Source: Fibrobacter sp. UWB13
GTDB taxonomy: Bacteria > Fibrobacterota > Fibrobacteria > Fibrobacterales > Fibrobacteraceae
Direction of reading: 5' to 3'
Assembly (NCBI RefSeq): GCF_900177805.1
Contig: NZ_FXAX01000001.1
Coordinates: forward strand, 1-64,000
Length of the DNA stretch: 64,000 bases
Both the position numbers and the translations under genes were made by a program. Positions 1-64,000 of this stretch are shown here, piece after piece. Each line of letters opens with the position of its first letter. The stretch's first letter is position 1. The notes beneath the pieces were generated by a model. That model did not search any database and was not told the DNA's origin. It saw only the letters and a program-made list of their open reading frames with translations.

Positions 1-3000
1 AATGCGTCGTTTGCGGTCGCTTCCGGCCTTCCGATGTAGGCGTTCTGCGAGGGTGTCGAGACCGGCTTGGAGAGCGTCACGTTGAAGCGGATGTTGTCAT
101 CGCCAGTGATACGGACGTAGGGATTGAACTTCGTCGGAGTGTTGTTGTTCTTGTCGACGTAGGCGGCGCCGAGTTCCTGCGGGACGAGGCGGATGCGGTC
201 ACCGGCATGGACGACATTGTCCTTCTCGTTGTAGATGAATGCTTGAGTTTTACCAGAACCTTGCGGTTCCTCGGACGGAATGTATTCGCCACGTTCACGC
301 TGGATGTATTTGCCGTTGTGGTCCAGAATCGTCAAGGGTTCGGACATGTTGACGGTGAGCATGCCTTTGATCAATCGTGCCGTGGAAATGACCGGGGCGC
401 ACTTGTCATACAGTGTATAGGTCGTTTCGAAGAAACCGTTTGCAGCACCCTTGAGCGGGGAGACCGTTCCGTTACCGTCCTTTTCGCCGCTGGTAGCGCC
501 ATAGGGGTAAGCGTTGTCCGCCGGGATGGTAATTTCGACGATGCTATAGGTGTTGACGGAATCCTTCGTCGTGGAGTCGGGAAGCATGACTTTGAACGGT
601 GCGGATACAGAGTCGCGGATGGTCCAGTAGGTTTCCTTCGGCTTGATGACTCCACCCGTGGTGTCTGCCGTTGTTTTGAATGTGCGCGTGATGCCTGGGT
701 CACCCCAGACTGTCACGACGCTGTCGAACATGTCCTTCGTCTTGAGCTTTCTTTCGAACATCATGTAGACCACGTCCGGAATGCCGTCGCCTTCCTTGTC
801 GATCATTTCGGCATGGTAGATAGGTACCGGGCGGGAAATGAGTGTTACAGGTACGGTCGGCTTGCAGCCAAACGGATCGATTGGGTTGAAACTTTGGTCG
901 GTGATGGAATAGTTGTTGGTCGTTTTTACGGCAGCCTGTGCACCGATGGGTACGAGTGCACTGTTGGTATTCCCACTGATGATGAGCTGCCAGCTCTTGC
1001 CGTTGCTCGTGGTTGTTGCAGGTCCAACGAGAGTCGGAGAGCCTGTTGCTCCTGCGATGATAAGCGGCCATTCGTTCAAGGAAGAAAGGATGACTTCTTC
1101 CGAGAAGGCGACGAGGACTGTATCGTATTCGCTTTGGTCATCGTCTGCTTTCTCGAGAATTGAGACGCTTGTGAGCGTGGGGTGGATGCCGTCTGTTATT
1201 TTCGTGGTTTCTGCATTAGGCGTTCCTTGGTCGGTAATGTAAGTTGTGATTTTCCCGGAAGGGGAGGTGTTGGTCGGGATAAGACTTGTGTCGATGGGGA
1301 TGATGACTTCGTTCATGTCCGCATATTTCGATGCTATGAGCGGGACTTTTACGGAATCAGCCATGCCCTCGATAAAGTACTTGATGCTGTCGAGCGTGTA
1401 ACCTTCGGCAAGCTTGTTCGTGAAGATAATCTTCAGCTGGTCTGCCTTGTTGTCACAGTCGGTATCTTCGGCGAGAACCTTCTGTGGCGACGGAACCTTG
1501 GATATGGCGTAGAACGATTGCTTCGAAATATCGTCTTCGTCATTCGGGTCGGTGTAGACAACCTGGATGGTGTCGCCTGCGAAGAATGAAATCTCCGAAG
1601 TCTGGTTTCTTGTTTCCTTGGAATGGTTGACGGCGGTAATTGGACCTCCGATAAAGTGACCGGGGTTCGCTTCGTCTGCTTTCAAGGTTACAGCGAGCTT
1701 GTCGTTCTTCTTGTTGTTGATGATTTCGACATCGATAGTCTTTGTATTACTCTTGACTTTATCTTTGTCCATCACGTCAATGTAGAATGTCGTGCCTTCC
1801 GGATTGGCGGGACTTATAATTGGGTTGCCAGAGGCGTCCTTGATGACGAGCTGCGATTCTGTGGCATCGCCTTTGGAGAAGTTCACGTAGTAGGTTCTGT
1901 TCTCGAAGGCACAACCGCCGTTTTCTAAGCAGACATCGCACGTGGGGTCTGGTCCTGCGAACAGAGTAATGTCGACTTTCTTGCTCCCGATACTCATCTT
2001 GACTGGGATATCGAGCTCCCACATGTCTGTTGGAATATCATATTTGGCGATAATCTTCGTTCCGGATTCGTCCAAAAGCCACTTGTCAAGGCTTAAGCCG
2101 TCGTTGAATGCCATACCGCTAACTTTAACGCCATTTGCCCAAATTTTGGTTATGTATCCACCTTCGGAAACGTGCACCTTGCCGGTAACGTGGACGGTGC
2201 TGCTGGCTTGGTCAATATCGACATGGGAACCGTTGGAAACATTGAATGGTGGATCAAGTACCATGTTGATTTTGTAGTTCGCTCTTTTGGTCTGCATTTC
2301 CTTCTTGGACGGGCTGTAACCCCAGATAAATTCATCCTTGCGATAGACGGATACATACGGATTCACCGGAGCGGCATCAAAGTCTTTGTCTCCTTCGTCT
2401 TTTTCGATACACGGCATGCCGGGGTAATCCAGTTCTTCGCCGTTTGCGCGAGAGTGCGGCATCCAGCTCCAGTCTCCCGGATTTTCGTTCAAGGTGGGGG
2501 CGCCCGGAGTTTCGTTGGACGGGGCGTACCATTTGTTGCCGGAGTAGCAATAAAGTTTTTTATTCGGAGCTTCGTTCATCAAGTCCTTGTACGGAGGGTA
2601 CGGACTGCGGTGATCAAATCTCACGTCAAAGCGCAGGCGGCTAGAACTCTTGATGACAGTGGAGCCAAGGTTTAGCGGGAAGTACCATTGCCAGGTTCCC
2701 GTAGCATCGTCGTAGGTGTCTTCGATTTTGACAGGATGGGCATCGCGCAGGAGTCTTGCGAGTTCCTCGATGGTTTCTTCAGGGCATGAGCCGCTGAAAC
2801 CCGCTTCGTCGTAGTCGTTGCAAATGTCTGTGCCCATGCCGATATCGTTTTCGATTTCGTCGGTGCCGCGCATGTAGAGACGGATGGTTAAGCTATCAAA
2901 TGCTCTTGATTCATTGTTGAAAATGTTGATGTTGACCATGGCCATATTGACTTGCCAAGGGTATTGATAAGTTTTTACGCTAAAGTCGTACCACGTGACG

Positions 3001-5972
3001 GGTGTCGTGAATTTTAGCGGCTTGCCGTCATCGTCAACATTGGCAAATGTGCCATTGCTTTCGACCATGAAATAGTAAGTCGTCTTTTCCTTGAGCCCGC
3101 CAATTTTTACGTAATGGAACTGGGTTGGAATGCCGGATACATCTGCGTTTCCTGCACCGGTATTGTAGGCGTATTCGGCTGCTGTGGAGTGCGGTTGGGT
3201 GTCCCAGTAAATTCTGGATTCGTATTCGCCGTTGGGAGTGTACCACATGATTTCGGCGCTGTCAGCAGAAACGTTACAGACGGTGACGTTGGTGATTTCT
3301 GCGCTTTCAACGGAACTTCGGGTCGTGAATGAATACGGCGTTTGTGTGCTGTCGACGAGATATTTAGTTTTTTCGTTTTCTGGCTTATAGGCGTTTGCTC
3401 CCGTAACGTAGAAGTAATAGGTGGTGCCAGGAGTCAAATTGCGGAGGATGATGTCGTGCTGGACGCTTTTGGTATCATCTGTTGCGGTAAGAGCGTATTC
3501 ACCTTCTGTGGTGCCGTAATGAATTACAGCTGTACCGCGCACGGTGAGATTTACTGTTACGATGGCGGAGTCTGTGCTTTTGTGGCGAATTTCTACGCTT
3601 ATGTCTGGCGCCTGGGTCATGTCGAATTTGTGGGCGACAAGGCTGACTGCGCCTAAGAACGTTGCCGAGGCGTCGATGCAAACTTCGGATTTTTCGTAGT
3701 CTTCCCAGCTCATTGTTTTGGGGACAAATGAGTTGGCTCCACCGGGTTTGATGCCTCCAAGGAAGGCGCCAGCGGGGACTTTATACGGGTAATGACTGCC
3801 GGGAACATTGGTTCCTTCGGGGTTTGATGCGCGGTGGTGCGGATGCGCGTCGTTCTTGTCTCCAACACCGTAGATAAACGAAATGTCCCATGGATTCACA
3901 CCGAGCATGTAGTTCATTTGGTTGATGGCGAGCTGCTGCATTTCGTCGGTTTTCCAGTTGGGCGTGCCCATGTGCGGGAGCGTGATGCCCTGTGCTTCTA
4001 TGCTTTTGGCGACATCGACGTATGCCATGACATCAAAAATGTTGCCTGCCTGGTAGCGGTTGTAAATCCATTCCCCCGAAGGAGATGCCATGTTGTACCA
4101 GTCGGCGTCATATATAACTTTGTTCGGTTTCCAGATGATGCTTCCCATGGGAAGTTCGATGGATGCATTTCCGGCACCTTCTGACATGTCGGAAACGTTG
4201 TAAATCAAGTTGGCGACGCAGTCTTCAACGGCGTTCAGCCATTCATCTTCGGTTAAACCGTATTGCGTAATAGCCTTGTTCTTGTCGGCGAGGATGAGCT
4301 TGTACAAAGCGTATAGGGCGAATGTGTAGCTGTTTGCCCAGCTAGTTGTCTTTACGTTTTTTAAAAAGCCCTTGTCGTTTGTGACGAACCAGCCACCTTC
4401 GAAACAGCCGGCGCAGTTTTCCATATATTCCTGAGTTGGAGCCGTTTCACCTTTGTCGCCAATTTTTACTCCTGACGGCACTAAGTTTCTGGTACGGATC
4501 ATATCATCGGCGTATTGCTTGTCTCCGGTGGCGTAGAGAAGAGCTACTGAGGCGAGTGCCAGGTCGTCGTAAAATTCATTGTTGCCGTTATAGGCTTGAC
4601 TGGACCAGCTTGCTGCAGATGTGTTGTTCTTAATAGGCTTGTCGCCGTCATAGGTGCTTTTGCCTTGAGCGATGGCTTTTGCCAGGCTGTACATCTTTTG
4701 GGCGACCATCAGGCAGCTGTCTGCAAATGCTTCGTATTCGGGATAATCCTTGAACATCTTGCCAAGAATGGCAAGGCCTGCGGCAGTTTCGCCGCCAATG
4801 TTCGAGCCTATTTCGCCTAAGCGGACCATTCTAGAACTTGGGCCACCACGGTCTGTTGCTGAAGGGGAGCCATCTACCGGAAGACCATCTTGGTTTTCCG
4901 GGCGTCCCCACCAGCCGTGATCAGATCCTTTCGCTCCAATGGAAAGAGCCATATCGTCGATAATGCCTTTTGCTCTTACGAAAGAACGGAGTACAAAATC
5001 GGCGCCGTGCTTAGCTTCGCGGAGCATGTCCGGGACACCGTCGTGTCCGCCTGCTCCGTGGTTGTATTTGTAATGGTCTACGTCCACATCTGGGTTTGTG
5101 GCTGCCATGACCGCTGCTACCATAAAGGCGTACATCTGGGTCTGGGATTCTTTCAGGTGGTCACCGCAGTCGTAGTAACCGCCTTCGAGAGTTCCTGCCA
5201 TTGAGGCATCGTAATGGTTTCGAACTTCGGTTTTGTCGCCGACGGTTACTGCACCGGCGCCATCTTTAGTGTGGCTGGCGGGGTGAAACCAGGAATCTCC
5301 GTAACCGCTGCGGTTGATGCCGTAGAATTTGATGGTGGCGTCCTTGACCATGGTGTACACCTGGTCGGAAATGATGAACGTGCTAGAAATTTCGTTGCCG
5401 ACTTTAATGCGGAGGCGGGTGTCGGTGGGGAGTCCCTGCGGAATGTTTCCGATCATGATGGTGCCGGATTGACCGGTAACATCCACTCTATAGCGCATCT
5501 GGTCGTTTGTGGCGGCGTTTGTGCCTGCGACAATGGTCCAGTCAGAGGAGGTTGTATGGCCTGATGACTTTAGCGTGCCGGTAATGGCAGGGCTAAAGGG
5601 CTTGCCGTTGACATCGACGATTTCAAAAGTCGATGCGGTTCCGATGTAGTAAAATTGGCGTTCCTTGTCGTTTTCGAGATAGCCCGCCTGGTTTACGCGG
5701 ATGGGCGACATGTGGTAATTGATAGCATCGAGATAAGCCTGGTCTAGAGTATCAACGATAAAGGCGTTCGGTGCATAAAATGGAGTTGTCTTGATTTTGG
5801 GAATCGTGTTTCTTTTCTTGGTGACCGATGCATCATAATGATCAAAAACGGTCGTGTCCCATGTTAGCGGGAATGTTGGCCTGATCAGGTCATAAGGAGT
5901 GGGTTGCTCTTGTTGCGCGTTTGCAAATTGTACAACAACACACAGTATCAAAAGATACTTTATGATAGACAT
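1..5972 (-). CDS. Giant secreted GH9 cellulase (partial, 3' end outside window)
   Basis: Secreted family 9 glycoside hydrolase, probably a beta-1,4-glucanase acting on cellulose. The ORF opens with a Sec signal peptide (MSIIKYLLILCVVVQFANA) and stays open for about 1,990 codons to the window edge. Visible modules: a CelD_N-type Ig-like domain from about residue 88 (RVNQAGY), the GH9 catalytic domain with the paired aspartates in YYDCGDH (D268, D271), the histidine motif HPHHRAS (about 710-716) and the catalytic glutamate in KSEVCID (about E763), then two fibronectin-III-like domains (about 785-985). A module at about 1010-1200 contains IWGYSP, weakly recalling CBM3 ends. The rest is beta-rich Ig-like repeats. 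It is far longer than ordinary GH9 enzymes (500-1,000 residues). I read it by eye and checked the frame at several points. GH9 confidence is high; the substrate is inferred. Confidence 0.93.
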   Translation of the reverse strand, partial: MSIIKYLLILCVVVQFANAQQEQPTPYDLIRPTFPLTWDTTVFDHYDASVTKKRNTIPKIKTTPFYAPNAFIVDTLDQAYLDAINYHMSPIRVNQAGYLENDKERQFYYIGTASTFEIVDVNGKPFSPAITGTLKSSGHTTSSDWTIVAGTNAATNDQMRYRVDVTGQSGTIMIGNIPQGLPTDTRLRIKVGNEISSTFIISDQVYTMVKDATIKFYGINRSGYGDSWFHPASHTKDGAGAVTVGDKTEVRNHYDASMAGTLEGGYYDCGDHLKESQTQMYAFMVAAVMAATNPDVDVDHYKYNHGAGGHDGVPDMLREAKHGADFVLRSFVRAKGIIDDMALSIGAKGSDHGWWGRPENQDGLPVDGSPSATDRGGPSSRMVRLGEIGSNIGGETAAGLAILGKMFKDYPEYEAFADSCLMVAQKMYSLAKAIAQGKSTYDGDKPIKNNTSAASWSSQAYNGNNEFYDDLALASVALLYATGDKQYADDMIRTRNLVPSGVKIGDKGETAPTQEYMENCAGCFEGGWFVTNDKGFLKNVKTTSWANSYTFALYALYKLILADKNKAITQYGLTEDEWLNAVEDCVANLIYNVSDMSEGAGNASIELPMGSIIWKPNKVIYDADWYNMASPSGEWIYNRYQAGNIFDVMAYVDVAKSIEAQGITLPHMGTPNWKTDEMQQLAINQMNYMLGVNPWDISFIYGVGDKNDAHPHHRASNPEGTNVPGSHYPYKVPAGAFLGGIKPGGANSFVPKTMSWEDYEKSEVCIDASATFLGAVSLVAHKFDMTQAPDISVEIRHKSTDSAIVTVNLTVRGTAVIHYGTTEGEYALTATDDTKSVQHDIILRNLTPGTTYYFYVTGANAYKPENEKTKYLVDSTQTPYSFTTRSSVESAEITNVTVCNVSADSAEIMWYTPNGEYESRIYWDTQPHSTAAEYAYNTGAGNADVSGIPTQFHYVKIGGLKEKTTYYFMVESNGTFANVDDDGKPLKFTTPVTWYDFSVKTYQYPWQVNMAMVNINIFNNESRAFDSLTIRLYMRGTDEIENDIGMGTDICNDYDEAGFSGSCPEETIEELARLLRDAHPVKIEDTYDDATGTWQWYFPLNLGSTVIKSSSRLRFDVRFDHRSPYPPYKDLMNEAPNKKLYCYSGNKWYAPSNETPGAPTLNENPGDWSWMPHSRANGEELDYPGMPCIEKDEGDKDFDAAPVNPYVSVYRKDEFIWGYSPSKKEMQTKRANYKINMVLDPPFNVSNGSHVDIDQASSTVHVTGKVHVSEGGYITKIWANGVKVSGMAFNDGLSLDKWLLDESGTKIIAKYDIPTDMWELDIPVKMSIGSKKVDITLFAGPDPTCDVCLENGGCAFENRTYYVNFSKGDATESQLVIKDASGNPIISPANPEGTTFYIDVMDKDKVKSNTKTIDVEIINNKKNDKLAVTLKADEANPGHFIGGPITAVNHSKETRNQTSEISFFAGDTIQVVYTDPNDEDDISKQSFYAISKVPSPQKVLAEDTDCDNKADQLKIIFTNKLAEGYTLDSIKYFIEGMADSVKVPLIASKYADMNEVIIPIDTSLIPTNTSPSGKITTYITDQGTPNAETTKITDGIHPTLTSVSILEKADDDQSEYDTVLVAFSEEVILSSLNEWPLIIAGATGSPTLVGPATTTSNGKSWQLIISGNTNSALVPIGAQAAVKTTNNYSITDQSFNPIDPFGCKPTVPVTLISRPVPIYHAEMIDKEGDGIPDVVYMMFERKLKTKDMFDSVVTVWGDPGITRTFKTTADTTGGVIKPKETYWTIRDSVSAPFKVMLPDSTTKDSVNTYSIVEITIPADNAYPYGATSGEKDGNGTVSPLKGAANGFFETTYTLYDKCAPVISTARLIKGMLTVNMSEPLTILDHNGKYIQRERGEYIPSEEPQGSGKTQAFIYNEKDNVVHAGDRIRLVPQELGAAYVDKNNNTPTKFNPYVRITGDDNIRFNVTLSKPVSTPSQNAYIGRPEATANDA

Positions 5973-6124
5973 CTTTCCTCCCAAACATGTAAAAAGGCAA
6001 AAATGAATTTTGCTCTATTACTTTATCTACTTAAAAATGAAAATAAATTATTTGGGTGGAAATGACTTAAAATAAATTTATTTCTGTTCTCAAATTGTTC
6101 CTCGTTTTTGCAAAATTTGGGTAC

Positions 6125-6151
6125 AAAAAAAGACCGCCTTTCGGGCGGTCT
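6125..6151 (-). terminator. Rho-independent terminator of the Ala-rich protein gene
   Basis: An 8-bp GC-rich stem (AGACCGCC / GGCGGTCT) with a short loop is followed, on the minus strand, by a run of seven T. It lies about 35 bp past the stop of the Ala-rich gene at 6185 and separates that gene from the promoter of the GH9 gene, which lies between here and 5972. Confidence 0.85.
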
Positions 6152-6184
6152 CTAAACTTTTGGGAAAGCGTTGAATCGCGCTTA

Positions 6185-6895
6185 TTAGTCGTCCCCAGTG
6201 AAGATGATCACGAGAACAGATGCAATGAATGCTGCAGACACGGCGATGAATTCCCACGGATTGTCCATGACGGCGGACTTAGCGGTGCCGCTGGTTTCCT
6301 GAGCAACTTTCTGTTCTTCTTCAGCCTTTGCCTGAGCTTCTGCTTCAGCAGCCTTCTTTTCTTCTTCTGCCTTAGCGAGAGCGGCGGAGTCAACCGGAGC
6401 TTCTTCGGCCTTAGCTTCGAGAACTTCAGTAGCTTCAGCGGCCTGAGCCTTAGTGGTATCTACGACAGCCTGTGCCTGAGCCTGAGCGGAGTCGGCGGTT
6501 GCTGCTGCCTGAGCAGTTGCTGCCTGTGCGGCGTCAGCGGCCTGAGCCTGCGTTGCTGCGGCTGCTTCTGTTGCCTGTGCCTTAGCGGTGTCGGCTACTG
6601 CGGTTGCCTGAGCCTGAGCTGCGGCTGCAGTGTTTTCTGCAGTCTGGGCTGCTGCTGCCTTAGCGTCAGTTGCCTGAGCTTGAGCGGCTGTTGTTGCTTC
6701 TGCGGCCTGAGTCTGTGCAGCGGCTGTGGCTTCTGTAGCCTTAGCTTCTACTGCAGCAGGTGCTTCGGCTGCTTTTTCAACCTTAGCGGCGACGGCCTTC
6801 TTAGCCGTTGCTGCCTTGCTAACCTTCTTTGCTGCCGGAGCTGCAAAAACCATGGCTGCCGAAATCATCGTAGCAAGCAGAATCTTTTTCATCAT
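6185..6895 (-). CDS. Exported Ala/Gln/Thr-rich coiled-coil protein with C-terminal membrane anchor
   Basis: A 236-residue protein of unknown function. It starts with a signal peptide (MMKKILLATMISAAMVFA). Residues about 20-175 are very rich in Ala with Gln, Glu, Thr and Lys in a short-period pattern (AQAQAT-like units), which predicts a long helix or coiled coil. A more charged Glu/Lys helix follows, then a single hydrophobic segment near the C-terminus (about 212-232) ending TGDD. The layout suggests a periplasmic helical rod anchored in a membrane, loosely like TolA or Ala-rich envelope spacers, but I recognise no family. The internal repetition could make length variable between strains. 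The gene stands alone with its own terminator at 6125-6151. Confidence 0.75.
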   Translation of the reverse strand: MMKKILLATMISAAMVFAAPAAKKVSKAATAKKAVAAKVEKAAEAPAAVEAKATEATAAAQTQAAEATTAAQAQATDAKAAAAQTAENTAAAAQAQATAVADTAKAQATEAAAATQAQAADAAQAATAQAAATADSAQAQAQAVVDTTKAQAAEATEVLEAKAEEAPVDSAALAKAEEEKKAAEAEAQAKAEEEQKVAQETSGTAKSAVMDNPWEFIAVSAAFIASVLVIIFTGDD

Positions 6896-7232
6896 TCAAT
6901 CCTCTTATAAAATGAGTTTTTTTGTTTCGTTATCAAAAATAATACATCTTCTGTGATTTGGGTCATGGAAAAAGTAAAAAAGTTCAAAAAAAATGTGAAA
7001 AAGGGGGATGAATGGTCGGTTCTGGGGGATAAGTGGAACGAAATTGGGTGGCTTTTTCGACGGAAAGAATTATTTTTACAGCCGAAAGTAACGAAATATG
7101 GTTTTTAGTAGTTGGTCATTGGTTATTAGATATAATTGCGCCTTTGGCACCTAAATAAAACTAATGGCTATTGACCAATGACTGTGGACCTGTCCTTTAA
7201 CTATCAACTGCGCCTCTGGCGCCCAAACTACT
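6896..7232. other. Intergenic region between divergent Ala-rich gene and fumarase
   Basis: About 337 bp without a gene. The left part is AT-rich and should hold the promoter of the minus-strand Ala-rich gene. The right part holds a heptad-repeat element (7108-7190) and, just before the fumarase start, GC-rich palindromic bits (GCGCCTCTGGCGC near 7211-7223). Confidence 0.7.
7108..7190. repeat. Heptad-repeat element with facing arms
   Basis: The left arm (about 7108-7129) reads as degenerate 7-mers of the type GTYATTR (GTCATTG, GTTATTA). The right arm (about 7160-7190) carries the reverse type (ACTAATG, ACCAATG). The two arms can pair imperfectly around a 30-bp centre that contains GCGCCTTTGGCAC. 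Similar arrays occur at about nine other intergenic places in this window. Confidence 0.7.
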
Positions 7233-8870
7233 ATGGCATTCAAATACGAAGCTACCGTCCAGCACGGTGAAGATACTACCGAATACGTAAGTCTCGGTAA
7301 AGATGGCGTTTCCGTCGCCGAATTCGAAGGCAAGAAGATCCTCAAGGTTTCTAAGGAAGCTTTGACAAAGATTGCTCAGGCTGCTTTCGAAGAAGTTGAA
7401 TTCTGCCTCCGTCCGGCCCACACGGCTAAGGTCGCAAAGATCCTCCAGGATCCGGAAGCTTCGGATAACGACAAGTTTGTCGCTCTCACCATGCTCAAGA
7501 ACGCATGCGTTGCCGCCAAGGGCATCCTCCCGTTCTGCCAGGATACCGGTACGGCTATTTGCGTTGCCCACAAGGGTCAGCAGGTTTGGACGGGCTTTGA
7601 TGACGCCGAAGCTATTTCTGAAGGTGTCTACAACGCCTACACCACCAAGAACCTTCGTTACAGCCAGATTGCTCCCTTGACGATGTACGAAGAAAAGAAC
7701 ACCGGTTGCAACCTCCCGGCTCAGATTGATATCCACGCCGAAGAAGGTGCCGAAATGAAGTTCTTGTTCGTCGCCAAGGGCGGTGGTTCTGCTAACAAGA
7801 CTTACTATTGGCCGATGACCAAGGCGCTCCTCAACCCGAAGTCCTTGGAAAAGTTCCTTGCCGAAAAGGTGAAAACTCTCGGTACTGCCGCTTGCCCTCC
7901 GTACCACCTTGCTATCGTGATTGGCGGTACCTCTGCCGAAATGAATACGCACATGGTGAAGCTCGCTAGCTGCGGCTACCTCGACGATATTCCGACTTCC
8001 GGTTCCGAAGGCGGCCGTATCTTCCGCGACCTCGAAATGGAAGAAAAGGTTCTGCACATTTGCCAAAAGACGGGCATTGGCGCCCAGTTCGGTGGCAAGT
8101 ACCTCGTACACGATGTCCGTGTGATCCGCGCTCCGCGTCATGCTGCTAGCTGCCCGGTTTCTATCGGCGTGAGCTGCTCTGCTGACCGAAACATCAAGGC
8201 AAAGATTGACGAAAACGGCCTCTGGCTCGAAAAGATGGAACACCATCCGGAAAACTACATCCCGGCTGGCAACGCCGTGAACCTCGCTCCGGCAGTGGAA
8301 ATCGACCTTGACCGCCCGATGAAGGAAGTGCTCGCCGACCTTACCAAGTATCCGGTGAAGACGCGCCTCAGCCTCAAGGGCACGATGATTGTGGCCCGCG
8401 ACATGGCCCACGCAAAGATTGCCGAAATCTTCGACAAGCAGGAACGCGGCGAAGAACTCACCGACGAAGAAAAGACCGTGCTCAAGGTTGTGTCCGACCA
8501 CCCGATTTACTACGCCGGCCCGGCCAAGACTCCGGCAGGCATGCCCACCGGTAGCTTCGGCCCGACGACGGCCAACCGCATGGACCCGTACGTGATGCGC
8601 TTCCAGAGCAAGGGTGCTTCGATGATCATGGTCGCTAAGGGCAACCGCAGCCAGGACGTGACTGACGCCTGCAAGAAGTACGGTGGATTCTTCCTCGGCT
8701 CTATCGGCGGCCCGGCAGCCATCCTCGCTGAACAGAACATTCTGTCCAACGACATCGTGGCATTCCCGGAACTCGGCATGGAAGCCATCCGCAAGATCAC
8801 CATCAAGGACTTCCCGGCATTCATCCTCGTGGATGACAAGGGCAACAATTTCTTTGAAGGACTGATTTAA
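7233..8870 (+). CDS. Class I (iron-sulfur) fumarate hydratase
   Basis: Reversible hydration of fumarate to malate in the cytoplasm; in a succinate-producing fermenter it would run towards fumarate. The 545-residue product has the single-chain FumA/FumB layout. Motifs seen: [10 protein letters not shown] near residue 107, [17 protein letters not shown] (about 223-240), the GSEGG loop, GVSCSADRN near 314, and a C-terminal swivel domain ([20 protein letters not shown], about 428-447) with [13 protein letters not shown]. The cysteines in the first three motifs are the likely ligands of the 4Fe-4S cluster. The start at 7233 matches the usual N-terminus. A copy of the last nine codons recurs 114 bp past the stop. 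The large antisense ORF over this gene is a codon-bias shadow. Confidence 0.96.
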
Positions 8871-8886
8871 AAGATGTTGCCCTTGT
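8836..8886 (+). other. 12-bp perfect inverted repeat spanning the fumarase stop codon
   Basis: ACAAGGGCAACA (8836-8847, inside the last fumarase codons) is perfectly complementary to TGTTGCCCTTGT (8875-8886), enclosing the stop codon in a 27-nt loop. There is no U-tract, so it is not a standard terminator; it may stabilise the mRNA end or be the edge of the element between the two fumarase tails. Confidence 0.6.
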
Positions 8887-9014
8887 GCCAAGCGGATGCG
8901 GCTCGTTTTGACGAGCCGTAGAAGCGCGGAGTATTTGGCGTCGTAAGTTCTTTAATGCGATAGCCAAATACGGAGTCTCATTGGGGCAACAACTTCTTCG
9001 AAGGCTTGATCTAG
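8871..9014 (+). repeat. Duplicated fumarase 3' end behind a hairpin-rich 114-bp spacer
   Basis: Positions 8985-9014 encode GNNFFEGLI plus stop, the same nine residues that end fumarase at 8841-8870. Six of ten codons, including the stop, differ from the first copy, and every difference is synonymous (the stops are TAA and TAG). The spacer holds two hairpins (stem CGGCTCG/CGAGCCG at 8899-8918 and GTATTTGGC/GCCAAATAC at 8931-8971). The pattern resembles integration into a gene 3' end with replacement of the lost codons, as known for prophage e14 in icd. Here any element has gone or is very small. Confidence 0.75.
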
Positions 9015-9024
9015 TCACCCATCG

Positions 9025-9105
9025 TGTCATCCTGAGCGAAGTCGATATACGAAACTTGGCAACTTGTTGCCTTAGTTGAGTTAGGTTCGAAGGAGCAGGA
9101 TCTAA
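9025..9105. repeat. REP-like element, GTCATCCTGAG family
   Basis: Starts GTCATCCTGAGCGAAGTCG and ends near GCAGGATCTAAAT. Both ends resemble elements at about 35086, 35168 and the arms at 15169 and 15547. It lies between the fumarase tail copy and the GH54 terminator. Confidence 0.6.
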
Positions 9106-9114
9106 ATAGAAACG

Positions 9115-9138
9115 CCCCGCAAGTTTGTGCTTGCGGGG
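9115..9138. terminator. Terminator hairpin after the GH54 gene
   Basis: Nine-bp perfect stem CCCCGCAAG / CTTGCGGGG with a 6-nt loop. T-rich sequence follows on the plus side (TGCTTTTGTTT) and a weaker T-rich stretch on the minus side, so it may work in both directions between fumarase and the minus-strand GH54 gene. Confidence 0.75.
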
Positions 9139-9165
9139 TGCTTTTGTTTGGTTGTGAGGAGTGTG

Positions 9166-10896
9166 TTATTTCGTATTTGAAATTCGAATTGTTTTGCTAT
9201 TGGTCTTGATGACGTAAATGCCACCTGGTAGATTTACACGAGCTTTATCCCAAATGTTTTGCATAGAGCTTTCGCTTGCTTGGAATGAGGTCACGCGGTT
9301 CCCAAGGACATCATAGACGGAGTAGGCTTGCGATGAATTTGTCCGAATGCTGAATTTAGGCAATGCCGTTTTTTCTTTGGCCGCAGCAATTTCAATCCAA
9401 TCGAGATTAAAGTATGGCTTGTCGATTCTAATCTTGAGTACGTGTTCGCCCGCGGTAATTGCAGGTACGGTCGTTGTGACGGTTTCGAAGTTTTTCCAGT
9501 CACCGGTGTTGGGAACTGTGATTTTGGCGATATCTTTATCATCAACGAGTACGGAGAAGAATGTGCTATCGCTTGGCGACGAGACGCGTGCGGTAATGTC
9601 GAGCGAATCGTTCTTGGAAACTTTTACCGTATAACGCAACCAGTCGTTGGCGTAACCCCAACCGTAAATAATCGCATCGCCTGCACTGTCGAGACCTGCG
9701 TTGTCTTCGCGGTAGAGCGAGTTCTCGTTTTCAATGTCGGTGTCCAAGAATCCCTGACCGTTGCCGCCCTTGTCGTAGTTTTCCACTTCGATTTTTCCCG
9801 GGATGGTAAGCGTGTCTTTAAACGGTTCTATCGGCTCGGGCTTCTTGAGTTCAATTTTACTTCCATAACCGGCAGCGACAATGTTTGCTTGAACTTTATC
9901 GTCAATAGAATCTGGCGGGTTGCCGATTGTCATGCAGCCTTCGAAGAATGTTCCTGCACCGCCGTCGCTGCCGTCACCGCCGTTGCCGAGTACGATGGCG
10001 CCTTGCAATTTGCGCGGGCTGTAGCCTCTTTTGCGCGGGCCGTCCCACATGGTGTTGAGTTTTCCTTTTTGAGCACTGCCGCCTTTGAGCTTGAACGTCC
10101 CGTCGTTCGGGCCTTTGAGCATGGCGGTTACATAGTCTGCTTCAATAGAAAGTGCGTCCGGCCACGGTGTCGTATGGGTTTTACCCCATTGCCAACCAGC
10201 ATCGTTTCCCTTGAATACGCCGTCTTCCAAGTCGGCGGCAACCCACGGACCGTTTCCTTGTCCTGGACCGCCCCAGTCCTTGTCGCTTCCGAAGTAGATG
10301 CATTCCATAGTTCCCGGGCCGTCATCGTTACCGGTCGTTTCTGCGTTTCCGTAGTTGAAACAGCACAAGTCGTTGTAATGCCTGCCATCAACCACCATGT
10401 ACATGGATTCTTCTTCGTCTCCGGTGGCTACACCTTTGGTGTTGTTATTGCGGTAACCGGTAGCGGACCAAGCGTCGCGATAGAATCCGTAAGCCTTGCG
10501 CCCGCTGATGTATATCGGGGCTCTGTTGGCGTCCGCTTCCTTGGCGCCTTCTTTTAGCCAATAGACTGGTGGCGATTTTTTCAGGTCGTTCTTGTAGCTA
10601 CTCTGGTCGTAAATGATTGAAATTGTGCATTTGGAACCTGCACAAAAGTCGTCTTGCACGGAGGATTTGACAAAGCCTCCCGGCTCTTCGACAGGAATGT
10701 CCTTGGTTTGCCCATCGGCTCTGCGGACTTGGTAGAGGTTCCCGCTGTAGCTGGAGTAGAGTGCACGTGTCAAGCTGTGTGCTGCGACGCATGGAGTTTT
10801 TGCCCTGGCGTAAATGTCGCACGGGCCTTCGTTAGCATAGACTGTTATGGCTGTAGCCGCTAACAAGGCTACAACCTTGATTGTTGTGTATCGCAT
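9166..10896 (-). CDS. Secreted alpha-L-arabinofuranosidase, GH54 catalytic domain plus CBM6
   Basis: Releases arabinofuranosyl side chains from arabinoxylan or arabinan outside the cell. The 576-residue protein has a signal peptide (cleaved after about VYA-22), a GH54 catalytic domain (about 24-350), a CBM6-type module (about 368-505, opening GKIEVENYDKGG), and a beta-rich C-terminal tail (about 515-576, YDVLGNR...GGIYVIKT) like tails on other exported proteins here. Family hallmarks present: the start PCDIYA, the adjacent cysteines C178-C179 (LCCFNYGNAET), the nucleophile glutamate at E198 (GTMECIYFG), and the aspartate in GNGGDG (about D309), which aligns with the known acid/base. GH54 is best known from fungi; the C-terminal module here is CBM6-like instead of the fungal CBM42. 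A ribosome-binding stretch AAAGGGGG precedes the ATG. Confidence 0.94.
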   Translation of the reverse strand: MRYTTIKVVALLAATAITVYANEGPCDIYARAKTPCVAAHSLTRALYSSYSGNLYQVRRADGQTKDIPVEEPGGFVKSSVQDDFCAGSKCTISIIYDQSSYKNDLKKSPPVYWLKEGAKEADANRAPIYISGRKAYGFYRDAWSATGYRNNNTKGVATGDEEESMYMVVDGRHYNDLCCFNYGNAETTGNDDGPGTMECIYFGSDKDWGGPGQGNGPWVAADLEDGVFKGNDAGWQWGKTHTTPWPDALSIEADYVTAMLKGPNDGTFKLKGGSAQKGKLNTMWDGPRKRGYSPRKLQGAIVLGNGGDGSDGGAGTFFEGCMTIGNPPDSIDDKVQANIVAAGYGSKIELKKPEPIEPFKDTLTIPGKIEVENYDKGGNGQGFLDTDIENENSLYREDNAGLDSAGDAIIYGWGYANDWLRYTVKVSKNDSLDITARVSSPSDSTFFSVLVDDKDIAKITVPNTGDWKNFETVTTTVPAITAGEHVLKIRIDKPYFNLDWIEIAAAKEKTALPKFSIRTNSSQAYSVYDVLGNRVTSFQASESSMQNIWDKARVNLPGGIYVIKTNSKTIRISNTK

Positions 10897-11009
10897 CCAA
10901 ATATCCCCCTTTGGTGATTACTATTAAGAAAATATCTCTTTGTAGGGGATAAATATTGGCTTTTAGAAATCTTCCATTGTCAATTTATCAAAGGCGAATA
11001 ATCGGATGT

Positions 11010-11561
11010 TTAAATAACTTTGTCTGTGACGATGCGCCATTCGCCTGGCTTTAATTTGCCAAGCGGAATGTTTCCGATTTGCACGCGGACAAGGCGGAGC
11101 GTGGGGAAGCCTACGGCTGCAGTCATGTGACGGACTTGGCGGTTCTTGCCTTCAATGAGCGTGAGCTTTACCCAGCTAGTGGGAATGTTTGCGCGGAAAC
11201 GTACCGGCGGATTGCGTTCCCAAATCCATTCCGGGGCTTCGACAATTTCAGCTTTGCAGGGCTTGGTGTGGTAGCCCTTGATGTCTACGCCTTTGGCGAG
11301 CTTACGGACGGCTTCTTCGGTGATTTGACCGTCCACTTGTGCTAAGTATGTGCGTGGGTGCTCGTATTTCGGGTCCAAAAGTTTTTTGATGAGCTTGCCG
11401 TTATCAGTCAGGAGCAAAGCGCCTTCGCTATCATGGTCGAGGCGACCTGCGGCGTACACTCCTGGCGGAAATCCGAAGCTATCGAGGGCGGGGTGGCCCG
11501 CTTCGGGGGTGAACTGGCTCAAAACACCAAAAGGCTTATTGAAAATAATAACGGTAGACAT
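11010..11561 (-). CDS. rluE: 23S rRNA pseudouridine synthase, RluE-like (RsuA family)
   Basis: Converts a specific uridine of rRNA to pseudouridine (U2457 of 23S rRNA in E. coli RluE). The reading frame extends upstream, but the family start is the ATG at 11561 (MSTVIIFNKPFG), giving 183 residues with the catalytic aspartate in GRLDHDSEGALLLT, the LLDPKYEHPRTY motif and GKNRQVRHMTAAVG. The N-terminal S4 domain of RsuA is absent, as is normal for RluE. Only 33 bp separate this start from the divergent thioesterase gene, so the two promoters must share that gap; TATAAT-like sequence is visible on both strands. The target position is inferred from the family. Confidence 0.9.
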   Translation of the reverse strand: MSTVIIFNKPFGVLSQFTPEAGHPALDSFGFPPGVYAAGRLDHDSEGALLLTDNGKLIKKLLDPKYEHPRTYLAQVDGQITEEAVRKLAKGVDIKGYHTKPCKAEIVEAPEWIWERNPPVRFRANIPTSWVKLTLIEGKNRQVRHMTAAVGFPTLRLVRVQIGNIPLGKLKPGEWRIVTDKVI

Positions 11562-11594
11562 GCGCCCAAATGATAAAAAAATTATATTAAAACC

Positions 11595-12350
11595 ATGATT
11601 GATATTTATACTTTGGCGAAAAATCCGCTCGTGTTCCAAAAGCCGAGAACAATAACTTCGGCTTATATTGATGTTTCTGGAAAGATGGGCCTTGCACAGA
11701 CTGTGCTCATGGTCCAGGACAATATTACTGAAAATTTTGGCGCCATGAAAATGGATAATTTCGTGGTGAAAGAAAAGGGCGGCTTCTGGGTCGTTTACAA
11801 GGCAAAGTTCAAGTTCCTCAAGCGCCCGTATTGGCGCGATAAGGTTGTGACGACATCCTTCCCGGCAGATAACCAGTTGATTCGTTTGAACGAAAATACG
11901 GCGATTACCACGGTGGAAGGCGAACCGATTATTTTTGCAAAACAGGAAATGTGCTGCCTCAGTCTCGATCGCCATCGCCCGATGCGACTTTCTTCGGTGG
12001 ACTTCCCGACGGAAGGTTTCCCGGAAGCGTTTATGACGGATGAATTCGACCGCTTTAACGTGAAGCCTGAAGAGTACGAAGAAGTTTATCAGCAAAAGGT
12101 GTTGCCGCAGCATATCGACATGTCGCACCACATGAACAATATCGAATATGTGAAGCTTGCATTGAACGTGTTTAGCGCTTCGGATTTGGAACTCTGCATT
12201 CCGTCAGAACTCGAGGTCCATTACTTGGGCGAATCCGAAGAAGGGCAGACGATGAGAGTCTTCCGTGCGGACCACAACGGTGCTACGTACATGCGAATTC
12301 TCGACGAAAATGATCGCGCCGTCTTCGAGATGAAACTCCGTATGATGTAA
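11595..12350 (+). CDS. Acyl-ACP thioesterase (FatA/FatB family, PF01643)
   Basis: Hydrolyses acyl-acyl carrier protein to release free fatty acid. The 251-residue protein has two hot-dog halves: an N-terminal half with KMGLAQTVLMVQDN and KMDNFVVKEKGGFWVVYK, and a C-terminal half with the PQHIDMSHHMNNIEYVKLAL motif (about 174-193), where Asn and His of HHMNNIEY match the plant thioesterase active-site region. Bacterial members occur in anaerobes, including Fibrobacter relatives. The start follows a TATATTA box by only 8 nt, which suggests a very short leader. It is convergent with the CBM9-like gene, 39 bp apart. Confidence 0.9.
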   Translation: MIDIYTLAKNPLVFQKPRTITSAYIDVSGKMGLAQTVLMVQDNITENFGAMKMDNFVVKEKGGFWVVYKAKFKFLKRPYWRDKVVTTSFPADNQLIRLNENTAITTVEGEPIIFAKQEMCCLSLDRHRPMRLSSVDFPTEGFPEAFMTDEFDRFNVKPEEYEEVYQQKVLPQHIDMSHHMNNIEYVKLALNVFSASDLELCIPSELEVHYLGESEEGQTMRVFRADHNGATYMRILDENDRAVFEMKLRMM

Positions 12351-12389
12351 TGGCGACTGTCATTCCGGCCTCTGTGCCGGAATCGCCTT

Positions 12390-12938
12390 TTATCCTAAAA
12401 CTTGAAAGAACTCCGGACGGTGAAAGTCCGGTTTTTCTGTTTCTATGCGGAACGCGCTCAGGTAATGAGGCGTGTTTGCTTTGTCAGCGCACTTGTAGAG
12501 GTTTCCGCGGAGTGGCGCCTCAAATGCTTTGATTCCAAAAATTTCGGCAGGAATTTCAATCGACATTGTCCAGTAGACGGAATCGTCCTGGATGCTTGGC
12601 GCTGTTCCCGAACGCTTGATTTTTGCAATTGCTTCAAGCGAAAGCGTTTGTCTGTTATTGCGATCGGTGCCGCGGGCAGCAAGTACAAATCCTCGGCTTG
12701 TCGTTTCGAAGTTGAAATATTCGGCTGGGTTTGCTGGGTTCTGCAAAAAGATTTCCACGCAGGAATCTTCCCAGCTGCGTCCGTTGTCTTCCTGAACGGC
12801 GGCGCGGTAGCAGTCTACAGGTTCTTCAATGGTAAACTTGACGACGATGCAATTTGTCGTTTGCGAAAACTCGGCAGTGACCATCGGGTGGATGATACCC
12901 TGATTTGCCGTCCATTTCATATTCGGTTTTAATAGCAT
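12390..12938 (-). CDS. CBM9-like carbohydrate-binding domain protein, no signal peptide
   Basis: A 182-residue protein resembling carbohydrate-binding family 9-like domains: the core has WEDSCVEIFLQN (about 55-66), EYFNFETTSRG, and a C-terminal WTMSIEIPAEIFG then LRGNLYKCADKAN. In this family the Glu/Asp-rich strand and aromatic residues form the sugar or metal site. There is no signal peptide or membrane segment, so it would be cytoplasmic unless the true start lies elsewhere. It may be a fold relative without a binding role. No operon partner is evident; a heptad-repeat array lies directly upstream. Confidence 0.72.
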   Translation of the reverse strand: MLLKPNMKWTANQGIIHPMVTAEFSQTTNCIVVKFTIEEPVDCYRAAVQEDNGRSWEDSCVEIFLQNPANPAEYFNFETTSRGFVLAARGTDRNNRQTLSLEAIAKIKRSGTAPSIQDDSVYWTMSIEIPAEIFGIKAFEAPLRGNLYKCADKANTPHYLSAFRIETEKPDFHRPEFFQVLG

Positions 12939-12959
12939 GGGTAGAAATTAGAAAAAGTT

Positions 12960-13032
12960 ATTGGTAGTTAGTTATTGGTTATTAGTCAATAGTTGATTAT
13001 TGAAACTAAAGATTTTCTAATGACTATTGACC
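12960..13032. repeat. Heptad-repeat array with facing arms
   Basis: Left arm 12960-13002 is built from degenerate 7-mers such as GTTATTG and GTTATTA; the right arm (about 13016-13032) carries the opposite type (CTAATGA, CTATTGA). It lies between the CBM9-like gene and the regulatory region of spoVG. Confidence 0.7.
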
Positions 13033-13099
13033 TTATTTTATAGCTTTAATTTAATGTGGATAAAGTATTAAATTGATTAACTTATATGAATTAAAAAGA

Positions 13100-13131
13100 C
13101 TGATTAATCAGTGATTAAATCGATTAATCAC
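13100..13131. promoter_or_regulatory. Tandem palindromes, probable enhancer (UAS) of the spoVG sigma-54 promoter
   Basis: Two palindromes lie side by side: CTGATTAATCAG (13100-13111, perfect) and GTGATTAA-5-TTAATCAC (13111-13131, 8-bp arms). They sit about 80-110 bp upstream of the predicted start site of the sigma-54 promoter at 13186, the usual distance for binding sites of an NtrC-type activator. Function is inferred from position and symmetry. Confidence 0.6.
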
Positions 13132-13146
13132 TTTTTTATTTGAATG

Positions 13147-13184
13147 AAAATGCCGAAATTTGCTTAAAAACGCCAATTTTGGTT
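13147..13184 (+). repeat. Direct half-site pair GCC(R)AA(W)TT, 20 bp apart
   Basis: AAAATGCCGAAATTT and AAAACGCCAATTTTG carry related 9-mers (GCCGAAATT and GCCAATTTT) whose GCC triplets are exactly 20 bp apart. The same arrangement with the same spacing occurs at 31676-31714 before the diguanylate cyclase gene. This suggests one regulator binding two helical turns apart. Confidence 0.5.
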
Positions 13185-13185
13185 T

Positions 13186-13201
13186 TGGCACGTCTTTTGC
13201 A
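13186..13201 (+). promoter_or_regulatory. Sigma-54 (RpoN) -24/-12 promoter of spoVG-comM
   Basis: TGGCACGTCTTTTGCA matches the sigma-54 consensus TGGCACG-N4-TTGC at every fixed position, with GG at -24 and GC at -12. Transcription should begin near 13211, giving an mRNA leader of about 62 nt before the spoVG ATG. Palindromic sites lie upstream at enhancer distance. Confidence 0.8.
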
Positions 13202-13273
13202 TAATGTGTTGTGTTCCGCAAAAATGCGAGTGCGTTCAATTGCGGTTTATCTTCAAAAAAATAGGAGGCCGAT

Positions 13274-13606
13274 ATGGCTGAAAAAACAGAAAAGAAAACC
13301 TCTGGTTTCCCTGCAATGTCCCCGGCATTTGATTGCCTTGCCGTGACGAATGTTCAAGTATTTCCGTTCAAGGAAGGTGCAAACCTTGGCCACATGAAGG
13401 GGCTTGCGACCATCGTGTTGAACGACCAAATCCAGATTCGCGGGCTCCGCGTGATGGATGGCGAAAATGGCATGTTTGTGGGCTACCCGATTGATACGTT
13501 CTACAAGGGCGAAGATTATCGTACTGTGTGTTTGCCGATTACGCGTCAGCTGCGTGAACACATTGAAAATTGCGTGCTTGAAAAGTATCAGGCTGCAGTA
13601 GCTTAA
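13274..13606 (+). CDS. spoVG: SpoVG family nucleic-acid-binding regulator
   Basis: A 110-residue SpoVG-type protein. The family core starts near residue 22 (VTNVQVFPFKEG) and includes LATIVLNDQIQIRGLRVMDG and NGMFVGYPID, the hallmark of SpoVG, a small site-specific DNA/RNA-binding regulator in Firmicutes, Borrelia and others. The N-terminal 20 residues are a charged extension. AGGAGG is centred about 10 nt before the ATG. The gene follows a sigma-54 promoter (13186-13201) and lies 12 bp before comM, so the two are probably cotranscribed. Its role outside Firmicutes is not well known. Confidence 0.92.
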   Translation: MAEKTEKKTSGFPAMSPAFDCLAVTNVQVFPFKEGANLGHMKGLATIVLNDQIQIRGLRVMDGENGMFVGYPIDTFYKGEDYRTVCLPITRQLREHIENCVLEKYQAAVA

Positions 13607-13618
13607 GGTAGGTGCAAG

Positions 13619-15148
13619 TTGTTTCGCAGAATCCGTTCTTATTGCTTGTTTGGAATAAAGGCTGTTCCTGTTAGTGTAGAAGTCGATGCCGCTCAAGGAC
13701 TGCCTGGGTTTACTCTTGTTGGGCTTCCGGACAATGCGGTAAGGGAATCTCGAGAACGTGTTGTTTCGGCGATACGTTCCATCGGAAAAGTGGTGACCGG
13801 TTTTCGTACAACGGTAAACTTGTCACCTGCGGATCTGCGAAAGGAGGGGAGTGCGTTAGACCTTCCGCTGGCGATTGGCTTGCTTGTTTCAACGGGGGAG
13901 ATTGAAGTCCCGCAGTTGGAACGTTATGTCTTTGTGGGCGAACTTTCATTGGATGGTTTGTTGAAGCCTGTCCGTGGTGTGTTATCCATTGCAATGAATT
14001 TGTCTACAGAACGTGGGTGTATTCTCGTTATTCCGCGCGGGAATGTGCAGGAGGCTTCGCTGGTGGAAGGTCTTCATTTTGTTTGTGCGGATTCACTTGG
14101 TGAATGTGTTGAAATCTTGGCGCGCAATTCCAGTCAGAATGTGAAAATTGCAAAAGGGATTGCCTCGTACCGAGTAGATGTTGATGATAAAGTCCCTGAT
14201 TTTAAGAATGTGGTGGGGATGGAAGGCGTAAAGCGTGCGCTTGAAATTGCCGCTGCTGGTGCGCATAACTTTTTACTTGTTGGGTCTCCTGGTGCGGGCA
14301 AGACGCTTTGTGCGAAATGCTTGCCGGGAATTTTGCCCGAGATGACTGAACAGGAAATCTTGGAAACAACGCGAATTCATTCGTGTGCTCGTAGTGCAGG
14401 TGATTCTGATGAATTTAAACCTGTGCTTGCTAGACCGTTCCGTTCACCGCATCATTCAGCGTCGATGGTCTCGCTTGTGGGCGGCGGCACTAGGCTTTTG
14501 CCGGGCGAGGCGAGCTTGGCGCATAATGGGGTACTGTTTCTGGATGAACTGCCTGAGTTCAACCGGAGTGTCTTGGAAGCGTTACGCGAACCGATGGAAG
14601 AAGGAGAAATTTCGGTTAGCCGAGCAAGCGGTACTGTGGTGTGGCCTGCTCGATTTATGATGGGCGCTGCAATGAACCCGTGTCCGTGTGGCTATTCTAT
14701 GGACCCGAAGCGTGAATGCACTTGCTTACCCGAGGCGCGCAAACGTTATCGCGAAAAAATTTCGGGTCCGCTATTGGACCGTATCGATATTCAAGTGAGC
14801 GTGCCGCCTGTAGATGCTGCGATGTTTGCGATAAAAGGGCGAGGGGAGTCTTCTGCTGATATTCGTAGGCGCGTATGTGCGGCACGTGCGATTCAGCGGG
14901 AACGCTTCCGTAATTTGACGTTTAAATCCAATGCCGAGATGTCATCGGAATACGCACGGAAATTTGCGGCGATGACGCCTGCTATAGAAAGTTTTGCGGT
15001 AAATGCAGCTGCTAAAATGGAATTGAGTGCGCGCGGATATTTTAGATTGTTAAAAGTCGCGCGCACGATTGCTGACTTGCGCGGCGCCTCCGCCGTTGAT
15101 ATTATGGATCTTTCCGAAGCCTTGCGCTACCGTGCCTTTAGAGGCTAG
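13619..15148 (+). CDS. comM: ComM/YifB family Mg-chelatase-like AAA+ ATPase
   Basis: The family includes ComM, a hexameric helicase that promotes branch migration during natural transformation. The 509-residue protein starts at a TTG (13619), preceded by AAGGT. The N-terminal ChlI-like domain (about 1-165, VDAAQGLPGFTLVGLPDNAVRESRERV) is followed by the AAA+ core: Walker A GSPGAGKT (about 222-229), Walker B VLFLDELPEF (about 308-317), and the C-terminal Mg-chelatase domain with NPCPCG, a CTC cysteine pair and GPLLDRIDI. The cysteines suggest a small zinc knuckle common in this family. It lies 12 bp behind spoVG and would share its sigma-54 promoter, which is unusual for comM. Confidence 0.94.
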   Translation: MFRRIRSYCLFGIKAVPVSVEVDAAQGLPGFTLVGLPDNAVRESRERVVSAIRSIGKVVTGFRTTVNLSPADLRKEGSALDLPLAIGLLVSTGEIEVPQLERYVFVGELSLDGLLKPVRGVLSIAMNLSTERGCILVIPRGNVQEASLVEGLHFVCADSLGECVEILARNSSQNVKIAKGIASYRVDVDDKVPDFKNVVGMEGVKRALEIAAAGAHNFLLVGSPGAGKTLCAKCLPGILPEMTEQEILETTRIHSCARSAGDSDEFKPVLARPFRSPHHSASMVSLVGGGTRLLPGEASLAHNGVLFLDELPEFNRSVLEALREPMEEGEISVSRASGTVVWPARFMMGAAMNPCPCGYSMDPKRECTCLPEARKRYREKISGPLLDRIDIQVSVPPVDAAMFAIKGRGESSADIRRRVCAARAIQRERFRNLTFKSNAEMSSEYARKFAAMTPAIESFAVNAAAKMELSARGYFRLLKVARTIADLRGASAVDIMDLSEALRYRAFRG

Positions 15149-15168
15149 TGGCTAATTTGGAAATTTTT

Positions 15169-15573
15169 GTCATCCTCGACCCTTGAACGCGCAGCGCGAG
15201 AGGGGAGGGGATCCAAGAAGAATTTTATATGTCGATAAATATGCAAAAGAAAGGTTTTACATATATCTTATTCAATAAAAAGAATGGAACTCTTTATGTT
15301 GGAGTGACTTCTGATTTGAAAAAGCGGGTCTTAGAGCATAAGTCTAAAATCATTCCTGGATTCACGAAAAAATATAATGTGGATAAATTAGGTTATTTTG
15401 AAGAGCTAACATCAATTCGCTTTGCTATAGAAAGGGAGAAAAAATTAAAGCGATTGCATCGGTGCGATAAAATAAGATTAATTGAATCTGTTAATTCCGA
15501 ATGGAAAGATCTTTTTGAATTGATGGCTTAGGAACACTGCTTTCTAGATCCCCTCCCTTCGGTCGAGGATGAC
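15169..15573. mobile_element. Inverted REP-like pair enclosing a GIY-YIG nuclease ORF
   Basis: The left arm (15169-15213) begins GTCATCCTCGACC and ends GGGAGGGGATC; the right arm (15547-15573) begins GATCCCCTCCC and ends GGTCGAGGATGAC. Both 11-13-bp blocks are perfect reverse complements. The only gene between them is the GIY-YIG ORF. The arms belong to the same broad family as the GTCATCCTGAG elements elsewhere in the window. The whole 405-bp unit sits between comM and folB and looks like an inserted cassette. Mobility itself is inference. Confidence 0.6.
15229..15531 (+). CDS. Single-domain GIY-YIG endonuclease (YhbQ/UPF0213-like)
   Basis: A 100-residue GIY-YIG nuclease domain with almost nothing else. 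Motifs: the YIL...YVG pair (residues about 12-24, FTYILFNKKNGTLYVGVTSD), the catalytic arginine in LKKRVLEHK, and the glutamate in the helix around AIEREKKLKRL. Such single-domain proteins are often annotated as excinuclease-like or UPF0213 and have no settled role. The ORF is AT-richer than comM and folB beside it and is enclosed by inverted REP-like arms, which points to a nuclease that travels with or acts on those repeats. Start choice: ATG 15229 or 15241 (MQKKGF). Confidence 0.88.
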   Translation: MSINMQKKGFTYILFNKKNGTLYVGVTSDLKKRVLEHKSKIIPGFTKKYNVDKLGYFEELTSIRFAIEREKKLKRLHRCDKIRLIESVNSEWKDLFELMA

Positions 15574-15586
15574 GTATGACTTGAGT

Positions 15587-15955
15587 TTAATCCCTAATTA
15601 TCTTCACGCTTGCTTCGGCGCCTAGACAGCCGGGGACGGCCTTAGGCTTTGCAACGGAGACTTCAACGGCGGTTGCTTTGGGGTAATGTTCCAAGACGTA
15701 TTCTGCAGTCTTTACAACAAGCGTTTCTACTAGCTTGAAACAAGAAAGGCGGATGAACCCTTTAAGTTCTTCCGCCAGCTTTGCATAATCAATAGATTCG
15801 TTTAAATCTTCTGTTTCTGCAGCTTTGGCAAAGTCCAACCAAAGGGTCAGGTTCAAGATGATTGGTTGCTCATTTTCGCGTTCGTAGGGGAGTATGCCTA
15901 CAATGCAATCAAATTGAACATCCTTGAGTCGGATTCGCCCTTGTTCCATTACCAT
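15587..15955 (-). CDS. folB: Dihydroneopterin aldolase
   Basis: Cleaves 7,8-dihydroneopterin to 6-hydroxymethyl-dihydropterin and glycolaldehyde in folate synthesis. At 122 residues it has family length. Motifs: RIRLKDVQFDCIVGILPYERENEQP (conserved Gly-x-x-Glu region), the tyrosine/lysine helix SIDYAKLAEEL, LVETLVVKTAEYVL and the C-terminal VSVAKPKAVPG strand. The start overlaps the stop of the upstream exported-protein gene. ATG 15955 and a second ATG at 15949 (TAATG overlap) are both possible. The upstream gene is unrelated, so the overlap reflects gene packing. Confidence 0.93.
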   Translation of the reverse strand: MVMEQGRIRLKDVQFDCIVGILPYERENEQPIILNLTLWLDFAKAAETEDLNESIDYAKLAEELKGFIRLSCFKLVETLVVKTAEYVLEHYPKATAVEVSVAKPKAVPGCLGAEASVKIIRD

Positions 15956-16998
15956 GCGAACAATACGATAGCTGTTGTCAAGGTAAGTGCCGATACGCCA
16001 AACCAGATGTTACGAGCCATGGCGTAGGAATCCTTGGTGTCCTTGTTGGTCTGCATTCTCGTTTGGAGATTTGCATAGGTCCAGCCAGATTTCTGAGCAA
16101 TGAATGCCGATGCGTCTGCTTTGTTCTTGTACCAGTCAACGCATTTTTCTTGGTTGGTTACACCGCTAATTGAGCTACAAGTTCTTTCGATCTTTTCACC
16201 GACAATGTTAGCGACACCTTCGAGATCCTTGTAAGCCTTGTCAGCTTCGCTAGACTTCATCTGCTTGAGGACACCGACAACAGCGCTTGTTGCTGCAACT
16301 GCAGAAAGTGCAACTGCACTCCAGAAGCGGACTTCGTCAGCAACACCGAAACGGTCGGTAACCTCCTGTGCGGCAGCGGATGCAGAGTAATCGCGAGCGT
16401 CTGCACGGGAGTTTGTGCGGCTCAGGTCGCCAGAAACATCGTAGCTGTTGTTGTTCTTTGCTGCAATGATGTCTTCGTCGCAAGAAACGTCGAATTCATC
16501 GCATTCCTGTTTGGGAGCAGAACTTGCGGAGGCGGACGGAGCTTCGCCCTTGAGTTCTGTTGCGATGCCGTTCACGAATGTGATTGCGGATGTGGCACCC
16601 GGAATGTAAACGTACTTGCCATCGAAGTAGACCTTTTCGGCGTCGTCACCCGGCTTCATGCCGCGGCGAACGTAAAGCTTGGACTTGATGACGTTCTTGT
16701 AAGAAACTGTGGAAGGAATGCTCAAAGCGGTCATGGAAGAAAGATCGCCGACTTGACCAATGTAAAGCTGATAAGCATTGAGTCCAGATTCCTGTGCGAA
16801 CTTCTGACGGAGAACGACGTTTCCGGAAGGAACGGCGGCAGCTTCGTCAACAGAAGCGGTGCTCAGTTCGCCGCTAGAGGCAAAAACTTGATTGTCAGAC
16901 ATGACGGCATCTTTTGCCGTAAAATCAGCGATATCATAAACTCCAGCGAAAGCTGCTGCAGCGGAAAGGCATAGGGCCAATAAGAAAGAACGCTTCAT
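15949..16998 (-). CDS. Exported protein of unknown function with two membrane segments
   Basis: A 349-residue protein I do not recognise. It begins with a signal peptide (MKRSFLLALCLSAAAAFA). The middle contains a beta-rich part with KSKLYVRRGMKPGDDAEKV (about 105-123) and a Ser/Ala/Asp-rich stretch with a Cys pair (ECDEFDVSCDED). Two hydrophobic segments lie in the C-terminal half (about 225-245, and the last 20 residues), so the protein is probably anchored in a membrane. Two further cysteines (TCSS, KCVDW) may form disulfides outside the cytoplasm. It probably belongs to a lineage-specific envelope family. Its stop overlaps the start of folB. Confidence 0.7.
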   Translation of the reverse strand: MKRSFLLALCLSAAAAFAGVYDIADFTAKDAVMSDNQVFASSGELSTASVDEAAAVPSGNVVLRQKFAQESGLNAYQLYIGQVGDLSSMTALSIPSTVSYKNVIKSKLYVRRGMKPGDDAEKVYFDGKYVYIPGATSAITFVNGIATELKGEAPSASASSAPKQECDEFDVSCDEDIIAAKNNNSYDVSGDLSRTNSRADARDYSASAAAQEVTDRFGVADEVRFWSAVALSAVAATSAVVGVLKQMKSSEADKAYKDLEGVANIVGEKIERTCSSISGVTNQEKCVDWYKNKADASAFIAQKSGWTYANLQTRMQTNKDTKDSYAMARNIWFGVSALTLTTAIVLFAW

Positions 16999-17247
16999 CG
17001 TATCTACTCCGAATAATCCAATTTTTTTGGAAAAATATATAAAAAAAACACCGATAGTGAATTATATAATTTTTTTTCACGCGGAGAATCACAAATGCGA
17101 TGAATAAATTATTGGTGTGATAAAATTATCAATTAATTGTACGGTTTAACGCTTTGTTTGTAAAAATCTGGTTACAAGAAATTCAATCGAAGAGATTGGA
17201 CGGTTGTGGTCTTTAGTGTCGTTGTGACACTCCAAGAAGACTTTTCT

Positions 17248-17279
17248 AACAACTAATGTCTAGTAACTAGTGACTACTT
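17248..17279. repeat. Heptad-repeat array
   Basis: Four to five degenerate 7-mers in a row (AACTAAT, GTCTAGT, AACTAGT, GACTACT), the same period-7 type as elsewhere in the window. Confidence 0.65.
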
Positions 17280-17389
17280 TACTATATGGCGCTCCTTTGG
17301 AACGCATCTAGTACGGCTTGGTAATAAATTCGCGCAAGTACGATTTTGCTACTCTCGCCTTGTACACTTTTGCCGCTGCTCTCGCCTTT

Positions 17390-17410
17390 GACGCTCTTTG
17401 AGCGTCTTTT
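17390..17410 (+). terminator. Terminator-like hairpin upstream of pgk
   Basis: Perfect 7-bp stem GACGCTC / GAGCGTC with a TTT loop followed by TTTT. No annotated plus-strand gene ends here, so it could terminate a short untranslated transcript or act as an attenuator ahead of pgk. Confidence 0.5.
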
Positions 17411-17516
17411 GCTGGGCTCAAAAATGAATCTGCAAGCAGCTTCGCTTTGTTCGCCCTACGCAAAAGTTACTATATTTTCCCCCGTAAATTTTTAACCCTA
17501 AAAAGAAGGTGCTATA

Positions 17517-18773
17517 ATGGCAAAGCTTTCTATCGAAGATCTCGAACTCGCCGGCAAGCGCGTGTTCATCCGTGTTGACTTCAACGTTCCGCAGGACAAG
17601 GTGACTGGCGAAATCACCAACACCAAGCGTATCGAAGCCGCTCTCCCGACCATCCAGTACGCTCTCGATCATGGTGCAGCAGTCGTGCTCGCTTCCCACC
17701 TCGGCCGTCCGAATGGCGAAAAGAACATGAAGTACACGCTCGCTCCGGTTGCTAAGAAGCTCGAAGAACTCATCAAGAAGCCGGTGAAGTTCCTCTCCGA
17801 CTGCGTGGGTCCGGAAGTTGAAGCTGCCTGCGCTGCTATCAAGCCGGGTGAAATCATCCTCCTCGAAAACCTCCGCTTCCACATCGAAGAAGAAGGCAAG
17901 CGCAAGATCAAGAACGCCGATGGCACCGAAACTAAGGAAAAGGCCGACAAGGAAGCCGTCAAGGCATTCCGCGCAAGCCTCACCAAGCTCGCTGACGTTT
18001 ATGTGAACGACGCTTTCGGTACCGCTCACCGCGACCACTCTTCCATGACTGGTGTTGAACTCCCGCAGCGTGCCGCTGGTTTCCTCATGAACAAGGAACT
18101 CAAGGCTTTCGACCAGGTCCTCAACAATCCTCCGCGTCCGTTCCTCGCCATCCTCGGCGGTGCAAAGGTCGCTGACAAGATCCAGCTCATCAACAACCTC
18201 CTCGACAAGGCCGACAAGATCATCATCGGCGGTGGCATGGCTTTCACTTTCAAGAAGGTTCTCAACAACATCGAAATCGGTTCTTCTTTGTTTGACGAAG
18301 AAGGTGCCAAGCTCGTTCCGGATCTGATGGCTAAGGCTAAGGCTGCTGGCAAGGAAATCATCCTCCCGGTTGACTACATCGCTGCTGACAAGTTCGCTGC
18401 CGACGCTGCTACCAAGGCTGTCTCTGACGCAGAAGGCATTCCGGCTGGCTGGATGGGCCTCGATGTGGGCGCTGAATCCACCAAGCTCTTCGTTGACGCT
18501 ATCAAGTCTGCAAAGACCATCGTTTGGAACGGTCCTGCAGGCGTGTTCGAATTCGAAGCCTTCGAAAAGGCTACCAAGGCTATGGCTGACGCTATCGTCG
18601 AAGCTACCGCTGCTGGTGCAATCACCGTGATCGGTGGTGGCGATACCGCTACGGCTGCCAAGAAGTACGGCGCTGACAAGAAGGTGACCCACACCTCTAC
18701 GGGTGGTGGCGCATCTTTGGAACTCTTGGAAGGTAAAGTCCTCCCGGGTGTTGCAGTGCTTACTGACAAGTAA
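17517..18773 (+). CDS. pgk: Phosphoglycerate kinase
   Basis: Glycolytic kinase that transfers phosphate from 1,3-bisphosphoglycerate to ADP. The 418-residue product has normal length with a Lys-rich insertion around residues 125-140. Motifs: RVDFNVP (about 18-24), SHLGRPNG, the LENLRFH region, the hinge [24 protein letters not shown], and the nucleotide-binding [10 protein letters not shown] and [12 protein letters not shown] good ribosome-binding site (AAGAAGG) lies before the ATG. Codon use is strongly biased to C-ending codons as in ilvC and fumarase, consistent with high expression. It appears to be a single-gene unit closed by the terminator at 18802. Confidence 0.98.
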
Positions 18774-18801
18774 TTCAAAATAAAATTTTGGATTTTAAAA
18801 G

Positions 18802-18827
18802 CTCCGCATTTTTGTGCGGAGTTTTTT
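18802..18827 (+). terminator. Rho-independent terminator of pgk
   Basis: Stem CTCCGCA / TGCGGAG with a 6-nt T-rich loop and a run of six T, 29 bp after the pgk stop. The T-run merges into the TATATT box ahead of the next gene. Confidence 0.9.
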
Positions 18828-18839
18828 ATATTAATTCGC

Positions 18840-19316
18840 ATGAAAATTATTTTGTTGTGTGTCGCGTTGTTGATGATGCCATGCTTGGCTGATGAACCGG
18901 CTACTGTTACGCCAGTTGATTCAGCGGCGTATTATCAGAAAATGTACGAGTACAACTTGGAAAAATATCACACCGATGTTTTTGTGAAAGATGTGATGTT
19001 TTGGACTTATATTGGGGGCATGATCGCGTCTGGTTGTATCTCTTTACCTGTGGCTTTGGGTGCGGGATCTCGCGGTGGAAAAATGTCTACCATGGAAATG
19101 GTTGGTATTATCGCTCCCTTAGCTATTATGGGAACGGCTGGGATTGGATATATAACCTTTGAAATCGCGACTTTAGTCCGTCGCAGTAAGTATGAAAAAT
19201 ACTACCAAAAGTGGGAAAATTCTAAAAATTCAAGCAATTCCATGCAGGTTGGGATTACTCCTCTGCTGAATTCTCTGGATGGGCGCTACGGCGCTGTTTT
19301 GGCGTTTTCGTTCTAG
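18840..19316 (+). CDS. Small exported membrane protein of unknown function
   Basis: 158 residues with a signal peptide (MKIILLCVALLMMPCLA). A Tyr-rich charged segment follows (YYQKMYEYNLEKYHTD, about 32-47), then two hydrophobic helices (about 58-78 and 85-112), another charged Tyr-rich stretch, and a C-terminal strand ending in phenylalanine (AVLAFSF), which resembles the terminal strand of outer-membrane proteins. No family recognised. The ATG lies only 9 nt behind a TATATT box that follows the pgk terminator, so the mRNA may be nearly leaderless. The 3' end overlaps the convergent small gene by 4 bp. Confidence 0.65.
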   Translation: MKIILLCVALLMMPCLADEPATVTPVDSAAYYQKMYEYNLEKYHTDVFVKDVMFWTYIGGMIASGCISLPVALGAGSRGGKMSTMEMVGIIAPLAIMGTAGIGYITFEIATLVRRSKYEKYYQKWENSKNSSNSMQVGITPLLNSLDGRYGAVLAFSF

Positions 19317-19468
19317 CCTTGTTCGCCTTGCTTGGGCTCGGCGGTTTCGTCGTGTTCCTCGATTTTACTGACTTTGGTGAACCAGTAGTCTTCGCTGTTG
19401 ATGGAGCTCATGTTGCCGATGAGCTGGTCGAGGTCAAGATTTTGAATGTCGTTGTTTTCGTTAGGCAT
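19313..19468 (-). CDS. Small acidic protein of unknown function
   Basis: A 51-residue ORF starting MPNENNDIQN, rich in Asp, Glu, Asn and Gln and without hydrophobic segments. A longer frame to 19513 exists but would begin with an unlikely MGTASPF leader; the ATG at 19468 fits better because AT-rich promoter-like sequence lies right upstream. No family recognised. It is convergent with the previous gene (4-bp overlap) and divergent from the redox protein gene. Confidence 0.45.
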   Translation of the reverse strand: MPNENNDIQNLDLDQLIGNMSSINSEDYWFTKVSKIEEHDETAEPKQGEQG

Positions 19469-19596
19469 GTCTAGAATATATATATTTATAAGAAATGGTG
19501 ATGCCGTCCCCATTCGCGGATCATGACCACATAAGCGCTAAAGCGCAAGTGGTCAAAGAACACGGAGGCCGGCATGACAATGTAAAAGGAGCTTTT

Positions 19597-19944
19597 ATGT
19601 CGATTGCTGAATTTTCGAAGAAATTCCATGCGGATAAGCGCGGTAACTGTGCCATGGCTGTTGCTTATGGCTATGCGCGAGCAACGGGCAAGTCCGAAGA
19701 AGAGGCGGTGAAGGCTGCCGAAATGTTCCGTGCATTTGGTGGCGGAAAGGCTCCGGACGGTTTGTGCGGGGCGCTCTATGCTGCAAAAATGATGCAACCC
19801 GACCATGCCGAATCGATTGAAGATGTCTTTAAGCGCGGCGCTCAGGGCTTTACTAAGTGTAAGGAAATTCGCCCGAACAAGATTATTCCGTGCAATCTTT
19901 GCGTGGAACTGGCGGGCGAGGCGTTGGATTTTTTAGAAAAGTAA
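19597..19944 (+). CDS. C_GCAxxG_C_C family putative redox protein (PF09719)
   Basis: A 115-residue member of the Cys-rich C_GCAxxG_C_C family, thought to be redox-active and often found near electron-transfer genes. The pattern is complete: GNCAMAVAYGYA (residues about 16-27), AFGGGKAPDGLCGALYAA (about 48-65), the C-terminal GFTKCKEI and CNLCVELAGEAL. The frame is open from 19495, but the ATG at 19597 has AAAGGAG 8 nt before it and matches the family start. No redox partner gene is adjacent. Function is inferred from the family only. Confidence 0.88.
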   Translation: MSIAEFSKKFHADKRGNCAMAVAYGYARATGKSEEEAVKAAEMFRAFGGGKAPDGLCGALYAAKMMQPDHAESIEDVFKRGAQGFTKCKEIRPNKIIPCNLCVELAGEALDFLEK

Positions 19945-20063
19945 CTGGATGCTTCGGGCGTTTGCCCTCAGCATGACGAGTTGTACATTGTGGGCGTTTG
20001 CCCTCTGCATGACGTTAAGGATTGTAGTCCACTTCCTACTGTCTACTTCCTACTGTCTACTAA
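19945..20063. repeat. Two REP-like fragments and a heptad array
   Basis: On the minus strand two units read CGTCATGCTGAGGGCAAACG (about 19958-19978) and CGTCATGCAGAGGGCAAACG (about 19993-20013), each with a GGGC...GCCC stem. A period-7 array (CTTCCTA, CTGTCTA repeated) fills 20031-20063 and runs into the 3' end of the minus-strand gene, encoding its last residues and its stop codon. Confidence 0.6.
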
Positions 20064-20702
20064 TCTCACGTTCAAGAGGTCTTCTTCCCAAGCGTCTTTG
20101 AGCTTGCGGAGGGCTTCGAGGGACTTGTCGTCGGCACCGCTTTCGTCTCGCTTTTGCATGAGCTGCTTGTAGCTTTCGGCGAGTTCGCTTGCATGCGGAT
20201 AATTCGGGGCGAGTTTTGCGAGTTCGTCTAGTATGGTATTGTCAGAATACAGGCGGGCAATGCCTTCTAGGCTGCTTTCGATATATTTTTGCGTATTGTT
20301 TTCGCTTTTGAATGTATCGGCTTCTTGAAATTCGAGAGGTCTGATTTTGTCCATCCAGGCAGATTCTGCAATATAAAGCTCGTTGTCTTCGGCGATGGCG
20401 TCTTTACGACCGAAAATGGCTAACTGCGACTTGAGGAACGGACGGTAGCTTTCGATGTCGATTTCTATCGATGCGCGTTCGGCAAAATCGGCAAGATTTT
20501 TGAGGTTTGTTTCCGAAGGATTATTCAGGAGGCATTCCTTGAGCACCGCTAGCTGATCTTTGGCTGGGAGTCGCTTGAATGACTCAGAATGGCTTGTATT
20601 GGCGCGGATTCTCAAGCGCAAAATGCGCAAGAGCAAAAGCATCATGGCGATAAAAAAAATAATGGACCAATTCACGCGCGAAAAAATAGATAATCTGTTC
20701 AA
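20043..20702 (-). CDS. Membrane-anchored helical protein of unknown function
   Basis: 219 residues. One N-terminal membrane helix (about 10-27, VNWSIIFFIAMMLLLLRI) is followed by a mostly helical soluble part with short repeat-like segments (LKECLLNNPSETNLKNLADFA; LDELAKLAPNYPHASELAE) that recall TPR-type helix pairs. No family recognised. The open frame starts at a TTG (20702); an internal ATG further in would cut into the membrane helix, so TTG is preferred. The last codons (VDSRK and stop) are written by a heptad-repeat array, which suggests that the original 3' end was changed. Confidence 0.6.
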   Translation of the reverse strand: MNRLSIFSRVNWSIIFFIAMMLLLLRILRLRIRANTSHSESFKRLPAKDQLAVLKECLLNNPSETNLKNLADFAERASIEIDIESYRPFLKSQLAIFGRKDAIAEDNELYIAESAWMDKIRPLEFQEADTFKSENNTQKYIESSLEGIARLYSDNTILDELAKLAPNYPHASELAESYKQLMQKRDESGADDKSLEALRKLKDAWEEDLLNVRLVDSRK

Positions 20703-20876
20703 AAAGAGCTTGTGAACGCTGTGTTTTTTTCGATATAATACGGTAATTGTTGAAATTTCTCAAGATTTTATGTTTTTACATATATTTTGCAATATTGCAA
20801 GACCTCTTTTCATTTTATTTGGTTTATATTTAGGTGGAATTGTTGTAACCTATCTTTAGGTGGAGATTGGAATATT

Positions 20877-23576
20877 ATGAAATTTTATAGATGGATAACC
20901 CTCGGTGCTCTGTTTGGTTGTTCCGTTGTTGCTTTTGCCCAGACCCAGGATGTCCGTACGTTGGATATTGTGATTCGCGATTTTCAGCCGAATCACCCTG
21001 ACTTTGAAAATTTCTCGGAAGAATCAGTTAATCATATTAACGAAATCTATAATTACAGGACCGCTACCGGCGCAGCCATGAATATGTTTGGCTACGACAA
21101 TGCATGGTATGCCAATGCTCCTTATCACACTACTTGTGGTAACATGAATACATTCCGGGAGGGGATCGTGGGTGCCCAGATTGGTACCGATGGTCTTCCG
21201 ATTCAGGCGAACTTGCTCTTGCCGGGTTATTTGCAAGGGACTTCTACTACTAGAACCGTGTTGGAATACGGTGAATGCTCCCAGAAAAACGGCAATATTA
21301 CACTTCGTGGTTACAAGAATGCTGAAGAAAATGTCAGTGGCTACAAGTGCCCAGGTGGCGGTATGAACTGGAATAACCCGGTTATTTACACGCCGGGGAT
21401 GGTAAAGCCGTATTTGATGTTTGTTCCTAAGGAAGAAGGCAAAATCGATATGCTTAACGATGTTGTCATCCTTAAGCAGAATGACCTTTGTGATAACTCC
21501 CTTTTTGACCAGTGGTTCCTTGATGTTCCTGGTCAGAATAAACGTGTCAATACGACGATGGATATCCCGAAGGATACGCAATCCAAGTATTACATTTATG
21601 ACTATAACTACAATAATGGTGGTTATTCTCCGCTCGACAGTATTAACCCGCTTACGAGAGAATGGGTTGGTCCGAAGTCCTGTAATGCCTCTATTCAGCC
21701 GAATGGTGTGTGCGATCAGTTTGGTCCACAGACGCTCTCCATTTTCTGCCCGCCGTACAATTATCAGTATGCTAAAGATCAGGCAGACTTCTTGGGACAG
21801 AATACGGCTAAGCTCTGCACGGACTGGTTGAATCAGGGTGGTCCGCGTGCTGTGAACCCGACTGGAAATGGTTATAGTGCTGCATGGAATGCCGCTGCTA
21901 TGAATGGTAGCCTCGGTATGCAGCATCTCCGTAACTACGCTTTCACTATGATGGGTTATGCAAGTTTCAAGTATAAGTCTTCTAACCAGCTCCCGACTCC
22001 GGAAGTGTTTGAATTCGCCGGTGACGATGACATGTGGATCTTTGTGGACGGTGTGCTTGTTGTGGACTTAGGTGGTACGCACTTGGCTGCTCCGGGTAAG
22101 GTCAATATCCAGACTTTGGCTATGAACAACCATGGTTGCCATGCTGGTGAACCGCTTGCCACTTATACCAACTGCTTGAATTCTAGTGACGTGTCTGGCT
22201 GGGCTGATGATACTTGGCATCATTTGCACTTCTTCTATGCTGACCGCCAGTCCGATGGTTCTAACATTTACATCCGTACGTCTCTTGCTGAACTCGCTCC
22301 GTCTCGCTATGGTCAGCCTTCTGTGAGCGATGTCGTTGTGAAGGTGGACGAAAACGGTGTGTCTCATAACAGCATGTATATGAACGTCCCGCTTGCTGAC
22401 TCCAGCCTTGCCGCTATCCAGAACTCGGGTAATATGGGCATCCCGGCGATGGTGGTTTTGCGTGAAGTGACTGATGCAAATGGTGTGAAGCAGACTGTTG
22501 TCTATGGTTTCTATGTAACTTCGATGACGGGACCGATTGACAAGGGTGCTGATGGTCAGATGTACCAGTTTGAAGGTGTTGTGAAGGATGCTGCTGGCAA
22601 TATTGTCGATGGCGGACTTTTGGGCGATGACCGCATTGCTTTCAACGTACCGTTTAGTCAGGGACTTAATGACGATGGCAACGGTGGTAACTATACGGAT
22701 ATCGAATGGTCTCAGTTGATGTTCTGGTCTCAGAAGGTGAATTTCTATGTGGCTTCTAGTTCTGGCAAGCACGTGGAAGGCTTTGATGAACGTGAAAAGT
22801 GGGGTAAGATTTCTTATACCGCTGTGGCTACGACGCCTGTGATTCCTGATGATCCGGCATATGACCGTCCGGACTTTACGGAAGAAGCTCAGAAGCTTTC
22901 GGATCTTGCAGAAAGCAATGATGGTACGATTCCGACAGACATGACTGCAGACCTCGTTTTGACTCCGATTCCGGCTGTCAGTGGTACCGACCCGCTGAAG
23001 TGGGCTAAGGATCATGCCGATGAAACTATGGCTTCTGGTGGCAAGGGCAATACAGTTGTTGCTAATGGCGTTGTTTATGGCGCTGGTCAGGCTACGAATT
23101 CGACTCTCTGCTATAATGATGGTTCTTCTAAGATTCCGGGCAAGAAGAGTAATGAATCTTGTTCTGAATGGCATTTCTCGACAACTCAGCCGTTCCAGGT
23201 AAATATTCGCGTGTTTGACCACTTGGGTCACTTTGTGAACCAGTACAACAAGCGCGTGACTAAGGAAGAATATGAAAAGGCTCTGGGTACAGGTAATCCG
23301 TCTGCTCCGAATGGCATGGAAGTTCCTGGTTGCTCCAATACAAAGCTCTATGGTGCATCGGGTGCCATGACTGCTACGATCAAGATGTATCCGGTGACGG
23401 ATAAGGGGCGCTTGCTTGCAACGGGTCCGTACATTTACCAGATGACCGTTGTTAAGGAAGCCTACGAATACTGCTATCTGAGTAACGGTAATAACGCAAC
23501 GGTGATGACGATGCCGTTCCAGCGTACTACTGAAACGACGAGACGTGGTTACCGTAGAACCGCTAAGAAGAAATAA
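20877..23576 (+). CDS. Fibro-slime domain protein, secreted, probable cellulose-adhesion surface protein
   Basis: 899 residues with a Sec signal peptide (MKFYRWITLGALFGCSVVAFA). The fibro-slime domain (PA14-like fold, TIGR02148) covers about residues 150-465 and shows EFAGDDDMWIFVDGVLVVDL (about 377-396), GTHLAAPG, a Cys pair with HGCHAGEP, and WHHLHFFYADRQSDGSN. Downstream lie a beta-rich region and a part resembling Fibrobacter paralogue C-termini (RLLATGPYIYQMTVVK), ending in a basic tail (RRGYRRTAKKK). In F. succinogenes, fibro-slime proteins occur in the outer membrane and bind cellulose (established for the family), so a role in adhesion is likely. Start: ATG 20877; an upstream in-frame ATG at 20787 would precede the signal peptide. 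Two copies of TTTAGGTGGA lie in the leader. Confidence 0.93.
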   Translation: MKFYRWITLGALFGCSVVAFAQTQDVRTLDIVIRDFQPNHPDFENFSEESVNHINEIYNYRTATGAAMNMFGYDNAWYANAPYHTTCGNMNTFREGIVGAQIGTDGLPIQANLLLPGYLQGTSTTRTVLEYGECSQKNGNITLRGYKNAEENVSGYKCPGGGMNWNNPVIYTPGMVKPYLMFVPKEEGKIDMLNDVVILKQNDLCDNSLFDQWFLDVPGQNKRVNTTMDIPKDTQSKYYIYDYNYNNGGYSPLDSINPLTREWVGPKSCNASIQPNGVCDQFGPQTLSIFCPPYNYQYAKDQADFLGQNTAKLCTDWLNQGGPRAVNPTGNGYSAAWNAAAMNGSLGMQHLRNYAFTMMGYASFKYKSSNQLPTPEVFEFAGDDDMWIFVDGVLVVDLGGTHLAAPGKVNIQTLAMNNHGCHAGEPLATYTNCLNSSDVSGWADDTWHHLHFFYADRQSDGSNIYIRTSLAELAPSRYGQPSVSDVVVKVDENGVSHNSMYMNVPLADSSLAAIQNSGNMGIPAMVVLREVTDANGVKQTVVYGFYVTSMTGPIDKGADGQMYQFEGVVKDAAGNIVDGGLLGDDRIAFNVPFSQGLNDDGNGGNYTDIEWSQLMFWSQKVNFYVASSSGKHVEGFDEREKWGKISYTAVATTPVIPDDPAYDRPDFTEEAQKLSDLAESNDGTIPTDMTADLVLTPIPAVSGTDPLKWAKDHADETMASGGKGNTVVANGVVYGAGQATNSTLCYNDGSSKIPGKKSNESCSEWHFSTTQPFQVNIRVFDHLGHFVNQYNKRVTKEEYEKALGTGNPSAPNGMEVPGCSNTKLYGASGAMTATIKMYPVTDKGRLLATGPYIYQMTVVKEAYEYCYLSNGNNATVMTMPFQRTTETTRRGYRRTAKKK

Positions 23577-23597
23577 GATGTCTTAGAGATTTTCAAG

Positions 23598-23631
23598 ACT
23601 CCCTGTGGTGAATGCCACGGGGAGTTTTTTG
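23598..23631 (+). terminator. Rho-independent terminator of the fibro-slime gene
   Basis: Eleven-bp stem ACTCCCTGTGG / CCACGGGGAGT (one wobble) with a 6-nt loop and six T, 21 bp after the stop. Confidence 0.9.
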
Positions 23632-23633
23632 TA

Positions 23634-23664
23634 TAGTCAATGGTCAATAGTCTTTGGTTGTTAG
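23634..23664. repeat. Heptad-repeat array
   Basis: Degenerate 7-mers (AGTCAAT, GGTCAAT, AGTCTTT, GGTTGTT), one arm only, between the convergent fibro-slime and tRNA-modification genes. Confidence 0.6.
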
Positions 23665-23693
23665 AAAAACGCGCGAGAATTGCGCAGGAATGG

Positions 23694-25106
23694 CTAGAGA
23701 GGCTTCGCAATTAATGCGAAGGGTTCGGCATCGGTGATGCGGACGCGGAGCGTTTGCCCGGCAGGGAATGAGCCTTGTAATGCGACGGGGCGGTACGCCT
23801 CGTTGCGGGCAATAGTAGTCCCGGAACGGTAGCCTTGCTTTTCGGTAACGACGGTGCACTCGTCGCCAATCCATTCGCTGTTGTTCTCGATGGCGATTTG
23901 CTGGAACGCTTCGGCGAGAATCGCGGAACGCTCGTGCTTGACGGTGTCGGGGACTGCAAGGGGGGCGGGGGCGAGACGTTCTGAATTGCTAGCTTCGAGA
24001 TGCGCGCTGTTTATTGTTGACTCAAGATGCGCGGCGACAGTGCCTGGGCGCGCGACAAAACGCGTGATGTTGCAGACGGTCGGGCGAGTTTCTTTCAAAA
24101 GCTTTAACGTGTCGTTGAAATCTGCGGTGGTTTCGCCGGGATAGCCGACGATAAGGTCGGTGCTGAGCGTGAACTTGCTGAATCGCTCGGTAAAGGCGTG
24201 GGCGAGGGTCGCGTAGTCGCGTGCGGTGTGACGTCGGTTCATCGCCTTGAGCACGTTTTCGCTGCCGCTCTGGACGGGAATGTGGATGAACTTGTAAATG
24301 CGATCATCCGTAAAGCAATCTAGTAGCGCCTCCTGATAGCTGAGGACATGGCGCGGATTGCCCATGCCGAGGCGGATGCGGTAATTGCCGTTCACGTGCG
24401 TGAGGATTCTCTGCGTGAGTTCGGCGAGATTCGTGCCGATGTCAAAACCGTAGCAGGCGCAATCTTGGCCGGTGAGCTGGATTTCTAGGCAACCGTCATC
24501 GACGAGCGCTTGGACTTGATCCACGATGGTTTGGGGTGCAAAGCTGTGGAGACGTCCTTTGACGAGATGCGTGCTGCAAAAGGCGCACGCGTCGAGACAG
24601 CCTTCTTCGATGTTTACTATGCCGACGAACGGGGATTCGCGAAGGACGTTGCGAGAGACTTTATTGCTGTCGGGAGTGCGCGCGTTTATCAGGCTTGAGG
24701 GGGATTGCGCGGGTTGGGGTGGTAATGCAGCCGAATCTTCAAGTTCTTTCAGGCTTGTAAATTGCACGTTCGGAACGGCGCGGAGAGCTTCTTCGCGGAA
24801 GTCCTTGGGGGCGCAACCCGTGATGTATATGGGAACGCCCGGAAATGTGCTCGCTGCTTTGCGCAGAAGTTTCATGGCGCCTGCATTGCCTTTAACCGTA
24901 CAAACGTTCAGGTAGAATGCTTCGGGTTTTTCAGTGCTGAAGTCCGCGGGATTCGCGGCGCTTGTGGAATTCTCGGCTTTTGTGGAATGCGCCGGCTTCG
25001 CTTCCGGAAACTCGAACGTGACTTCGGATTTTTGGGAGAGAATGCGTGCAATCTTTTCACCGTCACCGAAATTTGCAGCACAGCCCTGGCTTAAAATGAC
25101 TATCAT
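23694..25106 (-). CDS. tRNA t6A37 methylthiotransferase, CDKAL1/e-MtaB type radical SAM protein
   Basis: Adds a methylthio group to t6A at tRNA position 37. 470 residues from ATG 25106. N-terminal UPF0004 domain: cluster cysteines in SQGCAANFGDGEKI, NVCTVKGNA and YITGCAPKD. Radical SAM motif CLDACAFC (about 175-182) within IEEGCLDACAFCSTHLVKG. C-terminal TRAM domain (about 410-465). The CTVK signature and the GCLxxCxxC...KGRLHSF layout match the eukaryotic/archaeal CDKAL1 branch better than bacterial MtaB or MiaB, which read CTVT and CSFCxxP. Pro/Ala/Ser-rich inserts (about 45-65 and 130-150) are unusual. Start and upstream stop overlap as ATGA, so translation is coupled to the SpoIID-like gene. 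Confidence 0.88.
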   Translation of the reverse strand: MIVILSQGCAANFGDGEKIARILSQKSEVTFEFPEAKPAHSTKAENSTSAANPADFSTEKPEAFYLNVCTVKGNAGAMKLLRKAASTFPGVPIYITGCAPKDFREEALRAVPNVQFTSLKELEDSAALPPQPAQSPSSLINARTPDSNKVSRNVLRESPFVGIVNIEEGCLDACAFCSTHLVKGRLHSFAPQTIVDQVQALVDDGCLEIQLTGQDCACYGFDIGTNLAELTQRILTHVNGNYRIRLGMGNPRHVLSYQEALLDCFTDDRIYKFIHIPVQSGSENVLKAMNRRHTARDYATLAHAFTERFSKFTLSTDLIVGYPGETTADFNDTLKLLKETRPTVCNITRFVARPGTVAAHLESTINSAHLEASNSERLAPAPLAVPDTVKHERSAILAEAFQQIAIENNSEWIGDECTVVTEKQGYRSGTTIARNEAYRPVALQGSFPAGQTLRVRITDAEPFALIAKPL

Positions 25107-26350
25107 CTCTTGAATTTTTCCAGCGTGATGCCGGGGTAATAGTGCGTTAAAATTTGGATGTAGCTTTGACCTGCCTGTGCGCGTGCGCGAGCGCCCATTT
25201 GGCAAAGTCCAACTCCATGCCCGAATCCCTTGCCTTTGAGAATCCAGTCATTACCGTTCTTGTGGATGCGGAAAAAGCTGGAGGGGAGGATTGTGCCTCC
25301 GCGCTTGAATAGCCAGCGGATTTTGTCTGCTTTTGCTGTGAATGAGCCGTTGTTCGTTTCGATGACGAGTGTGTGAATGCGACCGCTCTTGAGCGTGTCT
25401 TGAATGTGCATCGACTTGATGCTCGAAAAACTTGGGACGTTTGCTTTTGCTTCTTTTGCGTTTATCTGGAATAAATCGCGAAGTTCGTCTTCGGTAAATT
25501 CACGAGTCCATTCGGTGTAGTTGGATTCGCGGCACCACGGCGTTCCGTCGGGGCGGAGGTCGGGCTTGTTTTTGAGGTAGGGGTGGTCAGGGCGACCCCA
25601 GGTGGCAACGCCTTCGGTTTCGCCACCGCAAGTGGAATGGTAATAGGCGGTGATGAATTCTCCGTTGTATGTCATCACGACGCCATCGGTTTCGCGGACG
25701 GCTTTGTCTGTAAGTGCCGTGGCGCTGTGGAGACCTTTGTAGACTTGGTCGCGCGTGTCGGCGTAAACGTCAAAGCCTTGTGCGACTCGGCTGCCGTAGT
25801 GCTTGTACGCGTAGGTGCGTGCGGCAACGGCTTGGGCCTTGAGCGCTTCGAACTTGGATTCGTCGAGTTTGCCGATTTCGTAAGGAACGACGCCTCGCAA
25901 GTAATCTTCAATATCGATGACGTTGATGGCGTTTAGCTTGTTGCCATTGGCGGTGACGATAAATTCACCGTTGTAGCAGGCTTTATTGAGGCCTGCCTTG
26001 TCTGTTGCAATGGCGATGCAATCGCTTGCGGAAGATCCTGTGGCCTTGAAAACGCGTCGGTCAGCGGTCTGCTGGCGCTTTGATTTTGTCTTGATTTTGA
26101 GTTTGCCTTTAGAGGCCGTGATGTGCAGTTCTTCGTTCTTTTGACGGACGAAGATATTTGGCACACCGACAAAGACACCCACCTGGATAGGGCGGTTGAG
26201 TTCTTTGGCGATTTTTTGAGGAACGATGGTCTGCTCGGATACGCTATTTGCTTCGATTGGGCTATACTCAGAATTGCCGGCCGCAAGAGATGGGGTCGCC
26301 AAAGAGAGTGTCGTCAAAGCAACTGCTGAAAATATCCGGAGCAGGCCCAT
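25103..26350 (-). CDS. Secreted SpoIID/LytB-domain peptidoglycan enzyme
   Basis: The SpoIID family comprises lytic transglycosylases that cut amidase-denuded glycan strands, plus LytB amidase enhancers. 415 residues with a signal peptide (MGLLRIFSAVALTTLSLATPSLA). An SH3-like beta region precedes the SpoIID core: IDIEDYLRGVVPYEIGK (about 143-159), the catalytic-type glutamate in the VPYEIG context, KAQAVAARTYAY, and FDVYADTRDQVYKG. STCGGETEGVATWG follows (about 232-245), and the C-terminal GKGFGHGVGLCQMGARARA is a strong family mark. In a non-sporulating Gram-negative it is probably used in division or wall turnover. It is followed by the methylthiotransferase gene (ATGA overlap) and preceded 5 bp away by def. 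Confidence 0.92.
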   Translation of the reverse strand: MGLLRIFSAVALTTLSLATPSLAAGNSEYSPIEANSVSEQTIVPQKIAKELNRPIQVGVFVGVPNIFVRQKNEELHITASKGKLKIKTKSKRQQTADRRVFKATGSSASDCIAIATDKAGLNKACYNGEFIVTANGNKLNAINVIDIEDYLRGVVPYEIGKLDESKFEALKAQAVAARTYAYKHYGSRVAQGFDVYADTRDQVYKGLHSATALTDKAVRETDGVVMTYNGEFITAYYHSTCGGETEGVATWGRPDHPYLKNKPDLRPDGTPWCRESNYTEWTREFTEDELRDLFQINAKEAKANVPSFSSIKSMHIQDTLKSGRIHTLVIETNNGSFTAKADKIRWLFKRGGTILPSSFFRIHKNGNDWILKGKGFGHGVGLCQMGARARAQAGQSYIQILTHYYPGITLEKFKR

Positions 26351-26355
26351 GGACC

Positions 26356-26895
26356 TTATTTCTTTTTGAGCTTCGCCTGGGTTTCTTTTGCCATCTTGCG
26401 GAGCTTGGACTGATTCATCGTGCGGTCCGACGTCGAGATCTTATCGACAAAGAGGTCGCCGTTGAGGTGGTCGCATTCGTGCTGGATACAGCGGGCGAAC
26501 AGACCTTCGCAGTTATGAATTTCCTGGGCTTCGCCATTGATGTCAAAGAAACGAACTGTCACGCGGTCCGGACGGACAACGTTGCAGAAAATTTCCGGGA
26601 GGGAGAGGCAGCCTTCGTCATAATCGACGTTCTTGGCATCCGGTTCAGCTTCCCATTCAGGGTTGAACATGATGTACGGACGCGGTTCCTCTTCGTCTGG
26701 AATGGCGGTGTCGATGACCACGAGACGGATGTTCTTGCCAATCTGCGGAGCGGCAAGGCCGCAGCCCGGAGCATCGTACATGGTTTCGAGCATATCTTTT
26801 GCGAGCTGGCGGAGTTCCGGCGTGATTTCGGTGATGGGTTCGCACTTTTTGCGAAGCACCGGGTCACCGTAAATTCTGATGGGGAGAATGGCCAT
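26356..26895 (-). CDS. def: Peptide deformylase
   Basis: Removes the N-formyl group from nascent proteins. The 179-residue product has all three family motifs: GCGLAAPQIG (about 44-53), EGCLSLPE (about 94-101) with the metal-binding cysteine, and QHECDHLNG (about 138-146) with the two histidine ligands and the catalytic glutamate. The C-terminus is a Lys-rich helix. It lies 2 bp behind yajC and 5 bp before the SpoIID-like gene in a compact minus-strand operon. No fmt gene follows, unlike the common def-fmt pair. Confidence 0.97.
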   Translation of the reverse strand: MAILPIRIYGDPVLRKKCEPITEITPELRQLAKDMLETMYDAPGCGLAAPQIGKNIRLVVIDTAIPDEEEPRPYIMFNPEWEAEPDAKNVDYDEGCLSLPEIFCNVVRPDRVTVRFFDINGEAQEIHNCEGLFARCIQHECDHLNGDLFVDKISTSDRTMNQSKLRKMAKETQAKLKKK

Positions 26896-26897
26896 GA

Positions 26898-27263
26898 TTA
26901 CTTCTTTTCTTCGACCTTAGCGGAAGTGTCGTTGTTGATGACGCGGAGGATGGCTGCCTTTTCGAATTCGATGGTGGAGGTGCCAGTGCGGAGCGTGATG
27001 ATGTTTTCTTCCATGCTAGCGATGGTGCCGATGATGCCTGCGGCGGTCATGACCTTGTCGCCCTTCTTGAGCTGCTTGCGCATTTCGTCCATCTGCTTCA
27101 TTTCCTTCTGCTTCGGGCGGATGAAGAAGAGCCACATCACCACAAAGAGGAGGATGAGCGGGAGGAAGCTAGCGAGAGCGCCCGGCTGTTCCGGCTGAGC
27201 TGCTGCGTCCTGAGCGAAAGCGGCGATGGAGGAAAGAGTCACGAGAAGTGCAGAGAGTTTCAT
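26898..27263 (-). CDS. yajC: Preprotein translocase accessory subunit YajC
   Basis: Small inner-membrane partner of SecDF. 121 residues: a signal-like N-terminus (MKLSALLVTLSSIAAFA), one membrane helix (about 31-49, LASFLPLILLFVVMWLFFI) followed by the family motif IRPKQKEMK, and a cytoplasmic domain with KKGDKVMTAAGIIGTIASM. The extra N-terminal signal-like segment is longer than in E. coli YajC. secD and secF are not adjacent; def follows at once. A TATCTTTG -10 element lies at 27299-27306. Confidence 0.95.
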   Translation of the reverse strand: MKLSALLVTLSSIAAFAQDAAAQPEQPGALASFLPLILLFVVMWLFFIRPKQKEMKQMDEMRKQLKKGDKVMTAAGIIGTIASMEENIITLRTGTSTIEFEKAAILRVINNDTSAKVEEKK

Positions 27264-27298
27264 AATAAACCTTGTAAAAGGGTGAATGTGTTACGTAA

Positions 27299-27306
27299 CA
27301 AAGATA
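27299..27306 (-). promoter_or_regulatory. TATCTTTG -10 element of the yajC operon
   Basis: On the minus strand TATCTTTG matches the TAnnTTTG element of FCB-group promoters. A heptad array of TTCTAAG type lies directly upstream (27319-27347), covering the -35 area. The arrangement is nearly identical upstream of ffh (35016-35062). Confidence 0.55.
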
Positions 27307-27482
27307 GTAATTTGGATTTTAGAACTTAGAACTTAGAGCTTAGAATTGCTGGCAATAATCGATACTTGAATTTTTTTTTCGTTTTACAAGAAGGCGATTC
27401 TCGACTGTCATCCCGGACTTGTTCCGGGACGGGAATGACATACAGTCTATTGACTAATGACCGATGACTACTGACCAGTAAT
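27307..27482. repeat. Two heptad arrays around a REP-like hairpin
   Basis: 27319-27347 holds AGAACTT-type 7-mers; 27440-27482 holds CTATTGA, CTAATGA, CCGATGA and CTACTGA in phase. Between them (27407-27439) is an inverted repeat GTCATCCCG...CGGGAATGAC. The second array enters the 3' end of the minus-strand gene at 27468 and supplies its stop codon. Confidence 0.65.
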
Positions 27483-28367
27483 TAATTTCTTATCGAGCAA
27501 TGGATAAATGCGGTTGAGTTCGAGCAGGTTTAGGAGCCTGTCGAAGTTGGCGCAATATTTTTCTTTGGGTAGCTCTTTGAGGAGCTGCTTTTGCAAAAGC
27601 GTTTCGAGGTTGCGCGGGGTGAGGCTCATCCCGTGCATAGTGCGCTTGGTCTGCGCAATCAAATCGCTGGTATTTACGGCAACGAGACCGTCGGACTGGA
27701 GCTCGCCTTTGTCGCAGGCAGCTTTCACGAATGCGGTGAGGATTGCCTGGTCGGTAAGCGAAAGAATGTTCGGCGATGTGCTCTTGTAAATGGCGCGATG
27801 GCGGAGCGTTTCGTAGAGAATCTTGATCAGCGGCTTGTTCTCTACCGATACGGATTCCGATTGCAGACGGACTAGCTTGAAGTCCTGTAAAATGATTAAT
27901 AGTTTGTATGTACCGAACGCAGAAAGCTTTGAAAAATGAGCAATCTCGTGTTGTAGTGCATCTAAACTAATATTTTTTGCGGGCACCCTCGAAAGTACAA
28001 ACAACAGCGACGGGAACGTTGTAATCAAGTCGCTCTTACGCTTGTTCTCTTGCGCAATGTGGTTGCGTTGCGTGAGGAATGCGAGGATGGACTTGAGCCA
28101 GATGGGCTGTTCCTTCATCGTGTCGTGCAAGGCGCTTTGCGGAATGACTTCGAGTTCGCAGTCTTCTTCGGCGCAGACCGTGTAATCCATGGGTTCGCCT
28201 GCGATGAGACTGAGTTCACCAAACGTGGATCCGGGACCCAAATTCAGAACTTGCGTGCCGTTTTGCTCGTCTTTAGAAGTCGCGGTAAGCGTACCGCTTT
28301 TGACGATGTAAAAGGAATGGGTGAGGTCGCCTTGCTGGCAGAGTTTTTCGCCTTCTCTCAAAATCAT
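27468..28367 (-). CDS. Cyclic-nucleotide-binding domain protein, paralogue 1
   Basis: 299 residues. The first 110 form a cNMP-binding (CAP-ED) domain: FYIVKSGTLTATSKDEQ, GPGSTFGELSLIAGEPMDYTV (about 45-65), where GELSLI is the phosphate-binding-cassette region, although the usual Arg of the PRxAxV motif is replaced (PMDYTV). The remainder is helical with winged-helix-like segments, without a clear CRP HTH. Segments align with the upstream neighbour (QPIWLKSILAFL here, LPVWLLAAIKAI there), so the two are paralogues. Loss of the Arg suggests altered or no cyclic-nucleotide binding. The stop codon lies inside a heptad array. The start overlaps the neighbour's stop (ATGA). Confidence 0.78.
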   Translation of the reverse strand: MILREGEKLCQQGDLTHSFYIVKSGTLTATSKDEQNGTQVLNLGPGSTFGELSLIAGEPMDYTVCAEEDCELEVIPQSALHDTMKEQPIWLKSILAFLTQRNHIAQENKRKSDLITTFPSLLFVLSRVPAKNISLDALQHEIAHFSKLSAFGTYKLLIILQDFKLVRLQSESVSVENKPLIKILYETLRHRAIYKSTSPNILSLTDQAILTAFVKAACDKGELQSDGLVAVNTSDLIAQTKRTMHGMSLTPRNLETLLQKQLLKELPKEKYCANFDRLLNLLELNRIYPLLDKKLITGQ

Positions 28368-29272
28368 TTGACCGTCCCCTTGAGATTTGGCTCGTACTGC
28401 AATGATAATAAATAGTAATTTACTTTATCTGTATTAAGCGCAAAAAGATTGTTCTCTTTTTCGCTGAACCATTCAAATTGCTGCATCTGGAGCCAGTCTG
28501 CAACGCTGACTTCAAGGTGGTGTTCCTTGAATAAATTTATCCATGCAGAGCCGTCCATGGTCGTTTCGGGGGCGAGTGTCGATAGCCAGACGAGGCTTCT
28601 CTTTTGCTGGAGTGTGAGCTTGAACGGAAGCCACGGAAGTTCAAGTTCTTGCGTCTTGAGGTAATCCGCAAAAATTTCGAGAAGGCGCGGGTCCGGGACG
28701 GTAAGCGTTGAGCCGTTGGCTTGCTGGATAAGCATCTTGCGGCGGATCAGCGTCTTTAGAGCTTCGTTTGCTGCGGGGAACGGCGTCTTGGTAAGCCACG
28801 AGAATTCTTGCAACAGCAACTGCTTTTGCAAAATTTCGTCTTTGCTGTAGAATTTGCAGAAAGAGGCGAGGCTTTCGAGCGGATTTTCCGTCTTTGCTGC
28901 GCGGATGGACTCGTTGATGCGGCGCGTTTTGGCCGAAATCGCCTTGATAGCGGCCAAAAGCCAGACGGGGAGCGCCTTTAGCTCGGATTCCATGCACTCG
29001 TCATTGATAATGGTGATGGTGGAATCGGTGGTCGCCTGGAAAATATAGCGTACGGGTTCGCGTTCAAGCAGGGCGCCTACGCCTACGAGATTTCCGGGAT
29101 GGATCTTGAAAACGACCTTGTTGTTCGCTTTAGGGTCGAGTGCGACAAGCTCACCTTCGTTCAAAAGGATGATTTTCTTGTCTTCGTCCTCTGGTGAGGA
29201 TACAACAAAACCCGCCTTCACGCGGAGTCGCGTGGGCGGGATAAGTCTTGGTTGCGAATTCCCCGTAATCAT
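28364..29272 (-). CDS. Cyclic-nucleotide-binding-like protein, paralogue 2
   Basis: 302 residues, same architecture as the following gene: an N-terminal beta-roll (LNEGELVALDPKANNKVVFK; HPGNLVGVGALLEREPVRYI) whose phosphate-binding cassette is degenerate, then a helical C-terminal part with winged-helix-like pieces. The order and the 4-bp overlap (ATGA) imply that both proteins are made together and may form a heteromer. I would call it a degenerate CAP-ED domain; a transcription factor role is possible but no HTH is obvious. Confidence 0.68.
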   Translation of the reverse strand: MITGNSQPRLIPPTRLRVKAGFVVSSPEDEDKKIILLNEGELVALDPKANNKVVFKIHPGNLVGVGALLEREPVRYIFQATTDSTITIINDECMESELKALPVWLLAAIKAISAKTRRINESIRAAKTENPLESLASFCKFYSKDEILQKQLLLQEFSWLTKTPFPAANEALKTLIRRKMLIQQANGSTLTVPDPRLLEIFADYLKTQELELPWLPFKLTLQQKRSLVWLSTLAPETTMDGSAWINLFKEHHLEVSVADWLQMQQFEWFSEKENNLFALNTDKVNYYLLSLQYEPNLKGTVK

Positions 29273-29303
29273 CGGGAAATAACCGCCTTCGAAGTCCGGC
29301 TAA

Positions 29304-29651
29304 TTAAGCCTGGCGTTCTTCGATACGTGCAGCCTTACCGCGGAGGTCGCGCATGTAGTAAATGCGAGCCTGGTGAACCTTACCGGAGCGTTCGACAACG
29401 ATGGAGTCGATGCGCGGGGAGTTGACCGGGAAGATACGTTCGACAGCGACTGCACCGGACATCTTGCGGACCGTGATGGACTTGCCGATGCCAGAGTTCT
29501 TCTGCTGAATAACGACGCCCTTGAACGGCTGGATACGTTCCTTGGTACCTTCGATAACCTTGACGTTAACGGTAACGGTATCGCCAGCACGGAATTCCGG
29601 AAGGTCGGTCTTCAAATTTTCGTTTTGGATTGCTTCAATGTTCAGGGACAT
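29304..29651 (-). CDS. rplS: 50S ribosomal protein L19
   Basis: 115 residues from ATG 29651 ([20 protein letters not shown]); the longer frame to 29681 would overlap trmD and has no support. Motifs: [20 protein letters not shown], the [19 protein letters not shown] core, and [20 protein letters not shown]; all are typical of L19, which sits at the 30S-50S interface. It ends the rpsP-rimM-trmD-rplS order. A TACATTTG box inside the trmD end (29679-29686) may give it an extra promoter. Confidence 0.97.
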
Positions 29652-29667
29652 AATGTGTACCTCGTTA

Positions 29668-30372
29668 TTATTTGTCGCCAAATGTAGTATTTATTTCAAG
29701 ATTTTTAAAGATGTCGGGGCGTCTTTCTTGCGTTCTTTTTAACGATTCTTGACGTCTCCACTCTGAAATGTTCTTGTGATGACCGGAAAGTAGCACCTCA
29801 GGCACCTTTTTTCCTTCGAATTCTTCGGGGCGGGTGTAGACAGGCCAGCCCAAAACGCCTTGTGCGAAGGAGTCCGTTTCACCGGATTCCTTGTGGCCCA
29901 GAGCCCCGTCCAGCAGTCGCACTACGGCGTCCGTGACGAGCATCGCCGGAAGTTCGCCTCCGCTCACGACGAAGTCCCCGATGGAAATTTCCATGTCGAC
30001 CTCGGTCTGGCGGATGCGGTCATCGATTCCCTTGTAGTGTCCGCAGACAAGTACAAGGTGGTTTTCTTGAGAGAGTTCTTTGGCAATCTTGTGTGTGAAG
30101 GGGACGCCATCTGCCGTGAGGTAGATGACTTTTCCGCCATCTTCCTTGACTCCCGTGCTGCGAATGGCCTTCGCAAGCGGTTCGGGACGGAGTACCATGC
30201 CCGGTTCGCCACCGTACGGAACATCGTCCACCTGCCCGTAGGCGTTGATGGCGAAGTCTCGCAGATAGACTGTATTGAACTCAAACAAGCCTTTTGCCTG
30301 TGCGCGGCCCATGATTGAACTTTTCATCGGCGCGAACATTTCGGGGAAGATGGTGATGCAGTCGATCTTCAT
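29668..30372 (-). CDS. trmD: tRNA (guanine37-N1)-methyltransferase
   Basis: Methylates G37 of tRNAs reading CNN/CGG codons, preventing frameshifts. 234 residues from ATG 30372. Knot-fold motifs: [30 protein letters not shown] (about 50-66), [14 protein letters not shown] (about 107-120), [17 protein letters not shown], and the C-terminal [19 protein letters not shown] with [10 protein letters not shown]. Its start overlaps the rimM stop as ATGA, so the two are translationally coupled. rplS follows 16 bp later. Confidence 0.97.
29679..29686 (-). promoter_or_regulatory. TACATTTG -10-like element before rplS
   Basis: Matches TAnnTTTG on the minus strand, 28 bp upstream of the rplS ATG and inside the last codons of trmD. 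It could boost L19 transcription independently of the upstream operon. Confidence 0.45.
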
Positions 30373-30923
30373 CGTTCCTCCGGGCAAACGGATTTTAAAT
30401 AGTCGCTATCACAAACAATGAACTTTTCTTCGTCGTTGATTTCCTTGACGCAATCGTCAATCCAAGGGGCGAGGATGGACTTGCTGCTGAATTCGGATTG
30501 TGCGGCAAGGTCGAACTTGATGAGGAACGCATCGACCGTCATCAGTTCTTGCACTTCGATGACTTCGCCGACGTCGCGACCGTCTTCGGTGTGGACGCGG
30601 AAACCTTCCAGGTCGTCAAGATAGTATTCGCCTTCGGGGAGCGGGAGACGTTCGGATTCGGGAATCATGACGTCGCCATTGACGAGCGGGGAGAGTGCTT
30701 CTGGAGTGTCGAAACCCTTGAATTTCAAAAGCCAGAGGTTGTTTGCCTGCTTGGCATCTTCGAGGGTGAGTTCCAAAACTTCGCCATTCCTCTTTTGAAC
30801 GCGCACGTCTTTAAGGCTCTTGCAGCGAGTCAGGTCGTGGGTCAGGGGCATCGCTTTGATGTAGCCTTTGACGCCATGCGCACGCATGAGCTGGCAGACG
30901 GTGATGAATTCTTGAGAGTCCAT
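30369..30923 (-). CDS. rimM: 16S rRNA processing protein RimM
   Basis: Ribosome maturation factor that binds S19 in 30S assembly. 184 residues: RimM N-terminal domain (VCQLMRAHGVKGYIKAMPLT, about 9-28; LPEGEYYLDDLEGF about 94-107) and PRC-barrel C-terminal half (GEVIEVQELMTVDAFLIK, then APWIDDCVKEIND). Position between rpsP and trmD fits. A heptad element plus a terminator (31057-31086) lies between rpsP and this gene, so its transcription may be reduced or start anew. Confidence 0.95.
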   Translation of the reverse strand: MDSQEFITVCQLMRAHGVKGYIKAMPLTHDLTRCKSLKDVRVQKRNGEVLELTLEDAKQANNLWLLKFKGFDTPEALSPLVNGDVMIPESERLPLPEGEYYLDDLEGFRVHTEDGRDVGEVIEVQELMTVDAFLIKFDLAAQSEFSSKSILAPWIDDCVKEINDEEKFIVCDSDYLKSVCPEER

Positions 30924-30954
30924 TTTAGAAGAAAGACGAGAGGTATTGTTTGTG

Positions 30955-31053
30955 CTTGGTTATTAGTTGTTAGTCATTGGTCATTAGTTGAAGTTTGACA
31001 CCTGCGGTGCGTTTTATAACTAAAAGCTAATGACTGTTGACTGCTGACTAGCA
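30955..31053. repeat. Heptad-repeat element with facing arms inside the rpsP-rimM gap
   Basis: Left arm (30958-30991) is a run of GTTATTA/GTCATTG-type 7-mers; right arm (about 31018-31053) has TAATGAC/TACTGAC-type 7-mers; the centre has CACCTGCGGTGCG. It splits an otherwise tightly packed ribosomal operon. Confidence 0.7.
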
Positions 31054-31056
31054 AGA

Positions 31057-31086
31057 AAAAAAAGTCCCGTGCATGCGGCACGAGAC
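31057..31086 (-). terminator. Terminator hairpin after rpsP
   Basis: On the minus strand the stem GTCTCGTGC / GCACGGGAC (one mismatch) with a short loop is followed by a run of eight T. It sits 19 bp after the rpsP stop and before rimM, implying at least partial termination in the operon. Confidence 0.85.
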
Positions 31087-31104
31087 TCTTTATTAAAGGC
31101 GTAA

Positions 31105-31518
31105 TTAAGCCTGTGCTTCTTCAGCGGCCGGAGCTTCAGCAGCTGCCTTGGCAGCCTTTTCAGCTTCGAGGCGAGCCTGAGCCTTCGGGCTCAACTTGCG
31201 CTGCTTGGACTTGATTTCGCGAGCGACCGGAGCCTTGCCTTCGATAGAGCGGTTGGCCTTGAGGTCGTGGAACAAGTCAGAAATGCCTGTCTTCTTGAGG
31301 AGAGACTTGACAGTGTCAGACGGCTGTGCACCGACGGAGAGCCACTTGAGGACCTTTTCCTGTTCGAAGCGGATTTCCGGCTGCTTGAGGTTCGGGTTGA
31401 AGAAACCGACCTGTTCGATAAAGCTATCGTCGCGAGCCTTGCGGTTGTCGATGACGACGATGCGGTAGATCGGGTTGTGACGCTTGCCGAAGCGGGCGAG
31501 ACGAATAACAGTTGCCAT
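31105..31518 (-). CDS. rpsP: 30S ribosomal protein S16 with Ala-rich C-terminal extension
   Basis: 137 residues from ATG 31518, preceded by AAAGAGGT. S16 core: MATVIRLARFGKRHNPIYRI, VVIDNRKARDDSFIEQVGFF, and QPSDTVKSLLKKTG. The core ends near residue 85; the remaining 50 residues are Lys-rich then Ala/Glu-rich (AKAAAEAPAAEEAQA), a tail longer than in E. coli S16 (82 residues) but seen in several FCB-group species. A TATATTTG promoter box is at 31576-31583. Confidence 0.97.
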   Translation of the reverse strand: MATVIRLARFGKRHNPIYRIVVIDNRKARDDSFIEQVGFFNPNLKQPEIRFEQEKVLKWLSVGAQPSDTVKSLLKKTGISDLFHDLKANRSIEGKAPVAREIKSKQRKLSPKAQARLEAEKAAKAAAEAPAAEEAQA

Positions 31519-31575
31519 TTTATACCTCTTTATGGGGTTTTTCCCGAAATTTCGGGGTTTTAGTTCTTTTGATGC

Positions 31576-31583
31576 CAAATATA
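31576..31583 (-). promoter_or_regulatory. TATATTTG -10 element of rpsP
   Basis: Matches the TAnnTTTG element on the minus strand; followed by GGCATC and a leader of about 50 nt to the rpsP ATG. Confidence 0.6.
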
Positions 31584-31675
31584 GCAAACTTGCTTTTGTG
31601 TGTAAAGGACGGCAATGAAAAAAAATCCGTCCTTTTCTTATAAATTAATTTGTTGGGCGGTGCAAAAATCTATAA

Positions 31676-31714
31676 AAATGCCGAAATTCATTCAAAAACG
31701 CCAAATTTGAGCCG
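31676..31714 (+). repeat. Direct half-site pair shared with the spoVG promoter region
   Basis: AAAATGCCGAAATTC and AAAACGCCAAATTTG contain GCCGAAATT and GCCAAATTT with the GCC triplets 20 bp apart, matching 13147-13184 in sequence and spacing. It lies about 130 bp before the diguanylate cyclase start. Confidence 0.5.
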
Positions 31715-31841
31715 GCGGATTACCTATGTGTGATATACTTCAAACTTCTTACAATCTGTGGCTGAATTCCAGTTGTTTTTCGATTTTCTCCCCAAATAAA
31801 GAGTTATATTAAGTATGTATAGTGATTTGAGGGGCCATTCT

Positions 31842-33629
31842 ATGGATATGCAATTGACTTTTGAAGATGTTGCATCTGCACTTTCACTTGATTACGAGTG
31901 CGTATTCTTTGTCGATAACGAGACTAATCAGTATGCTTTGTTTGCATTTCGAGGCAAGCATACCAAGCTAGAACTAACCGATACGCGAGATTTTTGGGCG
32001 GATACGAAGGTCAATATGGAAGCCGTCGTCTATCCCGAAGACAAACAGTCGTTCTCGGAGCATATCAACCGCGAAACGCTCTTGAAAGCGATTCAAGACG
32101 ATAACGTTTTTAATTTCAAGTACCGTCTGCTGGTGGAAGGGGAACCCGTCTGGTTCCAGATGAAGGCTGTCCTTGGCCGTTCGCAGGGGCGGGAATATTT
32201 GATTATCGGTGTGAACAACATTGACAAGCAAGAACGTGAACGATTGGAACTAGAGCAGAAGGCGTCTAAGAGCAAGACTTATGGTCAGATTGTGATGGCG
32301 CTTGCCGAGCGCTTCGATGCTTTGTACATGGTGGACCTCACTACGGAACACTTTGTGCAGTACAGGAGCGAACGCGTGTTCGAGGAATTGAGCATTGCGC
32401 TTGAAGGCGATGATTTCTTCATCCAGTTGAAGAAGGATGCAAAACAAGTTATCTATAAGGATGATTTTGCGTTGCTCACGGAATCTCTCACGAGAGATAA
32501 TTTGTTGAAAGAATTGGACGAGTATGGCGTCTTTACGCTGACGTATCGCCTGAATACGCCGAAAGGACCTGTGTATGTAAAGCTCATGGCGGTATATGCC
32601 GACAAACAGCATATTATTATCAGCGTTACCAATGTCGATGCGATGGTGCGTCGCGAGCAGGAACTCAAGAAACAGGCGACCAAGAGCGAACTCTACGGGC
32701 AAATTGTGATGGCGCTTGCTGAGCGCTATGATGCCTTGTACATGGTGGATTTGGTGACAGACCATTTTGCACAGTACAAGAGTGAACGCTTGTTCTGCGA
32801 GTTGAGCATTACGGTTGAAGGCGATGACTTCTTCAATCAGCTGAAGAAGGATGCCATGCAGGTCATCTATAGTGAAGATATTCCTTTGATTACTGCCGCT
32901 TTAGAGCGAGAAGCTTTCTTGCGTGAACTCGATGAACATGGTGTGTTCTCGATGACGTACCGACTGAATAGCCCCAATGGTCCGATGTACGTGAATTTGG
33001 TGGCTGTCTATGCCGACAAGAATCATGTCGTTATCAGCGTGACCAACGTGGATGCGCAGGTGCGCCGTGAACAGAAAATCAGGGAAGAGGCGAGTGCCAA
33101 TTATGAAAAGGCTCGCCACGATGATTTGACCGGCATCAGGAACAAGAACGCTTACGGTGAATTTGAAAAGAAATTGGATCAGCAAATCAAGTGCGGTAAG
33201 GATATTGAATTTGCGATTGCTCTCTGTGACGTGAACGGTCTCAAGACTGTAAACGACACGCAGGGACACAAGACGGGTGATATATACATTAGGGATGCTG
33301 CTAAGCTTATTTGCGAAACCTTTAAGCATAGCCCCGTATTCCGCGTGGGCGGTGATGAATTTGTTGTAGTTTTGCGTGGGTCTGATTTCACTAACCGCGA
33401 AGAGCTTTCACAGCAATTTTATGAAACCGTAAAGCGCAATGCCGAAGAAGACAAGGTTATTGTGGCTTGCGGCATTTCCGTGTACGACAAGGCTCACGAC
33501 AAAAATACAGCCGCAGTCTTTGAACGCGCCGACGCCATGATGTACAGGAACAAGATGTCCCTCAAGGGCGGGCGCGACGAAATCATCAACACGATTATCA
33601 GAACCATCGGCGCGAGAATGAATATCTAG
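31842..33629 (+). CDS. Diguanylate cyclase with three tandem PAS-like sensor repeats
   Basis: Makes cyclic di-GMP from two GTP. 595 residues from ATG 31842, chosen over ATG 31815 because GAGGGG lies 8-13 nt before it and the TATATT box at 31805-31810 would start transcription past 31815. N-terminal part: three repeats of about 140 residues; repeats 2 and 3 are nearly identical (YGQIVMALAERFDALYMVDL and YGQIVMALAERYDALYMVDL) and repeat 1 is diverged. C-terminal GGDEF domain (about 430-585) with an intact GGDEF at 503-507 and DDLTGIRNKNAY. No RxxD inhibitory site precedes GGDEF. No membrane helix: a soluble sensor enzyme. It sits on the opposite strand between ffh and rpsP. Confidence 0.93.
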   Translation: MDMQLTFEDVASALSLDYECVFFVDNETNQYALFAFRGKHTKLELTDTRDFWADTKVNMEAVVYPEDKQSFSEHINRETLLKAIQDDNVFNFKYRLLVEGEPVWFQMKAVLGRSQGREYLIIGVNNIDKQERERLELEQKASKSKTYGQIVMALAERFDALYMVDLTTEHFVQYRSERVFEELSIALEGDDFFIQLKKDAKQVIYKDDFALLTESLTRDNLLKELDEYGVFTLTYRLNTPKGPVYVKLMAVYADKQHIIISVTNVDAMVRREQELKKQATKSELYGQIVMALAERYDALYMVDLVTDHFAQYKSERLFCELSITVEGDDFFNQLKKDAMQVIYSEDIPLITAALEREAFLRELDEHGVFSMTYRLNSPNGPMYVNLVAVYADKNHVVISVTNVDAQVRREQKIREEASANYEKARHDDLTGIRNKNAYGEFEKKLDQQIKCGKDIEFAIALCDVNGLKTVNDTQGHKTGDIYIRDAAKLICETFKHSPVFRVGGDEFVVVLRGSDFTNREELSQQFYETVKRNAEEDKVIVACGISVYDKAHDKNTAAVFERADAMMYRNKMSLKGGRDEIINTIIRTIGARMNI

Positions 33630-33643
33630 CGCCGAGCGTTCGA

Positions 33644-35008
33644 TTATCTCTTCTTTTTCTTGTTCTTGTCTTTGGGCGGGGTGTAGTTCGAACCGATTGT
33701 ACCGCCGTTGTTCTGGCGCTTGGCGAAATCGCCGACCTTCTTGAACATTTCCTTCATGCTTTCGTACTGCTTGAGGACTGCGTTCACGCGGGCGGCATCC
33801 GTGCCAGAACCCTTTGCGATACGGGCCTTGCGGCTACCGTCAATAATCTGCGGCTTCTTGCGTTCCTTCGGCGTCATGGAACTGAGCACTGCTTCCACAT
33901 AGACCAACTGCTTTTCGTCAATCTGGTCGAGCGGGAGCTTGTTGAGTCCCGGGATGAGGCTCAAAATGTCCTTGATGCGGCCGAGCTTCTTGATCGTGCG
34001 GAGCTGCTTCAAGAAGTCGTTCAAGTCGAACGTGTTGTTGAGAATCTTTTTCTTGAGGTCCTTCGCGTCCTTTTCATCGATGACCTGCTGTGCTTTTTCC
34101 ACGAGGGATACCACGTCGCCCATGCCGAGGATTCGGCTTGCCATGCGGTCCGGGTGGAAAAGGTCGATTTCGTTCAGCTTTTCGCCAACACCGATAAAGC
34201 ATATAGGCACGCCCGTCATCTTCTTGATGCTGAGCGCTGCACCGCCGCGGGTGTCGCCATCCATCTTCGAGAGGCAGACGCCCGTGAAGTTCAGACGGTT
34301 CCAGAAAGTCTCGGCGACATTCACTGCTTCCTGACCGATCATGGCGTCAGCGACGAACAAAATTTCGTCCGGATGAACCGCGTCGCGTGCCTTTTCGAGT
34401 TCCTGCATCAACTCTTCGTCAATCTGCAAACGGCCTGCGGTATCGTAAATCACGAGGTCAAAACCGTTGTCCTTAGCATACTGGTAGCCGTGCTTGATGA
34501 TTTCGACCGGATTGCCCTGGCCTTCGTCGTAAACCGGAACGCCGATGGACTTGCCGAGCACCTGCAACTGCTTGATTGCGGCCGGACGGTAAACGTCAGC
34601 GGCAACGAGGAGCGGCTTCCTCTTCTTCTTGCTGCGCATCCAGAGAGCAATCTTGCCTGCGAAAGTCGTCTTACCCGAACCCTGCAGACCAACCATCATG
34701 ATGCCCACCGGAGATGGTGCGGAAAGGTTGATTTCCTTAGTTTCGCCACCCATGACGGCCACAAGCTCGTCGTGGATAATCTTCACAATCTGCTGACCCG
34801 GGGTCACGGAATTGAGCACTTCGGCGCCCATGGACTTTTCCTTGACAGACTTCACAAAGTCGCGGGTCACGTTGAAGTTCACGTCGGCAGCGAGGAACGC
34901 GCGACGCACCTCACGCAGCGATTCCGCCACATTTTCTTCGGTAAGTTTGCCCTGCCCACGCAGGTTCTTGAGAGTATTTTCTAGAGAATCAGTCAGCTGT
35001 GAAAACAT
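33644..35008 (-). CDS. ffh: Signal recognition particle protein Ffh (SRP54)
   Basis: GTPase that binds signal sequences and 4.5S RNA and delivers ribosomes to FtsY. 454 residues: N domain (MFSQLTDSLENTLKNLRGQG), G domain with GLQGSGKTTFAGKIA (about 109-123), VAADVYRPAAIKQL, DTAGRLQIDEEL and TRGGAALS, and the methionine-containing M domain (about 300-435, LGMGDVVSLVEKAQ to NAVLKQYESMKEMFKK). A Lys-rich C-terminus follows (KDKNKKKKR). A TATCTTTG promoter at 35016-35023 implies a very short leader. It is convergent with the diguanylate cyclase gene (14 bp). Confidence 0.98.
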   Translation of the reverse strand: MFSQLTDSLENTLKNLRGQGKLTEENVAESLREVRRAFLAADVNFNVTRDFVKSVKEKSMGAEVLNSVTPGQQIVKIIHDELVAVMGGETKEINLSAPSPVGIMMVGLQGSGKTTFAGKIALWMRSKKKRKPLLVAADVYRPAAIKQLQVLGKSIGVPVYDEGQGNPVEIIKHGYQYAKDNGFDLVIYDTAGRLQIDEELMQELEKARDAVHPDEILFVADAMIGQEAVNVAETFWNRLNFTGVCLSKMDGDTRGGAALSIKKMTGVPICFIGVGEKLNEIDLFHPDRMASRILGMGDVVSLVEKAQQVIDEKDAKDLKKKILNNTFDLNDFLKQLRTIKKLGRIKDILSLIPGLNKLPLDQIDEKQLVYVEAVLSSMTPKERKKPQIIDGSRKARIAKGSGTDAARVNAVLKQYESMKEMFKKVGDFAKRQNNGGTIGSNYTPPKDKNKKKKR

Positions 35009-35015
35009 AGTGGGT

Positions 35016-35023
35016 CAAAGATA
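35016..35023 (-). promoter_or_regulatory. TATCTTTG -10 element of ffh
   Basis: Identical to the yajC operon box. The heptad array AGAACTT (35026-35062) abuts it on the upstream side exactly as at yajC. Distance to the ffh ATG is only 7 nt, so the mRNA would be nearly leaderless. Confidence 0.55.
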
Positions 35024-35025
35024 GT

Positions 35026-35062
35026 AATTAGAACTTAGAACTTAGAGCTTAGAACTTAGAAA
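35026..35062. repeat. Heptad array, AGAACTT type
   Basis: Five consecutive 7-mers, four of them AGAACTT or AGAGCTT, with exact period 7; lies upstream of and touching the ffh -10 box. Confidence 0.75.
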
Positions 35063-35085
35063 AGTGTGTGAAAAAGCTTGTAATG

Positions 35086-35205
35086 GTGTCATTCTGAGCG
35101 GAGCCAGTAAGGCGAAGTCGAAGAATCTATAAAATTTAGGAATGTTGGTGAAAATGCTTGTAATGACGTCATCCTGAACGCGAAGCGTGAAGGATCCAGT
35201 AAATT
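35086..35205. repeat. Two REP-like GTCATyCTGAr elements in tandem
   Basis: First unit GTCATTCTGAGCGGAG... to GAAGAATCTATAAAATT; second unit GTCATCCTGAACGCGAAG... to GAAGGATCCAGTAAATT. The two are imperfect direct repeats about 80 bp apart. Confidence 0.65.
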
Positions 35206-35206
35206 T

Positions 35207-35325
35207 TATATGGGGAGGGAGAAGTCTCTCCCTCGCTTCAGCCTTGGCTTCCGCTACCTTCTCGAGCGGGCTTCAGACGCCAGCCCGCAACGCCTGGCTT
35301 ACCCCGCCCACCCACCCTAAAATTC
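35207..35325 (-). repeat. GC-rich repeat element, copy B
   Basis: Read on the minus strand it contains GGCGTTGCGGG, GGCGTCTGA, GCCCGC, GGTAGCGGAAG and ends with the hairpin GGGAGAGACTTCTCCCTCC. The same blocks in the same order occur on the plus strand at 61312-61420. Confidence 0.65.
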
Positions 35326-35492
35326 TTTTGAAAAATCCCACTTTAGAAGAAAAAATCACTCTTTTGTAAACTTTTTGTGCGTTTCGCTCTTTTTTAAGTT
35401 ATCTTTTTAACGAAATAGAGTTTTTGCTCTTGTTCTCTAGTCGAAATCTGCAAATTTCAAAAGAACGAGGACAAGGCGAACGCTCACGCAGG

Positions 35493-35600
35493 CATGCCGC
35501 TTTAGCGGTATGTTTCAGTTTGCTATGCCGACTTATGAGTCGGTCTTTGGTCGTATGGCCAAGGGCAACAGCCCTTTGGGGGCGTGGGTCGTTTGCGTTT
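35493..35600 (+). other. Run of short hairpins, possible structured RNA
   Basis: Three hairpins with 4-nt loops follow one another: CATGCCGC/GCGGTATG (35493-35512), CCGACT/AGTCGG (35528-35543), AAGGGC/GCCCTT (35561-35576). Compensated stems in a row without a reading frame suggest an RNA or a repeat of palindromes. Not matched to a known RNA family. Confidence 0.35.
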
Positions 35601-35736
35601 ATCGTTCTTAGGCTTTGCAGAGCCCCGGCTAGATAAATGCAACGATCTGCGCCTTTTTTGTATTCTTGCATAAATAGACGAAGTTCTTTGTTGAACAGGG
35701 GCGAAACCCGAATGTTTAAAGGAAGGGGTTCAGCTA

Positions 35737-36348
35737 ATGGAAAACGAAGAACTTGCCAAACGTCGCAATTTAGTCAAAAAAATCGGACGTTTTTTCGGTT
35801 GGTGTGATAGCAAAATTTTCAACATTCACTTACGTCTTGTAAAGGGTTTGTTGGACAAGGAAACGCAGGCTAGGGCCCAGGGCCTTATCGATGACAAGCT
35901 TCACTTCAAGACAATCGGAGCCTTTATCACGTGGCTTGTGGTATTTCCTTGTCATGCATCGAAATATTCCACACGCAAATTTAAGCAAGCGATTGTCCGA
36001 ATAGCCATTTCTGCAATACTTGCTTTTTTGCCGATGATACTACTGTTAGCTTTTATTGATCAGGTCTGTCCATCTTACAAGGATTCATTTAAAGAAAATC
36101 TTCTCATCCTTCATGTCGTGATGACCGCCGTGATGTTTTTTTTCTTTGTGAAATTCGGGACAGTCTTGATAAGGATTGTCACAAGTTTGCTGATACTCGC
36201 GATTCTAATGGCTTCGTTCGCTTTCCTTTTAAGTGATGCGGCTCCCGAAACGAAATCAGTTATATTCATTGCATTTGAAGTGGTGATTGCGATATTCTTC
36301 CTGCTATGGAACTTTTGGCCGAAGAAAAAAACAAACGAGGATTCGTAA
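35737..36348 (+). CDS. Multi-spanning membrane protein of unknown function
   Basis: 203 residues. A charged N-terminal part of about 60 residues (amphipathic, LVKKIGRFFGWC) is followed by four hydrophobic segments: about 60-70 (short), 86-106 (AIVRIAISAILAFLPMILLLA), 122-160 (a hairpin pair) and 178-194. The C-terminus is charged (KKKTNEDS). AGGAAGGGG precedes the ATG. No family recognised. It is the first of several small plus-strand genes of unknown function in a repeat-rich stretch, so it may be accessory DNA. Confidence 0.65.
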   Translation: MENEELAKRRNLVKKIGRFFGWCDSKIFNIHLRLVKGLLDKETQARAQGLIDDKLHFKTIGAFITWLVVFPCHASKYSTRKFKQAIVRIAISAILAFLPMILLLAFIDQVCPSYKDSFKENLLILHVVMTAVMFFFFVKFGTVLIRIVTSLLILAILMASFAFLLSDAAPETKSVIFIAFEVVIAIFFLLWNFWPKKKTNEDS

Positions 36349-36416
36349 CTTGTGCAACACTAAATGTATTTCGTTCAGTTATTAAAACTTCTCTTTTTAC
36401 AAGGAACTTAGAATCT

Positions 36417-36629
36417 ATGGATTACAATAACGAGGCTAAAGAAAATAGGCTAGAAGAGTTAAAAATTAACATTATCGCATATCAAGGAAAAATTGAAGAA
36501 GCTGAAAGAACTCATGCTGTGAACGAGTATACTCTTAGTGCATGGAAAAAAGAATTAAAGGCTTTTGAATCAGAAATGGATTCGTTGAAAAATTCTCCCG
36601 AAAACGAAATTACCCTTAATTTTGATTAA
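36417..36629 (+). CDS. Small coiled-coil protein of unknown function
   Basis: 70 residues from ATG 36417 (MDYNNEAKENRLEELK). Most of it is Glu/Lys-rich helix in a heptad-like pattern (IEEAERTHAVNEYTLSAWKK), predicted coiled coil. The frame is open from 36306, overlapping the membrane protein gene, but AAGGAAC 10-16 nt before 36417 supports the later start. No family recognised; codon use is AT-rich. Confidence 0.5.
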   Translation: MDYNNEAKENRLEELKINIIAYQGKIEEAERTHAVNEYTLSAWKKELKAFESEMDSLKNSPENEITLNFD

Positions 36630-36730
36630 TAAGGAATTTGATAAAACCATTTGCAAACGCAAAACGCACTGTGCCGGAACCCGCACGACATGGTGTGTAA
36701 TAGAATGCGGGATGAAATAAGAGGTAAATT

Positions 36731-36925
36731 ATGATAGCCACTGTTACTGAAGATGATGCAGATATCACAATTTGGGACGAAACTGGAAATTGGGTCGCGC
36801 ACATTCATAAATATTCAGGTTACAAACTTGCTGGTTATACGTCAGCGACTGTATCTGTCAATATTCCTGGTGGTCAAACTTTAGTTTTCAATGAGAAGGG
36901 ACAACACATAAAAACGATTGGATGA
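36731..36925 (+). CDS. Small beta-rich protein of unknown function
   Basis: 64 residues, start well supported by AAGAGGTAAATT just before the ATG. The sequence alternates short strands (ITIWDETGNWVAHI, SATVSVNIPGG, TLVFNEKGQHIKTIG) and ends like a beta-hairpin domain; no signal peptide or membrane helix. No family recognised. It follows two other small unknown genes on the same strand. Confidence 0.5.
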   Translation: MIATVTEDDADITIWDETGNWVAHIHKYSGYKLAGYTSATVSVNIPGGQTLVFNEKGQHIKTIG

Positions 36926-37064
36926 CTTAAGAAAAAATAATGGTATTTTATACATCTGCGATTAGCGGCATATGAATATAAAATGGGTGTTCATATGTCG
37001 CTTTTAAGTTGATTTTCTTTTGGCAATTCCGTAGCCAAATGCGATATATGGATGGAGACTATCC

Positions 37065-37190
37065 ATGACTCTAGAAGAACTTGAAAAGATAATTTTGCCA
37101 CATACCACAAAAGAGATCGAATACGGCCAGTAGCAATACTTGTTCAATATCGATGCAAAACGGCATTATTCGTCAATGAGGACTACATGA
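37065..37190 (+). pseudogene. 42-codon ORF interrupted by an in-frame amber codon
   Basis: ATG at 37065 gives MTLEELEKIILPHTTKEIEY-GQ, then TAG at 37131, then the frame continues for 18 codons to a TGA that overlaps the next gene's ATG as ATGA. The ATGA coupling and the matching acidic/helical start suggest a former small gene upstream of 37187 that has acquired a stop; readthrough of TAG is the less likely alternative. Confidence 0.45.
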
Positions 37191-37834
37191 AAAGAATACT
37201 TCTGTTATTACTCACACTTTCTGTCTTGACTTTTGCTGCCAAGCCTTCGGGCGTATGGCGCTTTGCCCGCACAAATTCTATGCAATCTACGGCTTGGAAT
37301 CATCCGGGCGAACTTATTGACCTTGGCGATAGGCTGGTGTGCCATTATGTTGGGCAAATTAATTTTCCGCCTAACAGATATGGCAACTGTGATGATATAC
37401 TCATATTGCATCTTGCCAAAGCTCAAGCTATGGAAGAAAACGGAAAAATTATTGGGCTATACTGTGCATACGATTGGTCATTCCCTGATATGGGAGGAAA
37501 CTACCTGACCAATGATGTGTATCGTGATAATTGTCCAGATATCTTGGCTGCGGTGAATGGTGGATTCGACGTGATAGGTGAATACTGGTTCAAACCCATG
37601 GAAAACCAGACTATCTATTATGAGGACGGCAAACCGATCAAGCAGACTCTATCGAATACGCGGGAAACCTTGGACCGATTCGACAAACGCTATGAAAACC
37701 AAATTCGGTATCGCGATACATACGACTGGATTCAGTTGAAGCCCGGCTATGGGTGGGATCAGTGGGAGCGACCGGGGAGCGTGTATGAATCGGGACGAAA
37801 AACGAATGGAAAAGGTAAGGCGAAAAAGCGTTAG
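37187..37834 (+). CDS. Exported protein of unknown function
   Basis: 215 residues with a clear signal peptide (MKRILLLLLTLSVLTFA). The mature part contains several aromatic-rich segments (GVWRFARTNSMQSTAW; LYCAYDWSFPDMGGNYLTND) and five cysteines, with a basic C-terminus (NGKGKAKKR). No family recognised; the pattern fits a secreted or periplasmic protein. Its ATG overlaps the end of the interrupted ORF at 37065. Confidence 0.65.
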   Translation: MKRILLLLLTLSVLTFAAKPSGVWRFARTNSMQSTAWNHPGELIDLGDRLVCHYVGQINFPPNRYGNCDDILILHLAKAQAMEENGKIIGLYCAYDWSFPDMGGNYLTNDVYRDNCPDILAAVNGGFDVIGEYWFKPMENQTIYYEDGKPIKQTLSNTRETLDRFDKRYENQIRYRDTYDWIQLKPGYGWDQWERPGSVYESGRKTNGKGKAKKR

Positions 37835-38407
37835 GGATTGTGACCCCTTGGGGCGAAGACTTGCGTGCTGTTCTCTTTGATGTTTACGGAAGCAAGGCTT
37901 CGTTTTAGGAGATTGGCAACGAGCGAAGCGAAGGTGACAAACCCTAAAATATAGCCCGACCCGCATGTATGCGGGGAACGCCCAAAAGAAAATTATGAAT
38001 ATAGCAGGCCGCGTGAACGACCTGCTTTTTCTATGGAAAGTGCGGCCCCTTGCACGCATAGTTTTGAAATGGTATATTCATGGTATAGATAGCACTTCGT
38101 CCTGCTGACAGCGTATTCGATCCGGGCAGGTTGTTTCACTATCTGCTTGACGCCGACCTCCCTTTGTTTCGCTTGGCAGGCGAAAATATTCGAGGCAGCA
38201 TACACCCTATGGGGAAACTGGCCCCCTGGCGATCAACGTAGAGCACCGTCTGTCATAAGAAAAATATGGTAGACGTAAAGCCTTGTTGTTTAAGGTTTGC
38301 GAACGATTGCGTTGTGGCGATCGCTGTGTTCTACTGTCGTTGTTCTGGTTCTCGTTTGCAGATCACAACTGTTTAACCATTCAAAAAAGGACATCCCGTT
38401 TGGCGGG
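37835..38407. other. Gene-free region before the Rpn-family nuclease
   Basis: 573 bp. It holds a hairpin CCCGCATGTATGCGGG near 37960, the terminator-like repeat at 38003-38030, and further short palindromic pieces. The ORFs on the minus strand (37649-38205) have no recognisable product. The 3' edge has a perfect hairpin CATCCCG/CGGGATG (38392-38410) overlapping a possible start codon. Confidence 0.55.
38003..38030 (+). terminator. Terminator-like hairpin, copy 1 of a duplicated sequence
   Basis: Stem AGCAGGCCG / CGACCTGCT (one wobble) with a 6-nt loop and five T. Nearly the same sequence recurs at 39397-39420 behind the Rpn-family gene (22 of 24 bases identical). Confidence 0.75.
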
Positions 38408-39367
38408 ATGAATCAAAATATGGATTGTTCTCAGCACTATAAAATGCTCAAGGATATGGAAAAGGATCCGAAGAATCTTGCCAAGTATCAAAAAATGTAC
38501 AAGTACGCTTATCTTTTAAGTGATGGCGTTTTCAAGATTGTATTCACGGAGGAAAAGTCGCATTCGCTTCTTATTTCGCTGTTGAATGCGATGCTTGACT
38601 TGCATGGTGGCGATGCCATCGGAGAAATCTCGCTGGAAATGCAGGAATTTCCGGGTATTTTCAATAAGAAAAACTGTATTGTCGATATCATTGGCACGAC
38701 CAATGCTGGCGAAAAAGTTCTTGTTGAAATTCAACAGCAGAAGGACAAGTTTTTCAAGGATCGCGTGGAATACTATGTATCACGTGTTATTGAAAATCAG
38801 GTCCATAAAAGCGAAAAATTTGAATTGCCGCATATCTATTTTCTTGGGCTTTTGGATTTTGAACTTTTTCCGGAAGAAGAACATGAATACATCCATCATG
38901 TCGATGAAATGTGTCATGGCAAGAAGTTCTTCCCAAAGATTCAGAAGGTTTTCGTGGAGATCGAAAAGTTTTTTAAGCTCGAAAAGTTGGGATTTACCAA
39001 GGATGACGAATCTGATGCCGCTCAGTGGCTACGTGCTATCAGGGTTGTTATCAAGGAAGAACCTGCTCCTGAAAAAATTATGCAGAATGAAACGTTTAGG
39101 CGGTTGCTTGAATCGGTGAAATTGATTAATTTTGCAGAAGAGCTTTTCAACTGCGAGGTAAAGAAAATGACGGATGTGATGGCTGAACGCGAAAACGCTT
39201 TTGCCGAAGGCAAGGAAGTGGGCCGTGCTGAAGGGGCTTCTGCCGAGCGGACGAAAGCGAATCAGGAAAAGCGTCAAATGGCGAAAAGTCTCAAGGAACA
39301 GAATGTCGATGTTTCTATAATCGCTAAATCGACAGGTTTTTCTGAAGAGGAAATTCTCAGTTTATAG
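38408..39367 (+). CDS. Rpn-family PD-(D/E)XK nuclease / putative transposase
   Basis: Rpn proteins are recombination-promoting nucleases related to PDDEXK transposases (PF12784 group). About 319 residues from ATG 38408; ATG 38420 is equally possible because a hairpin covers 38392-38410. N-terminal catalytic part: DGVFKIVFTEEKSHSLLISLLNAML, EISLEMQEFPGIFNKKNCIVDIIGT and KVLVEIQQQKDKFFKDRVEYYVSR, giving the D...ExQ pattern of the family. The C-terminal tail is charged (EGKEVGRAEGASAERTKANQ) and ends with an HTH-like AKSTGFSEEEILSL. The gene lies between two copies of a terminator-like sequence (38003 and 39394), which may mark an inserted block. Confidence 0.9.
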   Translation: MNQNMDCSQHYKMLKDMEKDPKNLAKYQKMYKYAYLLSDGVFKIVFTEEKSHSLLISLLNAMLDLHGGDAIGEISLEMQEFPGIFNKKNCIVDIIGTTNAGEKVLVEIQQQKDKFFKDRVEYYVSRVIENQVHKSEKFELPHIYFLGLLDFELFPEEEHEYIHHVDEMCHGKKFFPKIQKVFVEIEKFFKLEKLGFTKDDESDAAQWLRAIRVVIKEEPAPEKIMQNETFRRLLESVKLINFAEELFNCEVKKMTDVMAERENAFAEGKEVGRAEGASAERTKANQEKRQMAKSLKEQNVDVSIIAKSTGFSEEEILSL

Positions 39368-39393
39368 CTGAAATTCAGTTTTTAAGAATGCAA

Positions 39394-39427
39394 AACAGCA
39401 GGCCGTGCGAACGACCTGCTGTTTCTT
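39394..39427 (+). terminator. Terminator of the Rpn-family gene, copy 2 of a duplicated sequence
   Basis: Twelve-bp stem AACAGCAGGCCG / CGACCTGCTGTT (one wobble) with a TGCGAA loop; T-rich 3' side. Homologous to 38003-38026. Confidence 0.85.
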
Positions 39428-39438
39428 GTATTGCTTTT

Positions 39439-40872
39439 TTACAGCCTTTGTCCTTCGTTCCAGTAATCGGTGGGCTGCTCGACGCCGCATTCTTTTGCGA
39501 TGTAGACGGGTTCGAGGCCTTTCTTCTTTTGGTCGGTGTAGTTTTTGAGTGCCTTAATGGCGATTGGCGAGAGAATCAAGATGACGGGGATGTTCACGAG
39601 GACCATGAGGCCTTGGCAAAGGTCTGCGCTGTCCCAGGCAAACGATGCGCTGGAGGTGGCGCCTAAGAAGACGATGGCGGTTGCGATGGTCTTGAATACG
39701 TTGCGGATTTTCTTGGAGGGGCGCCTGTTCAAGATGAAACGGAGGCAGCCTTCGGTGTAGTAGTAGTTCCCGATGAGCGTGGTGTAGCCAAAGAGGCACA
39801 TGGAGAATGTGATGAAGACGGCGCCGTTGCTGCCGAGAACGGAGGCGAGAGACTTTTGTACGTAAATGATTCCCGAGATGTCCTTGCTGGGCTCGATGTT
39901 GGTCGAGAGGCACATGAGGGCTGTGGCGGAGCAGATGAGGAGCGTGTCGATGAATACGGAGAGTGATTGCACGAGGCCTTGCTTGACGGGGTGCGAGACG
40001 CTTGCGCTTGCACTCGCGTTCGGGGCGGAACCCATACCTGCTTCGTTGGAGTAGAGGCCGCGCTTGATGCCGTACATGATGCAGCTTCCGGCGAAGCCGC
40101 CGAATCCAGCGTCAAACGAAAATGCGTTTTGGAAAATTGTGCCGAACATGGCAGGAACATTCGAGATGTTGTAGATGATAATGCCGAAGGCGACGATGAC
40201 GTAGATAGTTCCCATGAAGGGGACTAGGTAACTTGTGATGGTGGAGATTTTCTTTGCGCCTTCCCAGATGCAAAGAGCGAAGAGGGCGGCTAAAATGAAT
40301 CCGACGATGAACGGTGTGGATGCCTGATCGTAGAATTTGTATCCGGTGAGGGAGTCCTGAATGTTGTACGAGGCGAGCAGGTTGTAGCCCACGATGTAGG
40401 TGAGGAGCACAAAGCCCGAGAAGAGAACGCCTAGCCAACGTTTGCCGAGTGCTGTCTGGATGTAATAGGACGGTCCGCCGTAAGAGTGTCCTGTGACATC
40501 GTCATGGCGCTTGTAAATCTGGGCGAGGGTGGATTCTACGAATGCAGATGCTGCGCCGAGGATGGCAATGACCCACATCCAGAAAATGGCGCCGGGGCCA
40601 CCGAGGCAAACGGCCGAAGATACGCCGACGATGTTTCCGGTGCCGACGCGGGAGGCTGTCGAGACCATCAATGCCGCAAATGACGAAATTCCGTGCTTGT
40701 GCAATGGCTTTTCGCGAGTGACGCGGAATGTTTCAATCAGATAGCGGACTTGTGGAAATCCCAAGCGAACGGAAAGAAATACCCCGGCTACAATCAAAAA
40801 TAGCGGGACTATGTAGAAATCATACAGGGCGGTGTTAAGCGCCGAAACAATGGGATGTAAGGGGTTTGACAT
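39439..40872 (-). CDS. Alanine or glycine:cation symporter (AGCS family)
   Basis: Inner-membrane Na+-coupled transporter for alanine or glycine. 477 residues with about ten membrane helices. Family signatures: GIGNIVGV-like sequence TGNIVGVSSAVCLGGPGAIFW (split over about 77-97), GHSYGGPSYYIQ (about 127-138), RGLYSNEAGMGSAPNASA (about 268-285) and LFGYTTLIGNYYYTE near 360. Substrate is inferred from the family (AgcS/DagA). It is divergent from the aminotransferase gene, 50 bp apart, which fits an amino-acid uptake and use theme. Confidence 0.95.
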   Translation of the reverse strand: MSNPLHPIVSALNTALYDFYIVPLFLIVAGVFLSVRLGFPQVRYLIETFRVTREKPLHKHGISSFAALMVSTASRVGTGNIVGVSSAVCLGGPGAIFWMWVIAILGAASAFVESTLAQIYKRHDDVTGHSYGGPSYYIQTALGKRWLGVLFSGFVLLTYIVGYNLLASYNIQDSLTGYKFYDQASTPFIVGFILAALFALCIWEGAKKISTITSYLVPFMGTIYVIVAFGIIIYNISNVPAMFGTIFQNAFSFDAGFGGFAGSCIMYGIKRGLYSNEAGMGSAPNASASASVSHPVKQGLVQSLSVFIDTLLICSATALMCLSTNIEPSKDISGIIYVQKSLASVLGSNGAVFITFSMCLFGYTTLIGNYYYTEGCLRFILNRRPSKKIRNVFKTIATAIVFLGATSSASFAWDSADLCQGLMVLVNIPVILILSPIAIKALKNYTDQKKKGLEPVYIAKECGVEQPTDYWNEGQRL

Positions 40873-40922
40873 AGAAATCTCCTATTGGATAAATAGTAGA
40901 AAAATTTTTAAATTTCTCCGCC

Positions 40923-42131
40923 ATGCAACCGTTAAGTAAACGCACTGAAACTTTTACCGATTCCGTTATCCGCCGAATGACCCGCATTGCAAATGCTTGC
41001 GGGGCTATTAACTTGTCGCAGGGGTTCCCTGATTTTGACCCGCCTGAGGCGCTCACGAAGCGTCTTTCGGAAGTGGCTTTGACGGGGCCGCACCAGTATG
41101 CGATTACTTTTGGCGCACAGAATTTCCGCGAGGCGCTGAGCGATAAGCAGTTCCATTTTAGCGGGTTGCGTTACGATCCGCAAAAAGAAATTGTGATTAC
41201 TTGCGGCAGTACTGAAGCGATGATGGCTTCGATGATGTCGGTCTGCAATCCGGGCGATAAGGTGGTGCTGTTCTCGCCGTTTTACGAGAACTATTCTGCG
41301 GATACGATTCTTTGCGGGGCGACTCCGGTTTATGTGCCGCTTTCGCCGGTGGACTTGAGCTTTGATGCGAATGTCTTGGAAAGTGCGATGGCGCAACCTG
41401 GCGTGAAGGCGCTGGTGCTTTGCAATCCGGCAAATCCGAGTGGTAAAGTCTTTACGCACGAAGAACTTTCGATTATTGCATCGCTTGCTGTCAAGTACGA
41501 TTTATATGTGATTACAGACGAGGTTTACGAGCATATTGTTTTTGCTCCGCATCGCCACACGTACATAGCGACGCTCCCGGGAATGTTCGAACGCACGATT
41601 GAATGTAGCAGCTTGAGCAAGACTTACTCGATTACGGGCTGGCGTTTGGGCTATGTGCTTGCAGCGGAACCGGTTATGGAACGCATCAAGAAGGTGCATG
41701 ACTTCTTGACGGTGGGTGCTGCGGCTCCGTTGATGGAAGCGGCTGTGACGGCGCTCCGTTTTGACGACTCGTACTATACGGGTTTGCAGGCGCATTACAC
41801 GCACATGAAGGATGTATTTACAAACGGACTCCGCAATCTCGGTTTGCGTTTTACCGAACCGCAAGGGGCTTACTTTGTGCTGATTGATATTTCGGAATTC
41901 GGATACGGTCGCCGCGAATCTTGTAGCGCTTCGAAATGCGCGGCCGGCACATTGCCCGATGAACAATTCTGCATTGATATGGCGCAGAAGGTGGGCGTTG
42001 CAGCTGTTCCTGGCTCAAGCTTCTTCCGCGAACCGGTGGACCATCTTGTTCGTTTGCACTTCGCGAAGAAAGATGAAACGCTCTACGAAGCGCTCAACCG
42101 CTTGGAAAATTTGAAAAAGTTGAAACGATAG
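40923..42131 (+). CDS. Class I/II pyridoxal-phosphate aminotransferase
   Basis: 402 residues, fold type I. Motifs: INLSQGFPDFDPPEAL (about 34-49), CGSTEAMMASMMSVCNPGDKV, LCNPANPSGKVFT (about 162-174), ITDEVYEHIVF with the PLP-binding Asp/Tyr, and SSLSKTYSITGWRLGY (about 226-241) whose Lys holds PLP. The set resembles the kynurenine/methionine aminotransferase YbdL group; the substrate cannot be read from sequence. An insertion RRESCSASKCAAGT (about 330-343) with two cysteines is unusual. Its ATG is 50 bp from the divergent AGCS symporter gene. Confidence 0.92.
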   Translation: MQPLSKRTETFTDSVIRRMTRIANACGAINLSQGFPDFDPPEALTKRLSEVALTGPHQYAITFGAQNFREALSDKQFHFSGLRYDPQKEIVITCGSTEAMMASMMSVCNPGDKVVLFSPFYENYSADTILCGATPVYVPLSPVDLSFDANVLESAMAQPGVKALVLCNPANPSGKVFTHEELSIIASLAVKYDLYVITDEVYEHIVFAPHRHTYIATLPGMFERTIECSSLSKTYSITGWRLGYVLAAEPVMERIKKVHDFLTVGAAAPLMEAAVTALRFDDSYYTGLQAHYTHMKDVFTNGLRNLGLRFTEPQGAYFVLIDISEFGYGRRESCSASKCAAGTLPDEQFCIDMAQKVGVAAVPGSSFFREPVDHLVRLHFAKKDETLYEALNRLENLKKLKR

Positions 42132-42294
42132 CTTGTGTGAATTAATTTGTAATTGAAAGGTGTAGCGGAATGCTGCTCCTTTTTTAGTTATAAAAAAATT
42201 GTATTATCAGTAATGAAATAATAGTATTGGACAAAAGCCTCCGCAGAATCTAATATTGTGCCAACAAAAAAACAACTTAACAACGGAGGAATCA
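42132..42294. other. Leader region of the lipoprotein-barrel gene run
   Basis: 163 bp with a weak terminator-like hairpin after the aminotransferase gene (about 42158-42183, followed by TTTTTT), then AT-rich sequence and a GGAGG ribosome-binding site at 42285-42289. Confidence 0.45.
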
Positions 42295-43623
42295 ATGAAT
42301 ATCTTTAAAAAAAATACGAAACTTTCGACTATTATTTTAGCATCACTCCTTTCACTTTCTGCATGTTCTGATGACGATTCAAATTCTGTCGCTCCTTCAA
42401 GCTCTGAAGAACATGAACATCATGCTACGGAATCTGGTGACCACAAATCTGCATCAAGCGGCTTGACGCTTGGCGATGAAAATATTAAAGATGGCATCAT
42501 TTTCTTGCAGGATACGACAATTAATGGCGTGTTGACGGTGAATACTTCAACGCCGGGCGCAACTGTTTTGAAAAATGTCAAGGTCACGGGAAATCTGTTG
42601 ATCAAACGCGCTGGCCGTGTTGATTTTTCGGGTAGTGCCGATGTGGTTCACGTGGGTAGCAGCAATACAGATGTCTATGCCTTTGATGATGTTGCTCTGG
42701 TAAATGGTCATCATTTTATGGGCAAGAACAATACCTTTACGACCAAGAGATTCTCGGATTATCAGGAAGTGGATTGGACCGAAAAGGCTGCGCATTTGTC
42801 TACAGGAATCCACTTGGCTTATACGGTCACGGGTGACGAAAAGGGCACTCCTGTCATTTTGATCCACGGCCTTACGGATGGTCGCGTTTCTTGGTCGCAG
42901 GTGGCTCCACAGCTTGCCAAGAAGGGCTATCGCGTTTATGTTCCGGAACTCCGCGGTAACGGAAAGACGGATAAACCTATTGAAGAATCGGCTTATGCGC
43001 TCAAGGAATTGACGAATGATATCGCAGCCTTTATTGATAAACTTGAACTGAAGAAGCCGCATATTGTTGGTCATTCTCTAGGCGCGTTTGTGGCGCAGGA
43101 ACTCTCTATTTTGCATGCCGATAAAATTGCATCCATTACATTGATTGGCTCGGGCGCTGCGGTCGATGAAACGAATGCCACGATAGATTGGCTTGTGAAT
43201 GGCACAGGTGATAAAAATTTTGATGGAATTTTTGCTTACGATTCCACGCAGAAACTTCCTGAATCCTTCATTGAAAAGTGGGGCGAAAATACGAATTCCG
43301 ATGAAGAATTCCAAGCGGCGAACTTGGAACATTTAAAACAAGTTCCTTACTATACATGGAAATTCCTCGTCAGGAATTTGTTGAAGATTGATAATTCGAA
43401 TCGTCTTTCTTCGATTAAATCGGATGTCCAGATTATCTGGGGTACAAAGGACGCTATATTCGATAAAAAGTCGCAGGAAGCGTTGCAGGATGGCCTTTCT
43501 AAGGCAAAGAAAGTCGTGTTCCGTGAAGTCAAAGATGCGGACCATAATACACATTGGGGCTCCAAAGCCGCTGTAGAAACGGTAACGGACTACATCGATA
43601 ACTTTATCAAGGGCGACAAGTAA
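42295..43623 (+). CDS. Alpha/beta-hydrolase lipoprotein
   Basis: 442 residues from ATG 42295, preceded by GGAGG. A lipoprotein signal (LASLLSLSAC; lipobox LSAC, Cys about 23) is followed by a Ser/Asp/His-rich linker with HEHHATESGDHKS, a possible metal-binding stretch, then a small beta-helix-like part (INGVLTVNTS...VTGNLLIKRAGRVDFSG). The alpha/beta-hydrolase domain (about 160-440) shows VILIHGLTDGRVSW, GHSLGA with the nucleophile serine, and a late D...H (DAIFDKK; DADHNTHWG). The enzyme would sit on a membrane surface facing outward. Substrate unknown. It begins a run with an outer-membrane barrel and a small exported protein. Confidence 0.88.
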   Translation: MNIFKKNTKLSTIILASLLSLSACSDDDSNSVAPSSSEEHEHHATESGDHKSASSGLTLGDENIKDGIIFLQDTTINGVLTVNTSTPGATVLKNVKVTGNLLIKRAGRVDFSGSADVVHVGSSNTDVYAFDDVALVNGHHFMGKNNTFTTKRFSDYQEVDWTEKAAHLSTGIHLAYTVTGDEKGTPVILIHGLTDGRVSWSQVAPQLAKKGYRVYVPELRGNGKTDKPIEESAYALKELTNDIAAFIDKLELKKPHIVGHSLGAFVAQELSILHADKIASITLIGSGAAVDETNATIDWLVNGTGDKNFDGIFAYDSTQKLPESFIEKWGENTNSDEEFQAANLEHLKQVPYYTWKFLVRNLLKIDNSNRLSSIKSDVQIIWGTKDAIFDKKSQEALQDGLSKAKKVVFREVKDADHNTHWGSKAAVETVTDYIDNFIKGDK

Positions 43624-43639
43624 TTATTAATTATGGGGA

Positions 43640-43663
43640 GGAGTATCTGTAAAATGATACTCC
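43640..43663 (+). terminator. Hairpin between the lipoprotein and barrel genes
   Basis: Perfect 8-bp stem GGAGTATC / GATACTCC with a T-poor tail (TTTGTGTT); probably an attenuator rather than a full terminator because it lies 9 nt before the next start. Confidence 0.6.
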
Positions 43664-43671
43664 TTTGTGTT

Positions 43672-44853
43672 ATGAATAAAATAATTTTATCATGCGTTTT
43701 ATTGTTTGCTGGTGTCGCTTTTTCTGAAATTCGCCCGAAGTTGGACCTTTCTGGGATGGTGATGGTCCACGCTTATGCCGATTGGAATACGGATGAGCCT
43801 AAGGTTACGCACCGTTTTGAATCTATGCTAGATTTGGACTTTGACCTTCGTTTTAACGATCGCTGGTCTGCATGGCTTGAACTCGAAGCGATGGGGATGG
43901 CGATGAACGGAATGGAGAATATGGAAGGGATGGACATGGGCGATGAATCGTCTATGGATCCCGTAAATCCTGCTGTTGTCTTTAATGGCGCGTATATTCA
44001 ATACACTCGTTCGGAACGCACTTTCTTTCGCGTTGGTGACTTGAAATTTTTTGAAGGTATTTTCAAGAATTATTATGATTTCGGGGATCCGCGCGATGAC
44101 GCTGCAGGCATTTCGCAAAAGACGATTCGCGGTTTAGAATTCCAGTGGAACGGATTGCGATTTGATATAGGTTTTGGCACTGCGGGCAATGACCAAAGTT
44201 GCCATTACCATTTCATGTTTGGCGAGTACATGGGAATGGATTGTCTGGAAGGTTATACGTATGAAGTTCATGCGGCGTACGACCTAGAAATTGCAAATCA
44301 AGTTTTCCGTCCTTATTTTGATTACAAAAGCTATCAGCGTAAAGACTACAATGAACTTTATGCGGGGTTAGATTTATCGCTATCTTTGGGAAACTTTGCT
44401 TTCCACGGGTTGTACGGATTTCATTCGGTATTCCTCGCAAGTGACGATGCTGTCTCGAACCACGTCTTGCTTGTAGAACCGTCATTTGATATTTCGAGAT
44501 TTTGCATAGTGGGCTCTTTGTTCTATGCGTTCATCGATGACCCTATTCGTACAAGTCTAGAAATCACGACGCGACCGGAATACTTCTTTGCTTTCATTGA
44601 ACCGAGTGTTGCCGTGAATGAATATCTGAGTATCGGCGTTCCTTTGGAATTGCATACGAACAGCTTAGATAAAAAGGATGACTTGGGCTCTGTGCGCATC
44701 GGCGGAAGATTCTACTTTAATGTTCCTGACTTTAAAATAGATATTATTTCGATGGTGCTTGTCGATATCCCGTATGGCGATGATTGGCCGTCCGAAGGGA
44801 ATAAGAATGATCCTTCCTTTATTTTTGGTGTAGAAGCGATGTTTGACTTCTAG
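43672..44853 (+). CDS. Outer-membrane beta-barrel protein (porin-like)
   Basis: 393 residues from ATG 43672 with a signal peptide (MNKIILSCVLLFAGVAFS). The mature part alternates hydrophobic and polar residues with aromatic girdles (WSAWLELEAMGM; NFAFHGLYGFHSVF; YFFAFIEPSVAV) and ends in phenylalanine (VEAMFDF), a typical C-terminal beta-signal. A Met/Asp/Glu-rich loop (MNGMENMEGMDMGDESS, about 75-92) could face outside and bind metal. Not clearly of a named porin family. The preceding lipoprotein has a His/Asp-rich linker, so a joint metal-related role is possible but speculative. Confidence 0.8.
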   Translation: MNKIILSCVLLFAGVAFSEIRPKLDLSGMVMVHAYADWNTDEPKVTHRFESMLDLDFDLRFNDRWSAWLELEAMGMAMNGMENMEGMDMGDESSMDPVNPAVVFNGAYIQYTRSERTFFRVGDLKFFEGIFKNYYDFGDPRDDAAGISQKTIRGLEFQWNGLRFDIGFGTAGNDQSCHYHFMFGEYMGMDCLEGYTYEVHAAYDLEIANQVFRPYFDYKSYQRKDYNELYAGLDLSLSLGNFAFHGLYGFHSVFLASDDAVSNHVLLVEPSFDISRFCIVGSLFYAFIDDPIRTSLEITTRPEYFFAFIEPSVAVNEYLSIGVPLELHTNSLDKKDDLGSVRIGGRFYFNVPDFKIDIISMVLVDIPYGDDWPSEGNKNDPSFIFGVEAMFDF

Positions 44854-44861
44854 GAGCTCAT

Positions 44862-45206
44862 ATGAAAAAGATTGTATTACTTTGTATTTTGCTGAGTTCC
44901 CTTGCGATGGCTCGTTTTGATTGCTGTGCCCGCAAACGCGCAACTGTCAAAAAAGAGGAAACGTCATTGACGTTTTCGGTGGGTGTAGTTCGCGCAGAAG
45001 ATGAGTCCCTGCTGAAGAAGGCTTCATCTTCGCTTGCCAAGGAATCTATCACGTTACAGATAAAAAAGTGGGATACTCAGGAGCATGCCAACGAGGCGCT
45101 TGCCAAAGGCTTTGTCGATGGCTTGTATATCGATAGCCTTTGGTTTAACTCGGATTCAGATAAGAAAGAAGTTCTCTTGAGGCTGAAAAAAGAAATAGGA
45201 AAGTAA
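44862..45206 (+). CDS. Small exported protein of unknown function
   Basis: 114 residues with a signal peptide (MKKIVLLCILLSSLAMA) followed at once by FDCCARKRA, with two adjacent cysteines. The remaining part is charged and helical (LLKKASSSLAKESITLQIKKW). No family recognised. It lies 8 bp behind the barrel gene with AGGAGC before the ATG, so it is probably cotranscribed with the lipoprotein and barrel genes. Confidence 0.7.
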   Translation: MKKIVLLCILLSSLAMARFDCCARKRATVKKEETSLTFSVGVVRAEDESLLKKASSSLAKESITLQIKKWDTQEHANEALAKGFVDGLYIDSLWFNSDSDKKEVLLRLKKEIGK

Positions 45207-45237
45207 AATCGGCTGTCGCGCGGTCTTTGATTTTTTC

Positions 45238-45245
45238 TATCTTTG
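45238..45245 (+). promoter_or_regulatory. TATCTTTG -10 element before the MATE gene
   Basis: Matches TAnnTTTG; ends 7 nt before the ATG at 45253, so the mRNA would be leaderless or nearly so. Confidence 0.5.
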
Positions 45246-45252
45246 CCAAGCT

Positions 45253-46668
45253 ATGGTTGATGCTATTTTAAATAGGTTCTATAAACCTTCGAAATTCAAG
45301 AAGAACGGGGACGTGAAGGATGTGCTCGTGGTGGCACTCCCGATGCTTCTGTCTATGTCGTTTGACACGTTCATGACGTTCATCGACCGTTTGTTCCTCT
45401 CGAAGCTTGGCCCTGCCGAAATGAATGCGGCGCTTGGGGCGGGGGCGGTGCAGCTTGCACTCACGATGTTTTTTACGGGCGCGATTAGCTATACGACGGC
45501 AATGGTGGCTCAGCGCTTGGGTGGTAAAAAACGCTGGGATTGTGCCCGCGTGTTCATGCAGTCGGTGTACTTGTCGCTGATTTCTGTGCCGCTTTTGTAC
45601 CTCACGATTCCACTGGGGCATTTTGCGTTTGGACTGGAACATTTGCCGGCCGACCAGCTTGAATACCAGAAGACGTATTTCAACATTTTGATGTTCGGCG
45701 GCGTAATCAACTTGTTGCGTAATGCGGCGCCGTGTTTCTTTAGCGGTATTGGCGAAACCAAGGTCGTGATGAAGGCTGCTTTCGTTGGCATGATTGTGAA
45801 CGTGGCCTGCAACTTTGTATTGGTTTATGGCTACGGTCCGATTCCCGCGATGGGCGTTGCGGGCGCTGCTTATGGCACGCTCATTGGCAATGTGGTTTCT
45901 ACGGTGATTCTGTTTGCGAAGTTCTTTAGCAATAGCTGCCACCGCCGTTTCCGCACGCGTTTTGCGTTTGCGTTTAGCTGGCCGTTGACTCGCGAACTTT
46001 TGAAAAAGGGCATCCCGTCTGGCGTTGAGATGTTCTTGAACATGGCGGCGTTCCAGTCGTTGATTTTGATGTTCCATGCGCTTGGGCCTGAGGCGGCGAC
46101 CGCGTCTTCGATCATGTTCAACTGGGACTTGGTGGCGTATGTGCCGCTGATGGGGTTGGAGGTCGCGTCGACGAGTTTGGTGGGGCGCTATGTGGGCGCC
46201 AAGAATGCCGCTGCGGCAACGCGTTCGACTTATTCCGGGCTTAAGCTCGGCTGGGGCTATTCCCTGGTAATGGGGATTTTCTTCATCTTCTTGCCGGGAG
46301 TGCTGACGGATATTTTCAAGCCGGATGTTGCCGAGGCGACGGAAAGCGCGCTTGCGATTTTTAATGCGGCTCGCCCGATGAGCATGTTCATGCTTCGGAT
46401 TGCGACGTTCTACATTTTTGTTGAAGTCTTGCTCGTGATTTATGCGGGTGCGCTTCGCGGTGCGGGCGATACGGTCTGGGTGATGTTCGCTTGCGGTATC
46501 ATGAACTGGTTCGTGGCAATTGCCTTGTACATCGTGGCTTACGTCTTCTATCTGCCGGCCCATTACGCTTGGATTGTGGTGGTTGCCGTTTATAGCACGG
46601 CTCCGCTGATTTTCTGGCGTCGCTGGAAGAGCGGAAAATGGCGCAGACACGTGATGAACGCTAAATAA
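45253..46668 (+). CDS. MATE family multidrug/Na+ antiporter
   Basis: Inner-membrane exporter of the MATE family (PF01554, two repeats). 471 residues with twelve membrane helices. Family features: the start VLVVALPMLLSMSFDTFMTFID, RLFLSKLGPAEMNAALGAG, TTAMVAQRLGGKKR (loop between helices 2 and 3), FFSGIGETKVVMKAA and GVEMFLNMAAFQSL with LVGRYVGAKNAAAA in the second half. Substrate unknown. The opposite-strand ORF of similar length is a shadow. Confidence 0.93.
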   Translation: MVDAILNRFYKPSKFKKNGDVKDVLVVALPMLLSMSFDTFMTFIDRLFLSKLGPAEMNAALGAGAVQLALTMFFTGAISYTTAMVAQRLGGKKRWDCARVFMQSVYLSLISVPLLYLTIPLGHFAFGLEHLPADQLEYQKTYFNILMFGGVINLLRNAAPCFFSGIGETKVVMKAAFVGMIVNVACNFVLVYGYGPIPAMGVAGAAYGTLIGNVVSTVILFAKFFSNSCHRRFRTRFAFAFSWPLTRELLKKGIPSGVEMFLNMAAFQSLILMFHALGPEAATASSIMFNWDLVAYVPLMGLEVASTSLVGRYVGAKNAAAATRSTYSGLKLGWGYSLVMGIFFIFLPGVLTDIFKPDVAEATESALAIFNAARPMSMFMLRIATFYIFVEVLLVIYAGALRGAGDTVWVMFACGIMNWFVAIALYIVAYVFYLPAHYAWIVVVAVYSTAPLIFWRRWKSGKWRRHVMNAK

Positions 46669-46726
46669 AGCTCGAAAATCGTAGATTCGGGGCTTTTTTA
46701 CAACTTTTAACTAGGCTTATTGAAGT

Positions 46727-46761
46727 GCCGTAGGTATATTTATATTGCCTGCGGCTTTTTT
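46727..46761 (+). terminator. Terminator downstream of the MATE gene
   Basis: Stem GCCGTAGG / CCTGCGGC (wobble allowed) with an AT-rich loop, followed by TTTTTTGTTTTG. A smaller hairpin (about 46671-46698) directly after the MATE stop may precede it. Confidence 0.8.
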
Positions 46762-46824
46762 GTTTTGCTTTTTGGTGGTGGCTAATTTTTTAGCAGAAGT
46801 CGTGGGAGAGGATTGGAATTGGAT

Positions 46825-48246
46825 ATGAAAAAAAATCACGTCATTGCGGGCTTCGTTGCGCTCGCATCTATCGCTTTTGCTGCCCCGCCGTCTAACTTTA
46901 GCGGCTGGAATCTCGTTTTTGAAGATAACTTTGACGGCACTTCGCTTGACACGAAAAAGTGGAATTCGACGTACAACTGGGGCCCGACGCATAACCATCG
47001 CGCCTACTGCGCCAAAGAAAACGTGATTGTCTCCGATGGAACGCTCAAGCTCAAGGGCGAAAAGAAAACACACCCGGATGCCAAGGGCAGAACGGCAAAG
47101 TTCAACAACAAGGAAATCCCTGTCGATTACACTTCGGGTGCAATTGACACAAAGGGAAAATTTGAAGTCAAGTACGGCTATATCGAAGGCCGATTCAAGG
47201 CGCCCTCACAAAAGGGAACTTGGCCTGCGTTTTGGACGTTGCAAGACGGCTGGCCTCCAGAAATTGACATCTTGGAAATCCCAGCATCACGCAAGCAACA
47301 CCATTACTATTTGCATTACACCGACCCGAGCTGGTACAACAGCCATGGTTCGGCGTGGGATCACGAAGCCTCTTTTGGCGGCCATAAGGACGACAATGTG
47401 GACCGTTCGGCGGACTTCCACACGTATGCGGTGGAATGGGACGAGTCGACGCTTAGCTTTTATTTTGACGACAAAAAGTTTGCAAGTTACAACCGCCCGA
47501 CTGAAATCAAGCAGCTTTCGGCGCAGTACATTATCGTGAATTTGGCGATTGGCGGCTGGGCGGGCGATGATATTGAAATCACGTCGGACAAGCCTGCGTA
47601 TTTCGAAGCAGACTGGGTGCGTGTATGGCAGGCGAAACCAGCAAAGCCCGATACCGTGCGCATTATGTCGATGAATTTTGGTACATGCATGACGCGAACT
47701 GCCGAGGACAAGCTTGCGCTTGGCGATTGCAACGGCGATAATGCGATTGCGACGATTACTCCGCTATCTTCGACGACTTACCGCATCAATTTTGGCGATA
47801 TCTCGCTAGATACGCCGAATGAGTCAACCGATGCGGGTGTGACGATGGGCCTTTACAAGTGGAACGGCGGCGGTCATCAAAAGGTGGTCATGGAAAAGCA
47901 ATCCGGCTACGAGGGCTCCGTGGTGCGCATGAAAATGCAGCACAGCAATATGTACCTGCGTGCAACGACGGATGGCGAACGCGTGGTGCAAAGTTGGGCT
48001 GATGACTGGGAATGGAATCAGATGTGGCGCTTGCTCAAATCCAATGATGAAATTCCGACGAAGGACCCGTCTGTTGGAATCCACGAGACTGCGCGGACGA
48101 TTGCCCCTGCTTATGGCGCTAGAGTTTTCCGCAAGAATGGAATGCTTTATGTGCAGTTCGGCGATCGTAACGGGGGCGTGCCTAACAATAATGGCACGAA
48201 GCTTGAGCCTCGTGCCTACGATTTCAAAGGTCGTTTGCAAAAGTAA
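46825..48246 (+). CDS. Secreted GH16 beta-glucanase with C-terminal extra domain
   Basis: Endo-beta-1,3(4)-glucanase-type enzyme for mixed-linkage or beta-1,3-glucans. 473 residues from ATG 46825; an upstream TTG adds four residues. Signal peptide about 1-20. GH16 domain (about 25-275): FEDNFDGTSLDTKKWN, YTSGAIDTKGKFEVKYGYIE, WPAFWTLQDGWPPEIDILEI, with the catalytic E146-x-D148-x-x-E151 motif, and FHTYAVEWDESTL. A beta-rich module (about 285-415) with paired cysteines (TCMTRT...LGDC), possibly trefoil-like, is followed by a short C-terminal tail ending YDFKGRLQK. Convergent with the next gene (3 bp). Confidence 0.95.
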   Translation: MKKNHVIAGFVALASIAFAAPPSNFSGWNLVFEDNFDGTSLDTKKWNSTYNWGPTHNHRAYCAKENVIVSDGTLKLKGEKKTHPDAKGRTAKFNNKEIPVDYTSGAIDTKGKFEVKYGYIEGRFKAPSQKGTWPAFWTLQDGWPPEIDILEIPASRKQHHYYLHYTDPSWYNSHGSAWDHEASFGGHKDDNVDRSADFHTYAVEWDESTLSFYFDDKKFASYNRPTEIKQLSAQYIIVNLAIGGWAGDDIEITSDKPAYFEADWVRVWQAKPAKPDTVRIMSMNFGTCMTRTAEDKLALGDCNGDNAIATITPLSSTTYRINFGDISLDTPNESTDAGVTMGLYKWNGGGHQKVVMEKQSGYEGSVVRMKMQHSNMYLRATTDGERVVQSWADDWEWNQMWRLLKSNDEIPTKDPSVGIHETARTIAPAYGARVFRKNGMLYVQFGDRNGGVPNNNGTKLEPRAYDFKGRLQK

Positions 48247-48249
48247 GAA

Positions 48250-49020
48250 CTATTCTTTTCTCTTGTATCCGCTGAGCCCGAGTAAAATCAGGGCCGGCGT
48301 GTAGAAATACCATACAAAGTTGTTGGCGACTGTGGCCACGATTTCTTGAACGCTGTGGTCTTCGCCTGTCGCAAGTGAAATGCCTACGCACACGTCGCAG
48401 CAGACAAAAAGAATCATTCCGCGCTTGATGTTGCGTGCGTTTTTAGCAGGGAAGTATCCCTTTTTTGGAGCCTGGAGGGCTACTGCGAGCGAACAGAACA
48501 GGAATGAAGCGTAAGTCGCGATAATCGGGACGGTCGGTCCTTCGAAAATGCGGAACAGGTGCAGCGCATTCGTGATGAACATGACTGTAAACGGAATAAT
48601 CAAAATCCAAGGGGAACTCTTGTCCGTATCGCTTGTACGCGTGTGGCGGTAAATGAAAAATGCCTGCACAACCATAAAGAAGCAAATGCCAAGCAACGTG
48701 TAATCGCTACGGTGCTCCAGAACATGAGCGTAGTTGTGCATGATTTTCAAACAGAAATCCGCGCACAAAGCCATAGCGAAACCCGCCTGCAAAAAGTTGC
48801 GGTCGCGCTTGCACAGGCAATTTTCGCCAATGAAAAATACGACAATCGTCATGATGGCGGTAACAGCGAACTTAGCGATGTTCTGGTAGTTGCTGCTTTC
48901 AACGAGACACTGCTCGACGGCACCGCAGTTGTAAAATACAAGCCAGTCTCTCACGAAGAATGTAATCATGAGAATCCCGACGATAATAATAAGCGAAGTT
49001 ATAAGTGTTTTCTTGTTCAT
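48250..49020 (-). CDS. YhhN-like (lysoplasmalogenase-type) membrane protein
   Basis: 256 residues from ATG 49020 with about eight membrane helices. Segments FAMALCADFCLKI (about 80-92), LLGICFFMVVQAFFIYRHTR (about 107-126) and MILFVCCDVCVGISLATGE (about 207-225) resemble the D-containing and F/H helix motifs of the YhhN family, whose mammalian members hydrolyse lysoplasmalogens. The match is by eye and moderate. The start lies 10 nt behind a TATATTATA box. Confidence 0.55.
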   Translation of the reverse strand: MNKKTLITSLIIIVGILMITFFVRDWLVFYNCGAVEQCLVESSNYQNIAKFAVTAIMTIVVFFIGENCLCKRDRNFLQAGFAMALCADFCLKIMHNYAHVLEHRSDYTLLGICFFMVVQAFFIYRHTRTSDTDKSSPWILIIPFTVMFITNALHLFRIFEGPTVPIIATYASFLFCSLAVALQAPKKGYFPAKNARNIKRGMILFVCCDVCVGISLATGEDHSVQEIVATVANNFVWYFYTPALILLGLSGYKRKE

Positions 49021-49172
49021 AACGTATAATATAAGTAATGAAAATACATTCAATCGTTAGTTGTAAAATAAAACAATGGAAATATTTGCCCTAATTGCTT
49101 GTTTGTCTATTTTGTGTATAAATTTTAATTGGATGGGTCCGTGTGTTAGGACCGATGTTGATTGGAGTGTAT

Positions 49173-50423
49173 ATGAAAAAATGGCCTATAGCGGTTTACT
49201 TTACCGCTATTGTTTCTGCGTTCGCTCAGTGGGGCGGCGGTGGATTCGGAGGTGGTGGATTTGGCGGTCCGCAATCTGGCAACAGTAGGATGGAGTACTC
49301 TGAAAAGTTTGCCGATGTAAATTATGTGGGCGATGGCAAAGTCTACCATACGCTGGATATTTACTTGCCCAAGGAGAGCAAGGATTCTTATCCGGTTGTT
49401 ATCCATACATACGGTAGCGCTTGGAGCCAGAACAATTCCAAGGGCTCTGCGGATTTAAATACAATCTGTGCGGCGCTTCTTAAGGCTGGCTATGCTGTGG
49501 TTACTCCGAATCACCGTTCCGCAAGCGATGCGATTTATCCGGCGCAACTTCATGACCTCAAAGCTGTTGTGCGTTTTATGCGTGGCAACGCTTCAAAGTA
49601 TAAAATCGATACGAATTTTATTGCCATGTCAGGGTTCTCGTCGGGTGGTCACCTTTCTAGTTTGGTCGCAACAACCTGTGGCTTGAAAGAAGGCAAGTCT
49701 GGGTCTGAGACTGTAGATTTAGTGGGCTCGCTCGGTGAATTTACTTCGTTCAGTAGCTGCATTGATGCTGCAACGCTGTGGTCTCCGCCGACAGATATTT
49801 ATACAATGAATCCAATCAATAATTTCATGGGTTCGGGAACATACGAGGGCGCTTTTATCGGTGCTGAACGTGAGGGTAATAAAGACAAGTGGATGGTGGC
49901 GAGTTCACCGTATTACGCAAGTGACGATGATCCGCCTATAATCCTTTTTCATGGGACGTCCGACCAAATTGTGAACAAGGAACAGAGTCAGGAACTTTAC
50001 GATTCCCTCAAGGCGCATAATGTCGTGGCGGAACTTGTTTCTGTGCAGGGCGGTTCCCATGGAGGGAATGAAATGTATGTCGAGGCGAATCTCGATAAAA
50101 TGGTCAAGTTCTTTAATGATGCTCGCGAGGCTAAAGTTGCGAAAGCTCTAGATGTACCGGATTCGTTGAATAGAGATTCGGATGTTGTTGCCTTACCGTA
50201 TTTTTCAAAATCGTATGGAGTGGAAATTTGCGGAAATCGTTTGCTTGTTCGCGGAGGTATGGACTCGTTCCGCTATACAATTATGTCCGTGAATGGATCT
50301 CACAAAGTTCATGGATATTTCCGCAAGGATCTTGACTTGTCTTCGTTGCCGCCTGGCGTTTACGGAATTGTTGTGAAATCGCCTGCGGGTTCAACAGATA
50401 TTGTAAGGTTTGTTAAAAATTAA
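49173..50423 (+). CDS. Secreted BD-FAE-like esterase (prolyl oligopeptidase fold) with C-terminal tail
   Basis: A carbohydrate esterase-like alpha/beta-hydrolase that could remove acetyl or feruloyl groups from xylan. 416 residues from ATG 49173 (MKKWPIAVYFTAIVSAFA, signal peptide). A Gly-rich linker (GGGGFGGGGFGG) is followed by the hydrolase domain (about 45-315): YHTLDIYLPK, oxyanion-type HTYGSAW, NHRSASDA, ISG-type MSGFSSGGHLSS with the nucleophile Ser, and the late PPIILFHGTSDQIV Asp and GGSHGG His. A Fibrobacter-type C-terminal tail (about 355-416, PPGVYGIVVKSPAGST) is similar in style to the GH54 and GH44 tails. Substrate inferred. Confidence 0.88.
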   Translation: MKKWPIAVYFTAIVSAFAQWGGGGFGGGGFGGPQSGNSRMEYSEKFADVNYVGDGKVYHTLDIYLPKESKDSYPVVIHTYGSAWSQNNSKGSADLNTICAALLKAGYAVVTPNHRSASDAIYPAQLHDLKAVVRFMRGNASKYKIDTNFIAMSGFSSGGHLSSLVATTCGLKEGKSGSETVDLVGSLGEFTSFSSCIDAATLWSPPTDIYTMNPINNFMGSGTYEGAFIGAEREGNKDKWMVASSPYYASDDDPPIILFHGTSDQIVNKEQSQELYDSLKAHNVVAELVSVQGGSHGGNEMYVEANLDKMVKFFNDAREAKVAKALDVPDSLNRDSDVVALPYFSKSYGVEICGNRLLVRGGMDSFRYTIMSVNGSHKVHGYFRKDLDLSSLPPGVYGIVVKSPAGSTDIVRFVKN

Positions 50424-50428
50424 ATAGT

Positions 50429-50668
50429 TTATCCTAACTCAACTTCTTCAAAACGGTATTTCTGTTTAACGTCCGGATACTTTTCGTGATCGACTTCGCT
50501 TAGGAACATGGATTTCTCGCGAAGCCAGACTGTATTGTCTCCGTAAAGGGCGCGGTAGATGACGTATTCATCTTCGGTTTCGGAATGTTTCGCTACTCCC
50601 TCAACAATGTAGTAGCGGTTTTTAAAGTGCCTGTAAATGCCGTGAATTTTAAGCTCTCTGTTTTCCAT
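50429..50668 (-). CDS. DUF1653 family protein
   Basis: 79 residues matching the DUF1653 pattern: [40 protein letters not shown] and MFLSEV. The family has an SH3-like fold and unknown function. It is convergent with the esterase gene, 5 bp apart. Confidence 0.88.
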
Positions 50669-50881
50669 AAATATTATCCCAAATATTCAAGATTGAATTT
50701 TTTTTTCAATTTTTTGTAACTTATTACAATTCGTGAAACCTCTTTTACATCGTACGTAATATGTTGAATTGCAAAAAAAATATTTGTTTTGCAATTTACC
50801 TTATTTCGTGCGAATTCGCAAGAGCTTTTGTTATATTTTGACACGTAAAAACCGCAAGAATTCTTGCTCGGGAGGCGTAAG
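50669..50881. other. Leader of the RelA/SpoT-domain gene
   Basis: About 213 bp, strongly AT-rich. It contains a TATATTTTGA box near 50831-50840 (TAnnTTTG-like) and CGGGAGGCG just before the ATG at 50882. Confidence 0.5.
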
Positions 50882-51868
50882 ATGATTTCTTTGAATGACT
50901 ATCTGTTTTCTGGAAATACGGTGCTGAAAATTTTGCATCAATATTCAAATGATCTCAGAAACAGTGCTAAGGAAACGCATAATAGCATTGATCTTGCGCA
51001 TTCGAATTTTTTAATTCAGATTATTGAACTGCTAGAACACAATGACTTTTTGACTTCGCAATCTCAACGAATAAAAGAATTCTACAAGTACATGACGAGG
51101 GAATATCCTTTCTTGGCGTTTACGTTCAAGGGACGCATCAAGTCTTTGATTCGCGCCGAAGAAAAATTCAATGGCTATATCCTTGAATTTGTTTACAACT
51201 ATTACAAGAAAAATGGGAAATTCCCGTCTGAAGCTGAAATTAAAAGCACGCTAAATTTTCGCGACTTGATTGCGTACCGCATTGTGATTTCGATGCCAAC
51301 CTGCCACATCAAGAAAGGCGAAGATCGCACTGAAGTTGAACGGAAGTATCTTTACGAGATTGCGAACGTGATGCCTGAATTTTTGGAGGAACGAGGTTTT
51401 ACTCCAGAAATTTCAAGACATAAGGATGGCGGCCATTGCGACTTGCTAAAAGATGCGGTTCAGCCGTATTACCATGACTCGGTGGTGACTCCGCGAAGCT
51501 CCGGGTACCAATCGTTGCACATAACGATGTATGATAATCTTGCGCGTTGCTATACGGAAGTACAACTTAGAACAAAAGATATGGATGACTTTGCCGAAAT
51601 CGGTGATGCAAACCACTTCGGGTATGAAAAGACTCAAGAAACGCGTCGTTCCAAGCATGACCAAATTCCAAGCGGCGAGTGCGTTTACTTTGATGATGCT
51701 TATGAGCGCCTGACGAAATTGCAGGAACTTGAACTTTCGAAGCTGGATGTGAACATGTTCAAGGCCATCAATAATCAATTGATTAACGATGGTTGCGGAC
51801 TTTTCAGAGGACGCCAAATTTTGCCGTTCGAACACCTGTCGAGATTCCAAAACGACTTGATTGATTAG
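50882..51868 (+). CDS. RelA/SpoT-domain (p)ppGpp synthetase-like protein
   Basis: 328 residues from ATG 50882. The central part is a RelA_SpoT nucleotidyltransferase domain (about 75-255): FKGRIKSLIRAEEK, LNFRDLIAYRIVIS (conserved RD), TPRSSGYQSLHITM, CYTEVQLRTKDM and AEIGDANHFGYEK, the EVQLRT and YQSLH motifs being the best marks. It lacks HD, TGS and ACT domains, so it is a small stand-alone synthetase type, probably producing an alarmone or acting as a toxin-like synthetase. The N-terminal 70 residues are helical and unrecognised. CGGGAGGC is the ribosome-binding site. Confidence 0.85.
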   Translation: MISLNDYLFSGNTVLKILHQYSNDLRNSAKETHNSIDLAHSNFLIQIIELLEHNDFLTSQSQRIKEFYKYMTREYPFLAFTFKGRIKSLIRAEEKFNGYILEFVYNYYKKNGKFPSEAEIKSTLNFRDLIAYRIVISMPTCHIKKGEDRTEVERKYLYEIANVMPEFLEERGFTPEISRHKDGGHCDLLKDAVQPYYHDSVVTPRSSGYQSLHITMYDNLARCYTEVQLRTKDMDDFAEIGDANHFGYEKTQETRRSKHDQIPSGECVYFDDAYERLTKLQELELSKLDVNMFKAINNQLINDGCGLFRGRQILPFEHLSRFQNDLID

Positions 51869-51914
51869 CGTTCTGGTATGATAGGCTTTCATTAGTTGTT
51901 GCTATAGATAAATT

Positions 51915-53849
51915 CTACTTCACTGTTATTTTTTGCATTTGCGTTCCGCTTGCAGTTCCTATGCGCACAATGAAATTGCCTTTGCTGAGCACTTCGCTTG
52001 CAATGCGGATGTTTCCGCGGGCGATGGCGTGCATTCGCAGTACGCTTTGCCCGAGACTGTTGAACACGTTTATACGGCGCACTTTCCCTGAACCGTTGTC
52101 GATAAACCAGTTGCCGTTTTCATGGTGCAGCGGGTTCCCTGTGAGTGCGCTTCTCGTGGGGGCTATGGCGTCGATTTGTTTTGGCGTAGTCGTAGTGAGT
52201 AGCACCGCGGTGATGGATTTTGCAGGGAGCGTCATCTTGAATCTGTTTATGCTGTAGCCCGTCGCAGTGGTCGTTCCGCCCTGCGCATTTGCTTCAACTG
52301 CGTTCTCTTTCAAGGCGTTGCTTGTGTGCGAAACGAATGTCTCGCCCTTGAGATTCTGCAAGGTGAGCGTTTTAACCGTTCCGTCGGAGGCAAAGTTCGC
52401 AAGATTGAGGTCTATATCTTGTGCGTCTTTTTCGGCTCGGTTTACAAAAATCACTGTGAGCGAATCGCCCTTGTTGCTGATAGAACTGTAGGCGGATACC
52501 AGCGAATCATTACTTGATGTAGATTGCACTCGGTTTGGATGACCGTAGCGGCTGAAAAGGTGCACCGTTTCGTACATGCCGTCGCCCCAAGTCCACGGGG
52601 TGAAAATCTCCACACCGTTATCTTGCATGGTGCCAAGGAATGACGCGTAAATGAGTGCTGTCACCATGGGGTCGTTGTCGATGATGCTTGTTTCGGTGAT
52701 GCCGAACGTGATGCCGTGATCCTTGCCGAAGTATTTTTCGAGCCACTGGTTGATGCGCACGAAAATGTATTCCTTGGTAATTTTATTGTCCCAGTTGCCA
52801 CCGACCATCTTTATGCCGTTTGCGCCTGGATAGTTATAGGTCGTGTCAAACAAGACTCGATGCCAGTTCACGCGTGATTCGTAATCCTTTTCTGTCGGGT
52901 ACCAGTGAATGTCGAAAACATCGAGTAGGCGAACACCAGATTTTTTCTGTTCTTCGGCAACTTTCATGATAAAGTATTCTAGCCAACAGTAGTTGCGGTC
53001 TTCGCCTTTAGGGCGGTCTTCCTTGTTGTACGAAGATACGGAACACCATTGCCATTCATTTGCGGCAACAGGACCGGTAAGCTTGATGTCTTTCCACTGG
53101 GCGCGCGCCTTCTTGGCAACGTCAATGTAACGCTCAACGAGAAAGTCTCCCGTGACGGGCAAATCCAGGTCGGAATGCGTGCCGCGCCAGATTTCCATTT
53201 CGTTATCCATGCTCCAGTACTTGAATCGGCTAATGTCGAACTTAAGTTCGTCTTTCCAGTGCGGGATAATCGCGACGGTCGAGTCGGCTGGCCATTCCAT
53301 GTTGTAAAGCGAGGCGTCGCCCGCTTTGATGAGTGTCTTGCCGTCTTCTGAAACTTCGCCGCCGCCCGCAAGGTCGAACGTTTGCGTTGCGTACGTGCCG
53401 TGTTCTTGTTTCCAGTTCCAGTCGGGAAAGTTGTAGTCAGTGCTGCTAGCTGCATAGCCTGTGAGCTGGAAGGCGTACATGGCGTCAACACCCGGCATTT
53501 TGTCGAGTACCTTTTGTGCGGTAATCGCCCAATCGTGCGAGTACACGTTGTTATACCAGTCGGGGTGAACTGTCATTTTGTGACGCCAATTGTAGCGCGT
53601 GGCGTTGTTGCCGTTGTTCGCTCGCAACATGTGGATGCCTGCTTCGAGCATCTGGTTGATGAAGGCAGACTCTTCTTCGGTCACCTCAGCGTCGCCATCG
53701 CTGATTTTGTCGATGTTTCGCCCGTAAAGGTACGGCGAAATTTTCTTGATGCCCGCATTTGCATCTACGGTAATGTCGATGGCCAATGTGGGGGAGACAG
53801 CAAATAGCGTGCCGAATGCAGCCACTGTGAAAAAATTTGAATATCCCAT
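51915..53849 (-). CDS. Secreted GH44 endoglucanase/xyloglucanase
   Basis: Cleaves beta-1,4-glucans or xyloglucan. 644 residues from ATG 53849, with AAAAGG ahead; the TTG six bases further up is not needed. Signal peptide about 1-23. GH44 domain (about 25-520): ISPYLYGRNID, MLRANNGNNATRYNW, KYWSMDNEMEIWRGTHSD with the acid/base glutamate at E217 (DNE), and GITETSI with the nucleophile at E386; TPWTWGDGMYETVHLFSRYG is also typical. A C-terminal beta domain (about 425-550) and a short tail (INVFNSLGQSV...GNFIVRIGTASG) follow, similar in style to the GH54 tail. Confidence 0.95.
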   Translation of the reverse strand: MGYSNFFTVAAFGTLFAVSPTLAIDITVDANAGIKKISPYLYGRNIDKISDGDAEVTEEESAFINQMLEAGIHMLRANNGNNATRYNWRHKMTVHPDWYNNVYSHDWAITAQKVLDKMPGVDAMYAFQLTGYAASSTDYNFPDWNWKQEHGTYATQTFDLAGGGEVSEDGKTLIKAGDASLYNMEWPADSTVAIIPHWKDELKFDISRFKYWSMDNEMEIWRGTHSDLDLPVTGDFLVERYIDVAKKARAQWKDIKLTGPVAANEWQWCSVSSYNKEDRPKGEDRNYCWLEYFIMKVAEEQKKSGVRLLDVFDIHWYPTEKDYESRVNWHRVLFDTTYNYPGANGIKMVGGNWDNKITKEYIFVRINQWLEKYFGKDHGITFGITETSIIDNDPMVTALIYASFLGTMQDNGVEIFTPWTWGDGMYETVHLFSRYGHPNRVQSTSSNDSLVSAYSSISNKGDSLTVIFVNRAEKDAQDIDLNLANFASDGTVKTLTLQNLKGETFVSHTSNALKENAVEANAQGGTTTATGYSINRFKMTLPAKSITAVLLTTTTPKQIDAIAPTRSALTGNPLHHENGNWFIDNGSGKVRRINVFNSLGQSVLRMHAIARGNIRIASEVLSKGNFIVRIGTASGTQMQKITVK

Positions 53850-53985
53850 AAACAACGCCTTTTAAATGGTCCCTGCGGAACGGTTTTCCTGTAAATATAT
53901 ACTCAAAATATAGTTTGGCAAAAATTAAATAAACGCCTGTGGACATTTGTGACTACAGGCGCATTTTTAGGGATGGGCGTTTTTT

Positions 53986-54423
53986 TTACGGAGATTCCGC
54001 CTTTTTAGGACTTTTGCGCCATTCCTTGAGCTTCTGCACGCCGTCAGTGGACCAGAGCGCCCAGGCAATCAGCACAGGCTGGAAGAACAGGCGGATAAAA
54101 CGAGCCTGGTCAGTGTCAAGTCCGAATGCGTTGATACCGTTCACGTACTGGCTGATGTTGCCCGGGAAAATAGCAACGTAGAACAGCGCAAGCAGTACGC
54201 CAACCGTACCCTTGTGCTTGTACAAGAATATCATGCTGAGGCCGAGCAAAATCTCGACGACGCCCGAGGCCAATACCACGAAATCCAGGAATCCCGGATT
54301 CTGCGGAAACCACGATGGGACCTGCGCCAGGAATTCCTGCCTAGCGATGGTCAAGTGACTGATACCTGCGTAGGTCATAAAAATGCCCAGCAGAACCCTC
54401 AAAACCATTTTTACGTATTTCAT
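53986..54423 (-). CDS. DoxX family membrane protein
   Basis: 145 residues from ATG 54423, four membrane helices. Segments KMVLRVLLGIFMTYAGISHL, FVVLASGVVEILLGLSMIFL (about 50-70) and VLLALFYVAIFPGNISQYVN match the DoxX/DoxD-like layout. The family is tied to quinone or sulfur redox chemistry in some species; its role here is unknown. A TATATTAAATG sequence ends at the start codon, suggesting a short leader. Confidence 0.85.
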   Translation of the reverse strand: MKYVKMVLRVLLGIFMTYAGISHLTIARQEFLAQVPSWFPQNPGFLDFVVLASGVVEILLGLSMIFLYKHKGTVGVLLALFYVAIFPGNISQYVNGINAFGLDTDQARFIRLFFQPVLIAWALWSTDGVQKLKEWRKSPKKAESP

Positions 54424-54498
54424 ACATTTAATATAGGATAAAAAGGGCGGAAAAGTCAAAAAATTTTTTTGCCACGAATGAGTGCTAAAAGGCTAACG

Positions 54499-54945
54499 TT
54501 AAACTGAAATTTCTATTTCAAACAGTTGGTTCGCAAGCCCGACCGTTGGTTCGAAATCAGCAATCTTCTTGAACCCGTATTTTTCGTATAGGCCGTGGTG
54601 CTCGCTTTTGAGATAAACTTTTTTGTAGCCGAGCCTTTGGGCGTAATCAAGCGCTGCGTCAATTAAGCTTTTGGATAGCCGCTGTCCCCGGAATTCTTCG
54701 CTAACGTAAACGAGATTTATAAAAGGGCTGCAATTGAATTTCGCAGGAATGTTCCCGTTCTCCTCGAGAACGCAAAAGCCGACAACATCTTCACCGTGTA
54801 CAGCAACGAAAACTTTTTCCCAGTCTAGGAAATCGTTTTTTGACATTCGCTCGGCTAAACGACGCCCCGGCTGCCATGGGCAATCTTTCGCGAAAGCGCG
54901 GGTCTTTTCCCACCACGGATCATCTTTGTTGATTGCGATTATCAT
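54499..54945 (-). CDS. GNAT family N-acetyltransferase
   Basis: 148 residues. Acetyl-CoA fold motifs: VYVSEEFRGQRLSKSLIDAAL (motif A, RGQRLSKSL) and a C-terminal KKVYLKSEHHGLYEKYGFKKI (YEKYGF). The N-terminus WEKTRAFAKDCPWQPGRRL may contact substrate; substrate unknown. GAGGCAAGC before the ATG belongs to a leader repeat (54947-54983) that also occurs before a neighbouring gene. Confidence 0.9.
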   Translation of the reverse strand: MIIAINKDDPWWEKTRAFAKDCPWQPGRRLAERMSKNDFLDWEKVFVAVHGEDVVGFCVLEENGNIPAKFNCSPFINLVYVSEEFRGQRLSKSLIDAALDYAQRLGYKKVYLKSEHHGLYEKYGFKKIADFEPTVGLANQLFEIEISV

Positions 54946-55072
54946 TGCTTGCCTCGGCTTTTAAAGAATCCCTATAGGACTTAACTAAACAAGATAAATC
55001 TCTTTTAGGACAATATACCACTTTTTCAAAGGGATAGTTTTACCTCAGCTCATAAAGAGCCCTTATAAGATA

Positions 55073-55095
55073 AAAGGTCGCCTGAGGCGACCTTT
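55073..55095 (-). terminator. Terminator of the 55112 gene
   Basis: Perfect 11-bp stem AAAGGTCGCCT / AGGCGACCTTT with a single-base centre, followed on the minus strand by TTATCTTAT. It is 17 bp past the stop. Confidence 0.8.
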
Positions 55096-55111
55096 GTAGT
55101 TTTCGTGGGGA

Positions 55112-55501
55112 TTATACACGTCTAATTTTTTTCTGTGTTTTTTTACTCTCCATCATTTTTTTCATATATTCGTCAAATAGGTCGTCTTCAGGATTATGAG
55201 CGAAATCATGATTTAAATACTTATCCATTAGAATATATTTCTCTTCGCGAGGTTTATTCATCAAAATTCTATCAAACTCATCATCTCGTTCGTAATCAAA
55301 TAACGTTCCACTTTTCATTTGTGCCGACATAATGTCTGCGTTTGTTTTCCAACCATGAAAATGCATCAATACAAATATCAGCCAAAAGAAAATAGGCGGA
55401 ACAAAAGACAAAATACAAATCTTTGAACATGGATCAAAAATAAGAATGTACGTTACTGCAAAAAAGGCAAATGCCAATATATATAAGATGCATCTTTTCA
55501 T
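55112..55501 (-). CDS. Small membrane protein of unknown function
   Basis: 129 residues. Two hydrophobic segments at the N-terminus (about 3-22 and 30-50, VPPIFFWLIFVLMHFHGW) are followed by a charged, Met- and Asp/Glu-rich cytoplasmic tail with KYLNHDFAHNPEDDLFDEYM and a basic end (KKTQKKIRRV). No family recognised. It has its own terminator and a leader repeat, looking like a one-gene cassette. A 14-codon frame from TTG at about 55541 ends in TGA overlapping this ATG, but a leader peptide is not established. Confidence 0.6.
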   Translation of the reverse strand: MKRCILYILAFAFFAVTYILIFDPCSKICILSFVPPIFFWLIFVLMHFHGWKTNADIMSAQMKSGTLFDYERDDEFDRILMNKPREEKYILMDKYLNHDFAHNPEDDLFDEYMKKMMESKKTQKKIRRV

Positions 55502-55579
55502 ATCAAATCACTCATTCTCAACGGTGATGTCCCCAATATCAAGTTTTACCTCTGCCCCAAAAGAGCCCCTATAAGACCT

Positions 55580-56249
55580 GCTTTCTGAATATACCTTTAT
55601 TTATGCGGGTTCGCAAGCGGTTTGACGCTGAAAAAATCAGAAGAATTGGATGGATTCCTGGGATTTGGGCCATTTTTTTTGGAGCCCTGGTGCTGCCGAA
55701 ATGACTGTAGATTTCCAGGAATTCCCTGTCGGAGACGCTCAGCAGGCAGACTGTGGAGCGGGGGTCGATTAAATTGGCGATTCGTCGTCGGACGGCATTG
55801 TGCCTTTATTGCGCCGTGGATTCCGTAATCCCCGATGCTTCAGGGTGACCACTGGATGCGGATTTCTTGAAGAAGATGAAACTCTGGTGGTTTGAAACTA
55901 GCTGCGTGCCCCTTGGCCGGGAATACACATTTACTTATATTACAATCGTAATTCGATAATCCTCGCGACAGTCGACATAGACCATTTGGTCCGTACGTGC
56001 ATTCGCGGCGGGGCCCATCAACCTTCTTGACGGTCCTGTTGGATAGCTGGTAGGAACACGACCTACTCGAGTTCACTCGAAAGAGTGGCAAGTAACGCCG
56101 GGGAAAGCCCCCGCCAACAGAATTGCAAGATTATCCCATTCCACGCAAATCGTGGAAACTCCATTACAAAACAAAAAAGAACGGGCGTATAGTGCATTGT
56201 TTATACGGTGTATTCGCACCGTTGTGCAACCATTTTTAAGAGGATATCT
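55580..56249 (+). other. 670-bp hairpin-rich region before the YhcG-type nuclease
   Basis: No convincing gene. Hairpins in a row: GACC/GGTC (55980-55991), GTAGG/CCTAC (56050-56066), the palindrome ACTCGAGT (56065-56072), CGGGG/CCCCG (about 56099-56113), CCACG/CGTGG (56141-56155) and ACGGTG/CACCGT (56205-56222). A possible untranslated RNA or long regulatory leader. I could not match it to a known RNA class. Ribosome-binding AAGAGG precedes the gene. Confidence 0.45.
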
Positions 56250-57335
56250 ATGTCGAAAAAATCTATCAACATCTTGGACAAGGATTACATTCACTGGGTC
56301 AAGGAACTTTCTTCCCGTTATCGCAAGAGCCAGATCAAGGCTGCGGTAAAGGTAAATAGTGAAATGCTGCGCTACTACTGGGAATTGGGGCGCGATATTG
56401 TAACCAAGCAGGCTGAAAATAAATATGGGAGCAACTTTTATGGTACGCTTAGTACTGATTTAAAGAAAGCAATCCCTAACGCCGAAGGGCTGTCTCCATC
56501 GAATATTCGCTATTCTAAAAGATTTTTCCAACTATATAGTCCTGTCTTGGAAAATCTTCAGCAGGTTGCTGAAAAATCTCAAAGTCCTTTAGAACGACTT
56601 GAATCTACATTATTCTCTGTTCCGTGGGGGCACCACATGCTGCTCATCGATAAGTGCTCAGACGCCCCACAAAAGGCCCTGTTTTTTGCCCGCCAGACGA
56701 TAGAAAATGGCTGGAGCCGTTCGTCCCTTCTGAATGCGCTTTCTACCGATCTTTACGAGCGCCAGGGAAAGGCTTTGACGAATTTTGAACGGACTCTCCC
56801 TGCCGAAACAAGCGATTTGGCTCAAGAACTGACGAAAGATCCTTACAATTTCGCGTTTACGGGTATTACGGGTCGCTACAACGAAAAACTGCTGAAAGAT
56901 AGCCTGCTGAACAACATTACCCGTTTTCTTGTGGAATTGGGCACGGGCTTTGCCTATGTCGGCAGAGAATATGGCATTATGGTGGGCGAAAGGGAGAAGT
57001 TCATGGATTTGCTTTTTTACAACCTGAATCTCTCTTGCTATGTCGTTGTCGAGGTGAAAATCGGGCGCTTTGAATTTGCCGATATCGGGCAACTGGGCGG
57101 ATACATGGTGGCATGCAATCACATCCTTAAAAAGGAAGGGCGCGACAACCCGACAATCGGTCTGCTGATTTGCAAGGAAAAGGACAAGGTGCAGGCACAG
57201 TACGCACTGGAATCAAGTACGCAACCTATCAGCATTTCGGAATATGAATTGGAAAAATTCTACCCTGAAAAGGTTGAAGGCACAATGCCCTCTATTGAGG
57301 AAATTGAGAAAAGATTGTGCGAAGTGCCGCTGTAA
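56250..57335 (+). CDS. YhcG-type PDDEXK nuclease (DUF1016 family)
   Basis: 361 residues from ATG 56250 (AAGAGGATATCT ahead). The N-terminal DUF1016_N helical domain (about 10-180, YRKSQIKAAVKVNSEMLRYY, SNIRYSKRFFQLY, PWGHHMLLIDKC) precedes the PDDEXK nuclease domain: ELGTGFAYVGREYGIMVGERE (about 230-250), DLLFYNLNLSCYVVVEVKIG with D and E-x-K as catalytic residues, GQLGGYMVACNHI and GLLICKEKDK. The family is linked to recombination, phage defence or nucleoid-related roles in different studies. The C-terminus ends KRLCEVPL. A large structured leader precedes it. The convergent GNAT gene is 4 bp away. Confidence 0.93.
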   Translation: MSKKSINILDKDYIHWVKELSSRYRKSQIKAAVKVNSEMLRYYWELGRDIVTKQAENKYGSNFYGTLSTDLKKAIPNAEGLSPSNIRYSKRFFQLYSPVLENLQQVAEKSQSPLERLESTLFSVPWGHHMLLIDKCSDAPQKALFFARQTIENGWSRSSLLNALSTDLYERQGKALTNFERTLPAETSDLAQELTKDPYNFAFTGITGRYNEKLLKDSLLNNITRFLVELGTGFAYVGREYGIMVGEREKFMDLLFYNLNLSCYVVVEVKIGRFEFADIGQLGGYMVACNHILKKEGRDNPTIGLLICKEKDKVQAQYALESSTQPISISEYELEKFYPEKVEGTMPSIEEIEKRLCEVPL

Positions 57336-57339
57336 AATC

Positions 57340-57909
57340 TTACGGGTACTTCGCTCCGGGAATATCCTTCAAAATTTCTTTCCAAAAATCGCGGAATTCC
57401 TTTTCGGTGACGGTGCCGCCTGCGGTGAGTAGGCGATAGTGCTCGCCTTGCCAGACGTAATCAAAGGGGGAGGAGTCAAAGCCGTTGCGCTGGTAAAAGT
57501 CGCGGCGGCGGTTCCTGCGTTCAAGTTCTTCGGCGTCCTTGGAATCTTCTTCGACTTCGATATCGACGACGATGCGTGTGTCGGGGTGTTGTTCGCGAAT
57601 GACTTGCAGAATTTGTGAGCCGTATCCGCGACTGCGCAGTTCTGGCATAACCGCAAAATAGACGATGTTCGTGATGTCGCCGTGTGAAATGGAATTTGAG
57701 AACCCGCAGAACCTGGGAGCCGCGGTATTTTCGGCCGCGCCACCTTCGCCATCTTCCTTGTTAAAAAATGCCCAAAATTCTCGCTTGATTTTATCGTCGA
57801 GCAAATGCTTTATTGGAATGCGTTCGTTAGCCGGGAACGCTGATTCGTACAGCGCCTTGACCTGCGGAAACCAGGGGGCATCTCTTGTGACATCGAAAAA
57901 CTGGAGCAT
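57340..57909 (-). CDS. GNAT family N-acetyltransferase
   Basis: 189 residues. Motif A in YFAVMPELRSRGYGSQILQVI (RGYGS), with the late FYQRNGFDSS. The N-terminal part YESAFPANERIPIKHLLD is common in one GNAT subgroup of unknown substrate. The C-terminal TAGGTVTEKEFRDFWKEIL is a tail of the same subgroup. Divergent from the MBL lipoprotein gene, 81 bp apart. Confidence 0.9.
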   Translation of the reverse strand: MLQFFDVTRDAPWFPQVKALYESAFPANERIPIKHLLDDKIKREFWAFFNKEDGEGGAAENTAAPRFCGFSNSISHGDITNIVYFAVMPELRSRGYGSQILQVIREQHPDTRIVVDIEVEEDSKDAEELERRNRRRDFYQRNGFDSSPFDYVWQGEHYRLLTAGGTVTEKEFRDFWKEILKDIPGAKYP

Positions 57910-57990
57910 TTGCAGAAAGAATAGGATAATGAGTCTTGTGTGTCAAGTTTGCGAATGTAATCCTGCGTCTTTTGGTATATATTTATTCTT

Positions 57991-58917
57991 ATGAAACTGT
58001 TTGAAAATAAATTTATCCCTTTTGTCGCTGCTCTTGCTTTTGCTGTTGCTGGCTGCAATGAATCGAAAAATTCCACGAAAGAATCTGCGGAAAGTAAGTC
58101 TGCGGTAAATCTTGAAACTTCTGCAAAAGTGACGATGCCTTCTGCTACGGTGAACACGCCTGCTGTCGAGGGGACGAAAACCATTGCGCTTGCGAACGGA
58201 GCTTCGGTCACTTGGATTCAGGACAACGAGGGCAAAAAACTGATGCCTCGCGAACTTTTCAGCGATGCAAGCGATTCACTTTACGAAAGTTTGAATATGC
58301 CGGCAGGGCTCCCTGCTTCTGTCAGCACGTTCTTGGTAAAAACGGATGGTAAGTACATTTTGTTTGATGCTGGTCTTGGCGCGTGGGGCGGACAGCTTTT
58401 AAAGCGTCTTGATGCTTTGAAAGTGAATCCGGATTCCATTGGTCTTGTCTACTTGACGCATTTTCATGCAGACCACATTGCGGGCCTTGTGAAAAACGGT
58501 AGCGCCGGGAAGATGGAAAAGGTCTTTAAAAATGCCGCCGTTTATGCGGGCAAGGTGGAATATGATGCGTGGATGAACGATATCCCGAAAAATGACTTGC
58601 AAAAGAACATCATGTCGCTTTATAAAGATAGCCTTCATTTGTTTGCGTTCAGCGATAGCTTACCGCATGGAGTGCTTGCGATGGATGCCGTGGGACATAC
58701 GCCGGGGCATACCGCCTTCCAGTTTTCAAATTTACTCGTGATTGGCGACTTGATGCATGGTTATGCTTTGCAAAAGTTCCATCCTGAAATCAATTCCAAT
58801 TACGACATGGATAAGGAAAAATCCGCTGCAAGCCGCAAACGCATTATGCAATACGCTCGCGAAAACAAACTCCTAATGGCGGGAATGCATTTGCCGCCTC
58901 CGGGATTCGTGAAGTAA
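57991..58917 (+). CDS. Metallo-beta-lactamase fold lipoprotein
   Basis: 308 residues. Lipoprotein signal with lipobox AVAGC (Cys about 22), a Ser/Lys/Glu-rich linker (about 25-55), then an MBL-fold hydrolase: STFLVKTDGKYILFDAGLG, YLTHFHADHIAGL (about 151-163, HxHxDH), GHTPGHTAF (His), the Asp of VIGDLMHG (about 250) and the final His of MAGMHLPPPG. This is a complete MBL zinc set. Probably a membrane-attached periplasmic lactonase-type enzyme; substrate unknown. Its first 11 codons and upstream 20 bp resemble those of the SDR gene at 59753. Confidence 0.9.
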   Translation: MKLFENKFIPFVAALAFAVAGCNESKNSTKESAESKSAVNLETSAKVTMPSATVNTPAVEGTKTIALANGASVTWIQDNEGKKLMPRELFSDASDSLYESLNMPAGLPASVSTFLVKTDGKYILFDAGLGAWGGQLLKRLDALKVNPDSIGLVYLTHFHADHIAGLVKNGSAGKMEKVFKNAAVYAGKVEYDAWMNDIPKNDLQKNIMSLYKDSLHLFAFSDSLPHGVLAMDAVGHTPGHTAFQFSNLLVIGDLMHGYALQKFHPEINSNYDMDKEKSAASRKRIMQYARENKLLMAGMHLPPPGFVK

Positions 58918-58920
58918 AGG

Positions 58921-59199
58921 CTAAAAAGATTCTTTGATGATTACACCTCCGTTGAGATAACGGTGTATAAGGCTGTTAATGAGTGTCTGGTAGCTTGTAC
59001 CAAGACGTGCGGCCTTAGCCTTCATACCTTCGATATCGGCGTCTTTCATTCGGATGGTTATGTTGTGAGCCGACCCGCGGATTGATGCTTTAATGCGGTC
59101 CACTTCTTCTTTGGGAAGAGGTTCTGTATCGCCTCGTTCAATGGCTTCCATGAGGAGTCTTTCTTCTTCATCCATCGGATCAAATTCTGAGTTCGCCAT
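58921..59199 (-). CDS. BrnA/CopG-like antitoxin
   Basis: 92 residues: an acidic N-terminal half (MDEEERLLMEAIERGDTEPL) and a C-terminal ribbon-helix-helix-like part (ITIRMKDADIEGMKAKAARLG then TSYQTLINSLIHRYLNGG), matching CopG-type antitoxins that pair with BrnT-like toxins. The 20-bp overlap with the toxin gene and the toxin-first order fit this class. The start is ATG 59199 inside the toxin's 3' end. Confidence 0.85.
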   Translation of the reverse strand: MANSEFDPMDEEERLLMEAIERGDTEPLPKEEVDRIKASIRGSAHNITIRMKDADIEGMKAKAARLGTSYQTLINSLIHRYLNGGVIIKESF

Positions 59200-59476
59200 T
59201 TTCGTACCTCCGCTGATAGACTCGGTTTGGAAAAGCCGTTTTTAGAAAGAATGTCCCGTCTTTTTCTTCCACAAACGGAACGCAGATGACGTAACCCTTG
59301 ATAATGACAAGAAACATCCGCTGGCCTTCGTGGTCCCGCTGGTTTCTCACCAATTCGGGCTTAAAACGTTCGGCAAGAATTTCTTGCCTGACATCTTCCA
59401 TGACGACTCCGTGTTTTTCGAGTACCTTTTGGGCTTTTTCCTCATCAAATCGTACTTTTATATCTGTAATATACAT
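59180..59476 (-). CDS. BrnT-like type II toxin
   Basis: 98 residues: VRFDEEKAQKVLEKHGVVMEDV (about 9-30) is the BrnT signature (acidic residue, Lys, KHG). The central FLVIIKGYVICVPFVEEKDG and the C-terminal TAFPNRVYQRRYENGEL fit the ribonuclease fold of the family. The pair is followed by the antitoxin gene. Upstream lies AT-rich DNA. Target RNA is inferred from BrnT. Confidence 0.82.
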   Translation of the reverse strand: MYITDIKVRFDEEKAQKVLEKHGVVMEDVRQEILAERFKPELVRNQRDHEGQRMFLVIIKGYVICVPFVEEKDGTFFLKTAFPNRVYQRRYENGELRI

Positions 59477-59729
59477 ATATTATGTTGAAAAGTCAATATC
59501 TTGTCAAAGTCGTCTCTATCTACAGAAGCTCTTGATGTATTTAATGAGGGTGTTTTTCAAATTGATTAAATGAATGAGCGTTATGAACATTTAGGACCTC
59601 TTTTAGGGGGGGGAGGGAAAAGCTAAAAAGAAAATTCGCAAAAAACGATGAATCCCTAAATTTTGCAACCAACCGTTTGCAAAAAGCTCGATTTTGTCGC
59701 TTATGGTTGTCAGTCGTTCGCTTGAAAAG

Positions 59730-59784
59730 AACAGGAATGTATATTTATCCCTATGAAATTGTTTGAAAATAAAGTGGTCGTGGT
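59730..59784 (+). repeat. Start-region sequence shared with the MBL lipoprotein gene
   Basis: GTATATTTATCCCTATGAAA here and GTATATATTTATTCTTATG at 57974-57992 share a promoter-like TATATTTAT box; the first seven codons after ATG encode MKLFENK in both genes. The two genes are otherwise unrelated. Confidence 0.6.
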
Positions 59785-60463
59785 GACGGGCGGGGCGCAT
59801 GGTATTGGCGCTTCTATTGTGAGTGAATTTGAAAAAGAGGGAGCGAAAGTCGCGTATATCGATATCCGCGAAAATTCTTGTTTTGTTGGGGATCTTTCAA
59901 AGAAAGAGACTTTGGAAAAGTTTGCGCAGTTTGTTATCGAAAAATACGGGCATGTGGATGTGCTGGTAAATAACGCACTCCCGCTGATGAAGGGTATTGA
60001 CGAATGTAGTTACGAAGAATTCTGCTATGCGCTTGCTGTCGGCGTGACCGCTCCGTTTTATCTTGCAAAACTTTTCGCGCCGCATTTTGCAAAGGGCGCT
60101 AGCATTATAAATATCTCATCGTCTCGCGACCGTATGAGCCAACCGCAAACCGAAAGCTATACGGCGGCAAAGGGCGGGATTGCTGCCCTCACGCATGCGC
60201 TTGCTGTGAGTTTTGCAGGCCGTGTGCGCGTGAATTCGATTTCACCGGGCTGGATTGATACGGATTTCAAGGTTTACGATGGTCCCGATGCCACTCAGCA
60301 ACCCGCAGGTCGCGTCGGCAATCCGCTCGACATCGCGAATATGGTGCTTTACCTCGCGAGCGACAAAGCTGGCTTTATTACCGGCGAAAACATCTGCATT
60401 GACGGAGGTATGACTCGCCAGATGATTTACCACAACGACTGCGGCTGGAAATTGGAAGGGTAG
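59753..60463 (+). CDS. Short-chain dehydrogenase/reductase
   Basis: 236 residues, classical SDR fold. TGGAHGIGASIV (about 12-23) is the NAD(P)-binding loop, NNALPLM at about 75-81 the NNA motif, and ISSSRDRMSQPQTESYTAAKGG (split) carries the catalytic Ser, Tyr and Lys (YTAAK). The C-terminal SPGWIDTDFKVYDGPD and ENICIDGGMTRQM are usual. Substrate not determined. Convergent with the cold-shock/barnase gene, 30 bp apart. Its ATG sits 6 nt behind a TATATTTAT box. Confidence 0.93.
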   Translation: MKLFENKVVVVTGGAHGIGASIVSEFEKEGAKVAYIDIRENSCFVGDLSKKETLEKFAQFVIEKYGHVDVLVNNALPLMKGIDECSYEEFCYALAVGVTAPFYLAKLFAPHFAKGASIINISSSRDRMSQPQTESYTAAKGGIAALTHALAVSFAGRVRVNSISPGWIDTDFKVYDGPDATQQPAGRVGNPLDIANMVLYLASDKAGFITGENICIDGGMTRQMIYHNDCGWKLEG

Positions 60464-60493
60464 CGGAATTTTCTAAAACGCACAAATTTTAAT

Positions 60494-61252
60494 TCAAGGT
60501 TGTTTCTCAAACACTATTTTGCTGAATGTTTTGTAGTGGTCGGTGGTGTAATAGATGTTACAGCCGCTACTATAGACGAGGCGGTTTGTGCCGCGATTGT
60601 TTCCGAAGTAATCGACATCGGCTTCGTAGTAATACGCTGTCGGGAGCTTTCCTTCGCGGTTGTCGAAGTAGTCGCCGCCAATCATCACGCCGAGCGTTGT
60701 ATGCGGATTGAAATTCCATTTCACAAATGTTTTGCCGGTCTTTTGTTCGTAAAGCTTTTTACCCTCGCTTTTGGTTACATAATAGGAGGGCAGGCGGTCG
60801 TTGTCGCAGATGTACTTTGCAACATGGAGTCTTGAGGTGTATTCCTTTTCGGCGGGATTTTCTTTTAGCAGGCAGACTTTTTTGTTGCGGGGAGCATCAT
60901 CGGGGGTTGTGTAAACTACGTATATGTCGAATGCGAATGCCAACGCGATGCATATCGCGACTATCACAGCAATCTTGGATTTTTTCGCCTTGCGATAATT
61001 TTTGCGCACCGGGGAGGACGCGGCTTGTTCTTCTCGCGAGGCTACACCTTCAAGAATTCCTTTTTCGATTCTTGCACCTTTCTCGTTTTTGCCGAAACTG
61101 CAAATGATGATTGTATCACCGACTTTTGGCGGTCTCACGGGATGCCCTAAAGCAGAAATATGGACAAAGTACTTGGTCCCATTTGCTGTGGCGAAACCGA
61201 ATCCTTTTTCTTCGTTCCATTGCGTGACGGTAGCTTTATTTGTAATGGGCAT
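60494..61252 (-). CDS. Cold-shock domain - membrane helix - barnase-type RNase fusion
   Basis: 252 residues from ATG 61252 (AAAGG 8 nt ahead; a longer ATG at 61267 is possible). N-terminal cold-shock domain (about 3-70) with RNP1 KGFGFAT (16-22) and RNP2 YFVHISAL (28-35), so it should bind RNA. A basic stretch (RKNYRKAKKSK) precedes one membrane helix (94-115), predicting N-in/C-out. The C-terminal domain (about 140-247) is a microbial guanyl-RNase of the barnase type: K161 (VTKSEG), R199 (NREGKLP), E210 (YYEADVDY), R220 and R224 (NNRGTNRLVYSS) and H239 (TTDHYKTF) align with barnase K27, R59, E73, R83, R87 and H102. The catalytic set is complete. No barstar-like inhibitor gene is adjacent, consistent with an RNase domain outside the cytoplasm. 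Confidence 0.9.
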   Translation of the reverse strand: MPITNKATVTQWNEEKGFGFATANGTKYFVHISALGHPVRPPKVGDTIIICSFGKNEKGARIEKGILEGVASREEQAASSPVRKNYRKAKKSKIAVIVAICIALAFAFDIYVVYTTPDDAPRNKKVCLLKENPAEKEYTSRLHVAKYICDNDRLPSYYVTKSEGKKLYEQKTGKTFVKWNFNPHTTLGVMIGGDYFDNREGKLPTAYYYEADVDYFGNNRGTNRLVYSSGCNIYYTTDHYKTFSKIVFEKQP

Positions 61253-61311
61253 AGGGAAACCTTTCATTGTAGGTAATTGCTTGTTAAATGTAAAAAGAAA
61301 CTCTTGTAGCT

Positions 61312-61420
61312 GAAGCCGGGGCGTTGCGGGGCGGCGACTGAGCGCCCGCAGTAGGGGTGATGGAAGACCCGGCGTGCCGGGGCTGCAATCAGGGGGAGGC
61401 TTCCCCCTCCAGTCCCGTTT
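61312..61420 (+). repeat. GC-rich repeat element, copy A
   Basis: Blocks GGGCGTTGCGGG, GGCGACTGA, GCCCGCA, GGTGATGGAAG and a terminal hairpin GGGGGAGGCTTCCCCCTCC, in the same order as copy B at 35207-35325 (minus strand). T-rich sequence follows the hairpin (GTTTTTTT), so it can also act as a terminator toward ilvC. Confidence 0.65.
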
Positions 61421-61430
61421 TTTTACGTTT

Positions 61431-61461
61431 TCTAGTAATTAGTGGCTGGAAACTAGTAACT
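61431..61461. repeat. Heptad-like array upstream of ilvC
   Basis: CTAGTAATTAGTGGC and AAACTAGTAACT carry 7-bp-period pieces like those at 17248-17279. A TATCTTTC box (about 61479-61486) lies next, followed 37 nt later by the ilvC start. Confidence 0.5.
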
Positions 61462-61523
61462 TTTTCCACTTTACTTTGCTATCTTTCCGCTTGGAACATT
61501 TTACTTAACAGAGGTTCAAAAAA

Positions 61524-63002
61524 ATGAATTATTTCAACTCAATCCCTATGCGTCGCCAACTCGAAGAAATTGGCCACTGCCGTTTCATGGAACATTCTGA
61601 ATTCAGCCGTGGTGTTGAAGCCCTCAAGGGTAAGAAGATTGTGTTCGTCGGTTGCGGTGCTCAGGGTCTCCATCAGGGTCTCGACCTTCGCGATAGCGGT
61701 TTGGATGTTTCCTACACGCTCCGCAAGGAAGCCATCGAACAGAAGCGCCAGTCCTGGAAGAACGCTACTGAAAACGGCTTCAAGGTCGGTACTTATGAAG
61801 AAATGATTCCGGATGCAGACCTCGTTTGCAACCTCACACCGGATAAGCAGCACCACAACGTGATCCCGGCTATCATGAAGCTCATGAAGAAGGGCGCAGC
61901 ACTCTCTTACAGCCATGGCTTCAACATCGTCGAAGAAGGTCAGGAAATCCGCAAGGACATCACTGTGATCATGGTCGCTCCGAAGGGACCTGGTTCCGAA
62001 GTTCGTTCTGAATACCTCCGTGGTTTCGGCATGCCGTGCCTTATCGCTGTCCACCCGGAAAACGACCCTGAAGGCAAGGGCTGGGACTATGCTAAGGCTT
62101 ACGCCGCTGGTCTCCACGCTGACCGTCCGGGCGTTCTCGAAAGCTCTTTTGTCGCCGAAGTGAAGTCCGACCTCATGGGCGAACAGACCATCCTTTGCGG
62201 TATGCTCCAGACCGGTACGATCCTTTGCTACGACAAGATGGTGAAGGAATTCGGTATCGACAAGGCTTACGCTGTGAAGCTCCTCCAGTACGGCTGGGAA
62301 ACGATTTCCGAAGCCCTCAAGCATGGTGGCATCACGAACATGATGGACCGTCTCTCCAACCCGGCTAAGATCCGCGCAACGGAACTTGCTGAAAAGATGA
62401 AGAAGATCATGAAGCCGCTCTATCAGGAACATCAGGACAACATCATCTCTGGCAAGTTCTCCAGCACGATGATGGTCGACTGGGAAGCTGGCGACAAGGA
62501 CCTCCTCAAGTGGCGAGGCGAAACCGGCGAACTCGAATTCGAAAAGGTTGCCGCAACTGACAAGCAGATCACCGAACAGGAATACTTCGACCGTGGCGTT
62601 CTCATGACCGCTATGATCAAGGCCGGTGTGGAACTCGCATTCGAAACCATGTGCTCTGTGGGCATCAAGCCGATGAGCGCTTACTACGAATCCCTCCACG
62701 AAACTCCGCTCATTGCAAACCTCATCGCTCGTAAGAAGCTGTTCGAAATGAACCGCGTCATCAGCGATACTGCAGAATACGGCTGCTACCTGTTTGCTAA
62801 CAAGTGCGTTCCTCTCCTCGCAGACTTCATGAAGAACGAAGTCAAGAAGGGCGACATTGGCGATATCTTCAACGAAGGCAATACCAACGCTGTCGATAAC
62901 GAAGAACTCATCAAGGTGAACAAGAACATCCGTCAGCATCCGGTGGAAGAAGTCGGGGCATGGCTCCGCGACCGCATGTCTGGCATGACCCGCGTCGTCT
63001 AA
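61524..63002 (+). CDS. ilvC: Ketol-acid reductoisomerase, class II (long form)
   Basis: Converts acetolactate to dihydroxyisovalerate (and the isoleucine branch equivalent) with NADPH and Mg2+. 492 residues, the long E. coli/plant-like class II length. N-terminal Rossmann domain: [20 protein letters not shown] (about 41-60), [14 protein letters not shown] (about 150-163). The two knotted C-terminal domains show [16 protein letters not shown] (about 217-232, metal-binding D and E) and a repeat around [27 protein letters not shown]-ending codon bias as in pgk. No other ilv or leu genes are next to it. Confidence 0.98.
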
Positions 63003-63031
63003 GCTTCGTTCTTTAGTGAACAACATCAAAG

Positions 63032-63056
63032 GCCCGCCGAAAGGCGGGCTTTGTGC
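63032..63056 (+). terminator. Rho-independent terminator of ilvC
   Basis: Perfect 7-bp stem GCCCGCC / GGCGGGC with a GAAA tetraloop, followed by TTTGTGCGTTTTT, 29 bp after the stop. Confidence 0.88.
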
Positions 63057-63139
63057 GTTTTTACGGTATTGTGGCGGTTTGTCGTCGCGTTTGTGCCGGT
63101 CGTTCGCGGTCGCGATCGAACTGCGCCTGACTTGCGTTT

Positions 63140-63516
63140 TTACTTCCCGCCGACGGGGAACATTGCGAACTCTAGCTGAAAGACTTTGTCGCTGTTTCGG
63201 TCTTCTTCGGCGATGAGCGCGATTTCTTTGCGGAAGGCGTTGATGCGTTCCACGATGCGTTCGTAGCCTTCTTGGCTGATGCCGAGCGTGAGTCCCGAAA
63301 TGTGGCGGCTGCCGGGCGGGTCGCGGTCGATGGAATCGGCGGCGAGCTTTAGGCAATGCTGGTGGTAGCCGCGGAGTGCGAGTTTCGACGTGCGGTCTCC
63401 CGTGGTGATGGAATTCTCCGTCAGCACATACTTTCCGCTTTTATCCTTTTAATCAGTTCGCATTCTTCGAGCAACTGCACTGACTTTTTCGCTTCTTCGA
63501 CGGTGATGTGCGGGCG
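63140..63516 (-). pseudogene. TIGR02147 family protein, C-terminal remnant with frameshift
   Basis: The C-terminal 95 residues (LRGYHQHCLKLAADSIDRD..., SGLTLGISQEGYERIVERIN, QLEFAMFPV) match TIGR02147, a Fibrobacter-rich paralogous family of about 270 residues. Upstream on the same strand, RPHITVEEAKKSVQLLEECE continues the family match in another frame. One extra A in the A-run at 63449-63452 would rejoin the frames (IKKDKSGKYVL). Beyond about 63517 the family match ends because the DNA switches to pectate lyase coding sequence, so about half the gene is missing. A pseudogene, or two assembly errors. Confidence 0.75.
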
Positions 63517-64000
63517 CACTCGTAAAAAGCGTTGCCGACATGGGCATCAAAACGAACAACGGCTGGGGCGAAGTGATTGCTGGGACTGCCGCGAAGGATT
63601 CCGATAAGGACGGCATGCCCGATTACTTTGAAGAAGCTATGGGCTACGATATCAATAAAGATGACGCAATGACCAAGGAAAGCGATGGTTATGTGCGTAT
63701 CGAAAAGTACATCAACTGGCTCGGGGCTTCGCATATGCACATTACGGACGAATCTTCACGCAATTTTGACTTGCGTACTATTACGAGTGGATTCCAGTCG
63801 GTCAAACCGACTTACAGCGTATCAGCTGCAGAGAATGGAATGGTTGAATTGCTTGCAGATGGCTACACGGCTCGCTTTACGCCGAAGGAAAATTTTAAAG
63901 GTATGGCGTCATTCAAGTACATCGTCAAAGGCAACGATAAAACTGAATATACGGGCCGCGTTGAAGTGCTTGTGGAAAAAGCGGAAAGCGCTGTGGATTC
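63517..64000 (+). pseudogene. Pectate lyase, C-terminal part without a 5' end (runs off window)
   Basis: The open plus frame from about 63507 reads CAGALVKSVADMG, then the acidic calcium-loop-like DSDKDGMPDYFEEAMGYD, YINWLGASHMH and a C-terminal beta module (FTPKENFKGMASFKY). This resembles the end of Fibrobacter pectate lyases (polysaccharide lyase family 1/3 type), in which an AGA-like helix follows the parallel beta-helix. No start codon, signal peptide or catalytic beta-helix lies upstream; instead a TIGR02147 remnant on the other strand adjoins it. The 3' end lies outside the window. Either a real deletion/rearrangement or an assembly join. Confidence 0.7.

Follow-up and report, generated by a model that had tools for sequence, protein, structure and literature searches.

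A cold-shock domain joined through a single membrane helix to a barnase-type ribonuclease domain in Fibrobacter

Cold-shock domains (CSDs) are cytoplasmic nucleic-acid chaperones, and barnases are secreted enzymes. A gene of Fibrobacter sp. UWB13, lying in the 64,000-nucleotide stretch of DNA analysed here (the window), joins the two in one conserved polypeptide that would place them at opposite sides of a membrane, and thus raises the question of why an inner nucleic-acid-binding domain should be kept on an exported protein. The same question arises for proteins made of a CSD, a transmembrane (TM) helix and an excalibur domain, which are seen on many plasmids; in the fusion, an enzyme that is simple to assay takes the outer position, and the question is testable. 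Both parts are known, as is the general plan of a CSD, a TM helix and an outer domain, and the enzyme class is ordinary. The CSD–TM–barnase combination itself seems undescribed, and what is new would be the way in which known parts are joined, not the kind of system. A search of the open literature, outside which most subscription papers lie, did not turn it up, in agreement with the preliminary description of this locus, which knew of no report of such a fusion.

The fusion gene and its two nucleic-acid domains

The fusion gene occupies positions 60494–61252 on the minus strand (start ATG 61252–61250, stop 60496–60494) and encodes 252 amino acids comprising a CSD, a basic linker, a TM helix, a further linker and a barnase-type RNase domain. 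The coordinates and length given previously were correct and the strand had been left unstated; a plus-strand reading of the interval is interrupted by stops. The N-terminus reads MPITNK with a start position conserved among relatives, and a Shine-Dalgarno-like AAAGG (61260–61264, minus) lies 7 nt ahead of the ATG. Further upstream, a sigma-70-like promoter match (TTTACA-17-TACAAT, 61266–61294, minus) is weak and matches the consensus only, four such matches being found where 1.4 are expected. The gene is monocistronic; its neighbours are a convergent SDR gene and a divergent ilvC, and in F. succinogenes-like genomes it mostly adjoins ilvC and the SDR gene and is likewise transcribed singly. 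Because the same single-ORF architecture recurs in 21 genomes, an assembly artefact or a chance open reading frame was ruled out.

Searches with PF00545, against the PDB and with Foldseek identify the C-terminal domain (residues 137–249; 60506–60844, minus) as a barnase/binase-type guanyl RNase, for which guanyl-specific activity is predicted. The PF00545 (Ribonuclease) profile matched residues 148–246 at E 2.1e-14, scoring 54.2 bits where the cut-off is 24, and phmmer matched binase and barnase in the PDB at 2.6e-17 to 1e-16, bearing out the family assignment of the preliminary description. All six of the barnase active-site residues claimed there are present, with K161, R199, E210, R220, R224 and H239 corresponding to barnase K27, R59, E73, R83, R87 and H102 (numbering from the PDB alignment). 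Modelled by itself with AlphaFold2, at moderate confidence (pLDDT 66), the RNase domain shows helices and strands in the order known from barnase; the top 50 Foldseek hits to this model are all barnase or binase entries or barnase chimeras, headed by barnase (E 9e-8, TM 0.70), in agreement with the barnase fold. A model of the whole protein is of low quality (pLDDT 44), with Foldseek still ranking barnase first and matching cold-shock domains weakly. An alignment of 61 non-identical RNase domains took in 21 fusions, one TM-only form, two outgroups from the plasmid collection and, for the remainder, lipoproteins. In it, the equivalents of E73, R83, R87 and H102, together with those of D54 and Y103, are invariant in 61/61, and relatives have therefore not lost the catalytic residues; the K27 equivalent is present in 21/21 fusions and that of R59 in 19/21. 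With barnase and binase the fusion shares the fold, about 43% structural-alignment identity, the complete active site and a predicted extracytoplasmic action, whereas it differs from them in having an uncleaved TM helix behind a CSD and an extra cysteine pair, and in that no barstar gene was found for it.

The CSD (residues 1–70; 61043–61252, minus) is assigned from a sub-threshold PF00313 match, from solved CSDs in the PDB and from dN/dS. The PF00313 match (E 0.0015; 18.8 bits, and 20.8 bits in a second search, both under the cut-off of 27) is limited to residues 6–35, and the PDB entries matched at just E 0.004–1. RNP1 (KGFGFA, residues 16–21; 61190–61207, minus) keeps K16 and F20 in 22/22 fusions, with position 18 being Phe or Tyr and G17 varying in 4/22, while RNP2 (YFVHIS, residues 28–33; 61154–61171, minus) keeps F29 in 21/22 and H31 in 22/22. 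The Trp preceding RNP1 in CspB (W8) is Q11 in the fusion. In the full-length model the domain has five strands at a pLDDT of about 60 or lower, and the Foldseek matches to CSDs are weak (5jx4, prob 0.91, E 0.4). The intact CSD of the preliminary description is thus upheld for RNP1 and RNP2 and needs qualifying for the domain as a whole, which is divergent: it has RNP1, RNP2 and, going by a weak model, possibly OB-type strands in common with CspA and CspB, but unlike them it has diverged past the Pfam cut-off, is attached to the membrane and has W8 replaced. The fusion is also the best CSD match in its own genome (G000), which has no protein above the Pfam cold-shock cut-off; it is unusual for a genome to lack a canonical Csp.

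Predicted topology and the search for barstar

The basic stretch RKNYRKAKKSK (residues 83–93; 60974–61006, minus), predicted to lie on the cytoplasmic side, leads into the sole TM helix of the protein (residues 94–112; 60917–60973, minus; Kyte-Doolittle 2.69), matching the single helix after a basic stretch noted earlier. Seven Lys/Arg residues fall within the 15 residues preceding the helix and three after it, and each of the 21 fusions checked (21/21) has one hydrophobic segment preceded, over 15 positions, by 3–7 basic and almost no acidic residues. Within the RNase domain, Cys149 (60806–60808, minus) and Cys231 (60560–60562, minus) are the halves of a predicted disulfide, and both occur in 21/21 fusions. 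In all intact homologues the two cysteines are jointly present or jointly absent, the pair being absent from three lipoproteins of genus g17 and from the two outgroups; only one gene, which is frameshifted, departs from this pattern. This both-or-neither pattern is as expected for a disulfide. The genome itself encodes an exported DsbA-like lipoprotein with a CPYC motif; VKOR was looked for there and is absent. A frameshifted lipoprotein barnase in genome G028 (L057) is possibly a decaying paralogue.

No match to barstar (PF01337) was obtained in the genome of the window or in 60 of the 61 genomes searched. The one match, a 315-aa repeat/TM protein encoded on a 7-kb contig, is probably contamination, the genome concerned (G028) being flagged as 8% contaminated. 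Neither a barstar nor any other candidate inhibitor gene adjoins the fusion gene, so that the fusion departs from the barnase–barstar pair in standing without a cognate barstar gene, as the preliminary description had noted for the neighbourhood and as now holds for the whole genome. Cytoplasmic activity of barnase is toxic where no barstar restrains it (PMC8403359). The existence of lipoprotein paralogues, the co-conserved cysteines, the missing barstar and sister proteins that bear an excalibur domain, together with the positive-inside pattern, suggest that the RNase lies outside the inner membrane and the CSD inside the cell, which we consider probable. Excalibur domains are regarded as extracellular. 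The topology of a periplasmic RNase and a cytoplasmic CSD, previously drawn from the positive-inside rule, is thereby backed by several further lines.

Distribution, relatives and selection

Protein and family-profile searches with ORF reconstruction place the one-ORF fusion in 21/111 Fibrobacteraceae genomes from three genera: 19 Fibrobacter genomes, one of them with two copies, and one genome in each of two other genera (G154, G167). PF00545 matches occur in 73/168 Fibrobacterota genomes searched, all but one of them Fibrobacteraceae, and by these counts most fusion carriers have a second barnase, whereas the genome studied here has the fusion only. A scan of genome contigs from 84,980 species, which detects close relatives only, returned relatives in Fibrobacter alone; since this shallow scan did not pick up the fusions of G154 and G167, absence outside Fibrobacteraceae is not established by it. 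A scan of viral contigs with the fusion alignment found no relative, phage tblastn and plasmid megablast gave no match, and plasmid tblastn gave four barnase-only records, of which the two inspected (L093, L094) are without a CSD.

Most RNase-only homologues are lipoproteins, built from a short signal peptide, a lipobox Cys, a Ser-rich linker and the RNase domain. Those of Fibrobacteraceae (for example L049, L050 and L055) share with the fusion the RNase subfamily (~60% identical), the cysteine pair and export, but differ in their signal peptide and lipobox anchor, the Ser-rich linker, the lack of a CSD and an R59 position that is not conserved. Two further proteins (L010, L090) are CSD-less, Lys-rich TM-RNases that fall inside the fusions in the RNase tree (support 100/97), a tree of few columns with many forks open, on which all labels need a minimum of three changes. 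Their nested position indicates that the CSD was lost once there, and neither a cryptic CSD nor a remnant of one was found near them. An internally deleted fusion copy is represented by L029/L048, at the same locus as L118.

The CSD also occurs in other membrane contexts. CSD–TM–excalibur proteins are encoded in three Fibrobacter genomes (L043, L044 and L125 in G006, G024 and G145), and the architecture is found on Aeromonas and Acinetobacter plasmids as well; an N-terminal CSD, a basic linker, a single TM helix and a C-terminal domain that would point outward are common to these proteins and the fusion, but their outer domain is a 36-residue calcium-binding excalibur and that of the fusion is an enzyme. 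In CSD–DUF1294 proteins a CSD is joined to membrane segments, DUF1294 being a membrane domain; the fusion has a membrane-linked CSD in the same way, without a DUF1294 match. Five Fibrobacteraceae CSD–TM proteins (L045, L046, L047, L119, L123) have degenerate RNP motifs and no outer domain. The fusion probably originated when a lipoprotein-type barnase was grafted behind a pre-existing CSD–helix module.

Both the CSD and the RNase domain are under purifying selection, with dN/dS in most pairs at 0.03–0.13 for the CSD and 0.02–0.17 for the RNase; constraint on the linker and helix is much weaker. In the comparison of the window's fusion with L033, dN is 0.79 in the linker–TM stretch and 0.019 in the CSD. 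As the helix and linker of the window's clade are unrelated to those of L033 and the CSDs almost identical, the presence of the helix is conserved and its sequence is not. Aligned as 60494–61252 against L033:693–1451, the two genes have near-identical CSDs and unrelated middles, as if recombination had exchanged the centre of the gene.

A proposed tethered periplasmic RNase and the competing explanations

The explanation that we favour, and consider reasonably probable, is that the protein is a Sec-inserted, membrane-tethered periplasmic guanyl RNase that digests external RNA for nutrients, with the CSD as an auxiliary part. It builds on the computed domains, active site, conservation, selection and relatives, from which we infer topology, disulfide, activity, salvage and any role of the CSD. 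The fusion would be a type II (N-in, C-out) inner-membrane protein whose single helix serves as an uncleaved signal anchor, leaving the CSD in the cytoplasm while Sec passes the RNase domain across in unfolded form. On the outer side, the RNase would fold, probably gain the C149–C231 disulfide and turn active, and we propose that no barstar is needed because activity arises only there. This suggests how a lethal RNase could be kept without barstar, by means of an uncleaved anchor and perhaps a disulfide. The tethered, guanyl-specific endo-RNase would then degrade RNA that enters the periplasm, which in the rumen would come from lysed cells, so that phosphate and nucleosides can be salvaged, as is also proposed for the lipoprotein barnases of its relatives. 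In Bacillus, phosphate starvation induces secreted N1/T1 RNases (PMC5021464), which by analogy suggests a salvage role here. Among the roles put forward in the preliminary description, RNA scavenging fits best, and it is one that we infer. For the CSD we consider an auxiliary role most likely: on the inner face it would bind single-stranded nucleic acid, such as the protein's own or a nearby mRNA, so that synthesis stays at the membrane. Against this reading stands the constraint on the CSD, which is of about the strength seen for the RNase and would be superfluous in a pure anchor.

That constraint would be accounted for if the CSD were a working sensor that binds single-stranded RNA or DNA inside and alters the activity, clustering or shedding of the outer RNase, or if it were part of an uptake route. 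The contact residues K16, F18/Y, F20 and H31 are kept in 22/22 fusion CSDs and in 3/3 Fibrobacter excalibur versions and lost in four Fibrobacter CSD–TM proteins without an outer domain, a contrast that is a lead and no test because few proteins are compared and they are related to one another; as a lead, it may count against a wholly useless CSD. A ComEC homologue in the genome would suit uptake, but ComEC also occurs in 10/14 control genomes and is hence unspecific. L010 and L090 lost the CSD yet kept the anchored RNase, and TM helix and linker are freely swapped between clades, unlike a signalling helix, so that their free evolution does not suggest transmembrane signalling. These two observations do not support the earlier proposal that RNA binding inside is coupled to degradation outside, and we regard a sensory CSD as unlikely.

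Conversely, the CSD could be no more than a cytoplasmic tail that came with a convenient signal anchor, with no nucleic-acid role here. The sub-threshold PF00313 match, the replaced CspB Trp position, the variable G17 and the loss of the CSD in two relatives would all fit, but its low dN/dS and the retained key contact residues would not, and this too we judge rather improbable. We give a lower likelihood still, and a small one, to a membrane-spanning module whose inner CSD holds single-stranded nucleic acid, whether imported or from its own or neighbouring mRNAs, while the outer RNase processes RNA. If this were true, inside binding and outside cutting would be parts of one RNA-handling or uptake process, and the related proteins with an excalibur domain would represent another form of this module.

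A cytoplasmic RNase that cuts cellular RNA bound by the CSD, restrained by some inhibitor or by weak activity, would offer the simplest reason for the fusion, as RNA-binding and RNA-cutting domains would share a compartment, an argument that no tool result favours. It is opposed by the positive-inside pattern, the lipoprotein paralogues, the cysteine pair and an intact active site in a genome with neither a barstar nor an adjacent candidate inhibitor gene, given the toxicity of cytoplasmic barnase, and is very improbable. A contact-dependent or released weapon, the action against competitors once suggested, is the least credible reading: barnase domains are common warheads of polymorphic toxins, Fibrobacteres included (PMC3482391), but this RNase is conserved and not polymorphic, is tethered to the producer's own inner membrane, and has no delivery domain and no immunity gene in the protein or adjoining it, and PADLOC gave no match.

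Two other loci in the window deserve mention. Two small overlapping genes at 58921–59476 (minus) resemble a BrnT/BrnA-type toxin–antitoxin pair, the BrnT-like match scoring 26.7 bits, under the cut-off of 34.5, and the antitoxin match weaker still; the pair is probably mobile because it is present in G014 (98.9% identical), whereas a search of G004 between the genes that flank it here did not find it. A YhcG/DUF1016-type PDDEXK nuclease gene lies at 56208–57335 (plus).
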